From Myxococcales bacterium (GTDB lineage: Bacteria > Myxococcota_A > Polyangia > GCA-2747355): DNA of 53,750 bases. The notes below the pieces were generated by a model. The model made no database searches. It had not been told where the DNA came from and saw nothing but the letters and a program-made list of their open reading frames with translations. Position 1 is the stretch's first letter. Every line of letters begins with the position of its first letter. Location: the NCBI GenBank assembly GCA_020431405.1, contig JAGQIK010000686.1:1-53750 (forward strand), given 5' to 3'. The translations under genes and the position numbers were made by a program. Shown here one piece after another: positions 1 to 53,750 of the stretch.

Positions 1-187
1 CGCCCGCGTCGCGCGCATCGGACGGCGGGCCGACGTCACCCGGCGCGGGGCCATCGGCCGGCGGCCCGTCGGCACGCGGAGCATCGACCGCGGCGTCGAG
101 ACCCCCGTCCGCGTCGGGCGCGGACTGACTGCAGCCGCAGACCAGCGCGGCGAGCACAACCCAAAGACCGACCGTCGACCGCTTCAC
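1..187 (-). CDS. Lipoprotein, N-terminal part (runs off the window)
   Basis: The minus strand has a GTG start at 187..185 followed by a signal peptide: Lys-Arg n-region, hydrophobic core, then the lipobox L-V-C-G-C with the lipidated Cys at residue 19. After it comes a low-complexity stretch rich in Asp, Ala, Pro and Gly, the usual spacer of exported lipoproteins in this kind of genome. Only about 62 codons are visible and the reading frame is open to base 1, so the functional domain lies outside the window and nothing can be said about its role. It diverges from the small lipoprotein gene that starts at 270. Confidence 0.6.
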   Translation of the reverse strand, partial: MKRSTVGLWVVLAALVCGCSQSAPDADGGLDAAVDAPRADGPPADGPAPGDVGPPSDARDAG

Positions 188-226
188 GAACCGACGATAT
201 CACGGAGTCGCGCTCGGAAAGAGGGC

Positions 227-241
227 TGGCGCGATTCGTGC
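227..241 (+). promoter_or_regulatory. Putative sigma-54 promoter (-24/-12) for the 270 lipoprotein gene
   Basis: TGGCGCGATTCGTGC has GG and GC at the spacing of a -24/-12 element (consensus TGGCAC-N5-TTGC), with two mismatches. It ends 29 bases before the GTG start. The same arrangement, with similar spacer bases, precedes the related gene at 5187. An NtrC-type activator is encoded next door. Confidence 0.4.
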
Positions 242-269
242 TTCTCGCAGCCGCGGGAGGTGCCCGTCT

Positions 270-680
270 GTGAATCGACGCCTTGTGATAACCCACGTCT
301 CTTCCGTGGTCCTGCTCGTCTCGGGATGCGCAGCGCAGTGGGACCCGATCAGCAGCCGAGACCTGCTGCTGTTCGAGTCGTGCCTCGACGACATATCGAG
401 GGGCTCGCACTGCGACGCTCCGATGCGCAGCCGCGGCAGGCTGGTCGCCGCGGCGGGCGGCCACTCGTGGCGATACGGGCGACGCAGAGCACACGGCGCG
501 ACGCTGGCCTTCGAAACCGGCGAGTGGTGCGAGGCGATGTCGCGCGACTCCGAATATGTTCGCTATCGCCTGTTGGCCGAGTACGCGCGCGTGCGCGCCG
601 TGCGGCGCCCGACGTGGTTGCTCGAGCGCGGCTGTCCGACGTTGGTGGTGAAACGCTTCGCGCCGAATGCTGGGCGCTAG
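270..680 (+). CDS. Small tetra-cysteine lipoprotein, copy A
   Basis: 136 aa from a GTG start; GGGAGG at 255-260 gives a ribosome binding site nine bases upstream. The first 20 residues are a lipoprotein signal (lipobox V-S-G-C, Cys20). The mature part has four more cysteines: C-x9-C, then a Cys after L-A-F-E-T-G-E-W, then W-L-L-E-R-G-C-P near the end. The same pattern occurs in the gene at 5187, so I regard the two as paralogues flanking the peroxidase/two-component operon. I do not recognise the family. The cysteines might form disulfides or bind a metal or cofactor in the periplasm; that is inference. It converges on the response-regulator gene, which ends 25 bases away. Confidence 0.65.
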   Translation: MNRRLVITHVSSVVLLVSGCAAQWDPISSRDLLLFESCLDDISRGSHCDAPMRSRGRLVAAAGGHSWRYGRRRAHGATLAFETGEWCEAMSRDSEYVRYRLLAEYARVRAVRRPTWLLERGCPTLVVKRFAPNAGR

Positions 681-705
681 TGCTTGGCTTGCCGCTGGCC
701 TTTGG

Positions 706-2097
706 CTACGCGCTAGCGGCGGCCACGACCTTTTTTCGCGGTCGGGCTAGGCCATAGTAGTCCATCTTGTAGCAGAGCTTGCGCCGCGACCAGCGGAGCA
801 GCTTTGCCGCTCGCGACTGGTTGCCGCCGCAGCGCTCGAGTGCGTCGATGATGCTCTGTTTCTCGAGCTCCTGGATTCTCGAGAGAGCCACCTTCATCGG
901 GTCGCGGCTTTCGCTGCGCTGGTGCACCTGCTCGGGCAGGTGCTCGGGCTTGATCGTTCCCTCTTTGCAGAGCGCTACCGTGGTTTCCATGAAGTTGCGC
1001 AGCTCGCGCACGTTGCCTGGCCAGCAGTAGACCTCGAGCGCTTCGAGCGCAGCAGGCGACAGCTCGGGCAGCCTGGTGCGCCCGAACTGATGGCACGCGG
1101 TAGCGATGAAGCGCTTGGCCAACGGCTCGATCGCTTCGGTGCGCGCGCGCAGCGGCGGCAACGTCAGCGATAGCTGTGCCACGCGGTAGTAGAGGTCCTT
1201 TCGGAAATGCCCGTCGGCCATGTCCCTATCGAGATTCTGGTTGGTCGCGGCGATGAAGCGCGCGTCGAAGTCGCGCGGCGTGTGCTCCCCGAGGCGCGTC
1301 ACCTGACGTTGCTCGAGTACGCGCAGCAGCTTGGCTTGGATCTCGGGCGACAGCTCTCCGATCTCGTCGAGAAACACAGTGCCCTTGTCCGCTGCCTCGA
1401 AGAGGCCCTCGCGGTCTACGGCTCCGGTGTAGGCGCCTTTTACGGTGCCGAATAGCTCGCTCTCGACGAGGTCCTTGTTGATCGCCGCACAGTTGAGCGG
1501 CACGAACGGCCCGCCGGCACGGGACGAAGCTTTGTGGATCGCGTGCGCGAACACCTCTTTGCCGGTGCCAGTCTCGCCGAGCAGCAGGATGCTGAGGTTG
1601 GTGTCGGCACCCTGCTTGGCCTTCTCCCAGAGCGCGAGCATCGCGTCCGATCGCAGCACGATGGCAGGCGATGGACCTTGCGTTTGTGGTGGGGCCGTGG
1701 GGCGGCCGATGGCCAGCGCGATCGTGTCTTGCCGATCGAGCCGCGCCTGGATGGCCGCGAGCAGCTCCGCGCGCGTGTACGGCTTGGGCACGTAGTCGTC
1801 GGCGCCGCGATTCATGCCCTCGCGAATGTCGGCGCGCTCCGTGCGGGCCGACAGGAAGATGAACGGCACCGCCGCTGTATCGGGGTGGTCGCGCAGGGTG
1901 TCGAGCACCTCGTAGCCGCCCATCTCCGGCATCATGATGTCGCAGATGACGACATCAGGCAGGCGCTTGAACGCGGCCAAGACGCCAGCTCTGCCATCGG
2001 CTGCGGCTGCCGCCTCGTAGCCTTCTTCCTCGAGCAGCTCGAGGATGTTGTCGCGGATCACCTCGTCGTCCTCTATGACCAGCACACGCTTTCTCAA
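706..2097 (-). CDS. NtrC-family sigma-54-dependent response regulator
   Basis: 463 aa with three domains. Residues 1-120 are a receiver with acidic pocket E9-D10-D11, phospho-acceptor D53 and K105. Residues about 145-375 are the AAA+ domain, with Walker A GETGTGKE at 174-181, the sigma-54 contact loop as GAYTGA (221-226, Tyr in place of the usual Phe) and Walker B VFLDEIGE. The last 60 residues are a Fis-type helix-turn-helix ([11 protein letters not shown]). It is therefore a phosphorylation-controlled activator of sigma-54 promoters. Its start overlaps the stop of the histidine kinase gene by 4 bp, so the kinase is the likely partner. Likely targets are the -24/-12-like sites at 227 and 5142. 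Confidence 0.95.
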
Positions 2098-3761
2098 GCC
2101 TCCACCTCCTCCTGCGGAACGAACGGTACGCGCACCGTGAAGGTCGTACCGCGCCCCAGCTGACTTTCTACATCGATGGTACCGCCGTGAACGTCGAGCG
2201 ATCGTTTGACGACGGCGAGTCCCAGGCCGGTGCCTGGGATCATCCCCGTGTTGCTGCCGCGGTGAAACGCCTCGAACAGGTGCGGCAGGTCCTCTGGCGG
2301 AATGCCGAGCCCCTGGTCGCTAACCGTGAAGAGCACGGCACCTTCATCGGCTTGCACGGCAAAGCGTACCGACGTGTCGTCGCCCGAGTATTTGAAGGCG
2401 TTGATCAGCAGGTTCGAGAGCACCCGGTTGAGCAGCTTCTCGTCGAGCCACACGCTGGCGCCGTTGACGGAGACATCGTAGTCGAGCTGGCGCTCCTCGC
2501 CGACGAGGTTGCGGGTGGCCTCGACGATGCCGTCGCAGACCTCGCGCAGCGCGAGCTGCTGCGGCTTGAGCTCGAGCAGCCCCGTCTCGGCGTGGCCGAT
2601 CAGCAGCACGTCCTCGAGCATCTGCGTCATCTCCTTGACCGCGTCCTTGACGCGTCCCATGTGCTTGTCGCGTACGGCCTGCGGGCGCTTGCCGTTGCCG
2701 CTGTGCAGGCTCTCGGCCGACGAGAGGATGCGCGCCAGCGGCGTACGAAACTCGTGCGACGCCATCGAGACGAACTTGCTGCGCAGCTCGGCGAGATCCT
2801 TGGCTCGGTCGCGCTCGATGCCGAGCTCGGCTAGCGCCGTCTCGAGTCGTGCGGTGGCCTCGCGCAGCGCGCTCGCGGTGCGCCTCAGGCGCCCGATGAT
2901 GTAGGCCGCCGTCAGCACGGTCAGCACCAGCGCCAACGCGAAGATCACCAGCCGCTGCGTGCGCCCGCTGGCGAGCGCGCGTCGATGCGACATCTCCGAG
3001 ATGTCGAGCGCCGCCATCGCAGGCTTGGCCACCGAAAGCGTGACGATGCGGCGCACGATCGAATCGATGCGCGGCTGAAGCTCCACGATCAGCCGCGCGT
3101 GCGAGAGCGCGATCGCCAGCTGGCGTGCGATCGCGCTCGGCGTCTCGAGCTTGGCCACGGTGCAGCCCGCCTGCGGCTTCTCCTTGGTCTTCGCCTTGAC
3201 GCCTACCGCCGCCAGCGCGCAGCGCGCCTCGCGCACTCGAGCCCGCGTCGAGCCGACGACGAGCAGCGTGACGGCACGCTCGAGCCGCGTCAGCTTCCGA
3301 GCGAGCGGCTCGGTCTGACGCAGTTTTCGCGCGGCTGCAAGAACTCGCTGTAGATTGTGCGGAAAGGCCCGCACCGAGTTTCGCAGCACCGAGTGCGCCG
3401 TCTTGAACGTCTCGACGAGCTGGCCCTTGGTGTCGCGCGCCGACCGATAGCTCGAGAGCTGAGCCTTCACGTCGCTACGCGCGTGTCCGTCTATGAAGGC
3501 CGGAATGACCGCGAGCTGGCGGCTGACGTCGGTCATCTTGTCGCCGACGGCGACGAGCGCGTCGTAGTGCGTCACCACACCGAGGCGCGACTTGGCGATC
3601 TCTTCGTTGAGCCGCGCGTCGAGCTCGAGCGAGCGCCGCAGCGCGCGCGCGAAGCGCATCTGGTCGGCGGGGTTGTCGTCGCGGCGCAGCCTGAGCACGA
3701 TCATCGCGACCAGCGCCACGCCGACGACCAAAGCCGCCGCTCTGAGCGTCCCGATCCTCAT
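2094..3761 (-). CDS. Membrane sensor histidine kinase (DAHL-like sensor)
   Basis: 555 aa. TM1 spans about residues 8-24, a helical periplasmic region about 25-268 and TM2 271-290; then come a coiled-coil linker, HisKA with H336 in ASHEFRTPL and a HATPase_c domain with N-box Asn454, DQGLGIP and GTGLGL. The sensor region contains K-T-A-H-S-V-L-R-N-S, which resembles the signature of all-helical DAHL sensor domains; that assignment is from memory. The gene overlaps the downstream regulator and the upstream peroxidase gene by 4 bp each, so the three are translated as one coupled unit. All kinase motifs look intact, so it should be active. The signal is unknown, but the peroxidase context suggests a periplasmic redox or peroxide cue. 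Confidence 0.93.
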   Translation of the reverse strand: MRIGTLRAAALVVGVALVAMIVLRLRRDDNPADQMRFARALRRSLELDARLNEEIAKSRLGVVTHYDALVAVGDKMTDVSRQLAVIPAFIDGHARSDVKAQLSSYRSARDTKGQLVETFKTAHSVLRNSVRAFPHNLQRVLAAARKLRQTEPLARKLTRLERAVTLLVVGSTRARVREARCALAAVGVKAKTKEKPQAGCTVAKLETPSAIARQLAIALSHARLIVELQPRIDSIVRRIVTLSVAKPAMAALDISEMSHRRALASGRTQRLVIFALALVLTVLTAAYIIGRLRRTASALREATARLETALAELGIERDRAKDLAELRSKFVSMASHEFRTPLARILSSAESLHSGNGKRPQAVRDKHMGRVKDAVKEMTQMLEDVLLIGHAETGLLELKPQQLALREVCDGIVEATRNLVGEERQLDYDVSVNGASVWLDEKLLNRVLSNLLINAFKYSGDDTSVRFAVQADEGAVLFTVSDQGLGIPPEDLPHLFEAFHRGSNTGMIPGTGLGLAVVKRSLDVHGGTIDVESQLGRGTTFTVRVPFVPQEEVEA

Positions 3762-4861
3762 CGGCGTGTGCCTGGCTGCCGGCCGGTGAGCGTCTCGAGG
3801 AACGCGACGATGGAGTGCACCTCGTGCTCGGTGAGGATGTAGCCGAGCTGCACGCGCCCCATGTGGCGCACGGCGTCGTCGAGCGTGGCGGCCGAGCCGT
3901 CGTGAAAGTAGGGCGCCGTGAGCGCGACGTTGCGCAGGCTCGGCACGCGAAAGACGCGCATGTCGCGTTGTTTGCCGGTGACCAGGAAGCGCCCCATGTC
4001 GAGGCGCGTCGGCTGGCGGCCGTCGAGCGCGTCGGCCATCACGCCGAAGCGTTGAAACAGGTTGCCGCCGACGTTGATGCCCTGATGGCAGGTGATGCAG
4101 CCGACGTTCTTGAAGATCTCGTAGCCGGCGCGCTCTCGGTCGGAGAGCTGCGTTTCGCCGCGCAGATAGCGGTCGAACTTGGCGTCGGGTGTCGTCAGCG
4201 AGCGCTGGTAGATCGCGATCGCCGACTCGATGCCATGGCGGGTCACACCGTCTCGATAGCCGGCCGCGAAAAACGCGCTCGCGTAGGCGCGCTCGAGGCG
4301 CGCGACGACGGCCTTCCAGCCGCCGCCGTTCATCACCACGGGGCTCATCAGCGGCGCGCTGAGGTGCTCTTCCAGCGTCTTGTACTTGCCGTCCCAGTTG
4401 TAGCGAAAGTCGAAGGCGACGTTGAAGACGGTGGGCACGTTGTAGGGGCCCGGCGCCGCGCGCGGGTGCGTCGAGCGCGCCTCACCCGGCACCACGCCGC
4501 CGCGGGCGAGATCGTGACAGGTGGTGCAGGCCTTCTTGCCGTCGCCGGAGAGGCGCTTGTCGGCGAACAGCTGCCGGCCGAGGGCAACCCTACGCGGGTC
4601 GAGCGACGAGCCGCGCGGGATCGGCTCGATGGGGTCTTCGCGGGTCGCCAGCTGCTCGTGCGGGATGCGCGAGGCCAGCGGAGGGGCCTCGTGTGACTCC
4701 GCTGCAGCGCAGCCAACCAGCGCCAGCAGCGGCGCCGCGAGCGCACCTCGCCTCCAAGTCGTCCAACCCCATGTCGTCCAACCCCATGTCGTCCAACCCC
4801 ATGTCGTCCAACCCATCGCGTCCGCCGTCGTCCTCGTCCAGCTCGCCAGCCCTCGTCTCAT
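3758..4861 (-). CDS. Di-haem cytochrome c peroxidase / MauG-family lipoprotein
   Basis: 367 aa from the ATG at 4861. Lipobox A-L-V-G-C (Cys51) predicts a lipid-anchored periplasmic protein. Two haem c motifs, CTTCH (112-116) and CITCH (255-259), lie in the two lobes typical of bacterial di-haem peroxidases, which reduce H2O2 with electrons from small cytochromes; MauG-type oxidation chemistry is an alternative. The start is uncertain: in this frame the only start codons close to the signal peptide are ATG 4861 and ATG 4816, neither with a strong ribosome binding site. A 15-bp tandem repeat puts GWTTW repeats just before the hydrophobic core. The open frame continues upstream to 5407, but that part is not protein-like. 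First gene of the operon with the kinase and regulator (4-bp overlap). Confidence 0.88.
   Translation of the reverse strand: MRRGLASWTRTTADAMGWTTWGWTTWGWTTWGWTTWRRGALAAPLLALVGCAAAESHEAPPLASRIPHEQLATREDPIEPIPRGSSLDPRRVALGRQLFADKRLSGDGKKACTTCHDLARGGVVPGEARSTHPRAAPGPYNVPTVFNVAFDFRYNWDGKYKTLEEHLSAPLMSPVVMNGGGWKAVVARLERAYASAFFAAGYRDGVTRHGIESAIAIYQRSLTTPDAKFDRYLRGETQLSDRERAGYEIFKNVGCITCHQGINVGGNLFQRFGVMADALDGRQPTRLDMGRFLVTGKQRDMRVFRVPSLRNVALTAPYFHDGSAATLDDAVRHMGRVQLGYILTEHEVHSIVAFLETLTGRQPGTRR
4758..4816. repeat. 15-bp tandem repeat, four units
   Basis: The unit is gtcgtccaaccccat, three full copies and a fourth that lacks one c (14 bp). On the minus strand it is translated as GWTTW repeats in the n-region of the peroxidase signal peptide. 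A 15-bp unit is five codons, so gain or loss of a unit would lengthen or shorten the leader without a frameshift. Only the ATG in the shortened unit (4816..4814) is in the peroxidase frame. Confidence 0.9.
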
Positions 4862-4956
4862 AGTGCACGAACGCTTTGCACGAACCGAGCCGAAATGCGC
4901 ACGACGTGCGACGCTCTGCAATTCAAGCGCTTTGTGCGACGCTCGATGTGCAGGCA

Positions 4957-4996
4957 GTTGCGCAACCTGTACAGATCGCGCATCCAGTTGCGCAAC
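4957..4996. promoter_or_regulatory. Paired palindromic operator GTTGCGCAAC x2
   Basis: Perfect 10-bp palindromes lie at 4957-4966 and 4987-4996, centres 30 bp apart, about three helical turns, so they face the same side of the DNA. Both sit in the larger context AGTTGCGCAACC. They are about 150-190 bp upstream of the -24/-12-like element at 5142, the usual place for enhancer sites of an NtrC-type activator with a Fis-type HTH. Confidence 0.55.
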
Positions 4997-5141
4997 CGGC
5001 GTCCCACGAGCTGCGATATCGCGAGGAAGCGCAGTGTGTTGCGCAGGCTCTGATCGTCGCGTGCAGCGCGATGCACAACCTCCGCGCTCGAGCTCGAGCC
5101 GCGCCCGCCGCATTACGGCGCGTTGGCTCGTCGCTCGGCGT

Positions 5142-5156
5142 TGGCCCGGCTCGTGC
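5142..5156 (+). promoter_or_regulatory. Putative sigma-54 promoter (-24/-12) for lipoprotein B
   Basis: TGGCCCGGCTCGTGC has GG and GC at -24/-12 spacing and ends 31 bases before the ATG at 5187. It matches the element before copy A (TGGCGCGATTCGTGC) in bases and in distance to the start codon. Two mismatches to TGGCAC-N5-TTGC keep this tentative. Confidence 0.42.
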
Positions 5157-5186
5157 TCTAGGGCCGAAGCTATCGGAGGAATCGTG

Positions 5187-5630
5187 ATGAAGGTTCGTGT
5201 CGTGGTCTCGTCAATCGCTCTCGTCTCGCTGCTCGCCCTGTTGGCCGGCTGCAATCGCTCGCCGGTCAACACGTTGGCCCGCTGGGAGAAGGACCGCTGG
5301 GGGATGTGCGTCGACGCGATGCTCGCGCACTCGGGCTGTCGCCCGAACCAGCCTCGCCAGCGCGCCGCGCTCGGCGTGCTCGTCGCCGACGCCAACCCCA
5401 CCAACATGGGCGCCTACAACGCGCCGCGGCTAGCCGAGCAGAAGCTGGCCTTCGACCCGCTGGGCTACTGCCTCGAACGCAAGCTGCCGATGGACGACTA
5501 CGTCGCGCAGGCGACCGACGCCGATCGGGTCGAGTGGCTGGTGCGGCACGGCTGCCCGCGGCACGTCGCCAGCGGACGCTCTAGAGCGCGCCCGCTTCGT
5601 GCAGAAGCTCCGCGATCTGAATCGCGTTGA
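5187..5630 (+). CDS. Small tetra-cysteine lipoprotein, copy B
   Basis: 147 aa; ATG at 5187 preceded by GGAGGA (5175-5180). Lipoprotein signal with lipobox L-L-A-G-C (Cys22). The mature chain repeats the pattern of the 270 gene: C-x9-C, L-A-F-D-x4-C, then W-L-V-R-H-G-C-P, so four conserved cysteines besides the lipidated one. The last 16 codons overlap the 3' end of asd on the other strand (5581-5630) and look like an Arg-rich read-through tail after the conserved GCP. Family and function are not recognised. Its promoter region holds sigma-54-like and enhancer-like elements, so it is a candidate target of the regulator at 706-2097. Confidence 0.7.
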   Translation: MKVRVVVSSIALVSLLALLAGCNRSPVNTLARWEKDRWGMCVDAMLAHSGCRPNQPRQRAALGVLVADANPTNMGAYNAPRLAEQKLAFDPLGYCLERKLPMDDYVAQATDADRVEWLVRHGCPRHVASGRSRARPLRAEAPRSESR

Positions 5631-6621
5631 GCGCGGCGCCCTTGCGCAGGTTGTCCGAGACGATCCACATGTTGAGCGCGCTGTCGTGCGACGGGTCGCG
5701 CCGGATGCGTCCGACGTAGACGGCGTCCTGTCCCGCGGCGCGGCGCGCCAGCGGATAGGCCGCGTTGGGCGCGTCGTCGATGACCTCCACGCCGTCGGCT
5801 GCGCGCAGCAGCGCACGCGCCTCGTCGGGGTCGATGCGCGTGCGCGTCTCGACGTTGACCGACTCGCAGTGACAGCTCATCACGGGCACGCGCACGGTCG
5901 TCGCGCTCACGCGCATGGTCGGCACGTCGAAGATCTTGCGCGTCTCGTTGATCATCTTGCGCTCTTCGGTGCTGTCGCCTTCGTCTTCGGCGAGAAAGTC
6001 GCCGATCTGCGGCAGGCACTCGAACAGCATCGGGTGCGGAAACTTCTTCGGCTCGGGCAGCGGCGCCGTCGGATCGGCGGCCCAGTGCTTCATCTGATCG
6101 GCGAGCTCGGCGATGGCTTTGGCGCCCGCACCGGAGACGGACTGATAGGTCGAGACGATCACGCGCTCGACGCCCACGGCGCGGTGGATCGGCGCCAGCG
6201 CGACCACCATCTGGATCGTCGAGCAGTTGGGGTTGGCGATGATGCGGCGCGCGCCGTCCTTGACGGCAGCCAGCGCCGCCGAGCCGTTGACCTCGGGCAC
6301 CACCAGCGGCACGTCGGGCGCCATGCGAAACGCGCTCGTGTTGTCGACCACCACGGCGCCAGCCGCCGCGGCCGCCGGTGCGAAGGCTTCGCTCACCGAG
6401 CCGCCCGCCGAAAAGAGCGCCACCTGCACGCCCTCGAAGCTGTGCTCGTCGAGCACGCGCACGGGGTGCTGCTCGCCGCGAAATGTCACCGTCGCGCCCG
6501 CCGAACGCGGCGAGGCCAGCGGCACCAGCTCGTCGACGGCGAAGCGTCGCTGCTCGAGGATCGCCAGCATCTGCTGGCCCACGGCGCCGGTGGCGCCGAC
6601 GACGGCAACTTTGTAGCCCAT
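5581..6621 (-). CDS. asd: Aspartate-semialdehyde dehydrogenase
   Basis: 346 aa, full length. It makes L-aspartate 4-semialdehyde from aspartyl phosphate with NADPH, the branch point to lysine/diaminopimelate, threonine and methionine. Visible motifs are the nucleotide-binding GATGAVG (10-16), the active-site Cys133 in A-N-P-N-C-S-T-I-Q, and the acid/base His251. The ATG overlaps the stop of the transglutaminase gene (TGATG), so translation is coupled. It is the last gene of the operon that begins at 15151. Its 3' end overlaps lipoprotein B tail to tail by 50 bp. Homoserine dehydrogenase and later methionine enzymes are encoded at 45457-48755. Confidence 0.97.
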   Translation of the reverse strand: MGYKVAVVGATGAVGQQMLAILEQRRFAVDELVPLASPRSAGATVTFRGEQHPVRVLDEHSFEGVQVALFSAGGSVSEAFAPAAAAAGAVVVDNTSAFRMAPDVPLVVPEVNGSAALAAVKDGARRIIANPNCSTIQMVVALAPIHRAVGVERVIVSTYQSVSGAGAKAIAELADQMKHWAADPTAPLPEPKKFPHPMLFECLPQIGDFLAEDEGDSTEERKMINETRKIFDVPTMRVSATTVRVPVMSCHCESVNVETRTRIDPDEARALLRAADGVEVIDDAPNAAYPLARRAAGQDAVYVGRIRRDPSHDSALNMWIVSDNLRKGAALNAIQIAELLHEAGAL

Positions 6622-8876
6622 CAGGAAGCTCGCTCGCTGCTGCGTTGTTGTTGTCGCTGCTGTTGTTGTTGGCTCTCGCTGATCGCATGCGAGAGCTCCG
6701 CCACGAGCACCTCGAGTCGACCCAGGTCGGCCGTCTCGTCGGGCGCGTAGCGCGCTTGATAGTAAGCCGAGGTGACCCTGTCAACGACGTCGGCGGGTAG
6801 CTTCGGCGCGGCCTCGTCGGCGTGCGAGCTGAGCGAATCGGCCAGCTCGCGCGGCGTCTGGTCGGCTGCGCGCTCGACGCCGACCTTGCGCAGCAGGGCC
6901 AGCGCGCGCTGGTAGAGCGCCGTGGCGCTATGATCCGAAGGCCGCGCGGCGATGGGGCCTCCGGCGTCGCGCGCGCGCCGCCGCCGCCGCCGCCAGGCGA
7001 CCAGCAGCGCGACGAGCAGCAGCAGCGCGCCGCCACCGAGCAGGACCGTGCGCCGATAGCGCGCCCACAGGCCCGACCCGAGGCCGCGCTGGCCTTTGCC
7101 GCGCTTGCCCGAAAACCAGCGCCCGATGCTCTTGAGCAGCGAGACCTGCTTGCCGAGGTCGTATTCGATGACCCAGCGAAACCAGCGCAGGCGCAGCGCG
7201 TCGATCATCTGTCGCAGCCGCGACATTACACCCGTGACAGCGCTGCGCCGCGGACCGGCGCCGGAAGGTGTTGGATCAAAAGCGACCCAGCCGATGCCGG
7301 AAAACAGCACCTCGGTCCAGGCGTGCGCGTCGCCCTGGCGGACCGCCAGGTAGCGGCCGTAGGCGTTCCACGCGCCGCCGGCGAAGCCGTTGACGTTGCG
7401 CGCGTGCACACCGATGGAGCGCAGCATCAGCGTCATCGACGAAGCGAAGTACTCGCAATGGCCCGCGCGCGTGGTGAACAAGAACTCGTCCACTGGCTCG
7501 CGCTTGGGGTCGTGCGTCAGCTCGAGCGTGTAGCGGTAGCGCCGCTGCAGGAAGCGCTGAATGGCGCGTACCTTGGCGTAGACGGTCTTGGCGCGGGCGG
7601 TGATCTGCTCGGCGAGCTTTCGCACGCGCGCGGGCAAGGTGGTGGGCAGCTGCAGAAAGCGCCGCCAGCGGTCGCTGCGGATCGGCGGCGCGGCAGCGAG
7701 CTTCGCCGCGCTGGGCGGCACGATCTGCGAGAAGGCGACGTAGCGCACGCCCGAGCCGCGCATGCGCTTGCCTCGGATCTCGCCCAGTGGGCCGCGGCGC
7801 GGCGTGAACATCGGGCGACCGCTGACGCGGCGGCGCGGCACCTCGATGGCCACCGGTCGATCCGCCGCGAAGACGAGCGTCGAGTCGAGCGGCTCGAGGT
7901 AGATCAGCTGCCGCAGCAGGTTCTCGCGCAGCCAGCGGTCCTTCGCGCCGCGCGGCACGCCGGGGACGTGGTTGAAGCGATAGAGCCCCGTCGGCGAGGG
8001 ATCGACGCGCTGCGTGCGGCCGCTCAGATCGGGGCTGTGGCTCCACTCGCCGGCCGAGTAGTGGTCGAAGGCGGAGCCACGCCACAGCAGCTTGGGCGGC
8101 AGCTTGCGCGGCGAGTCGACCATCACGCGCATCACGACGTTGGGGTTGTCGCGCACGGTGCCGTGGTGGCCGAGCTGCACGCGGTCGCGAAAGCCGACCA
8201 TCGTGGTGCCGAAGCGCGAGTGGCTGATGAACAGCCCGAAGCCGATGCGCGGGAAGAACGTGAAGATCACGACGGCGCCGAGCAGGATGCCCAGCGAGAG
8301 CATCGAGGTGCCGAGCAAAAAGCGCCCGCCGACGATGCGGCGCGAGCTGAGGATGCGCTCGACCTCGACCTTCTCGCTCTGGTCGCCGCCGGTGTGCTTG
8401 AGCAGGTAGTTCTCCTCCATCTCGCGCCGCAGATGAAAGAGGATCAGCGTCCACGTGGCGAAGAGCACGTAGAGCACGAAGCAGACGGCGTAGGAGAGGC
8501 CGGTGTTGAGCGTCGTCGCTGCGACGAGCATCAAGAAGCTCACCACGTAGGCCTGCTGGTAGTCCTTGCTCGAGCGGCGGTTGAAGAGCTTGTTGATCAG
8601 CACGAACAGCAGAAAGTGCACGCCGGCGGTGATCACCGACTCGCCGCGCAGCACCATCAGCACGAGATAGCCGAGGAAGCCGAGCGTGGCGATGTTCCAG
8701 ATGGTCGTCAGCTTGTGGATCGGGACCCGCTTGGGCTCGGCGAACCAGCTCAGCGCCACGCCGGCGAGCCCGAGGATCGAGGCCAGCATCGAGATGTCGG
8801 GGCTGAGCACGAGCGAGAAGACGGCGGCCAACACCATCAGATAGGACGTCGCCTTGTGCGTCGCCGAGAATCTCAT
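6621..8876 (-). CDS. TgpA-like transglutaminase membrane protein
   Basis: 751 aa. About six N-terminal membrane segments (residues 10-210, DUF3488-like), then a large extracytoplasmic part with a transglutaminase/cysteine protease core: Cys474 (AGHCEYFAS), His518 (GDAHAWTEV), Asp534 (FDPTPS), all present. A further TM at about 610-628 is followed by an Arg-rich stretch and a helical C-terminal domain of DUF4129 type. MoxR, DUF58 and TgpA-like genes commonly sit together, as here. The exact substrate of this family is not known; it is thought to act on periplasmic proteins. A poly-Gln stretch lies near the C-terminus. The gene starts 5 bp after the DUF58 gene. Confidence 0.93.
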   Translation of the reverse strand: MRFSATHKATSYLMVLAAVFSLVLSPDISMLASILGLAGVALSWFAEPKRVPIHKLTTIWNIATLGFLGYLVLMVLRGESVITAGVHFLLFVLINKLFNRRSSKDYQQAYVVSFLMLVAATTLNTGLSYAVCFVLYVLFATWTLILFHLRREMEENYLLKHTGGDQSEKVEVERILSSRRIVGGRFLLGTSMLSLGILLGAVVIFTFFPRIGFGLFISHSRFGTTMVGFRDRVQLGHHGTVRDNPNVVMRVMVDSPRKLPPKLLWRGSAFDHYSAGEWSHSPDLSGRTQRVDPSPTGLYRFNHVPGVPRGAKDRWLRENLLRQLIYLEPLDSTLVFAADRPVAIEVPRRRVSGRPMFTPRRGPLGEIRGKRMRGSGVRYVAFSQIVPPSAAKLAAAPPIRSDRWRRFLQLPTTLPARVRKLAEQITARAKTVYAKVRAIQRFLQRRYRYTLELTHDPKREPVDEFLFTTRAGHCEYFASSMTLMLRSIGVHARNVNGFAGGAWNAYGRYLAVRQGDAHAWTEVLFSGIGWVAFDPTPSGAGPRRSAVTGVMSRLRQMIDALRLRWFRWVIEYDLGKQVSLLKSIGRWFSGKRGKGQRGLGSGLWARYRRTVLLGGGALLLLVALLVAWRRRRRRARDAGGPIAARPSDHSATALYQRALALLRKVGVERAADQTPRELADSLSSHADEAAPKLPADVVDRVTSAYYQARYAPDETADLGRLEVLVAELSHAISESQQQQQRQQQRSSERAS

Positions 8877-8881
8877 CGTCG

Positions 8882-9973
8882 CTAGGCCGCCTTGGCCCCG
8901 TCTTCGACGTCGGCGTTGGGCGCCGGGCGCACGCCGACGTAGACGGTCTCGCCAGCCCAGTGCGCCGGCGTGACGTAGGGCTTCTCGTCGCGCGGAAACT
9001 CCACCAGCGCTAGGGCGCGCAGGATGCGATCGAGCTGGGCGGCGCCGGCCGCGGCTTTGACCGCGCTCTCGCGCGTCACGAGCGCGACGAGGTAGCCAGC
9101 GCCGATGTAGTAGGCCGCGAGCGACGCCGCGCGGCTAACCGCCTCCTCCTGGCGGTCGAGGTCGCTCGGCGCGAGCATCTCGCCGCGCTGGCAGTTGTCG
9201 AGGAAGATGGCGATCTGGCGCGCCGCCGGGTCCTCGTTCTGACGTACTACGGGGCGGCCGGTGTGGGCGCTCTTGCGCCAGTAGATGTCGCCTGGGTCGT
9301 CGCCGTCGCGATACTCGCGCAGCGCGACGAACTCCCCGCGACGGCCGAGCCGCAGCGAGCGCCGCTCGCCGATGCCGAGACCGCGGCCCGCCGGCGGCGT
9401 GATCGGGTAGACCGCCGGATAGACCAACACCTCGGTGTCGGCGCGCTGCTGGCGCGACTTACGAAAGAGCGCGAACGGGAACTTGGTGCTGATCTGAAAG
9501 CCGGTCAGCACGTAGCGTCCGCGTCGCGTGAAGGCGTGCCGATAGGACGTCTGCTGCGTGCGCGCGGCGGGCACCTTGAGGAAGTAGCACTTCTTGTCGA
9601 GCGGCTCGTGAAGCTGCATGTCTTCGACTTCGATCGAAAACGACGCCTGGCGCTTCTTGTTGTTGGTCAGCGCGATGCCGATCAGCACGGGCTGGCCGCA
9701 GAAGATACGCTCTGGCACCTGCCGCGAGACCTCGAGCTTGTAAAGCGCCACCTCGGAGAGCACGCCGCTGCCGACGATCAGCGTCAGCAGCATGCCGAGC
9801 ACCAGATAGAGCAGGTTGTTGCCGGTGTTGACGGCGGCGAAGCCGATGGCGAGCGTCAGCGCGACGAAGTACTTGCCCTCGCGCGTGAAGCGCAGCCGCC
9901 GGCCGCGGCGGCTCATCGTACGCGCCTTCTTCTTGTGCTTGCTGTTCGCCTTGCTGCTCGTGGTGGCGGCCAT
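8882..9973 (-). CDS. DUF58 family protein
   Basis: 363 aa. A basic N-terminus is followed by two close membrane segments at about residues 33-75, then a beta-rich domain and the DUF58 signature around E-Y-R-D-G-D-D-P-G-D-I-Y-W-R-K-S-A, with a VWA-like fold after it. DUF58 proteins accompany MoxR ATPases and are thought to act with them in assembling or activating partner proteins; the mechanism is not settled. It starts 3 bp after the MoxR stop and ends 5 bp before the transglutaminase gene, so it is an inner member of the operon. ATG at 9973 is used; Met20 would be an alternative start. Confidence 0.93.
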   Translation of the reverse strand: MAATTSSKANSKHKKKARTMSRRGRRLRFTREGKYFVALTLAIGFAAVNTGNNLLYLVLGMLLTLIVGSGVLSEVALYKLEVSRQVPERIFCGQPVLIGIALTNNKKRQASFSIEVEDMQLHEPLDKKCYFLKVPAARTQQTSYRHAFTRRGRYVLTGFQISTKFPFALFRKSRQQRADTEVLVYPAVYPITPPAGRGLGIGERRSLRLGRRGEFVALREYRDGDDPGDIYWRKSAHTGRPVVRQNEDPAARQIAIFLDNCQRGEMLAPSDLDRQEEAVSRAASLAAYYIGAGYLVALVTRESAVKAAAGAAQLDRILRALALVEFPRDEKPYVTPAHWAGETVYVGVRPAPNADVEDGAKAA

Positions 9974-9976
9974 CGG

Positions 9977-10987
<1,011 letters not shown>

Positions 10988-11015
10988 CTCAGCTTATCAC
11001 CGTCGGGCGCGTGGA

Positions 11016-13147
<2,132 letters not shown>

Positions 13148-13151
<4 letters not shown>

Positions 13152-15151
13152 CGCGGCTCCTCCGCTGCGACGGCGGCTTGATCGTCGCGCGCGCCGGCGC
13201 GCTGATCGATCTCGCCCGACGCGGGCGGTGGCGCCACCACCACGGCCGTAGTGCCCGTGCGCGAGGTGGCAATGCTGCGCGGGATGCGCACCATGAAGCG
13301 GCTGCCTTTGCCGAGCTCGCTCTCGGCGTCGATGTCGCCGCCGAGCGCGCGCGCCAGGCGACGGCAGATGGCGAGGCCGAGGCCGCTGCCTTGTTGTCGG
13401 CGGCGCGCCGAGCCCGACTGGCGATACTGCTCGAAGACGCGCTCGAGCTCGTCGGGCGCGATGCCGATGCCCGTGTCCGTGACGGTGGTGATCACGTCGC
13501 CGCGCTCGTCCACGCGCAGACTGAGCGTGACGCTGCCTTCATCGGTGAACTTGAGCGCGTTGCTGAGCAGGTTCTGCAGCACTTGACGCAGGCGCCGCGG
13601 GTCGCTGTCGACGACGAGCTCTTCGGGGTCGAGGTCTGCAGCGAGCGCGATGGGGCGCCCGCTGCGACGTACTACGGCGCGCTTCTCGGTGACCAGCGCG
13701 CGGCAAAGCTCGGCGACGTCGAAGCGCATCACGTTGAGCACCAGCCGGCCGCTGTCGATCACCGACATGTCGAGCACGTCGTTGACCAGCCCCAGAAGCT
13801 GCTTGCCTGCGCTCTCGATGACGCGCACGTCCTCGGTCTGCGACTCGCTGAGCTCGCCCTCGATGCCGGCGAGCAGCAGCTGCGAATAGCCGCAGAGCGT
13901 GTTGAGCGGCGTGCGCAGCTCGTGGCTGACGTCGGCGATGAACTGCGTCTTCTGCGCTTCGGCCTCGCGCGTGCGGCGCACTGCCTCCGCTTCGGCGCGC
14001 AGCTCGTGGTCGAGGCGATGACGCAATCGCCCGACCGCCGCGGTGAGCTCGCCGACGGCGTCGATCGAGCTGACGACCACCGCCTGGTGCAGGTCGAGGT
14101 CCTCGCGGCGTGACATGGCGCGCAGCTGCGCGGCGAGCGAGGAGATGTCGCGCGAGGCCTCGCTGCCAACCCGCCAGCCGATGAACGCCGCGAAGATCAA
14201 CACGCCGAAGCTCACCAGCGCGAGGGTTGGCGCGACATCGAGCGCGTCGCGTGCCGCGTCTTCGCGCTGTACGACGAGCAGCGTGCGGCCGCCCGACAGC
14301 GGCGCGCGCGCGCAACGCGCCGTGCGGGTGCCGACGCGGCAGCGCCCACGGGCGATGCGCTCGACCTTTTCGCCGGGGTCGGCGGCGCCGCGCGAGCGCG
14401 CGACGATCCGACCGTCGGCGCCGAGCACCAGCGGCGCGGCGCGACTGCTGGCCGGAAAGGTGCGCGCCCAGCGCGCGAGCTGTGCGTCGCTCAGTCCCGC
14501 GAGCTGCAGCTGGCTGGCGCGGGTGACGAGCGCCAGGTGCTGGGCGGCGCGGTGCTCCTCGCGTGCAAGCGCGCGCGAATAGACGTGCACCGCTGCCATC
14601 GAGGCTGACAGCGCGCCGGTCAGCATCGCCAGCACGGTCAGCGCCGAGCGCAACGACAGCGCCACTTTGCGCTCGCCTCGTCGGGGGTCGTGGCGCTGCG
14701 CTTCGTCGCGCGCGGCGGCCAGCGTCATCGCCTCGGCGACGAGCGACGGGTGGACGAGCGTGCGCAGCACCAGCGCCATGGCGACGCTCAGCCCGGCGGC
14801 GCCGAGCGGCGTTGTCAGCGGGCGCGCGCGCGTCAGCTCGCTGTCTCCGACGCTGGCGCCGATGAGCACCACCAGCAGCGCGCCGCCGGCGAAGGCCAGG
14901 GTCTGCCAGCTCGACAGGTCGCCGAGCGACGAGAGATCACTGCTGTCTTGTCGCACCGCGGCATGCACGCGCAGCGTCACGAGCGCCGCGGCAGCAGCGG
15001 CGGTGAAGGGCGCGATAAAGACCCACAGCGGCGCCGTCGCTGGGCGCGGCGCGGAGACGAGCGCTGGCAGCGCCTGCTCGAGCGCCAGCAGCAGGCCGAC
15101 GGCGGCGGCGACGATGCCGAGAAGGAGCGTGGCGAGGCGTCGTCCGGACAT
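13148..15151 (-). CDS. Membrane sensor histidine kinase
   Basis: 667 aa. Four N-terminal membrane segments (about 8-28, 42-60, 84-100, 113-130), a fifth at 168-190, a periplasmic region 191-305, TM 306-327 and a HAMP-like linker. HisKA has H410 (D-V-S-H-E-L-R-T-P-L-N); HATPase_c has N-box Asn527/Asn531, DTGIGI and GSGLGLAI. All catalytic motifs are intact, unlike the coupled downstream kinase. No response regulator is encoded next to the pair. It is the first gene of the minus-strand operon that runs to asd at 5581, so its promoter should lie in 15152-15411. Confidence 0.93.
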
Positions 15152-15234
15152 AATCTATCGTGATCGCGCGGGCTCGCTGTGCGGCTGGAATGCGGGCCCG
15201 ACGTTCGCCATTATATCTATGCCGGCCCTTCAAA

Positions 15235-15250
15235 CGTGACGTACGTTACG
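15235..15250. promoter_or_regulatory. Near-perfect 16-bp palindrome in a divergent intergenic region
   Basis: CGTGACGTACGTTACG differs from a perfect palindrome at one symmetric pair. It lies in the lower-GC 260-bp gap between two divergent transcription units. The same gap has an 11-bp direct repeat GGAAAATATCG at 15272-15282 and 15390-15400, the second just ahead of the ribosome binding site of the 15412 gene. No confident promoter hexamers were seen. Confidence 0.35.
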
Positions 15251-15411
15251 GTTCGCGAGTTTTCATAGCTTGGAAAATATCGAATTCTGCGCGACAGTCC
15301 GTGCGACACGACGCTCCCGAGGATGTGAGGTGCTTCACCGTGCGCCACCCGGCGGGTGGAGTATCCTCGTCCCCTCTCGTCTTAGATGCGGAAAATATCG
15401 GAGGCGATCTG

Positions 15412-18234
15412 ATGAAAGCTAGGTCTTGGGCCGTATTTGCGGCGTTGGCGCTTGCACTGATCATCGTCCCAGGCTGCGGCGACAGCACGCCGGCCGCGGA
15501 CGCCGACATGAAGAAGGACACCGAGGCTGGCCCGCCGCCCGACGGCGGTGACATGGCCGGCCCGTGCACGCTGACGGTCACGACCATCAACGGGCGCGAC
15601 GTGGGTCAGGTGACCGAGATCTCGGCCACCGACGATCAGGACACGGCGGCTCCCGGCATCCAGATCGACGTCGAGGTCAGCGGCGCCAACCTCAAAGACG
15701 ACGAGGACGTCGAGCTGAGCGTCAGCAACCTCTCGCCCAATCCTTCGGTGAAAGCCAAGGGCGGCAAGGCGACCTTCAGCAAGATCACCGTCTCCAACGA
15801 CCTCACCAACGTGCTGATCACCGCCTCGACGCCGTCGGGCGCTTGCTCGTCGGACTCCGAGACCTTCAGCGTCAAGCCGGGCCCCGAGTGCTTCTTCGCC
15901 GACCCCGGCAGCGGCGCCGCGCTTAGCCAGAACGACGACTCGTCGACGGACGCGGGCTTCCAGTACACCGTGGTGGTCAAGACCAAGCGCGCCGAGAGCG
16001 GCAGCGTGGCGCTCGAGGTCGTGGGCGGCGCGGCGGTCGGCAGCCAGAACGTCGACAACAACGGTGACGCGAGCTTCGTCGACACGACGCTGCAGCCGGG
16101 GACGGTGACGCTCAAGGCCACCGTCAAGGTCGGCAACGTCGAGGCGATGTGCACGTCGACGTTCACGGTCAGCACCAGCATTCCACAGTGCAACCTCACG
16201 TTCACCACGGCCGGTGGCCCGGTCATCTTCGGCGGCAAGAACGGCCTCGGCGCGGCACACGACGTGTCGAGCGCCACGGCCGGTCTGCAGACCGGCGTGG
16301 AGGTCACCACGGGACAGCTGGTCAACTCGGTGGAGTTCTACCTCGACGGCACCAAGGTGCGGACGGAGACTCCGACGGCCGGCAAGGTCACCATCGCCGA
16401 CTTCGACTTCGGCAACCCCAGCCCCGCCAAGCTGCAGCGCGACCTGAAGGTGCTGTGCATCGAGAAGGGCAGCGGCAACACCGGCCAATACGGGCTCCTG
16501 CTGCAGGTCGACATCGAAGCGCCGGGCACGATCCAGCCGCCGGCCTGCGCCATCAGCGACGGTCGCGCGGGCGACATCGAGTGCTGCTGGACGACGGTCG
16601 CCGATCTGCCGGCCGGCACAGCCGTGGGCATCAAGGAGTACGAGGTCCGCTACAGCACCGCCGGTCCGATCACCAACGCCAACTGGGCCAACGCAACCGT
16701 CGGCATGACGGTCTCGGCCAAGCCCGAGGGCCAAACGCAGTGCGCCACCGTCCCTGGCCTCGGCCTCGCCAACAACTACTACTTCGGCGTGCGTCTCTCC
16801 GACTGGGTGGGCAACCTCAGTCCCACCGCGACGCCGCCTAACGCCGTGGCCCTCGACGTCTCCATCGCGCCGCGCGCCAACGCTGCCTCGGTGGCCGTCG
16901 GCGACTTCAACTGCGATGGTCACGACGACATCGCTGTTGGCCGCCCGAGCGCCAACAGCAACGTCGGCGAGGTGCGTATCTACCTGGGCAACCCCAACGG
17001 CGTGCTCGCCAACCCCGAAAAGCGCATCGGCGGCAGCATCGCCGGCGGGCACTTCGGCGCCAAGCTCGCGGCGCTGAAGAACTTCGATGGCGGCACGACG
17101 CCGGCCTGCGCCGACCTCGCCGTGCTCGCTGACTACGGCGGCACCAACCAGGCGCGCGTCTACCTCTATCTCGGCAACACCGGCTTCAACGATCGCACGG
17201 ACGTGGGTCAAGGCGACGGCGCCGAGGCCTACTGGGCGCTCGGCGGCAGCGCGGGCGCGGGCGAGCGGCTGGTCAACATCGCGCACGGCGGCGACTTCGA
17301 CAACGACGGGCGCAGTGAGCTGGTCGTCACCTGGCACGACACCGGCTCCGCCGACTCCGCCGAGATGCTCGTGATCTACGGCGACCAGTCGATCCCGATG
17401 ATGGTGCCGTTCTCGACGCAGACGCCGGTGGCGCGCGTGCTCCCCGACGACGTGGGCGTGCGCGTGCAGGGTGGCAAGGCCTCCGAGGGCTTCGGTATGT
17501 CGGCTTGCGGCGCTGGCACGCTCGACAACGACGCCTTCGGCGACGTGGTCGTCGGCGCCGGCGGCTACATGGACAGCGGCAGCACCCGCGGCCGCGTGTG
17601 GGTCGTGCGCGGCGGTGCGCGCGCTGGCACGCTGCCCGAGGCGCTGATGCTCAGCAACGCCCGCGTGGACACCATCGCGGCCGGCACCAGCAACGGCGGC
17701 TTCGGCGGCGCGGTCGGCGTGGTCGGCGACATGAACGGCGACGGCATCCCAGAGTTTGTCGCCAGCGACACCACCACTGCCAGTGACACAGGCACGGTCT
17801 ACATCTTCAACTACGGCAGCGGCGCCACGGCGCCGACCAACGTCGCCGGCGCCGCGGCCACGGTGGACAACAACGTCACGGGCGCGGCTGGCGACAAGCT
17901 CGGTATCGCGCTCGCGTGCCCGCTCGATCTCCAATCGAGCAACCTCGACAAGGACCCCAGCAGCAATGGCGGCTACCAGGACCTGGTCGTGGCGGCAGCG
18001 GACCAAGGCACCACCGGCGCCGGCGTCGTCTACCAGTTCAATGGCAAGTCGGGGGCGCTGACCAACCTGATGACCGCCGCGGCGTTCTACCGCTACCTGC
18101 CGCGCGCCAACCCGGTCACGGCCTACGGCGTGGCGCTCTACGTCTCCAAGGACGTCGACAAGGATGGCTACGCCGACGTCATCGTGCTCGATCCAACCCA
18201 CAGCAGCACCGGCCAGTTCTTCCTGTTCCACTAG
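15412..18234 (+). CDS. Large FG-GAP-repeat surface lipoprotein
   Basis: 940 aa from the ATG at 15412, with GGAGG at 15400-15404. The open frame extends upstream to 15160, but the signal peptide and ribosome binding site fix this start. Lipobox I-V-P-G-C (Cys22), then an Asp/Pro-rich spacer. Residues about 45-380 hold several Ig-like beta-sandwich segments with paired cysteines, followed by a fibronectin-III-like segment (about 380-475). From about 485 to the end are FG-GAP/integrin-alpha-type blades, each with a Ca-binding D-x-N/D-x-D-G loop, for example D-F-N-C-D-G, D-M-N-G-D-G and D-K-D-G-Y-A-D. It is likely an exported Ca-binding beta-propeller protein for adhesion or scaffolding; the ligand is unknown. 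Confidence 0.88.
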   Translation: MKARSWAVFAALALALIIVPGCGDSTPAADADMKKDTEAGPPPDGGDMAGPCTLTVTTINGRDVGQVTEISATDDQDTAAPGIQIDVEVSGANLKDDEDVELSVSNLSPNPSVKAKGGKATFSKITVSNDLTNVLITASTPSGACSSDSETFSVKPGPECFFADPGSGAALSQNDDSSTDAGFQYTVVVKTKRAESGSVALEVVGGAAVGSQNVDNNGDASFVDTTLQPGTVTLKATVKVGNVEAMCTSTFTVSTSIPQCNLTFTTAGGPVIFGGKNGLGAAHDVSSATAGLQTGVEVTTGQLVNSVEFYLDGTKVRTETPTAGKVTIADFDFGNPSPAKLQRDLKVLCIEKGSGNTGQYGLLLQVDIEAPGTIQPPACAISDGRAGDIECCWTTVADLPAGTAVGIKEYEVRYSTAGPITNANWANATVGMTVSAKPEGQTQCATVPGLGLANNYYFGVRLSDWVGNLSPTATPPNAVALDVSIAPRANAASVAVGDFNCDGHDDIAVGRPSANSNVGEVRIYLGNPNGVLANPEKRIGGSIAGGHFGAKLAALKNFDGGTTPACADLAVLADYGGTNQARVYLYLGNTGFNDRTDVGQGDGAEAYWALGGSAGAGERLVNIAHGGDFDNDGRSELVVTWHDTGSADSAEMLVIYGDQSIPMMVPFSTQTPVARVLPDDVGVRVQGGKASEGFGMSACGAGTLDNDAFGDVVVGAGGYMDSGSTRGRVWVVRGGARAGTLPEALMLSNARVDTIAAGTSNGGFGGAVGVVGDMNGDGIPEFVASDTTTASDTGTVYIFNYGSGATAPTNVAGAAATVDNNVTGAAGDKLGIALACPLDLQSSNLDKDPSSNGGYQDLVVAAADQGTTGAGVVYQFNGKSGALTNLMTAAAFYRYLPRANPVTAYGVALYVSKDVDKDGYADVIVLDPTHSSTGQFFLFH

Positions 18235-18235
18235 C

Positions 18236-18272
18236 CGCGATCGTTTAAACCGCGATCGGATAGACCGCGATG
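18236..18272. repeat. Short 15-bp-period repeat after the FG-GAP gene
   Basis: The core CCGCGAT(CG) occurs three times at 15-base intervals (18236, 18251, 18266). It starts straight after the stop codon of the FG-GAP gene. No T-tract follows, so it is not a standard terminator. Confidence 0.5.
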
Positions 18273-18328
18273 GGCGGTCGTGCGTTTAGTCCGGGCATCC
18301 ACTCAGCACAACGCGGCGGAGGCCCCGG

Positions 18329-19588
18329 ATGCCCACCAGGAAAAGACGCACGATCACCATTGCTTTGCTCTCCTGCGCGGGAGTCATCGCCGCCGTAGCG
18401 GCGGCGCTCGCGGCGCGGGGCGGCGGCCAGTCGCTGCCTCAGCCCCCGCACATCGCCAAGCCCACACCCCAGCGCAACATTCCGCCGGTGGTGCAGCACA
18501 ACACGCCCACGCCGCCGCCCAAGCCCACGCCGCCCGTCGTCAAGAAGGTCGATCCGCCCAAGCCGAAGCAGGTCGAGCCGCCCAAGGTCGACGTCGTCTT
18601 CGCGCTCGACACCACCGGCAGCATGGCCGGGCTGATCTCCGGCGCGAAGCGCAAGATCTGGTCGATGGCCAACAAGATCCTCAGCGGCCAGCCGCGCCCA
18701 CACGTTCGCATCGGTCTCATCGGCTATCGCGACATCGGCGACGCCTACGTCACGCGCCGCTACCAGCTCACCGAGGACATCGACGACGTGCAGCGCCATC
18801 TGCGCGGGTTCCGCGCCGCTGGCGGCGGCGACACGCCCGAGCACGTCAACCGCGCCCTCGCCGATGCGATCTACAAGATGAAGTGGCGCCAGGGACAGAA
18901 CGTGCTGCGCATGATCTTCCTGGTTGGCGACGCGCCGCCGCACGAGGGTCGGCAAGGACTCTACTCGCGCACCCTCGCGTCGGCCGCCAAGACGCGCGGC
19001 ATCGTGATCAACGCGGTGCGCTGCGGCAGCATGACCAGCACGGCCGTGGCGTGGCGCCGCATCGCGCGCATCGCCGGCGGCATGTACGCCAGCATTCGCC
19101 AAGACGGCGGTATGTACGCCGTGCGCACGCCGCTCGACAAGCGCCTCGCCAAGCTCAACGCGGAGCTGACCAAGACGCTGGTAGTCGCGGGCTCCAGCAG
19201 CGCCCGCCACGCCGCGGCCGCTCGCGCGAAGGCCAACGCGAGCCTCGACACGTGGGGCGGCGCCGAGAGCGCGACGTACCGCGCCCGCAGCGGTCGCGTC
19301 GACAGCAAAGACCTGCTCACGCAGATGGCGCGCGGCCGCAAGCTCTCCAGCTTCAAGAAGACCGAGCTGCCGCCGGCGCTGCAGGCGATGAAACCCTCCG
19401 CGCGCGCCCACTACGTCGAGAAGGTGCGAGCGAAGCGCCAGCGCATCCAGAGCGAGATCCTGCGCCTCGCCAAGAAGCGCGACGCATACATCAGGCGCAG
19501 CCGCCGCGCGAAGCCCAAGCGTGCCTTCGACGACAAGCTCATCGACGCCTTCCGCGCCGCGGGTGGCAAAGCCGGAATCAAGTACTAG
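18329..19588 (+). CDS. Membrane-anchored VWA-domain protein
   Basis: 419 aa; a GGAGG motif sits ahead of the ATG. One N-terminal TM (about 9-28), then a Pro/Lys-rich, probably wall- or periplasm-spanning linker (35-87). The von Willebrand factor A domain begins at residue 88, with the MIDAS-type motif D-T-T-G-S (94-98) and a later G-D-A-P-P-H segment. The last 120 residues are basic and helical, with no domain I recognise. VWA domains bind protein partners through a metal ion; the partner is unknown. No MoxR gene adjoins it, although a MoxR-DUF58 module lies at 6.6-11 kb. Confidence 0.85.
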   Translation: MPTRKRRTITIALLSCAGVIAAVAAALAARGGGQSLPQPPHIAKPTPQRNIPPVVQHNTPTPPPKPTPPVVKKVDPPKPKQVEPPKVDVVFALDTTGSMAGLISGAKRKIWSMANKILSGQPRPHVRIGLIGYRDIGDAYVTRRYQLTEDIDDVQRHLRGFRAAGGGDTPEHVNRALADAIYKMKWRQGQNVLRMIFLVGDAPPHEGRQGLYSRTLASAAKTRGIVINAVRCGSMTSTAVAWRRIARIAGGMYASIRQDGGMYAVRTPLDKRLAKLNAELTKTLVVAGSSSARHAAAARAKANASLDTWGGAESATYRARSGRVDSKDLLTQMARGRKLSSFKKTELPPALQAMKPSARAHYVEKVRAKRQRIQSEILRLAKKRDAYIRRSRRAKPKRAFDDKLIDAFRAAGGKAGIKY

Positions 19589-19641
19589 GCCTCGAACCCC
19601 GATCCGAGCGACCATAGTCCTCTAGGGCACTGGAGGACAGC

Positions 19642-20118
19642 TTGGGATCGCTACAGGCACAGGTGCAGCCGGGGGCGCAGAGCCAGCCGACCCGGGTGAT
19701 TCTCAGCGGCGCCATCGACGAGCGCTGCGAGCTGGATGAGGCCCTCGGCGGTCTCGCCGAGTCGGAGCCCATCGAGCTCGACCTCGCCGGCATCTCGCGC
19801 ATCAACTCCATCGGTGTCATGCGCTGGATTCCGGCGCTCGAGGCGCTCTGCAAGGGGCGCGACGTGCGCGTGGTGCGCGCCTCTTACGTCGTGATCAATC
19901 AAGCCAACAGCGTGGCCAACTTCTTCGCCGACGCCCAGGTGCGCTCCTGTCTGGTGCCGTACTTCTGCCCCGCGTGCGGGGACAACAAGATGCTCGAGAT
20001 CGAGGTCGACGAGGTGCGTGCCGCTGGGTGTTCGGCGCCGGCACGGCGCTGCGACAGTGATGACGCGCAGCTCGAGTTCGACGAGCTCGACTCGTACTTC
20101 ACCTTCGCGCGCGAATGA
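19642..20118 (+). CDS. STAS-domain protein (anti-anti-sigma type) with Cys-rich tail
   Basis: 158 aa from a TTG start, with GGAGG about six bases upstream. Residues 15-110 look like a STAS domain: V-I-L-S-G-A-I-D-E beta strand, then I-S-R-I-N-S-I-G-V, in which Ser56 aligns with the phosphorylated Ser of SpoIIAA/RsbV. The C-terminus has C-P-A-C-G (about 114-118) and further cysteines, perhaps a small zinc site, and an acidic end. It overlaps the next gene by 4 bp (ATGA). The neighbour ends in an RsbW-like ATPase domain, so a partner-switch pair is the natural reading: the ATPase domain would bind or phosphorylate this STAS protein. No sigma factor gene is adjacent. Confidence 0.75.
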   Translation: MGSLQAQVQPGAQSQPTRVILSGAIDERCELDEALGGLAESEPIELDLAGISRINSIGVMRWIPALEALCKGRDVRVVRASYVVINQANSVANFFADAQVRSCLVPYFCPACGDNKMLEIEVDEVRAAGCSAPARRCDSDDAQLEFDELDSYFTFARE

Positions 20119-22913
20119 CGATGGGCGGCGAGACGCGCGATCCTCGTCGCGCCGTGGCCGTGCTCGATATCGGCGGCGGCGGGCGACAGCTCGTCGACGC
20201 GGTCGTCACCGCGGATCTCGACACGCTCGAGGTGCGCTCTCTCGACGAGCTCATCGCGGTTGTTGCCGAGGGCAAGGCGCGCGTGGCGCTCGTCGCGTTC
20301 GAGGCGCTGTGGCCGCAGAGCCAGCAGAACTTGGTGCGACTGCGCGAGGCCAGCGGCAGCAAGACCTGCCGCCTAGTGGTGGCCTATCCGCGCGAGCGTC
20401 CGCGACTTCGCTTGGGGCGCAAGCTGTGGTCTGTCGGGCTGATCGACCACCTGGTGGCGCGCGCCGATCCGCCGCGTCACGTGGCTGCGCTGCTGAGGCA
20501 ATCGCTCGCCGACGTGGTCGCCGACGAAGCGCCCGCGCCAGACACGCCGCTCGGCGTCGCGCACCGGTTGTGCGGTGCGCTGACCAACCGCGGCAGCGTC
20601 GAGGCGCTGCTGCGCGAGCTGGCGCTGCGTTTGGCCAAGATGCTGCCGCTGCGCGCGATCCAAGTGCTCGTCGTGCCGGGCGGCGCCAAGCTCTACATCT
20701 TCCAGACCTGCGCGGTCGATCACGAGGTGCGCCTCGAGATGGCGCGTCGCGTCTGCGACGCGGTCTCGCCGCTGGCGCGTGAAGGTCTCGCCCCAGAAGA
20801 CCTCGTCTTCGTCGACTCGCCGCCGATCGTGTTCGAGGGGCAGGCTTCTGCTGCGCCAGTCGAGCTCGAGGCCAACGATGACACGGTGCTGACCTGTCCG
20901 CTGGTGCACTCCGGCGACCTCGTCGGCTGCGTCGGTCTGCTGCTCGACGACGCCGCGCTCTCCACCGAGCAGCGCCTCGCGCTGCGCGTGGTGATGCTGC
21001 AGCTGGCCACCAGCATCCGCTACGCCGACGCCATGCGCGTCGCCGAGCGCAACTCGCACATCGACGAGCTCACCGGTGTGGCCAACCGGCGCTTCATGAG
21101 CCGCACGCTGACCGTCGAGTGGCGGCGCGCGCGCCGCTACGGCCACCCGCTGACGGTGGCGCTGCTCGACGTCGATCGTATGGGCGAGATCAACGAGACG
21201 CGCGGCTACACCGTGGGCGACGCGGTGCTGCGACGGCTCGCTACGCTGTTGCGCCAGTCGGTGCGCGACACCGATCACGTGATCCGCTATGGCGGCGACC
21301 AGCTGATGGTGCTGCTGCCCGAGACGGGCCCTGGCGAGGCGGTGCTGGTGCTCGAGCGTTTCACGCAGATGCTGCGCGCGCGGCCGCTCGAGGTGCCCGT
21401 GCGCGACGTGCAGGCGACCGCAGGGGGCTCGGCGTCGGCGGCGGTCGCGTCGATCTCGCTCTCGCTCTCCACCGGCGTCGCCGGCATTCCGCTCAGCCGC
21501 GTGCGCTTCGCCGAGGAGCTGGCGGACCTCGCCGAGCAGGCGCTCGCGGTGGCCAAGCGCGGCGGTCGCGGGCGCATCTGCTTGGCGCATCGCAGCGGCG
21601 TCGAGTCGATCGCGGGCAGCATCGAGCGACCCGAAAAGCGCCGCTCGCCGCGCGTGGGCTCGACCATCGGTGTGCGCTACCTCGAGCTCGCCGACTTCGG
21701 CGGCCGCGCGCTCGAGGCGCAGTCGAGCGACATCTCCGCCGGTGGCATCGCGATCCGCTCCACCGGACAACTGCTGCGCCGCCACTCGTTCGGTCTGGTG
21801 TTCCTCGAGGGCAGCGATCGGCCGGTGCTCTCGCAGGTGGTCTGGACGCGCGACGTGCAGCGCGACGCTGGCGCCGAAGGCGAGCGCCACGCGGGCCTGC
21901 GCTTTATCCGCGGCGAGGAGCTGTCGGGCATCGTCGCGCGCGGCGAGGCGCATCGCGCGCCCGGGGAGCGACTGCCGCGAGCGCTGGTCGTGGCCGAGCA
22001 CGCGCGCACCAACAGCATGGCGCGGCGCGTGCTCACCGCGGCGCGCTACAGCGCCGACTTCTACAGCATCGAGGACGCGCTCGAGGCCATCGAGCATCAC
22101 GAATACGACGTGGTTGTCATCGGCGAGTCGCTGCTCGCCTCGCGAGGATTCGACCTCGTGCGCGAGACCACCGAGCGCGGCGGACGGGTCGTGCTGGTCA
22201 ACGAGCACGCCGATCGCAGCGCCGCTCTCGAGCAGGCGCGCCGCAGCCGCATCGAGCACTTCGTCGGCTACGACGCCAGCTCGGAGGAGGCGCTCTTCGC
22301 GACCCTCAACAAGCTCGTGCTCGGCGAGTACTTCGGCCTGCGCAAGTACCTCTCGTGGGGCAGCGAGCCGCTGAGCTGGCCGGTGGACGGCGCGCCGAGC
22401 AAAGACCGCGTGCTCGATGGCATCCGTGCGCTGGCCAAGGAGGTCTGCTGCCACCCGCGCATCACGGATCTTCTGATCTCGGCCGTCGACGAGATGATCG
22501 TCAACGCGCTCTACCACGACGCCGACACCGCCAAGCTCGAAGAGGCGACGCTGCGTCCGGTCACCGTCGAGGCCGGCTCGGACGGCCGTTTCCTCGCGGT
22601 GGCGGTGCTCGACGAGCATGGCACGTTCAGGCCAGACCAGCTCTTCGCCAGCCTCGGCCGCGCCGTCGACCGCGAGCGCTACGGTCTCCCGAGCGACGCC
22701 AGCAGCGCCAGCCTCGGCTTCCGTATCATGCTCGGCGCGCTCAGCCAGCTCGCGATCAACGTCGAGGCTGGTCGGCGCACGGAGATCATCGGCATCGTCG
22801 ACCTGCGCAAGTCGCTGCGCGAGTATCGATCCTCAGTGCCCAGCTTCGGCATCTTCGAGCGCCCGGGGCAGCTCTCCGGCGGCACGCCGAGGGGGAAAGA
22901 AGCGAAGAAGTAG
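20115..22913 (+). CDS. Multidomain signalling protein: pseudo-REC, GAF, degenerate GGDEF, PilZ, pseudo-REC, RsbW-like ATPase
   Basis: 932 aa, soluble. About 12-135: receiver-like fold without the phospho-Asp. About 145-305: GAF-like. About 310-490: GGDEF domain whose active site reads G-G-D-Q-L (393-397, the catalytic Glu replaced by Gln), while the inhibitory site R384-x-x-D387 sits exactly five residues before it. About 506-600: PilZ with both c-di-GMP motifs, R509-x3-R513 and D539-I-S-A-G-G. About 620-740: second receiver-like fold, again without an obvious phospho-Asp. About 765-905: GHKL/HATPase of RsbW type, with D792-E-x3-N797-A and D833-E-H-G in place of DxGxG. It is more likely a c-di-GMP receiver than a synthase, passing the signal to its ATPase domain and the coupled STAS partner. 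Confidence 0.85.
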   Translation: MTMGGETRDPRRAVAVLDIGGGGRQLVDAVVTADLDTLEVRSLDELIAVVAEGKARVALVAFEALWPQSQQNLVRLREASGSKTCRLVVAYPRERPRLRLGRKLWSVGLIDHLVARADPPRHVAALLRQSLADVVADEAPAPDTPLGVAHRLCGALTNRGSVEALLRELALRLAKMLPLRAIQVLVVPGGAKLYIFQTCAVDHEVRLEMARRVCDAVSPLAREGLAPEDLVFVDSPPIVFEGQASAAPVELEANDDTVLTCPLVHSGDLVGCVGLLLDDAALSTEQRLALRVVMLQLATSIRYADAMRVAERNSHIDELTGVANRRFMSRTLTVEWRRARRYGHPLTVALLDVDRMGEINETRGYTVGDAVLRRLATLLRQSVRDTDHVIRYGGDQLMVLLPETGPGEAVLVLERFTQMLRARPLEVPVRDVQATAGGSASAAVASISLSLSTGVAGIPLSRVRFAEELADLAEQALAVAKRGGRGRICLAHRSGVESIAGSIERPEKRRSPRVGSTIGVRYLELADFGGRALEAQSSDISAGGIAIRSTGQLLRRHSFGLVFLEGSDRPVLSQVVWTRDVQRDAGAEGERHAGLRFIRGEELSGIVARGEAHRAPGERLPRALVVAEHARTNSMARRVLTAARYSADFYSIEDALEAIEHHEYDVVVIGESLLASRGFDLVRETTERGGRVVLVNEHADRSAALEQARRSRIEHFVGYDASSEEALFATLNKLVLGEYFGLRKYLSWGSEPLSWPVDGAPSKDRVLDGIRALAKEVCCHPRITDLLISAVDEMIVNALYHDADTAKLEEATLRPVTVEAGSDGRFLAVAVLDEHGTFRPDQLFASLGRAVDRERYGLPSDASSASLGFRIMLGALSQLAINVEAGRRTEIIGIVDLRKSLREYRSSVPSFGIFERPGQLSGGTPRGKEAKK

Positions 22914-22955
22914 CAGCCCCGCAGCGCTAATCTACGGCCAACGGAGGTTGACCAC

Positions 22956-23483
22956 ATGGTAGCTCTGACGAGGGCTGAGCTGGCGGCGCGCGCGGCGCGC
23001 GTGCGGCTTTTGCTCACCGACTGCGACGGCGTGCTCACCGATACCGGAGTGTACTACTCGGCGCAAGGTGAGGAGCTGAAGCGCTTCTCGATCCGCGACG
23101 GCAAGGGCATCGAGCTGTTGCGCGACGCGGGAGTGGAAACGGGCATCGTGACGGGCGAGAAGAGCGGCACCGTGGCGCGCCGCGCTGAGAAGCTGCGCAT
23201 CACGAAGCTGTATCTGGGGGTCAATGACAAGCAGGCGCTGCTCGAGCGCATCTGCGCCGACGCCGGATGCGAGGCGGCAGAGCTCGCCTACATCGGTGAC
23301 GACGTCAACGACCTGGGGATCATGAGGGCCATCGAGGCTGGGCAGGGGCTGACCGGGGCGCCACAGGACGCGCTGCCCGCGGTGAAAGAAGCCGCGATGT
23401 ACGTCGCAGACGCGCGCGGTGGACATGGCGCGCTTCGCGCGTTCGGCGACTGGATCTTGCGGCTCAGGCAGGGACACGCTTAG
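22956..23483 (+). CDS. kdsC: KdsC-type HAD phosphatase (3-deoxy-D-manno-octulosonate 8-phosphate phosphatase)
   Basis: 175 aa; GGAGGT is positioned about eight bases before the ATG. HAD class C0 features: nucleophile pair D22-C-D24 in T-D-C-D-G-V-L-T-D, I-V-T-G-E-K in motif II, and metal-binding G-D-D-V-N-D (114-119). Length fits the KdsC/YrbI group, which hydrolyses KDO 8-phosphate to give KDO for lipid A core. A phosphatase for a nonulosonic or other sugar phosphate cannot be excluded by sequence alone. It is about 40 bp downstream of the c-di-GMP signalling gene and may be co-transcribed with it. Its 3' end faces the small membrane protein gene. Confidence 0.85.
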   Translation: MVALTRAELAARAARVRLLLTDCDGVLTDTGVYYSAQGEELKRFSIRDGKGIELLRDAGVETGIVTGEKSGTVARRAEKLRITKLYLGVNDKQALLERICADAGCEAAELAYIGDDVNDLGIMRAIEAGQGLTGAPQDALPAVKEAAMYVADARGGHGALRAFGDWILRLRQGHA

Positions 23484-23486
23484 CCG

Positions 23487-23936
23487 CTAGATCACGGCGG
23501 CGCCGAGCAGCACGGCGGCCGTGACGAGGTGCACCAGGCACACCAAGGCCGTTGGCAGCTCGAGCGCGCGCAGGGCCGGCCAGGCGCGCCGTACGCGCGC
23601 GAGCTGTAGGGTGCGGTCGGTGGCTCGGTAGCTGCGCTCGTCGATCTCGCTGCCGTGCGCCACCAGGCGCGAGCCGATGGGCGTCGGCAGACGCTGGCGG
23701 TCCCATCCGCCGACGAGGCGCCAGCGTATGCCCGCGTCGGTCTCGACGACGAGCGCACCGTGCTCGACCGCGTGCAGCGCGCCTTCGACGCGAGCCAGGT
23801 CGGGTCGCGGCGCGCCGTGACGGCGCCAGCGCAGCAGGCGGTAGAGCACAAACGCCAGAGCCCAGGCGCCGCTGATGGCGAGCGTGGCGATCCAGTGACT
23901 GTGGCTCGCTGCCTCGAAGCTGAGCTGCTGGGGCAT
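23487..23936 (-). CDS. Small two-TM membrane protein of unknown function
   Basis: 149 aa. The ATG at 23936 has an excellent ribosome binding site (AGGAGGT, about five bases away), so longer upstream frames are rejected. TM1 is about residues 15-35 and TM2 about 126-147. Between them is a 90-residue, probably cytoplasmic or periplasmic, beta-rich domain with several Val/Gly-rich strands. I do not recognise the family. It diverges from the alpha-2-macroglobulin gene across a 240-bp gap, and shares that control region. Confidence 0.7.
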   Translation of the reverse strand: MPQQLSFEAASHSHWIATLAISGAWALAFVLYRLLRWRRHGAPRPDLARVEGALHAVEHGALVVETDAGIRWRLVGGWDRQRLPTPIGSRLVAHGSEIDERSYRATDRTLQLARVRRAWPALRALELPTALVCLVHLVTAAVLLGAAVI

Positions 23937-24026
23937 GAACACCTCCTGCGCCAGCGCGGTGCAAGCGCCAGGCCACGGCCCTCGCCGCGCGCGCTTTCGC
24001 CGATCTCGCGCCCGGCCGCGGCGGCC

Positions 24027-24048
24027 CTGCCACAACGGGGCGTGGCAG
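24027..24048. promoter_or_regulatory. Inverted repeat CTGCCAC-N8-GTGGCAG
   Basis: Perfect 7-bp arms (24027-24033, 24042-24048) lie about 70-90 bp upstream of the -24/-12 element at 24117. It is a candidate activator-binding site for the alpha-2-macroglobulin operon. There is no T-tract, so it is not a terminator. Confidence 0.4.
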
Positions 24049-24116
24049 CGCTGACGCGAGCAGCGTCGATGGCGCTCGGATCGGGCGATGGCGCCGTTCT
24101 GCGGGCATCTCGCGGG

Positions 24117-24132
24117 TGGCACTCACCTTGCT
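24117..24132 (+). promoter_or_regulatory. Sigma-54 promoter, full consensus
   Basis: TGGCACTCACCTTGCT matches TGGCAC-N5-TTGC(A/T) at every fixed position, with GG at 24118-24119 and GC at 24130-24131. The predicted transcript start near 24142 leaves a 35-base leader before the GTG at 24177. Confidence 0.72.
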
Positions 24133-24176
24133 CTACACGCGGCACACCCCCCATCGCCGCATCGCAAGGAGAGCCC

Positions 24177-27100
24177 GTGGACGACAACGCCGAGAGAGCC
24201 CGCCGCCGTCGCCGCCTTCTGTCGCGCCGCGCCCTGCGCGCCTGGCTGCGCGTGCGGCGCGCGTGGAGGCGCGTCTTCGGGCGGCTTCGCTGGGAGCGGC
24301 CAGCCTGGATGGAGCGCGCCGATCGGCGCGTGGTCGCCGTGCGGGCGGCGCTCAACCGCAACCCACTGACGACGCTGGCCACGCTGACGCTGGTGGTGTC
24401 CTTGGTGCTCGGCACGCACTGGCTGCTGCGGCACGGCAAGCCGCCAGCTCCGGCGCCGCGCCAGGTGGTGGTGAAGATCGACGGCCCCGGTGCGCCCGAT
24501 TGGTCGCGTGGCGGCGCGCCGCGCCCGCTGTGGGTGACCTTCGGCACGTCGGCTGCGCCGCTGGCCAAGGTCGGCAAAGTGGTGCAGCAGGGCATCGCGC
24601 TCGAGCCGCCGCTCGCCGGGCGCTGGCGTTGGGCTTCGGATCGACGGCTCGTCTTCGTGCCGCGCCAGGCGTGGCCCATCGCGCAGAAGATGCGCGTGCG
24701 CCTGGCGCTCGGCGCGTTGGCGCCTGGCGTGCTGGTCGACGCCGACAAGCTGCGCTTCGAGACCGCGCGCTTCGTAGCGCGCGTGCGGGCGTTGCGTTTT
24801 CACGAGGATCCTCGACAGCCCACCGACCGGCGCCTGATCGCGACGCTCGGCTTCTCGCACCCGGTTTCGCTGGCGAGCCTGCGCGAGCGCGTGACGCTAC
24901 AGATCGGCAAGCGCGCGGTGGACCAGCGGGAGGTGCGGGTGTCGCTGCGCGCCGACGCGCGCCGGCTGCAGGTCTTCGTCACCAGCGAGTCGCTGTCGAT
25001 CCCAGCGCGAGATCTCCCGGCGCTGTTGCGCGTGGCGGCAGGCGTTCGCGCCGCCGCCGGCGGCAACCCCAGCGCGAAGCTCGACGCGCGCGGCCAGGTG
25101 CCCGGCATCTACAGCCGCCTGCGCGTCGCGAGCGTGCGCTCGCAGGTGGTCGAGCGCGCCGACCGCGCGCCGCAGCACGTGCTCTTTGTCGAGGCCAACG
25201 CGAGTCTCGAGGCGGCCGCGCTGGCGAAGCACCTGCGCGTGTATCTGCTGCCGCGGATTCACCCCGACGACGCCAAGAAAAAGGGCGCCGCCGACGCGCA
25301 GCCGTACAGCTGGAGCGACCCTTCGCGCATTGGCGAGGACCTGCTGGCGAGCAGCAAGCGCCTCGCGCTGACGCCCGTCGAGGGCGCCAGCAAAGACGGC
25401 CGCATCCACGCGCTGCGCTATCGAGCCCCGGTGGGACGCTGGCTCTACGCGGTCATCGCACGCGACATGCCGAGCGCGAGCGGCTACCGACTGGGCCAGG
25501 CACACACCACCACGCTGGTCGTGCCGGAGGTGCCGGCGCGGCTCAAAATCCTCTCCAAGGGCGCGATCCTGCGCCTCGGCGGCGCGCGCCGGCTGGCCGT
25601 CTACGCCCGCAACGTCGACGGTGTGAAGCTCACGCTATGGCGCATCCTGCCGCATCAGCTGCACCATCACGTGCGCGCCAACCGCTACTCGCAGCTCGCC
25701 GCCTTCACCGGCGGCGACGTCAGCTCGCTGTCGGAGGTCTTTCACGAGCAGCGAGAGATCACGAAGGTGTCGTCCAAGTCGGCGGCGGCCGCGCGCGTGC
25801 GCGGAACCACCGTCGCCTTCAACGTCGGGCGCTACCTGCGCCACGGTGGTGGCGTGCCGCGTGGTGTGTTTGTCGTCGAAGCGCGCGCGCTGCGCCGGGT
25901 CAAAGGCAAGCTGCAGCCCGCAGGCACCTCGGAGCGACGGGCGATCCTCGTCACCGACCTCGGCCTACTGGTCAAGCGTGTGGCCGACGGCAGCCGCGAC
26001 GTGTTCGTGCAGTCGCTGTCGCGTGGCGGGCCGGTGGCCGGTGCGAGCATCGAGGTGCTCGGTCCCAACGGCCTGGCGGTGGCGCGCGCGCGCACCGACG
26101 AGCGTGGTCACGCGAGGCTGCAGGCGCTCGACAAGCTGCCGCTGGTCAAGCTGCCAGGGCTCTACGTGGTGCGGCACGGCGCGGACCTGACCTTCATGCC
26201 CTACGACCGCTACGACCGCCGGCTCGACCTGTCGCGGTTTTCCACCGGTGGCCGGGTCGGGGCTGCCGACCCGCGCAGCCTCGACGGCTTCGTCTTCTCC
26301 GATCGCGGCCTCTATCGTCCCGGCGAGACGCTGCGCCTCGGCGTCATGGTCAAGCGTGCTGACTTTGGCGGCGACCTCTCGCGGCTGCCGCTCGAGCTGA
26401 CCCTCAGCGATCCGCGCGGCACCGTCGTCGCTCGTCACAAGCTGCGTGTCGATGAAAACGGCTTTGCCGAGCTTTCGCACGACACCAGCCGTACCGCGCT
26501 CAGCGGGCGTTACACGGCCGAGCTCTACATCGCGCGGGATGGCAAGGCGCGCGGCCTGCTCGGTTCGACGACCGTGCGCGTGCGCGACTTCGCTGCCGAC
26601 CGATTGGCGATCCGCGCGTGGCTGCCGTCGAGCGGCGGCGCGGAGTGGCTGCGGCCGAGCGACCTGCGGGCTCGTGTGTCGCTGCGCACGCTCTACGGCA
26701 CGGCAGCCGCTGGGCGGCGCGTGAGGGCGCGCGTGGTCTTCTCGCCGGGCTCTCCGATATTCAGCAACTTCCCGGGCTACAGCTTCCACGACCGCCGTGC
26801 GAGCCGCGGCTACCGCCGGTTCGCGCGCGAGCTCGGCGAGGTGCGCACCGACAAGCAGGGAAGGGCGCAGTTCGTCCTCGATGCGCAGAGCCTGCTGCCG
26901 GGTATCTATCGGGTGCGTTTCATCGCCGAGGCCTTCGAAGCAGGCGGCGGTCGCAGCGTTGTCGGGGAGGCAAGCACGCTCGTCTCGTCGCTGAAGATGG
27001 TCGTCGGCTACAAGGCACGAAAAGGCGCACTGAACATGATCCCGCGCAAGAGCAGGCGCACTCTGCACGTTGTTGCGGTGGGGCGCGACGGCATGGCGCG

Positions 27101-30077
27101 GCGCGCTGCGGGGCTCGTATTGGAGCGGGTGCGCCGCGCGCACGTCTCGGTGCTGACCAAGCAGTACGACGGCTCCTATGCCTACCAGTCGGTGGCGCGC
27201 GAGACGCTCGTCGAGCGCCGGCGTGTCGACATCGGCGCCCACGGACTAGACTTCGCGCTCGACACGAGCAAGCCAGGCGACTACCGGCTGCGGCTGCGCA
27301 ACGCCGAGGGCGAGGACCTGATGCTCGTCAGCTACGGCGTCGCAGGAGAGGCGAACGTCGCGCGCTCGCTCGAGCGCAGCGCGCAGCTCGACGTGGTGCT
27401 GGCCAGCGGCGACGTGACGGCCGGGCAGCTGCTGCGCGTACAGGTCAAAGGGCCTTACGCGGGCTCGGGCTTGATCACCATCGAGCGCGACCGCGTGCAT
27501 GCCTTCCGTTGGTTCCGCGCGCGCAAGGGCAGCACCGTGGCCACCATCCGCGTGCCGCGCGGGCTCGAGGGCAACGCATACGTCGCGGTCACGCTGGCGC
27601 GCGACCCGCGATCGAGCAAGGTGTTCGCTTCGCCGCTGAGCTACGCGGTGCAGCCGTTCTCGATCAGCCGTCGGCGTCGCACGCTCGCGATCGACCTCGA
27701 CACCCCCAAGCGGCTGCGCCCCGGCCAGCAGCTGGTGGTGCGCTACAAGGCGCCGCGCCGAGGCCGCGTGATGCTCTTCGCCGTCGACGAGGGCATCCTC
27801 CGCGTGGCGCGCTACAGCACGCCTGATCCGCTGTCGCACTTCTTCCGCAAGCGCGCGCTGCAGGTGCTCACCGAGCAGACCCTCGACCTCGTGCTGCCCG
27901 AGGCGCGGCAGCTGATGCGCGCCCCCGGTGGCGGCGCAGACGGCGACGGCGCGGACGTCCCGGGCGGCTCGCGGCGAAACCTCAACCCGTTTCAGCGGCA
28001 ACGCCGCGCGCCGGTGGCCTTCTGGTCGGGTGTCAAAGCTGTTGGTCCGCGCGCGCGCGAGTGGCGTGTCACGCTGCCCGACCACTTCGACGGGACGCTG
28101 CGTGTGATGGCGGTCTCGGCATCGCGTGCCGCCGTCGGGTCGGCGGCGCGGCGCGTGGTTTCGCGCGGAGAGCTAGTGCTCTCGCCGAGCGCGCCGCTGT
28201 TCGTCGCCCCGGGAGATACCTTCGTGGTCGGCGTCGCGGTCTCCAACCAGAGCGCGGGCTCGGGCAAGCAGGCCCAAGTCACGCTGCGGCTCCGGCCGAG
28301 TAAGCACCTGGAGGTTGTCGGCTCGCCGTCTAGGCAGCTGACGGTCGCCGAGCGCGGCGACGGCGTGGCGCACTTCACGTTGCGCGCCCGTGACACACTG
28401 GGCGCGGCACAGATGACAGTGGAGGCGAGCTTGACGGGCGGCGGCAAGCACGTCACCCGCCGGGCGCGGCTCGACACCAGCGTGCGTCCCGCAGCGCCTC
28501 GTGTGACGACGGTACGCACCGGCGTGGTGCGCGATGGTGTGGTGCGCGTGCCGCTGCCGCGCGCGCTCTACCCCGAGCACCGTCGTCAGCACGCGGGCAT
28601 CTCGGCGCTGCCACTCGGCTTGGCGCCGGCGCTGGTCGGCTTTCTACGCGACTTTCCGCACGGCTGCACCGAGCAGATCGTCAGCCAGGGCTGGCCCGCG
28701 CTGGTGATGTTGTCGCGCAGCGCGCGTGCCGGCGCGGCTGGCAAGACGCTCGACTTCGCCGCCACCCACCGCGCGCGCGACCCGAGCGAGTCGGTGCGGC
28801 TGCTGCTCGCCCGCCTCGCGCGCCGGCAAAACAGCGCCGGCGGCTTCGGGCTGTGGGCTTCATCGCCGCGAACCGAGCGCTTCGCCACGGTCTACGCGCT
28901 GCACTTCCTCGTCGAGGCCAAGCGCCACGACGTGACGCTGCCGCCAGGGTTGCTCGATCGCGGGCTGCGCTGGGCGCGGCGCGAGCTGCGGCGGGCCTCC
29001 GACGCGACCATCGCGGAGGAGCGTCTGCGCGCCTACGCCGCCTACGTGCTGGCGAGAGCCGGACGCGTGGTGGGTGGCGAGGTCGCCGCGATTCACCAAC
29101 GCCTCGAAAAACACCACCGGGGCTACGCACACGACCTGGCAGCGGTGTACTTGGCCGCGACCTACAAGCTGCTGCGACAGCACACGCTGGCCAAGGAGCT
29201 GATCGAAAAGGCCGTCGACTTCGGTCGCACGCGCGTGCCCGACTATCAGGCCTACTACGACGCGCTGATCCACGACGCGCAGCTTCTGCATCTGCTCGCG
29301 GAGCACTTCCCGCGTCGCGCGGCAAAGGTCAGCGCTGCCGCCATCCGCGCGCTGGTCGGCGCTCTCGGTCGCGGTCGCTACAACACGCTCTCGGCCGCCT
29401 ACACCGTGCTGGCGCTGGACAGCTACTCGCGGGCTGCACGCCGGCAGGGCGTGCAGGGGCGCTTCTCCTTGAGCGAGGTCGACGCGAGCGGAAGGGCCAG
29501 CGCGCTTTCGTTGCCGCGGGCGCTGCTGCCGCTGGTGTCGTTTTCGGGCGCCGCGCGCGCGCTGTCCTTCGAGGCGCGCGGCGGCTTCGAAGGCTTCTAC
29601 TCGGTGCTGCAGTCCGGCTACGACCGCGGCGCCCCGCGCCAGGTGATTCGTCGCGGCCTCGAGGTGCATCGCGAATACATCGACGCGGCAGGGCGCCCTC
29701 TGGCCGGCCGCGGCGTGAGGCTCGGCGAGAGCGTCTACGTGCGCGTGCGGCTGCGCTCCACCGACAAGCGGGTCCATCGACGCGTGGCGATCGTCGATCT
29801 GCTCCCCGGCGGCTTCGAGGTGCCACGATCCATCGTCGCGCCCGATGCGCTCGTGCAGGGTCGGCGCCTGCACCTCGACTACGTCGACACGCGCGAAGAC
29901 CGCGTGGTGCTCTACACGACGGCGCGCCCGCTGGTGCATACGACGGTTTACCGGCTGCAGGCTACTAGTGCGGGGCGCTTTGCCGTGGCGCCGATCAAGG
30001 CCGAGTCGATGTACGACCGCAGCCTGGTCGGACGGTCCTCCGCGGGCGTGATCAAAATCATGCACAAGATGCGCTAG
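24177..30077 (+). CDS. Bacterial alpha-2-macroglobulin (thioester protease trap)
   Basis: 1966 aa from GTG 24177, with AAGGAG five bases upstream; the frame is open further 5' to 23655, but that part overlaps the divergent gene and the promoter. The first 60 residues are Arg-rich and a TM follows (63-84), so the protein is held in the inner membrane by a signal anchor, not by a lipobox. The rest is the chain of macroglobulin beta-sandwich (MG) domains. The thioester motif G-C-T-E-Q has Cys1497 and Gln1500 and is followed by the helical thioester domain. The family traps proteases in the periplasm by covalent capture. It sits 4 bp upstream of pbpC, the classic pairing, which suggests guarding the wall while PbpC repairs it. 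Confidence 0.95.
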   Translation: MDDNAERARRRRRLLSRRALRAWLRVRRAWRRVFGRLRWERPAWMERADRRVVAVRAALNRNPLTTLATLTLVVSLVLGTHWLLRHGKPPAPAPRQVVVKIDGPGAPDWSRGGAPRPLWVTFGTSAAPLAKVGKVVQQGIALEPPLAGRWRWASDRRLVFVPRQAWPIAQKMRVRLALGALAPGVLVDADKLRFETARFVARVRALRFHEDPRQPTDRRLIATLGFSHPVSLASLRERVTLQIGKRAVDQREVRVSLRADARRLQVFVTSESLSIPARDLPALLRVAAGVRAAAGGNPSAKLDARGQVPGIYSRLRVASVRSQVVERADRAPQHVLFVEANASLEAAALAKHLRVYLLPRIHPDDAKKKGAADAQPYSWSDPSRIGEDLLASSKRLALTPVEGASKDGRIHALRYRAPVGRWLYAVIARDMPSASGYRLGQAHTTTLVVPEVPARLKILSKGAILRLGGARRLAVYARNVDGVKLTLWRILPHQLHHHVRANRYSQLAAFTGGDVSSLSEVFHEQREITKVSSKSAAAARVRGTTVAFNVGRYLRHGGGVPRGVFVVEARALRRVKGKLQPAGTSERRAILVTDLGLLVKRVADGSRDVFVQSLSRGGPVAGASIEVLGPNGLAVARARTDERGHARLQALDKLPLVKLPGLYVVRHGADLTFMPYDRYDRRLDLSRFSTGGRVGAADPRSLDGFVFSDRGLYRPGETLRLGVMVKRADFGGDLSRLPLELTLSDPRGTVVARHKLRVDENGFAELSHDTSRTALSGRYTAELYIARDGKARGLLGSTTVRVRDFAADRLAIRAWLPSSGGAEWLRPSDLRARVSLRTLYGTAAAGRRVRARVVFSPGSPIFSNFPGYSFHDRRASRGYRRFARELGEVRTDKQGRAQFVLDAQSLLPGIYRVRFIAEAFEAGGGRSVVGEASTLVSSLKMVVGYKARKGALNMIPRKSRRTLHVVAVGRDGMARRAAGLVLERVRRAHVSVLTKQYDGSYAYQSVARETLVERRRVDIGAHGLDFALDTSKPGDYRLRLRNAEGEDLMLVSYGVAGEANVARSLERSAQLDVVLASGDVTAGQLLRVQVKGPYAGSGLITIERDRVHAFRWFRARKGSTVATIRVPRGLEGNAYVAVTLARDPRSSKVFASPLSYAVQPFSISRRRRTLAIDLDTPKRLRPGQQLVVRYKAPRRGRVMLFAVDEGILRVARYSTPDPLSHFFRKRALQVLTEQTLDLVLPEARQLMRAPGGGADGDGADVPGGSRRNLNPFQRQRRAPVAFWSGVKAVGPRAREWRVTLPDHFDGTLRVMAVSASRAAVGSAARRVVSRGELVLSPSAPLFVAPGDTFVVGVAVSNQSAGSGKQAQVTLRLRPSKHLEVVGSPSRQLTVAERGDGVAHFTLRARDTLGAAQMTVEASLTGGGKHVTRRARLDTSVRPAAPRVTTVRTGVVRDGVVRVPLPRALYPEHRRQHAGISALPLGLAPALVGFLRDFPHGCTEQIVSQGWPALVMLSRSARAGAAGKTLDFAATHRARDPSESVRLLLARLARRQNSAGGFGLWASSPRTERFATVYALHFLVEAKRHDVTLPPGLLDRGLRWARRELRRASDATIAEERLRAYAAYVLARAGRVVGGEVAAIHQRLEKHHRGYAHDLAAVYLAATYKLLRQHTLAKELIEKAVDFGRTRVPDYQAYYDALIHDAQLLHLLAEHFPRRAAKVSAAAIRALVGALGRGRYNTLSAAYTVLALDSYSRAARRQGVQGRFSLSEVDASGRASALSLPRALLPLVSFSGAARALSFEARGGFEGFYSVLQSGYDRGAPRQVIRRGLEVHREYIDAAGRPLAGRGVRLGESVYVRVRLRSTDKRVHRRVAIVDLLPGGFEVPRSIVAPDALVQGRRLHLDYVDTREDRVVLYTTARPLVHTTVYRLQATSAGRFAVAPIKAESMYDRSLVGRSSAGVIKIMHKMR

Positions 30078-30081
30078 TACG

Positions 30082-32523
30082 ATGAGATATGTGCGCATTG
30101 TGCACGAGCGTGTGCGCGCTGGGTGGCGGTTTGCCGGGCGCCGCCGGTGGGCGCGCTGGCTTCGCAACGGGCTGCTGGTGGTCGGTATGCTCTACGCGGT
30201 GCTCGGCGTGGGGCCGCTGGTCGCGCACGGGCCTTCGCTCGCCGAGCAGCTGGCCGAGTCGCGCCTACTGCGCGACAGCGCGGGCGAGCCGATGCGCCTG
30301 ACCCTCGCATCTGACGGCATCTATCGCCGTTGGGTACCGCTGTCGCGAATTTCGCCGCGGCTCGTGCGCGCCTTCCTGCTCTACGAGGACCGCGCGTTCT
30401 TTCTGCACCCCGGCGTCGATCCCGTGGCGCTGACCCGCGCCGCCCTGACGACCTATCTGACCGGCGGGCGGCGCATGGGCGCCTCGACGCTGACCATGCA
30501 GCTGGCGCGGCGGCTCTATCGTATCGACTCGAGTCGCCTGGGCGGCAAGCTGGTGCAGATGGCGCGCGCCCTGCAGCTGGAGCTGCGCTACCACAAACGA
30601 GAGCTGCTCGAGGCCTATCTCAACCTGGTACCCATGGGCGGCAACATCGAGGGTGTCGGTGCGGCGGCGATGATCTACTTCGGCAAGCCCGCGAGCGCGC
30701 TCTCGCTCGCCGAGGCCGTGACGTTGGCCGTGATCCCGCAGAACCCGCAGGCGCGCCGACCACGGGCGGGGCGTGCGCCGCGCACCTTGCTGCGAGCGCG
30801 CACGAGGCTGCTGGCCGCTTGGGGCCGCGCCTTCGACGCCTCGACGACCGCGCTGCAGCGCGCGGCCATCATGCCGCGCATCAGCAGCCGTGCCGCGCTG
30901 CCGTTCGTCGCACCGCACCTGTCGCGCGATGTACTCGCGCGAACAGCCTCCCGCACGGTCAACACCACCATCGACAGCGGGCTGCAGCAGCTGCTCGAAC
31001 GGCGCATCGCCGACACGCTGAGGGCGGCGAAGGACCGCGGGCTTCGCAACGCGGCGGCGCTGCTCGTCGACCATCGCGACATGAGCGTGCGCGCGCTGGT
31101 GGGGTCGGCGGACTTTTTCAACAAGCGCATCGAAGGGCAGGTGGACGGTACGGCGGCGTATCGCTCGCCAGGCTCGACGCTCAAACCCTTCATCTATGCG
31201 CTGGCCCTCGAGCAGGGGCTGATCACACCGCAGACGTTGCTGCGTGACTTGCCGCTGCGGTTCGGCAAGCAGGCCCCCGAGAACTTCGACCGCGGTTTTG
31301 TCGGCCCCATCGCCGCCTGGCGTGCCCTGGTGCGCAGCCGCAACGTGCCGGCCGTGGCGCTCGCCGCGCAGCTGGCGGCAAAACGCGACGATGGCGCTGA
31401 CGGCGCCGGAGCCGCCGCCGCCGCCGACCTCTACGGGCTGCTGCGGCGCGCCGGGCTCGCGCGGCTAGGGTCGCGCTCGCATCACGGCCTGGGGCTCGCG
31501 CTCGGCGGTGTCGACACCTCCATGCGCGAGCTCGCCGAGCTCTACGCGACGCTCGCCGCCGGTGGTCGTCTGCGCCGACTGCGCCTGACCGACGCCGCGC
31601 CCTACGAGCGTGGCAAGCAGCTGCTCTCGCCAGAGGCCGCGTTCGTTACCCTGCAGATGCTCGGGCGCAATCCGCGCCCCGAGGCGCTGCGCTTCACTGG
31701 CCGCGGCACAGTCGGCGGCTCGCGCGTGCGCGCCTACTACAAGACGGGCACCTCGCAGGGAAACCACGACGCGTGGAGCGTTGGTGTCGTCGGGCCCTAC
31801 GTGCTCGCCGTGTGGCTAGGCAACTTCAACGGAGAAAGCTCGCCCGAGCTCGTCGGCGCGCGCGCCGCAGCGCCGCTCTTCTTCGCCATCGCCGACGCGC
31901 TTGTCGCGGAGCGCCCCGCCATCGCGGGCTGGTCGCCGCGTCGGCCGCCCGGTGTGCGCCACGAGGTAGTCTGTGCGCTTAGCGGGCACCTGCCGAGTCC
32001 AAGCTGTCCGCACCATATCCGCACCTGGTTCATCCCCGGACGCTCGCCCATCGCGCGCTGCGCCGTGCACCAGCGGGTTCGTGTCTCGCTGCGCGACGGG
32101 CGCCGCGTCTGTAGCCGCACGCGCGGCATCGCCAGCAAGCGTGTGGTGGTCGAAGCCTGGTCCTCGCAGATGCTGGCGCTGTTCAAGCGCGCCGGCGTCC
32201 CTCGACGTGCTCCTCCGGCTGCCGGCCCCACCTGCCTCGACGACAGCTACGCGCGCGGAACAGCCCCGACGATCACCTCACCACGCGACGGGGCCAGCTA
32301 CCTCGCCAGCGCGCCCAGCACCAACGCCCGCGTCGCCCTAACCGCCGGCGTCAGCGGCGACGCGCGCCTCGTCCACTGGTTCGTCGACGAGCGCTACGTT
32401 GGTCGCAGCGTGCCCAGCAAGCCGCTGTTCTACCTCGCCAGCATCGGCCGCCACGTCGTACGCGCCGTCGACGACGCCGGCCGCGTCAGCGCCCGCCACC
32501 TCGAAGTCCGCCCCGCGCAGTGA
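30082..32523 (+). CDS. pbpC: Penicillin-binding protein 1C
   Basis: 813 aa. N-terminal TM (about 29-48); glycosyltransferase 51 domain with catalytic Glu102 in Y-E-D-R-A-F-F and the G-A-S-T-L-T-M-Q-L-A-R motif (133-143); transpeptidase domain with S365-T-L-K368, S419-R-N and K554-T-G. The C-terminus (about 730-813) is the BiPBP_C beta domain. All catalytic residues are present. It polymerises and crosslinks peptidoglycan in the periplasm. The ATG is 4 bp after the alpha-2-macroglobulin stop, so the two form one operon under the sigma-54 promoter at 24117. Confidence 0.95.
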   Translation: MRYVRIVHERVRAGWRFAGRRRWARWLRNGLLVVGMLYAVLGVGPLVAHGPSLAEQLAESRLLRDSAGEPMRLTLASDGIYRRWVPLSRISPRLVRAFLLYEDRAFFLHPGVDPVALTRAALTTYLTGGRRMGASTLTMQLARRLYRIDSSRLGGKLVQMARALQLELRYHKRELLEAYLNLVPMGGNIEGVGAAAMIYFGKPASALSLAEAVTLAVIPQNPQARRPRAGRAPRTLLRARTRLLAAWGRAFDASTTALQRAAIMPRISSRAALPFVAPHLSRDVLARTASRTVNTTIDSGLQQLLERRIADTLRAAKDRGLRNAAALLVDHRDMSVRALVGSADFFNKRIEGQVDGTAAYRSPGSTLKPFIYALALEQGLITPQTLLRDLPLRFGKQAPENFDRGFVGPIAAWRALVRSRNVPAVALAAQLAAKRDDGADGAGAAAAADLYGLLRRAGLARLGSRSHHGLGLALGGVDTSMRELAELYATLAAGGRLRRLRLTDAAPYERGKQLLSPEAAFVTLQMLGRNPRPEALRFTGRGTVGGSRVRAYYKTGTSQGNHDAWSVGVVGPYVLAVWLGNFNGESSPELVGARAAAPLFFAIADALVAERPAIAGWSPRRPPGVRHEVVCALSGHLPSPSCPHHIRTWFIPGRSPIARCAVHQRVRVSLRDGRRVCSRTRGIASKRVVVEAWSSQMLALFKRAGVPRRAPPAAGPTCLDDSYARGTAPTITSPRDGASYLASAPSTNARVALTAGVSGDARLVHWFVDERYVGRSVPSKPLFYLASIGRHVVRAVDDAGRVSARHLEVRPAQ

Positions 32524-32581
32524 ACGCGCTCGAGCGCGCGTGACGTGCAGTGATCTAGAGCTGTGGACATCAGGGCAGCGC

Positions 32582-32836
32582 GAGGGGGCGCGAGCGTGGG
32601 AGGACGCCTCCTGCATTGGGTGACTTGGGCGCGTTTCGGGCGCGGCTGGGCTGAGATGGGAGGGGGAGGTTGGTGGGCCTGCGGGGCGCTCGGCGCGCGT
32701 ACGCGGGGCCTGGGAGGCGCTGCGGGCGTGCCTTTCGCGGGCCGTGGCGAGACGCCTCGGGGCGCTATGCGCACGCGGGCGTTGGCGGCGCGGCGCTGAT
32801 GGACTGTCGTCTTGGCGCGGCGGGCCGAGTTGCAGG
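32582..32836 (+). repeat. Left arm of long inverted repeat
   Basis: Reverse-complement similarity to 33657-33914, including exact blocks of 45 bp and 43 bp; the outer third is more diverged. The short open frames inside it are not conserved as proteins between the arms. Confidence 0.85.
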
Positions 32837-32858
32837 CGTGGGGCGTGGGGGGACTGCG

Positions 32859-33557
32859 TTAGTGGCGCTTGCCTGGGATGTCGTTGACGCTGAAGCGGCC
32901 GCCTCGACCGCGACGCCAGCCGGTGGTGAGTAGGAACGTGCGTGCTGTGGGCCAGGGGTTGGCCTCGTTCGGCTCGCGGTCGCGATAGCCGTCGAACCAG
33001 CAGGCGGTGGAGAGCGGGTCGAGCCAGCCGGGGTGCGCTTGGCGCTGGCCCTGATGTCTGCGCCGATTGTTCAGCACGTAGCGCAGCGCGTTTCGTACCT
33101 GCGTTGGCGTGCGAAGGATGTGCGCGTGGTAGCGCTGCGCGAACACCTTGCCCTTACGCTCAGCGGCGCGGTTGATGGCACGCGCGACGCGGACCGAGAG
33201 CGCGTGGATGCCGCGCGAAAGCGCCCGCCAATTATCCGCCTCGACGACGACGTGCAGGTGGTTGCTCTGGATGCTGAAGTGCACGAGGCGAAAGTCCTCG
33301 CGTCGGGCGCCGAGCCACAATGCGATAGCGACTTTTCGCGCCACCTCGCGCGCGCGCAGATTGGGCACGTCCTCGTGCACCTTCGTCGTGACGTGCACGG
33401 CAGCGGGGCGCGAAAACCGTTCGCGCGCGACCTTCTGCTCGGCTCCAGGCTTACGCGGCCGCCCAGCTCCCGGTCGCCATCCGCCCCAAGTGGCTGGCGG
33501 TTTACGCCTCAGCTCGAGTTGGCGAGGCTTGCGGCGATTTGGCGCAGAACTAGCCAT
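32859..33557 (-). CDS. REP-associated tyrosine transposase (Y1_Tnp/RAYT)
   Basis: 232 aa. Basic Pro/Arg-rich N-terminus (1-50), then the Y1 HUH nuclease core: F-S-I-Q-S-N-H100-L-H102-V-V-V supplies the HUH metal site, and Y160 in A-L-R-Y-V-L-N-N is the likely catalytic tyrosine. RAYTs are single-strand DNA nucleases/transposases related to IS200 TnpA and usually act on palindromic REP sequences near their gene. The reading frame is intact. The flanking long inverted repeats are the obvious candidate substrate. I see no passenger gene. Confidence 0.9.
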   Translation of the reverse strand: MASSAPNRRKPRQLELRRKPPATWGGWRPGAGRPRKPGAEQKVARERFSRPAAVHVTTKVHEDVPNLRAREVARKVAIALWLGARREDFRLVHFSIQSNHLHVVVEADNWRALSRGIHALSVRVARAINRAAERKGKVFAQRYHAHILRTPTQVRNALRYVLNNRRRHQGQRQAHPGWLDPLSTACWFDGYRDREPNEANPWPTARTFLLTTGWRRGRGGRFSVNDIPGKRH

Positions 33558-33656
33558 TTAGATATCCGCTAGCTTATTTCAAAAGGCTGCGAGCGTCAAC
33601 CACAAACGACATGAAGAGACGTCTAAACACGCTGCGAAGTCCCCGACGCTGCGAAC

Positions 33657-33914
33657 CCTGCAACTCGGCCCGCCGCGCCAAGACGACAGTCCATCAGCGG
33701 CGCGCCCGCCAAGGCCCGCGCCCGCAGAGCGCCCCGAGGCGTCTCGCCACGGCCCGCGAAAGGCACGCCCGCGCACCTTCCACGCCGGCCAACCACGCCA
33801 AACGCCGTCAGGCCGCCAGCCTCCCATCCCGTCGTTAGCCCAGCCGCGCCCGAACGCGCCCTAACCACCAACGCACGAGGCGTCCTCCGACGCTCGCGTT
33901 GCGCCCCGCCCCCC
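33657..33914 (-). repeat. Right arm of long inverted repeat
   Basis: Counterpart of 32582-32836 in opposite orientation, with exact blocks at 33657-33699 and 33728-33772. With 33558-33656 and the short stretch to 33960 it fills the 403-bp gap between the transposase gene and the next lipoprotein gene; no other gene seen. Confidence 0.85.
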
Positions 33915-33960
33915 GTCCGCGGGTCGGCGTTCAGAGCCCTAGTAGAACAGTGAGCGACGC

Positions 33961-34839
33961 TCAGCGCAGCGCGTGCACGCTGCTGATCAAGTTCGTCGTC
34001 ACCAGATTCACCGTCAGGTCCGCGCTCACCTTGTGCACGACATGATCGCGCTGGCCGACGGCGAGCACGACGGCATCCGCGGCAGGCGGCAGGGCGTCGA
34101 GCACTTGCGCGGGGATCTCGAACGCGCCGGCGGCGAGGTCGGCGCTGCAGCGCACGCCGTTGCCGCTGGTGCGGCCGTTGACGGCGCCGATGACGAGCAC
34201 CCAGACGGTGTCGCTGGGGCTGGGGCTCGGGTCGGGTGTGGTCCAGGCGAGCTGCGTGGGCTTGCCGCGGGTGAGGGCGCCGGGGAAGGTGACGTCGAGG
34301 TCGTAGACGCCGTGGACGTCGGTCTTGAACTGGGGCAGCTCGGCGCCGTCGGCGATGACGGTGATCGTGTCGCCGCCGGCGAAGTAGTCGGGGTTGAGCA
34401 GGCCGGGATAGAGGTAGGTGCCCGGCTTGGGCGGGCTCTGTTTGGGCGCGAGCTCGAAGGCGAGGGTGCCGCCAACAAACTGCAGGCGCCCGGCGGAGAA
34501 CTGCACGGCGCTCTCGCCCTCGTCGCCGTAGACGCTGCATTGGGCGGTGATGGTGCGCTGCGCGGCGAAGAACGGATGCGGCGCCTCGGTGAAGGTGGCG
34601 AGGGCGGTGCCTTGCTGCGAGCCGGGCGCGCGGCTGTCGCGGATCTCGGCGATGTAGATCAGGCCCTCGAAAGGCCCGCGCGCGGCGTCGGGTGTCGCGA
34701 TCACATCGGGCGCGAGCGCGTCGGGGCTGGCGCTAGCGTCGGCGTTGGGCGTCGGGCGCGAGGAGCAGCCTACGCAGAGGCACGAGCACGACCAGAGACA
34801 GAAGCAGAGGCAGAGGATGACGCCGGGACGGAGCTGCAC
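33961..34839 (-). CDS. Lipoprotein with cysteine-rich signal peptide, unknown function
   Basis: 292 aa. The signal peptide is odd: seven cysteines among residues 10-25 (C10, 12, 14, 18, 20, 22, 25), encoded by a CAGAGG-like short repeat. The likely lipobox is C-V-G-C with Cys25. A Pro/Ala/Asp spacer (28-52) leads to a 240-residue beta-rich domain that I do not recognise; it has two cysteines (in Q-C-S-V-Y-G and R-C-S-A-D). It lies 4 bp after the PEGA-protein gene, so they are probably co-transcribed and may work at the same place in the envelope. Confidence 0.75.
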   Translation of the reverse strand: MQLRPGVILCLCFCLWSCSCLCVGCSSRPTPNADASASPDALAPDVIATPDAARGPFEGLIYIAEIRDSRAPGSQQGTALATFTEAPHPFFAAQRTITAQCSVYGDEGESAVQFSAGRLQFVGGTLAFELAPKQSPPKPGTYLYPGLLNPDYFAGGDTITVIADGAELPQFKTDVHGVYDLDVTFPGALTRGKPTQLAWTTPDPSPSPSDTVWVLVIGAVNGRTSGNGVRCSADLAAGAFEIPAQVLDALPPAADAVVLAVGQRDHVVHKVSADLTVNLVTTNLISSVHALR

Positions 34840-34843
34840 CCCG

Positions 34844-36499
34844 TCAGTGTATCTCCGGCAGCTTCACGGGCAACGCCGCGGCTCGGCGGCGCAGCGCGCG
34901 CGCGCGCGCGAGGCGGGCCTTGCGCTCGATGTCCACCGAGGGGCGCTGGAAGAAGACGTAGTAGACCAGCGCGAAGGCCGCCGCCACGCCACCGACGATG
35001 AAGCCGGTAGTCGACGCGTTGGCCAGGCCGTTGCCCACGCATGGGTCGTCGTTGTAGGCCTGCGGCGTCACGCCAGCCTTGAGGTTGCCCTGGTCGTCTG
35101 CGTCTGACTTGAGCCACATCGTCGAGAACTCGCCCGTGCGCGAGCCGCCGTCGCTGGTGCAACGGCCGTCGGCTTGGCCCTTCCCATCCGCGTTGCCGAC
35201 CCAGTAGTCGTTGGCCTCGTTGGCGTTCTTGAGCGCGATGGCACCGGCGATGGCGCCCACGGCGAGGCCCGCGACGGCCACACCCGCGCTGACCCAGAAC
35301 GGCCACGAAGGGCGACCGAGCTTGATGTCGGCGTCGATAGTGTGGGTGTCGTCGAACGCGAGCTCGCGGCGGAACGCGACGCGCCCGGGGTGGGTGACCT
35401 CGACCTTGTGCTGGCCGATGGGCACGAACACGTTGCTCAGCGGCGCCGCGCCGAGATCGCGCGGGCCGACTTTGACCGTGGCGCCCTTGGGCCCGGTGCG
35501 CATCGACAGCAGGCCGACCTTGAACTTCTCGTGCACCACCGAGCTCTGGCCAGCGGCGGCCTGCACGGTGCGCTTGGCCGTGGTGATGCCGGGCAGCTCG
35601 AGCACGACGTCGTGCGAGCCCGGCGAGACGGGCACGTCCACCGGGGTCTTTCCGACGTCCTTGTTGTCGACCTTGACCAGCGCGCCGGGAGGCGAGCTCG
35701 TGATCTTGAGGCCCAGCTTGAGCACCGCCCGACTCATGGCGTAGGCCTTGCCCGTGGGCACGTCGACCTGCTCCTTGTAGGTGATGAAGCCAGGCGAGTC
35801 GACGAAGACGGTGTGCTTGCCGGGCGGAATGCCGGCGTTGTCGGGCGTCAGCGGCGTCTTGCCGATGGGCTTGCCCTTGGGATCATCGATGCGCACCTCG
35901 GCGCCGGGCGGATCGCTCTGCAGGCTGAGACCGACCTCGAGCGGCACGTCGAGTGTGATCTTGCCGCCGGCCTTGATATCGATGGTGCGCGTGGTGAGGC
36001 GATAGGACGAGGCCTTGAGCAGCACCGTGTGGGTGCCCGGCTCGACGGTGACTGTGGTCGGCGTCACGCCCAACGAGCCGCGCGCCTCGACGTCCACGAA
36101 GACCTTGGCGCCGGGCGGCGTCGACTTGATCTCGATCTTGGTGCTCGCGATCGTCGCCAATCGCTTGGCCGTAGATTTGATCGTCTCGATGTCCTTGGCC
36201 GTGGAATAGCGCGAGATGTACTCGTTGTAGAGCTTCAGCGCCTCCTCGTGCTTCTGCCGCTTGAGCTGGCAGAGCGCCATGCTGCGCAGAAACACGGGGC
36301 TGGGCTTCTTCGAGTGGCCCTGCTTGAAGACCTCGAAGGCCTCGCCGTAGCGGCCGGCGGTGAAGAGCTTGTTGCCCTTCTTGAGCAGCGCGCGCGCGCT
36401 CTGCGCCAAGGCCGGAGAGGGTGCGACAAACGTGAGTGTGATCGCTGCGAACACGACTCCAAGCAGCGTGTGTCGACTCCGAGATGTCATGGGCACCAT
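34844..36499 (-). CDS. TPR and PEGA-repeat envelope protein
   Basis: 551 aa. Sec signal peptide (cleavage near A-L-A-Q, residue 32), TPR-like helices (33-115), then four PEGA beta domains (about 120-185, 187-258, 262-330, 334-395), each with the S-x-P-x-G-A-x-V pattern (S-T-P-P-G-A-K-V, S-D-P-P-G-A-E-V, S-S-P-P-G-A-L-V, T-G-P-K-G-A-T-V). Two TM segments follow (about 399-422 and 498-520) with a Cys/Asp-rich loop between them. PEGA proteins are typical of myxobacteria and are thought to bind surface or wall components. A Met three codons in (36490) is an alternative start. It lies downstream of the two Ser/Thr kinases on the same strand. Confidence 0.88.
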   Translation of the reverse strand: MVPMTSRSRHTLLGVVFAAITLTFVAPSPALAQSARALLKKGNKLFTAGRYGEAFEVFKQGHSKKPSPVFLRSMALCQLKRQKHEEALKLYNEYISRYSTAKDIETIKSTAKRLATIASTKIEIKSTPPGAKVFVDVEARGSLGVTPTTVTVEPGTHTVLLKASSYRLTTRTIDIKAGGKITLDVPLEVGLSLQSDPPGAEVRIDDPKGKPIGKTPLTPDNAGIPPGKHTVFVDSPGFITYKEQVDVPTGKAYAMSRAVLKLGLKITSSPPGALVKVDNKDVGKTPVDVPVSPGSHDVVLELPGITTAKRTVQAAAGQSSVVHEKFKVGLLSMRTGPKGATVKVGPRDLGAAPLSNVFVPIGQHKVEVTHPGRVAFRRELAFDDTHTIDADIKLGRPSWPFWVSAGVAVAGLAVGAIAGAIALKNANEANDYWVGNADGKGQADGRCTSDGGSRTGEFSTMWLKSDADDQGNLKAGVTPQAYNDDPCVGNGLANASTTGFIVGGVAAAFALVYYVFFQRPSVDIERKARLARARALRRRAAALPVKLPEIH

Positions 36500-36544
36500 G
36501 ATGCCACGGGCGCGCGCGTGGCGGCTAGTGACTGACTCGAGCCG

Positions 36545-40126
<3,582 letters not shown>

Positions 40127-40171
40127 GGAGGTGTGGTCACCGTGCTCTCGATGCGCAAAAGAAGAGTCTAG

Positions 40172-42232
<2,061 letters not shown>

Positions 42233-42395
42233 GGGTCCGTAGAGACTATTCGCGGGCTCGTGGAACGTCAACTTCCATTGTAATCCCGTGGGCTTTCTCG
42301 ATGCAGGGCGGCGCCGCGACGCGCCGCGCGTACCATGATCGCGCCGTGCGCCTCGCGGCGCGCGTGTTAGTCTTTCTCAGACACAAGGAGCGCCG

Positions 42396-42626
42396 ATGAA
42401 CTGGTTTATTCGAACGCTGGCTGGCGCCGTGATCAGTGGCGTGGGCTGGAAGCTGGGCTCGGACGCCTACGAAGTCATCAAGAAGCGCATGCAGCAGAAG
42501 AAGAACGGAAGCGACGCCGACAGCGAGGACGCTGACAAGGCGGGCGCGAGCATCACCGGCGCCGCCGAAGGCGAGGGTGACAACGACGGCGACACGTCGC
42601 GCCGTCCCGCGGGGGCACGTGCATGA
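42396..42626 (+). CDS. Small acidic-tailed protein, unknown
   Basis: 76 aa; AAGGAG precedes the ATG. A hydrophobic N-terminus (W3-F-I-R-T-L-A-G-A-V-I) suggests peripheral or single-pass membrane contact; a K-K-R-M-Q-Q-K-K stretch and an Asp/Glu/Gly-rich, probably disordered tail follow. It overlaps the next membrane-protein gene by 4 bp (ATGA), so the two are translationally coupled. No family recognised. Confidence 0.6.
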   Translation: MNWFIRTLAGAVISGVGWKLGSDAYEVIKKRMQQKKNGSDADSEDADKAGASITGAAEGEGDNDGDTSRRPAGARA

Positions 42627-43378
42627 GGCTCGAAGGCAATAAGAAGCTGTTGTTTGTCGGCGAGCGGCGCGCGGTGGCGCTGCTGTTCCTCGGCTTCTTC
42701 ACCACGGTGTTCTTTATCAGCGGTATCGCGCAGGGCGGCGCCTGGTTGGCCTGCTTCCTCGCCATGTCCGCCGTCTACGGCGTCGGCTTCTTCGGCATCG
42801 CGTCGGAGTGGTTCTGGGGCCGCTGGTTCGCGCAGGGCCTGGCGACGAGCGGCATGACGATGGCCGTGCTGGGGCTCATCACCAACGGCTTCAACTGGTC
42901 GCTGGCGATCTGGGGCATCATCCACGGGCTGATCTATCTGCCGCTGCTCGGCGGCGCGATGGCGAAGCGCTACGAGGGCAAGCCCGAATGGCGCGAGCGC
43001 TATAACCTCGACGAGCAGGGCGTCGCGCGTATCAAGCGCGCCGTCAACGGCGCCGCGTCGGCGCTGCCGACGGTGATCTTCTACGCGCTGGCGCCGCGCC
43101 AAGGGCAGATGGCGACCGTCGGTCTGCTGGCGCTGGTGGCGCTCGGCACGTTCGGCCTGGTGCGCATGCGCTTCTGGGGCGTGCTGGCGCTGGGCGGCGC
43201 GGCCGTCTGGAGCGGGCTGTCGGCGATGAGCTTCGGCTGCTGCGGCGCGTCGTCGCAGATCGGCGCGCTGTCGCTGCCGCTCTCGACGCTCGGCCTGCTC
43301 GCCGCCGCGATGCTCGCGTATGCCGTGGCGCCGTTCGCGCGTCCGGCGCTGCGCACGCTGCGCAGCAAGAAGCTCTAG
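42623..43378 (+). CDS. Multi-pass membrane protein, unknown
   Basis: 251 aa with about seven hydrophobic segments. A charged loop (A-K-R-Y-E-G-K-P-E-W-R-E-R) lies in the middle, after a conserved-looking W-x-W-x-x-x-H region. I do not recognise the family. Its ATG overlaps the stop of the 76-aa gene. It ends 42 bp from the uppS stop, tail to tail, with no clear terminator in the gap. Confidence 0.75.
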   Translation: MRLEGNKKLLFVGERRAVALLFLGFFTTVFFISGIAQGGAWLACFLAMSAVYGVGFFGIASEWFWGRWFAQGLATSGMTMAVLGLITNGFNWSLAIWGIIHGLIYLPLLGGAMAKRYEGKPEWRERYNLDEQGVARIKRAVNGAASALPTVIFYALAPRQGQMATVGLLALVALGTFGLVRMRFWGVLALGGAAVWSGLSAMSFGCCGASSQIGALSLPLSTLGLLAAAMLAYAVAPFARPALRTLRSKKL

Positions 43379-43420
43379 CAGCTCCCGCCCGACAACCTCA
43401 GCTACGACCAACCACCAGAC

Positions 43421-44164
43421 CTACGCCGCGACGCTCGCCACAGCGCTCGCGGCGGCAGGGCTGGTTGCGCCGAAGCGCCGCTCGCGCAGCCGGTAGGCCT
43501 CGATGGCGCGCGCGAGGTCCTGCTCGCCGAAGTCGGGCCACAGCTTCTCGCAGAACAACAGCTCGGCGTAAGCGCACTCCCACAGCAGGTAGTCGCTGAG
43601 GCGCTGCTCGCCGCTGGTGCGGATCAGCAGGTCGACGTCGGGCGCCGCGGGGCGCGAGTTGATCGCCGCGTTGAGCGCATCGCTGAAGGCGCGTCGCGAA
43701 GGGGCAGGGGTGCGCGAGAGCTGCGCGGCGGCGCGCACGATGGCGTCGCGCGCCGAGTAGTCGACGGCGATGCGCAAGTGCAGCGTGGTGCCGTGCGCGG
43801 TGGCGCGCTCGGTCTGGGCGATGCGCGCGCGCAGCGGCGCCGAGAGACGATCGCGGCGACCGATGACGTTGACGCGCACGCCGTTGTCGATGCAGCGCTG
43901 GCACTCGTCGGCGAGGTACTCGGCGAAGAGCACCATCAGCGCCTCGACCTCGTGAGGCGGGCGCTTCCAGTTGTCCGAAGAGAAGGCGTAGAGCGTCAGC
44001 GTGCTGATGCCGAGGTCGGGCGCGGACTCGATCACGCGGCGTACGGAGCTGGCGCCAGCGCGATGTCCCGCGGTGCGCTGCTCGCCGCGCTGCTCGGCCC
44101 AGCGCCCGTTGCCGTCCATGATGATCGCGACGTGAAGGCCGTTTGATAGAGTACTTTGCGACAT
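43421..44164 (-). CDS. uppS: Polyprenyl diphosphate synthase (undecaprenyl pyrophosphate synthase family)
   Basis: 247 aa. It has the cis-prenyltransferase signature: I-I-M-D17-G-N-G-R-W-A near the N-terminus with the catalytic Asp, G-x-R-A-G-A, a Y-A-F-S-S-D-N-W-x-R-P segment, and D-L-L-I-R-T-S-G-E-x-R-L-S-D-Y-L-L-W near the C-terminus. It makes the C55 carrier for peptidoglycan, LPS and O-antigen. The ATG at 44164 has GGGGA seven bases upstream. The start codon lies inside a 17-bp motif also found before the 45375 gene, and an intrinsic terminator ends only about 14 bp upstream, so expression is probably regulated at this point. Confidence 0.95.
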
Positions 44165-44169
44165 AAAGT
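44153..44169. promoter_or_regulatory. 17-bp operator-like motif over the uppS start codon
   Basis: ACTTTGCGACATAAAGT has 5-bp inverted arms ACTTT/AAAGT around seven bases and covers the ATG of uppS (44164..44162). It is the same as 45386-45402 except for the three central bases of the spacer. The winged-helix protein encoded at 44225-44626 is the obvious candidate binder. Confidence 0.55.
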
Positions 44170-44177
44170 TTCCCCGC

Positions 44178-44202
44178 AAAAAAATTCCGGCCGCAGCCGG
44201 AA
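44178..44202 (-). terminator. Rho-independent terminator between the winged-helix gene and uppS
   Basis: On the minus strand a 7-bp GC-rich stem (arms 44185-44191 and 44196-44202, four-base loop) is followed directly by seven T residues (44184-44178). It lies 22 bp after the winged-helix gene stop and about 14 bp before the uppS ATG. A perfect palindrome CCGCTAGCTAGCTAGCGG (44214-44231) overlaps the upstream stop codon. Confidence 0.8.
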
Positions 44203-44224
44203 CGCTCGGTGCACCGCTAGCTAG

Positions 44225-44626
44225 CTAGCGGCGCATCGCTTCGATCAACGCTTCCATGTGTTGAAGGTATCGCTCGAGCGCCTGCTGCCCTGCAGCGGTG
44301 AGCGAGTATTCGGTGTGCGGCACGCGCCCCTCGAAGCGCTTGTCGCACGTGATGTAGCCGGCCTCCTCGAGCTTGCGCGCGTGCACGCTGAGGTTGCCGT
44401 CGGTCGCTTTGAGCAGCTGCTTGAGCTCGTTGAAGCTCAGCGAGTCGTTGACCGCCAGCGCGCTCATCATGCCGAGGCGCATGCGCTCGTGGATCAGACG
44501 GTCGACCGCGGGCGGCCCCTTGTCGCCGAGATAGCCGGGGATGCTGCGCAGCCCGGCGCCGGCGGCGCTGCTGCTGCCCGTGTCCGCGCGCTGCTCGGCG
44601 CGCTGTTTGCTCTTCGACTTAGCCAC
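44225..44626 (-). CDS. Winged-helix transcriptional regulator (HTH_34/ArsR-like)
   Basis: 133 aa from a GTG at 44626, 2 bp after the stop of the membrane partner gene. The first 35 residues are basic and variable. Residues about 45-125 are a winged helix: L-S-F-N-E-L-K-x-L-L-K-A-T-D-G-N-L-S-V-H (helices 2 and 3), then G-Y-I-x-C-D-K-x-F-x-G-R for the wing and a dimer helix near A-L-E-R-Y-L-Q-H-M-E-A-L. This group usually pairs with a multi-pass membrane protein gene, as here. Likely targets are the two ACTTT-N7-AAAGT sites. It is followed by an intrinsic terminator. Confidence 0.88.
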   Translation of the reverse strand: MAKSKSKQRAEQRADTGSSSAAGAGLRSIPGYLGDKGPPAVDRLIHERMRLGMMSALAVNDSLSFNELKQLLKATDGNLSVHARKLEEAGYITCDKRFEGRVPHTEYSLTAAGQQALERYLQHMEALIEAMRR

Positions 44627-44628
44627 CG

Positions 44629-45375
44629 TTAGCCACCGTGTCGCCTCGCGATGAAGGCGCCGAACACGACGTGAAGCCCGCCGAAGCCCGCGAGCAGGTA
44701 GATGTCGCGCCAGGCGGCGGGTGAAAAGAGCGACGCGATGCCGAGCCCCATGAAACACAGGCCCATGGTCGGCACGGCGCGCACCGAGTGCATGCCGCCC
44801 GAGACGACGGCGACGCCGTAAAGCAGAAGCCAGGTGCCCGGCAGCATGTGCGCGAGATGGCCGTGCCACAGCACGGGGGTCAGCGTGGCGCCGGCGATGA
44901 TCGCCGGCAGGATGCCGAGCATGAAGCGCCGCCCTTTGCCTTGCAGCAGCGAGCTTCCGTTTTCGCGCGCTTTGTACTGCGTGCTGATGGCGGCGATGGC
45001 GGCGGCGATGACGGCCTCGCCCATCCAGACGGTGAGCCAGCCGGCGGGCGTGGCGGTGGCGAAGCGCGCGACGATGGTGGCCACGATCGCGCTGAGGCCC
45101 ATGGCGATGCCGCCGTAGCCGGGCAGGAAGGTGAAACGGCCGGCCTGCTCCATGGCGTCGCGGATGAACGCGAGGTTGTCGGCAGCGTGATTGGAGAGCG
45201 AGATCGGCGCGGGCTGGGCGTCAGCCTCGCCGCTGCCGCCGCCGCCGCCGTCGTTTCCGTCGGGCGGCTCGGGCGGCTCGTGCTCGTGCTCGTGCGGGCC
45301 GGACGGTTCGTCCAGACGCGGCTCCTGAGAACCGGAGCGAGACCGAGCGCGGCTTATGGGTGTCACGTTGGTCAT
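44629..45375 (-). CDS. Membrane protein paired with winged-helix regulator
   Basis: 248 aa from the ATG at 45375 (a GTG four codons upstream, at 45387, is possible). The first 60 residues are hydrophilic with a His-Glu-rich, Pro-rich segment and a run of glycines; the rest has about six membrane segments. Function unknown. The gene precedes and almost touches the winged-helix gene, so the two form an operon. An ACTTT-N7-AAAGT motif lies 11 bp upstream of the ATG and overlaps the alternative GTG start, as expected for autoregulation. Confidence 0.8.
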   Translation of the reverse strand: MTNVTPISRARSRSGSQEPRLDEPSGPHEHEHEPPEPPDGNDGGGGGSGEADAQPAPISLSNHAADNLAFIRDAMEQAGRFTFLPGYGGIAMGLSAIVATIVARFATATPAGWLTVWMGEAVIAAAIAAISTQYKARENGSSLLQGKGRRFMLGILPAIIAGATLTPVLWHGHLAHMLPGTWLLLYGVAVVSGGMHSVRAVPTMGLCFMGLGIASLFSPAAWRDIYLLAGFGGLHVVFGAFIARRHGG

Positions 45376-45385
45376 GTGGAAAAGC

Positions 45386-45402
45386 ACTTTGTATCATAAA
45401 GT
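45386..45402. promoter_or_regulatory. 17-bp operator-like motif upstream of the membrane protein/regulator operon
   Basis: ACTTTGTATCATAAAGT differs from the uppS site at 44153-44169 only in three bases inside the spacer. In this GC-rich DNA such an AT-rich dyad stands out. The TATCAT within it could also serve as a -10 hexamer. Confidence 0.55.
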
Positions 45403-45456
45403 ACGTCGCCGCCCGGGACAACCCTTCCCGAGCGGATGACGTTTTTTTCGCGGAGT

Positions 45457-46662
45457 CTAGGCGGCGCGGCGCCCGGCCACGCGCTGCGCCGCTTCGAGGG
45501 CGGCTCGAAGATCGGCGACGAGATCCTCGGCGGCTTCGACGCCCACCGAAAGCCGCAGCAGCGCGTCGCCGATGCCGGCGCGCTGGCGCGCCTCGGGAGT
45601 CATCGCCGCGTGGGTCATGCTTGCCGGGTGTGCGACGAGGCTCTCGACGCCGCCGAGCGATTCGGCGAGCGAGAAGCAGCGCAGGTTGGCTGTGAAGGCG
45701 TCGACGACGGCGAAGCTGTCGCGCGCGTCTGCGTGCAGCTCGAAGCTCAGCATCGGGCCGAAGCCGCGCTGTTGGCGGGCGGCGATCGCGTGTCCGCGAT
45801 GGTCCGGCAGGCTGGGGTGATAGACGCGCGCCACCGCGGCGTGGCCACGCAGGTGCTCGAGCACCGCGCGCGCGTTGGCCTCGTGCTGCTGCATGCGCAG
45901 GTGCAGCGTGCGCAGGCCGCGCAGCGTCAGGTAGGCGTCGAAGGGGGCGCCCGAGAGGCCGAGGCAGTTTACCCACCAGGCCACGCGCTCGGCGAGCGCG
46001 GCGTCGCGCGCGACCAGCGCGCCGCCGACCACGTCGCTGTGGCCGTTGATGTACTTGGTGGTGGAGTGCACGACGAGGTCGGCGCCGAGCTCGAGCGGGC
46101 GCTGCAGCACGGGCGAGAGGAAGGTGTTGTCGGCGACGACGAGCGCACCGCGCGCGTGCGCGGCGGCGGCCACGGCGGCGATGTCGGTGACGCGCAGCAA
46201 CGGATTGCTCGGCGTCTCGATCCAGACCAGCCGCGGACCGCGCTCGAGCGCCGCGCGCAGCGCGACGTCGTCGGTCTGATCGACGAAGTCGACCGAGATC
46301 ACGCCGCGCGCGTCGAGCGCGGCGAGCAGCCGGTAAGTGCCGCCGTAGCAGTCGTGCGGCGCGAGCACGCGCGCGCCGGCGGGCAGCGGGCCGTCGGCGC
46401 CGAGCGACAGCGCCGCGGTGATGGCGCCCATGCCCGTGGCCGTGATCGAAGCGCCGGCCCCGCCTTCGAGATCGGCGAGGGCGTCGGCGAGGTGATCGCG
46501 CGTCGGGTTGCCCGAGCGCGTGTAGTCATAGCGGCGCTTCTGACCGAGCCCGGCGAACGTGAAGTTGGACGAGAGGTGGATCGGCGGCACCACGGCGCCG
46601 TGCTCGCCGTCGCTGGCGATAGCGGCGCGTACGGCGCGCGTGCGAGAGCTGAGATGCGTCAC
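45457..46662 (-). CDS. metB: Cystathionine gamma-synthase / O-acylhomoserine sulfhydrylase family PLP enzyme
   Basis: 401 aa from a GTG that overlaps the stop of the upstream gene (GTGA), with AGGAGG just upstream. PLP-binding Lys203 lies in H-S-T-T-K-Y-I-N-G-H-S-D; Y-D-Y-T-R-S-G-N-P-T-R and V-V-A-D-N-T-F motifs are also present. The family replaces the acyl group of O-acylhomoserine with cysteine (cystathionine) or sulfide (homocysteine); sequence reading alone does not separate MetB from MetZ. It follows the fused homoserine dehydrogenase-acyltransferase gene, so three consecutive steps of methionine synthesis are in one transcript under a SAM riboswitch. Confidence 0.9.
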   Translation of the reverse strand: MTHLSSRTRAVRAAIASDGEHGAVVPPIHLSSNFTFAGLGQKRRYDYTRSGNPTRDHLADALADLEGGAGASITATGMGAITAALSLGADGPLPAGARVLAPHDCYGGTYRLLAALDARGVISVDFVDQTDDVALRAALERGPRLVWIETPSNPLLRVTDIAAVAAAAHARGALVVADNTFLSPVLQRPLELGADLVVHSTTKYINGHSDVVGGALVARDAALAERVAWWVNCLGLSGAPFDAYLTLRGLRTLHLRMQQHEANARAVLEHLRGHAAVARVYHPSLPDHRGHAIAARQQRGFGPMLSFELHADARDSFAVVDAFTANLRCFSLAESLGGVESLVAHPASMTHAAMTPEARQRAGIGDALLRLSVGVEAAEDLVADLRAALEAAQRVAGRRAA

Positions 46663-48755
46663 GCCAGCACCTCCTGCAGGATCGCGCCCAGGGCGTCGGG
46701 CTCCTTGAGGAAGGCGTCGTGGCCGTAGCGCGACTCGAGGCGCCGCAGCGTCACGGGCGCGGTCACGCGCTCGGCGAGCGCGGCGATCTGCGTCTCGGGC
46801 ACGAGCTCGTCGCTGCTGGCGGCGATCAGCGTCGTCACCGCGTGGCGGATGCGCGAGGCGTCTGCGCGCGAGATGTCGATCGAGCGCGACAGCGCGAGGA
46901 ACGCTTCGGCGTCGAAGCGCGCGACGAAGCGCTCGCCCTGCGCATCGAGGTAGGCCTCGATCGTCTCGCCTTCGCCGCAGAGACCGTCGGCGAAGCGCTC
47001 GCGCAGCTCGTCGGCGCCGCGATAGGTGGTCATCGCCAGCGCGCGCGCGAGGCCGAGGCCGGCCGCCTCGTCGCCAGCGCGTTGCGCCAGCTCGACGATG
47101 CGCCGCTGCACGACGCGCCAGGCGCTCGAGCGCGGGTGCGGTGCGTCGGCGGCGCTGATCACGACCAGTCGCTCGAGGCGCGCGCCGAGGCGCGGCGCGA
47201 GGGCGAGGCCGATCTGACCGCCGTAGGACGCGCCGACGAAGGCGTGCACGCGCTCGATGCCGAGCGTGTCGAGCAGCGCGATGATGGCGCGCGCCTGATC
47301 GTCTGCGCTCGGCGTGGCGCCGCGCGGAAAGCCGCCGCTGGCCGGACCGCTCGACGCACCAGCGCCGCCGATGAAGTCCACCGACAGCAGGTGATAACGT
47401 CGCGGGTCGAGCACGCGATCGGCGCCGGCGATGTCCTGCCACCAGCCGCGCGCGCTGGCGGCGGAGCTTGCGAAGACGTGGCGCCCGGCCGAGATGCCGC
47501 CGGCGACGATCACGAGCGGGGCACGCGCGTCGCCGTGAAGCTCGTAGGCCAGCCGCGGCGCGTCCAGCGCGGCGTCGCCGATGCAGAGCGCTTCGAGGTG
47601 AAAGAGGCGCGAGGCATCGTCGAGGCGCGCGCTGGCGCCGCTCTGGCGCGCGTGCGCGCCGCGACCGGCGAGGCGGTGCACGTCGTCGAGCAGCGCCTCG
47701 GCGGTGCGGCGAGCGCCGACGCCGCCGGCGACGTGCACGCGCCGCTCGCCGCCGTCTAGCTGGTAGGCGTAGACCACGCGGTCGCTGGGCACATCGAGCG
47801 TGCTCGCGCGCGGCACCTCTTCGTAGGCGAGGCGGCCGCGGCCGCTGCGGTCGACGCGGCCAACGAGCCGCGTGGTGGCGCCGCGGGCGGCGCGCTGGCG
47901 GATCAGCTGCGCGTCCACGTCGCGCAGGTCGGGGCGCGCGACGTGCTCGCCGCGGCCGCACGTCTGCTGCGGAAAGACCGCTGCAGCGACGAGGGCCAGC
48001 TTGAGCGCGGCGTCATCGCCGCGCAGGTCGAGCTCCGGATCGGGCTCGAGCACGCCGCGCTGACGCGCGATGGCGAGGCCTTCCTCGAGCGACCCTCCGG
48101 CCTCGATGGCTTCGATGATGATCGTCGTCGAGGCGTTGCCGGCGATGGCGACGCTGACGGTGCGCTGGCGCAGCTCCTCGATCTCGTCGGCGAGGCGCGA
48201 GCCCGTGCCGCCGAGCACCGCGTTGATGCCCACGCGCCCGTCGCCGACCCAGCGTGCTGCGCGGCGCAAGACAGCGTCCTTGGCGGCGAACGCGAGGCGC
48301 GCGCCCGCGCCGAGGGCGGCGAGCTCGAGCTCTTCGGCCCAGCCCCGGCGGCCGGCGTCGCTGGCGGTGGCGTCGATGACGATGTCGGCGCCGACCCAGG
48401 CGATGGCGGCGGCGAGGCCGATCCGGCGGGCGCCGTCCTCCGCCGACAGCGCGACGCCGTTGCGTTTGAGCGCGGCGAGGGCGCGCGCGTCGAGGCCGTG
48501 CTCGAAGTGGCTGTCGTCTTTGATGGTGGCGGTGCTGTCAGTGAGGCCGATCAGACGGTAGGGCGTCTCGGCGAGCAGCTCGAGCAGCTCGCGACCGACC
48601 TGGCCAGGGCCGATCAGGTGAAGCGTGGCGGGACGGACGACGTCGAGGTGACGTCGCGCGGGTGCGCTCGTCGCGGACAGCGGCGAATCTGTGGGCGATG
48701 TGCCGGAGGTGCAGTACGGCTCGGGTCGGTTGCTCTCGACGGTGATGCGGCTCAT
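46659..48755 (-). CDS. Fused homoserine dehydrogenase - homoserine O-acyltransferase (Hom-MetX)
   Basis: 698 aa. Start ATG 48755 has GAGGAG eight bases upstream; a longer frame to 48869 would run into the riboswitch. Residues about 42-360 are a homoserine dehydrogenase: NAD(P) motif G-P-G-Q-V-G (49-54), then L-E-P-D-P-E-L-D-L-R-G-D-D-A-A-L-K with the catalytic-type Lys252. Residues about 380-698 are an alpha/beta-hydrolase of MetX type: nucleophile Ser510 in G-A-S-Y-G-G, then S-D-E-L-V-P (Asp) and Y-G-H-D-A-F (His). It would turn aspartate semialdehyde into homoserine and then its acyl ester. It overlaps metB by 4 bp. Confidence 0.9.
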   Translation of the reverse strand: MSRITVESNRPEPYCTSGTSPTDSPLSATSAPARRHLDVVRPATLHLIGPGQVGRELLELLAETPYRLIGLTDSTATIKDDSHFEHGLDARALAALKRNGVALSAEDGARRIGLAAAIAWVGADIVIDATASDAGRRGWAEELELAALGAGARLAFAAKDAVLRRAARWVGDGRVGINAVLGGTGSRLADEIEELRQRTVSVAIAGNASTTIIIEAIEAGGSLEEGLAIARQRGVLEPDPELDLRGDDAALKLALVAAAVFPQQTCGRGEHVARPDLRDVDAQLIRQRAARGATTRLVGRVDRSGRGRLAYEEVPRASTLDVPSDRVVYAYQLDGGERRVHVAGGVGARRTAEALLDDVHRLAGRGAHARQSGASARLDDASRLFHLEALCIGDAALDAPRLAYELHGDARAPLVIVAGGISAGRHVFASSAASARGWWQDIAGADRVLDPRRYHLLSVDFIGGAGASSGPASGGFPRGATPSADDQARAIIALLDTLGIERVHAFVGASYGGQIGLALAPRLGARLERLVVISAADAPHPRSSAWRVVQRRIVELAQRAGDEAAGLGLARALAMTTYRGADELRERFADGLCGEGETIEAYLDAQGERFVARFDAEAFLALSRSIDISRADASRIRHAVTTLIAASSDELVPETQIAALAERVTAPVTLRRLESRYGHDAFLKEPDALGAILQEVLA

Positions 48756-48869
48756 GGTGACGGACTCCTCTGCGGCGATGGTTGTGCTTCCATCGAGCAG
48801 CATCCGTTGGGGGAGCGCGTGGCGAGAGGTGAGGTGCAGCCGCGAGGCTTTCGGTCTTTTGCGCTGCAT

Positions 48870-48990
48870 CTCATCTCTCGAGGCGTTTGCCCCGCGGGAG
48901 TTGGCACCTGACGCCGTGACCTCGCCGTGGTCATCGTCGCTGGTTGCCCCGGCTTCTAAGGGCCCGTCCCTCAGCCGGTCTCGATGAGTT
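48870..48990 (-). promoter_or_regulatory. SAM-I (S-box) riboswitch
   Basis: On the minus strand P1 is closed by CTCATC (48988..48983) pairing with GATGAG (48875..48870). Between them are the S-box landmarks in order: GAGGGACGGGCCC, GCCGGGGCAACC, AGGTGCCAACTCC and AGAGATGAG. CCGGC/GCCGG form P2, and GCAACC can pair with GGTGCC. It lies 115 bp upstream of the hom-metX fusion ATG. By analogy, SAM binding should switch the methionine operon off. No clear T-tract terminator follows, so control of translation or Rho-dependent termination is possible. Confidence 0.92.
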
Positions 48991-48997
48991 GCTTGGT

Positions 48998-49026
48998 ATT
49001 TAAGGTGAGGCGGCGTCGAGCGTCAA
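48998..49026 (-). promoter_or_regulatory. Sigma-70 promoter of the methionine operon
   Basis: TTGACG (49026..49021), a 17-base spacer and TTAAAT (49003..48998), reading on the minus strand. Transcription would start within a few bases of the riboswitch 5' end. The -35 overlaps the 3' end of the CheR-like gene. Confidence 0.6.
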
Positions 49027-49817
49027 GGCCTGCGACGGCAGACGGGCAGGTTGCCGCCGGCATCGGGCGCCAGTCGCGGGTCGTCGAGCTGCTCGTGCAT
49101 GCCGAGCACGAGCAGCGCGCCGGGGGCCATCACCGCGACGAGCGCGTCCAGCACGCGCGCTTGGGCCTTCGCGTCGAAGTAGGTGAAGGCCAGATTGCGG
49201 CACAGCACGACGTCGAAGCGCGTCCGCAGCGGCAGCCGACGAACGTCGGCGACGAAGAAGGCGACAGCGCTGCGAAGGGGCGCAGCGATCTCGAGCACGC
49301 CCGCTTCACGCTCGGCGAAGGCGTGCGTGCGCCAGGCTGCAGGCAGGCTGCCGGCGCTCGCGCTGGGGTAGCGACCGGCGCGCGCGCGCGCGACGAGCTC
49401 GGCGGAGACGTCGCAGGCGACGACGCGCAGCGGCAGGTCGAGCTCGCGCGCGAGGATCGCCAGCGTGTAGGGCTCCTCGCCCGAGGCGCAGCCCAGCGAC
49501 AGCGCGCGAAGCTCGCGGCCGGCGGCCCGCGCCATCTCGGGCAGGCGCGCGGTGAGGTGTCGCCACACACCGTGGTCGCGATAGAAGCGCGAGATCGTGA
49601 CGCGGCAACAAGCGTCGAGCGCGGCCCACTCGCGCGCGTCGCGCTCGAGCAGCGCGCGGTAGTCGCCGAGCTCGGTTAGCCCGAGCGCGTCGAGGCGACG
49701 CGCGATGCGTCGCTTGACCTGGCGGCGCACCTTGCGGAAGCCGCGCCAGCGCATGCCGAGCCGCGGCAGCGCCCACTGCAGAAACGGAACGAGCTGCTGG
49801 TCGGGCAGCGCGATCAC
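49023..49817 (-). CDS. CheR-type SAM-dependent methyltransferase
   Basis: 264 aa from a GTG that overlaps the stop of the upstream RluA-family gene (GTGA). A short helical N-terminal part with R-F-Y-R-D (77-81) is followed by the SAM-binding motif S-L-G-C-A-S-G-E-E-P-Y (107-117), an acidic D136 for the ribose, and F-D-V-V-L-C-R-N (201-208). These are hallmarks of CheR, which methylates glutamates of chemoreceptors. No receptor, cheB, cheA or cheW gene adjoins it and there is no TPR or CheB fusion, so its partner is not evident. Confidence 0.88.
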   Translation of the reverse strand: MIALPDQQLVPFLQWALPRLGMRWRGFRKVRRQVKRRIARRLDALGLTELGDYRALLERDAREWAALDACCRVTISRFYRDHGVWRHLTARLPEMARAAGRELRALSLGCASGEEPYTLAILARELDLPLRVVACDVSAELVARARAGRYPSASAGSLPAAWRTHAFAEREAGVLEIAAPLRSAVAFFVADVRRLPLRTRFDVVLCRNLAFTYFDAKAQARVLDALVAVMAPGALLVLGMHEQLDDPRLAPDAGGNLPVCRRRP

Positions 49818-50464
49818 GCCGGCGGCTCGCGCGCAGCGCCGGTGCGCAGGTGCTCGAGCTGCGCGGCGAGCTCGCCGGGCAGCGGCGCCTCGAAGCGCCG
49901 GCCGTCGGGCAGCGCGATCGCCGCCGCGTGCAGCCACAGCCGGTCGACGTAGCCCGGCACGGGCCGAAAGCGGCGCGGCTTGTAGCGCGAGTCGCCTACC
50001 ACGGCGTGACCGATGGCCGTCAGGTGGCGACGGATCTGGTGCTTGCGCCCGGTCTCGGGCCGCACCTCGAGCAGCGAAAAGCCGCCCAGCCGCTCGCGCG
50101 TGCGGTAGCGCGTGACCGCCTCGAGGGGATGGCCACGGCGGCCATCGTCGAGCGCGCGGCGGATGATGCCCTTGTCGCGCGTACGGCCGAAGACCAGCGC
50201 GAGGTAGCGCTTGACCACCTCGCTGCTGGCGAAGATCGCTGACAGCGTGGCGCGCTCGGCCGGGTCGCTCGAGCACAGCAGCACACCGCTGGTCTCGCGG
50301 TCGAGGCGGTGCACGGCTGCGAGCGTCTCGGGCGCGCCGAGCTGCTCGCGCGCCAACGACAGCACATCACGCCCCGCGTCGGCCTCGCTGGCGGCGTGCA
50401 CGACAACGCCGCTGGGCTTGCACAGCACCCAGAGCGTATTTTCTCGCGCCACGAGCAACGTCAT
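49814..50464 (-). CDS. RluA-family RNA pseudouridine synthase
   Basis: 216 aa. It has the family motif V-H-R-L-D55-R-E-T-S-G with the catalytic Asp, the P-E-T-G-R-K-H-Q-I-R-x-H motif, and G-D-x-R-Y. It lacks an S4 domain, so it resembles the short RluA/TruC-type members; the target uridine in rRNA or tRNA cannot be told from sequence alone. It overlaps the CheR-like gene by 4 bp. It diverges from the 5'-nucleotidase gene across 74 bp. Confidence 0.92.
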   Translation of the reverse strand: MTLLVARENTLWVLCKPSGVVVHAASEADAGRDVLSLAREQLGAPETLAAVHRLDRETSGVLLCSSDPAERATLSAIFASSEVVKRYLALVFGRTRDKGIIRRALDDGRRGHPLEAVTRYRTRERLGGFSLLEVRPETGRKHQIRRHLTAIGHAVVGDSRYKPRRFRPVPGYVDRLWLHAAAIALPDGRRFEAPLPGELAAQLEHLRTGAAREPPA

Positions 50465-50538
50465 CCGCCAGGTGCTTTCACGCAGGACATCTGCCAGGCT
50501 AGGATTTCGCGCTTAAGACTATCGCGAGGGAGAAACAG

Positions 50539-52467
50539 ATGAAGATGCTGGCAAGGGTGCTGCTGTTGGTGTGGGTCGCGGGCGTTCTGTTCGCGTGTTC
50601 CGACGACGCCAAGCCGTCGGGCAAGGAAGCGGGCATCGACGCGAGCGGCGAGGCCAGCGTCGATGTGGGCACGGACGCCGGTGTCGATGTCAGCGATTCG
50701 ACCGTCGACACCAACCCGACGCCGATCAAGTCCGAGCTGATCATTCTGCACACCAACGACCTGCATTCGCACCTCCTCGGCTTTTCGCCCAACGCTGAAT
50801 ATACGCCCGACACCGTCAACGACGACGCCACCGTCGGCGGCTACGCGCGGCTGGCCGCGATGATCGCCGCCGAGCGCGCCGCCGCGGGAACCACGCCGCT
50901 GCTGCTGCTCGACGGCGGCGACTTTCTGATGGGCACGCCGTTTCCGATCATCGGCAGCACGCGCTCGGCCGAGCTCGTGGAGATGGCCAAGATGGGCTAC
51001 GACGCCATCGCCATCGGCAACCACGAGTTCGACTGGGGCACCAAGGCGCTCGCTGACGTGATCAACGCCGCCAAGGCGAACGGCTTCAACGTGCCGCTGA
51101 TGGCTACCAACATGAAGTTCGACGCCCAAGACGCAGCCGACGACGACCTCGAGGCGCTGATGACCGCCGGCGTGATCAAGCGCAAAGCCATCAAGACGCT
51201 CTCCAACGGGCTCAAGGTGGGCTTCATCGGTTTCCTCGGCAAGGACGCGCTGAGCGTGGCGCCCGCCTCGGCGCCGCTCACGTTCGACGACATCAGCACC
51301 TCGGCCAAGGCGGCGGCCGCCGATCTGCGCACCAACGACGGCGTCGACCTGGTGATCGCCGTCTCGCACTCGGGCACCAGCGCCGACGGACAGAGCGGCG
51401 AAGACATCGACATGGCCAGCGCCGTGCCCGACCTCGACGTGATCGTCAGCGGGCACACGCACATCGCGCTGCCCAAGCCCACCACGCGCGGCAAGACGCG
51501 CATCGTGCAGTCCGGAAGCTATGGCCGCTATCTCGGCAAGCTCGTGCTCAACATCCACGAAGACGGGCGCACCTCGGTCAAGTCCTACGAGCTGCTGCCC
51601 ATCGACGACAAGACCCAGGGCGATGGCCCGACGCAGACGCGAATCGACGGCTACATCAGCGAGATCGATCAAGTGCTCGCCAGCCAGGGCCTGACCTTCA
51701 AGAAGGTGGTCGCCGAGACGGCGTTCGACATGCCGCGCACGAATTTTGTCGAGTCGTCCCTCGCCAACCTCGTCACCGACAGCCTCATCTCGACGGTGGG
51801 CGCGCTGCAGCCGACGGATCCGCCGGTGTTCGCGGTGGAGTCGCGCGGCGACATCCGCGCCGCCATCGTCAAGGGCAAGACCGGCCAGCAGTGGTTCTCC
51901 GACTTCTTCCGCGTGCTGCCCCTCGGCCGCGGATTCGACGGCGAGATCGGCTACCCCGTCGTGACGGCGTACATCACGCCAGCCGAGATCAAGATCGTGC
52001 TCGAGGTCACCGCGCTCGCTGCCGACCTCGGCAACACGGACTACTTCCTGCACACCTCGGGTGTCACCTGGGAGTACGACTCCACCGAGATCCCCTTCAG
52101 CCGCGTCAAGAGCGTCAAGCTCAAGGACGGTACGGCGCTCGGCCTGTTCGACAAGAGCAAGTGCTACAAGCTCGTCACCACGTCGTACATCTTCGGCCTC
52201 GTCGGCCTGCTCAAGACCATCGGCGCGCCGACCGTGACCCCCAAGGAGCAGGACTGCAAGACCGAGATCACCGACGTGAAGACACGCCTGGTGGACGGCG
52301 ATCCCAACGCCACCGGCCTGCAGGAGCTCAAGGAGTGGCAGGCGTTGATGCGCTACCTGCAGACCTTCCCGGACACCAACAACAACAACATCCCTGACAT
52401 CCCGCAGCGCTACCAGGGCCCCGATGGCCGCATCAAGTGCACGGGGGCGAAGTGTCCTAAGGAGTAG
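50539..52467 (+). CDS. 5'-nucleotidase/UshA-like metallophosphoesterase lipoprotein
   Basis: 642 aa; ATG 50539 with GGGAG nine bases upstream. Lipobox V-L-F-A-C (Cys20), then an Asp/Ser/Val-rich spacer (21-60). The metallophosphatase core has H-T-N-D74-L-H76-S-H, D125-G-G-D128-F, G160-N-H-E and a later S-G-H-T-H, giving the dinuclear metal site. The C-terminal half (about 370-600) is the 5'-nucleotidase substrate-binding domain (N-F-V-E-S-S-L-A-N-L-V-T-D). It probably removes phosphate from nucleotides outside the cytoplasm for salvage. The final 40 residues are extra and carry two more cysteines. Confidence 0.93.
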   Translation: MKMLARVLLLVWVAGVLFACSDDAKPSGKEAGIDASGEASVDVGTDAGVDVSDSTVDTNPTPIKSELIILHTNDLHSHLLGFSPNAEYTPDTVNDDATVGGYARLAAMIAAERAAAGTTPLLLLDGGDFLMGTPFPIIGSTRSAELVEMAKMGYDAIAIGNHEFDWGTKALADVINAAKANGFNVPLMATNMKFDAQDAADDDLEALMTAGVIKRKAIKTLSNGLKVGFIGFLGKDALSVAPASAPLTFDDISTSAKAAAADLRTNDGVDLVIAVSHSGTSADGQSGEDIDMASAVPDLDVIVSGHTHIALPKPTTRGKTRIVQSGSYGRYLGKLVLNIHEDGRTSVKSYELLPIDDKTQGDGPTQTRIDGYISEIDQVLASQGLTFKKVVAETAFDMPRTNFVESSLANLVTDSLISTVGALQPTDPPVFAVESRGDIRAAIVKGKTGQQWFSDFFRVLPLGRGFDGEIGYPVVTAYITPAEIKIVLEVTALAADLGNTDYFLHTSGVTWEYDSTEIPFSRVKSVKLKDGTALGLFDKSKCYKLVTTSYIFGLVGLLKTIGAPTVTPKEQDCKTEITDVKTRLVDGDPNATGLQELKEWQALMRYLQTFPDTNNNNIPDIPQRYQGPDGRIKCTGAKCPKE

Positions 52468-52520
52468 CGGGCCCATTGCAGAGCGTTCGTGACGTCTTGC
52501 GTTGGGCCTCCACGCGGGCA

Positions 52521-52616
52521 CGGAAGCGCAGGGGAATCGAACCCCCCGAGGACATGTCTCCATGCCCCCCATCGGGTTTGAAGCCCGAGGCCGTCACCAG
52601 ATCGACGAGCACTTCC
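52521..52616 (-). tRNA. selC: tRNA-Sec (anticodon TCA)
   Basis: On the minus strand the 8-bp acceptor stem (5' GGAAGTGC, 3' GCGCTTCC, one G-U pair) and a discriminator G are typical of selenocysteine tRNA. The anticodon loop is CTTCAAA, with TCA opposite plus-strand bases 52579-52581. The long extra arm folds as GGCATG-GAGA-CATGTC, and the T arm is GGGGGTTCGATTCCCC. Total 96 nt; CCA is not encoded. It follows the yaaA stop by 17 bp on the same strand; a TATCTA with an upstream TG (52628..52623) may be its own -10. Confidence 0.95.
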
Positions 52617-52633
52617 GCTGGCTAGATAGCACG

Positions 52634-53428
52634 TCAGCTCGCGCGGGTGAAGACCAGCTCGTCGTCGCTCGAGGCGCCCTCGTCGAAGGCGTAGCCGCCG
52701 TAGTCGAAGCCGCGCAGCGCCGAGACCTGCTCGGCGCGCGTGTCGACCATGTAGCGCGCCATCATGCCGCGCGCGCGCTTGGCGAGGAAGCTGATGACCT
52801 TGGCCTTGCCGTCGCGCAGCTCCTTGAAGGTGCACGTTAGTACCGGCGAGTCGAGCGCGTCGCGCTTGACGACCTTGAAGTACTCGGTGGACGCCAGGTT
52901 GACCACGGTGCGATCCGCGTGGCCGCGCGTCATGGCGTTGATGCGCTTGGCGACGCGGTCGTCCCAGAAGGCGTAGAGGTCTTTGCCGCGCTCGGTGGCC
53001 AGCTTGGTGCCCATCTCGAGGCGGTAGGGCTGGATCACGTCGAGCGGGCGCAGGACGCCGTAGAGGCCGGAGAGGATGCCAACGTGCTGTTGCGCCCACG
53101 TCAGCGCGTCCTTGTCGAGGCTCTTGGCGTCGAGCCCGACGTAGGTGTCGCCGTCGAAGGCGATCGCCGCCGGGCGCGCGCCGTCTGCGCGCGGCGCTTC
53201 GGGCATCGCCGCGAAGCGCTCGACGTTGAGCTGCGCGAGGTTGTCCGAGAGCTTCATCAAGCGCTTGAGGTCGGCGGCGTCGAGGCCCTTGGCGACGGCG
53301 ATCAGCGCGCGCGTGTCGTCCCATAGCTGCGGCGTGGTGCTGCGCGGCGCGGGCGAGCCACCGGCTGCGCGGTAGGCGAAGTCGCGCTCGAAGTCGAGCT
53401 TCTTGGCGGGCGAGAGCAGAGCGAGCAT
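52634..53428 (-). CDS. yaaA: YaaA/DUF328 family protein (peroxide stress)
   Basis: 264 aa from ATG 53428, where the family start M-L-A-L-L-S-P-A-K-K-L appears; the GTG five codons upstream is not needed. Family motifs are present: L-x-K-L-S-D-N-L-A, Y-x-G-L in D-G-D-T-Y-V-G-L, L-S-G-L-Y-G-V-L-R-P-L-D, P-Y-R-L-E-M-G, and the C-terminal K-R-A-R-G-M-M-A-R. YaaA in E. coli limits intracellular iron during H2O2 stress and binds DNA. Length fits the family. It lies next to tRNA-Sec on the same strand. Confidence 0.93.
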   Translation of the reverse strand: MLALLSPAKKLDFERDFAYRAAGGSPAPRSTTPQLWDDTRALIAVAKGLDAADLKRLMKLSDNLAQLNVERFAAMPEAPRADGARPAAIAFDGDTYVGLDAKSLDKDALTWAQQHVGILSGLYGVLRPLDVIQPYRLEMGTKLATERGKDLYAFWDDRVAKRINAMTRGHADRTVVNLASTEYFKVVKRDALDSPVLTCTFKELRDGKAKVISFLAKRARGMMARYMVDTRAEQVSALRGFDYGGYAFDEGASSDDELVFTRAS

Positions 53429-53460
53429 GCGCTCACGATACACGGGCGGCTAGCCGTCCG

Positions 53461-53750
53461 TTAGATCGAAGCGACCTCGCGCAGCGGCCCCGGTGAGTCG
53501 ATCAGCGTGTCCCATTCCTCGGGGTCGCGCGTGGCGCGCTCGCGCACGGCGTAGCGTCGCCTCGGCGCGCGTTGCTCGCCTTTGCCGGGGCGCGTGGCCT
53601 TGGGCGGTGCTGGCAGACGGGCGCGCACGGGCGCCACTTCGAGCGAGCCGGCGACGGCTAGCGCGCGTTCGACGCGCTCCATCTTGCGCGTACCGGGTCG
53701 AGGGTCGTCGCTGCGAGCGGCGCCGCGGTCGCTGTATCGCGCCGCGCGCG
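53461..53750 (-). CDS. C-terminal part of an unknown protein (start outside the window)
   Basis: A minus-strand frame is open from the window edge to a stop at 53461 (about 95 codons visible). The chain is rich in Arg, Pro and Ala and ends with E-E-W-D-T-L-I-D-S-P-G-P-L-R-E-V-A-S-I. A Met at 53682 would allow a 73-aa protein, but the frame continues upstream without a stop. No family recognised; its same-strand position ahead of yaaA and third-position GC are the only support. Confidence 0.4.
   Translation of the reverse strand, partial: RAARYSDRGAARSDDPRPGTRKMERVERALAVAGSLEVAPVRARLPAPPKATRPGKGEQRAPRRRYAVRERATRDPEEWDTLIDSPGPLREVASI

Follow-up and report, generated by a model that had tools for sequence, protein, structure and literature searches.

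Can c-di-GMP be read directly by the kinase side of a bacterial partner switch? The question is raised by two genes in a 53,750-nucleotide stretch of a Myxococcales contig (JAGQIK010000686.1; hereafter the window, meaning the whole stretch analyzed), the first encoding a small STAS protein and the second a six-domain fusion that ends in a Bergerat (GHKL) ATPase. The first-pass annotation had described frames of 158 and 932 residues overlapping by 4 base pairs; we recovered both, with a shared ATGA, and the TTG start of the shorter one is preceded by GGAGGA. It had also reported that no sigma factor is adjacent, and indeed no sigma factor, target or phosphatase adjoins the pair in the window. 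Nor does the window encode a phosphatase, a kinase, a STAS-type protein and an active cyclase together, and no cyclase or phosphatase gene is adjacent to the pair; by inspection of the open reading frame list, the neighboring frames were taken to encode a VWA-like protein, a KdsC-like HAD protein and an alpha-2-macroglobulin-like product. The features of the pair are collected in the table.

Table. Features of the STAS gene and the fusion gene, in window coordinates
Feature	Position	Strand	Remarks
STAS-zinc-ribbon protein gene	19642..20118	+	158 aa; TTG start; Ser56
Zinc-ribbon-like tail of STAS protein	19966..20061	+	C109, C112 and C137 conserved; Asp140 at the fourth position, usually Cys
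932-aa fusion gene	20115..22913	+	Pseudo-receiver, GAF, GGDEF, PilZ, pseudo-receiver, Bergerat (GHKL) ATPase
REC1, N-terminal pseudo-receiver	20142..20504	+	Copies L057 and L060 match family receiver profile; 38-49% identity among fusions
GAF domain	20562..21029	+	Fusion copies L057 and L060 exceed the Pfam cut-off
GGDEF domain	21045..21584	+	I-site RDTD 21264-21275; A-site GGDQL 21291-21305
PilZ domain	21612..21950	+	RxxxR 21639-21653; DxSxxG 21729-21746
REC2, second pseudo-receiver	21963..22325	+	Without phospho-acceptor Asp: VVVIGES
Bergerat/GHKL ATPase	22326..22910	+	N-box DEMIVN 22488-22505; G1 DEHGTF 22611-22628; G2 SASLGF 22704-22721

The smaller protein has the hallmarks of an antagonist of the SpoIIAA/RsbV type, namely a STAS fold and a phosphorylatable serine at the N-terminus of helix 2. 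Its AlphaFold model is a STAS fold (pLDDT 95.8) in which Ser56 opens helix 2 (residues 56-70), and the nearest folds (Foldseek and VIA-align) are anti-sigma-factor antagonists of the RsbV/SpoIIAA type (Z 9.6 and 9.1); the Pfam match to STAS_2 is sub-threshold (E 0.07). Of 64 STAS relatives, 62 retain the serine, as do all seven in the clade of the fusion. Pfam zinc-ribbon matches to the tail of the protein are weak.

The partner of such an antagonist is expected in the C-terminal part of the fusion protein, the last 316 residues of which were modeled by AlphaFold as a receiver followed by a Bergerat ATPase (pLDDT 90.6). Across the whole of this model the top Foldseek match is LvrC (E 8e-10), and the Bergerat half matches SpoIIAB (E 5e-6, TMt about 0.7) and RsbW (TMt 0.78); in the VIA-align list for the same model receivers took up almost all places, and the Bergerat half is covered by Foldseek. 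When the GHKL part was searched by itself as a profile against PDB sequences, only weak histidine-kinase matches came back, and the HATPase_c_2 Pfam match, sub-threshold in the window protein (E 0.009), clears the cut-off in the L109 fusion (E 5e-7). The Glu-x-x-x-Asn of the RsbW/SpoIIAB N-box is present as E793-MIV-N797, in columns that are invariant in a 35-row alignment, and Asp833 and Gly836 (G1) and Gly868 (second glycine box) map to invariant or nearly invariant family columns. Nearly all family members retain the N-box Glu and Asn and the G1 Asp; one fusion (L060) lacks the N-box Asn. The window protein thus shares the fold and N-box of RsbW/SpoIIAB-type kinases but not their DxGxG and G2 glycines: the G1 glycines are replaced family-wide (Dx[FYHW]GxL versus DxGxG), and the first G2 glycine is lost in the window's clade (SASLGF versus GAGLGL in the rest of the family). 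Because of these altered glycine boxes we do not class the 932-residue protein as an RsbW; it may work like one, and for the same reason the Bergerat domains of this clade may bind ATP and transfer phosphate weakly or not at all. In REC2, strand 3 closes with VVVIGES, in place of the phospho-acceptor Asp of an LvrC-type regulator.

Ahead of this half lie the domains through which c-di-GMP could enter. The GGDEF domain (residues 314-486, E 7e-31) exceeds its curated Pfam cut-off, as does the PilZ domain (residues 507-600, E 2e-5, 25.1 bits versus a cut-off of 22.5). Within the GGDEF domain RDTD (384-387) stands five residues upstream of GGDQL (393-397), and a degenerate A-site with a kept RxxD at this spacing is the arrangement of GGDEF receptors of the PopA/SgmT kind; the PilZ domain carries R509xxxR513 and D539-I-S-A-G-G, which are the RxxxR and [DN]xSxxG of PilZ receptors. 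A PilZ profile matched PDB sequences weakly (a type IV fimbriae PilZ protein and cellulose synthase, E 0.04-0.09). From these motifs we infer that the PilZ domain, and probably also the I-site, binds c-di-GMP. Retention of RxxD was dropped as proof of receptor function: of the 22 other GGDEF rows from the same genome, 20 also have the I-site, so that keeping it is little evidence of selection for that function. The receiver Pfam match is sub-threshold in the window protein (E 0.008), and the Pfam scan gave no GAF match there; the GAF domain of L057 is above the cut-off (E 1e-7).

The domain order given by the first-pass annotation agrees with Pfam, the AlphaFold model and the relatives. Its phosphorylatable STAS serine, its GGDQL with an intact and correctly spaced RxxD, its PilZ domain with both c-di-GMP motifs and its C-terminal GHKL ATPase with an RsbW-like N-box have likewise held up; what it overlooked is the zinc-ribbon-like tail, the lack of a phospho-acceptor Asp in REC2 and the alteration of the ATPase glycine boxes.

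The check that the annotation proposed, a search for the same architecture with a STAS neighbor elsewhere, was productive. Two other myxobacterial genomes contain four more copies of the fusion with its upstream STAS gene (L057, L060, L107 and L109), which are 30-65% identical domain by domain, and because of this recurrence we regard the architecture as more than chance. Both RxxD and the PilZ RxxxR are found in all five fusions, and [DN]xSxxG in four (L057 departs from it). The A-site varies: it is intact in L060 and L109 (GGDEF and GGEEF), whereas GGDQL in the window, GADRF in L057 and EGAQL in L107 probably do not cyclize GTP. Two non-fused pairs (L029 and L108) nest within the fusion clade, indicating that a Bergerat-STAS pair need not carry the c-di-GMP domains.

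Strong contextual evidence places the core pair in a larger partner-switch-type family in the Myxococcota, as the annotation's assignment of the pair to the partner-switch type would have it. In addition to the conserved serine, N-box and G1 Asp, both partners lie within 1.5 kb of each other at 17 of 29 relative loci, and the fusion locus L028/L057 comes on top of these. The two are joined in one polypeptide at L019 and L024 in the window's genome, as Hanks-kinase-GHKL-STAS chains, and L133 matches both in a single frame. SpoIIE domains adjoin the STAS gene at L114, L115, L116, L118 and L126, and of the seven SpoIIE genes that the window's genome carries, three have a STAS-zinc-ribbon gene no more than about 1 kb away (P about 1e-6 to 1e-5 if placement were uniform). 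For the family of STAS-zinc-ribbon and pseudo-receiver-Bergerat proteins, scans with Pfam and NCBIfam yielded no specific model.

We propose that the two proteins form a partner-switch pair whose kinase side incorporates a c-di-GMP sensor, a reading to which we give an even chance. The Bergerat domain would bind the STAS-zinc-ribbon protein encoded just upstream and would phosphorylate, or at least sequester, it at Ser56. c-di-GMP would be held by the PilZ domain, and probably also at the I-site of the GGDEF domain, whose catalysis is weakened; the induced conformational change would be passed on through REC2, and the c-di-GMP state would decide between two conditions of the STAS protein, one bound and phosphorylated, the other free to engage its target, with Ser56 reset by an unlinked SpoIIE-type phosphatase. 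Phosphotransfer, the direction of the signal and the target are elements of this scheme that we infer. Somewhat short of even, and so put forward tentatively, is the proposal that c-di-GMP occupancy of PilZ and I-site in one chain directly gates the choice between phosphorylating and holding the STAS protein, the messenger feeding the switch without an intervening sensor kinase or phosphatase, and that the window represents a single branch of a STAS-zinc-ribbon switch family that spans the phylum and accepts interchangeable inputs (Hanks kinase, 7TM, GGDEF-PilZ).

The signal could instead flow in reverse, as in SiaABCD, HsbA-HsbD and BgrV-BgrR, with the kinase/STAS switch controlling a diguanylate cyclase, whether the fused GGDEF domain or a different one, c-di-GMP as the output, and the I-site and PilZ domain providing feedback. 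At L112-L116, in other Myxococcota, the gene order is REC-GHKL, STAS-zinc-ribbon and a diguanylate cyclase with an intact GGEEF, and at L114-L116 the product of the next gene has a SpoIIE phosphatase domain at its C-terminal end, which completes the four parts of SiaABCD (PMC8457831; neighbor genes were called with our own GC3-based heuristic); at L065-L069 a divergent GGDEF protein adjoins the pair. Given such an operon and the intact A-sites of two of the five fusions, the switch could control c-di-GMP synthesis. We nevertheless consider this rather unlikely for the window pair, because its own A-site and those of L057 and L107 are probably inactive and because PilZ, a receiver and not a maker of c-di-GMP, is present in every fusion.

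It is also unlikely, in our estimation, that the Bergerat domain is a pseudokinase that only holds and releases the STAS protein, with c-di-GMP altering the affinity while Ser56 is modified by another enzyme, such as a Hanks kinase or an unlinked GHKL paralogue. The altered G1 and G2 glycines, the L060 N-box and the Hanks-kinase chains of the same genome would suit such a division of labor, but a dead domain need not keep Glu793, Asn797 and Asp833, which persist in the window and most of the clade, and the serine is kept throughout that clade. Quite improbable is a reading in which c-di-GMP binds neither the GGDEF nor the PilZ domain, both being relics or scaffolds, and the GAF domain and pseudo-receivers are the true inputs: the variable A-site and the departure of L057 from the second PilZ motif point that way, as does the proposal that in SgmT the GAF domain is the main sensor and the I-site only localizes the protein (PMC3509222), yet RxxxR and RxxD persist in all five fusions, in PilZ and GGDEF domains that share 41-56% identity.

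A sensor on the kinase side, our preferred reading, would be of some consequence. The published links between partner switches and c-di-GMP that we found run mostly from switch to diguanylate cyclase (Sia, Hsb, Bgr); fusion of the kinase side to PilZ and a receptor-like GGDEF would place the messenger upstream of the switch, or close a loop, and the link would sit in one purifiable two-protein system. The STAS-zinc-ribbon and pseudo-receiver-Bergerat proteins, beside SpoIIE phosphatases and cyclases, also constitute a Myxococcota signaling family with testable members of rising complexity. The annotation knew of no described system with this fusion, and our literature search found none matching the pair.

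Compared with known systems, the pair resembles RsbW/SpoIIAB and RsbV/SpoIIAA of Bacillus in its Bergerat fold, Glu/Asn N-box, STAS partner with a serine opening helix 2, and relatives that adjoin SpoIIE-type phosphatases; it differs in its replaced G1 glycines, its zinc-ribbon tail, the lack of an adjacent sigma factor and the fusion of the kinase side to a pseudo-receiver and GAF-GGDEF-PilZ. LvrC of Leptospira (9qih), a REC-Bergerat anti-sigma-like response regulator crystallized with ADP:Mg (PMC13269768), has the receiver-then-Bergerat order of our C-terminal half, but its canonical receiver is phosphorylated by LvrB on D53, whereas REC2 has no such Asp and a STAS gene is coupled to it. Sorangium cellulosum has STAS domains fused to eukaryotic-like kinases (PMC2887360); the one-chain proteins of the window's genome are of the same sort with a GHKL domain in between, and the window pair has c-di-GMP domains in place of the Hanks kinase. 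SiaABCD, HptB-HsbR-HsbA-HsbD and BgrSTUWV, partner switches controlling a diguanylate cyclase (PMC8457831, PMC5085249), likewise bring kinase, STAS-type and GGDEF proteins together, L114-L116 having all four kinds of Sia part; in the window, GGDEF (with A-site GGDQL) and PilZ are instead fused to the kinase-like protein, with neither cyclase nor phosphatase gene alongside. Degenerate GGDEF domains serve as c-di-GMP receptors in PopA of Caulobacter and SgmT of Myxococcus xanthus; SgmT binds c-di-GMP at its I-site, its A-site being degenerate, and its kinase activity in vitro is not altered by c-di-GMP (PMC3509222). SgmT, from the same phylum as the window, is likewise a kinase protein with a GAF domain and a GGDEF whose A-site is degenerate and whose I-site is kept, but it is a histidine kinase acting with DigR, whereas the window encodes a partner-switch module with PilZ in addition.

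The gene positions in the first-pass annotation were confirmed, as was the ATGA overlap; the STAS frame has a TTG start with GGAGGA ahead of it. Pfam detected GGDEF and PilZ solidly in the 932-aa protein, whereas the receiver, HATPase_c_2 and STAS all fell below threshold in the window proteins and were therefore tested through relatives and structure models. The proposed domain content was upheld directly for GGDEF and PilZ and, for GAF (no Pfam detection in the window copy) and HATPase_c_2, through fusion copies L057 and L109, in which these respectively exceed the Pfam cut-off. A model of the C-terminal 316 residues (pLDDT 90.6, pTM 0.88) shows a receiver with a Bergerat ATPase behind it; the top solved match is LvrC from Leptospira (E 8e-10, both domains aligned), followed by SpoIIAB (5e-6) and RsbW (TMt 0.78), which bears out the GHKL fold claimed for this domain. 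In the model of the 158-aa protein (pLDDT 95.8), helix 56-70 begins at Ser56, the closest solved structures belong to anti-sigma-factor antagonists (among them RsbV, SpoIIAA and a Haliangium protein), and Ser56 is retained in 62 of 64 relatives, all in agreement with a STAS protein carrying a phosphorylatable Ser56.

Coordinates of the window genes and of features at relative loci (L-numbers)
Locus	Coordinates	Strand	Feature
Window	19642-20118	+	158-aa STAS protein
Window	20115-22913	+	932-aa fusion
L018	2393-4558		REC-GHKL protein with C-terminal PEGA repeats
L062	4853-7468		REC-GHKL protein with C-terminal PEGA repeats
L073	41-2236		REC-GHKL protein with C-terminal PEGA repeats
L019	3780-6230		Single-chain protein
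L024	201-3557		Single-chain protein
L108	9718-12600		GGDEF-GAF-sigma54-activator-HTH protein; a fusion-clade member that is not fused lies about 2.8 kb away
L111	3246-8240		Tandem 7TM-DISM proteins whose C-terminal ends match the REC-GHKL profile
L126	2258-6929		SpoIIE phosphatase gene, then FIST-domain protein ending in STAS-zinc-ribbon domains; REC-GHKL adjoins

The core pair, a receiver-Bergerat ATPase protein (REC-GHKL) and a STAS protein with a C-terminal zinc-ribbon-like tail (STAS-zinc-ribbon), forms a distinct family. Of 96 genomes searched, 34 (among them that of the window) contain REC-GHKL relatives, and STAS-zinc-ribbon is present in 39 of 284 genomes from the phylum; the partners lie no more than 1.5 kb apart in 17 of the best 29 relative loci (18 with fusion locus L028/L057). 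At L019 and L024 (own genome) a Pfam-confirmed Hanks Ser/Thr kinase precedes GHKL and STAS-zinc-ribbon in a single chain, and at L133 (G003) the match runs from GHKL through STAS within one frame; STAS fused to eukaryotic-like kinases is already recorded in Sorangium (PMC2887360). Elsewhere in the family the proteins have PEGA repeats or a 7TM-DISM sensor; no STAS-zinc-ribbon gene was found within the examined stretches at L018, L062 and L073. One distant GHKL relative comes from an Oligoflexaceae MAG (L111), which takes the REC-GHKL family outside the Myxococcota.

The tail of the window STAS protein had been overlooked in the first-pass annotation; among 64 relatives, Cys occupies positions 109, 112 and 137 in 60, 60 and 61, and the fourth position, Asp140 in the window, in 50. 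REC2, the second pseudo-receiver of the fusion, is without the phospho-acceptor Asp. The window ATPase retains Glu and Asn of the N-box as well as Asp of G1; with a G1 box that reads Dx[FYHW]GxL across the whole family, and the first G2 glycine additionally missing in the window's clade, catalysis by this domain is, judged from sequence, not a given.

A search for the same architecture with a STAS neighbor returned four further copies from two genomes (L057 and L060 from one of the same order as the window's organism, L107 and L109 from a groundwater Myxococcales MAG), each with the same domain order and a STAS-zinc-ribbon gene immediately upstream. Per-domain identity to the window is 30-65%, GHKL being best conserved in three of the four, and in a tree of 55 GHKL domains the fusions fall in a single clade (support 100/100); nested within it are two non-fused pairs, L029 and L108. 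The A-sites read GGDQL (window), GADRF, GGDEF, EGAQL and GGEEF; RxxD and the PilZ RxxxR are present in all five fusions and [DN]xSxxG in four. As a control, RxxD also occurs in 20 of 22 other GGDEF rows of the window's genome (two of them covering a single stretch of one tandem gene), and non-canonical A-sites in only about 4 of 23, so it is the weakened A-site, not the I-site, that is distinctive.

In known switches the STAS serines are reset by SpoIIE-type phosphatases, and domains of this type adjoin the STAS gene in L114, L115, L116, L118 and L126. In the window's genome, three of seven SpoIIE genes have a STAS-zinc-ribbon gene no more than about 1 kb away, and on C136 the two open frames overlap on one strand; the proximity has a P of about 1e-6 to 1e-5 under uniform placement, a rough value because signaling genes may cluster for unrelated reasons. 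The first-pass interpretation is thus supported in part: partner switching by the window pair is well supported by context, the conservation of Ser56 included, and the proposed c-di-GMP input is plausible.

GGDEF proteins repeatedly accompany the core pair. Operons L112-L116 (G256, G176, G277, G168 and G302) run REC-GHKL, STAS-zinc-ribbon and a diguanylate cyclase with intact GGEEF, followed in L114-L116 by a 1.7-kaa Hanks kinase-AAA-GAF-SpoIIE protein, and in L065-L069 a divergently encoded GGDEF protein (GGDEF-EAL by sequence reading) adjoins the pair; the window fusion fits this theme. For the window copy, the GGDQL A-site and the presence of PilZ favor c-di-GMP reading over making; L060 and L109 may still make it.

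In the titles, abstracts and passages searched, we found no counterpart to the fusion, in keeping with the first-pass annotation, to which no description of it was known, and no fusion of an RsbW-type domain with PilZ or GGDEF, which is weak evidence, subscription papers being mostly outside that literature. These sources did describe partner-switching systems whose switch governs a cyclase, and c-di-GMP/anti-sigma links are on record in Streptomyces. The L114-L116 operons have the same part list as SiaABCD, in which SiaC, a STAS-like protein, turns on the cyclase SiaD when unphosphorylated (PMC8457831). A precedent for a degenerate-GGDEF c-di-GMP receptor in a kinase protein is SgmT of Myxococcus, which binds c-di-GMP via its I-site, and there c-di-GMP altered localization, not phosphorylation (PMC3509222).
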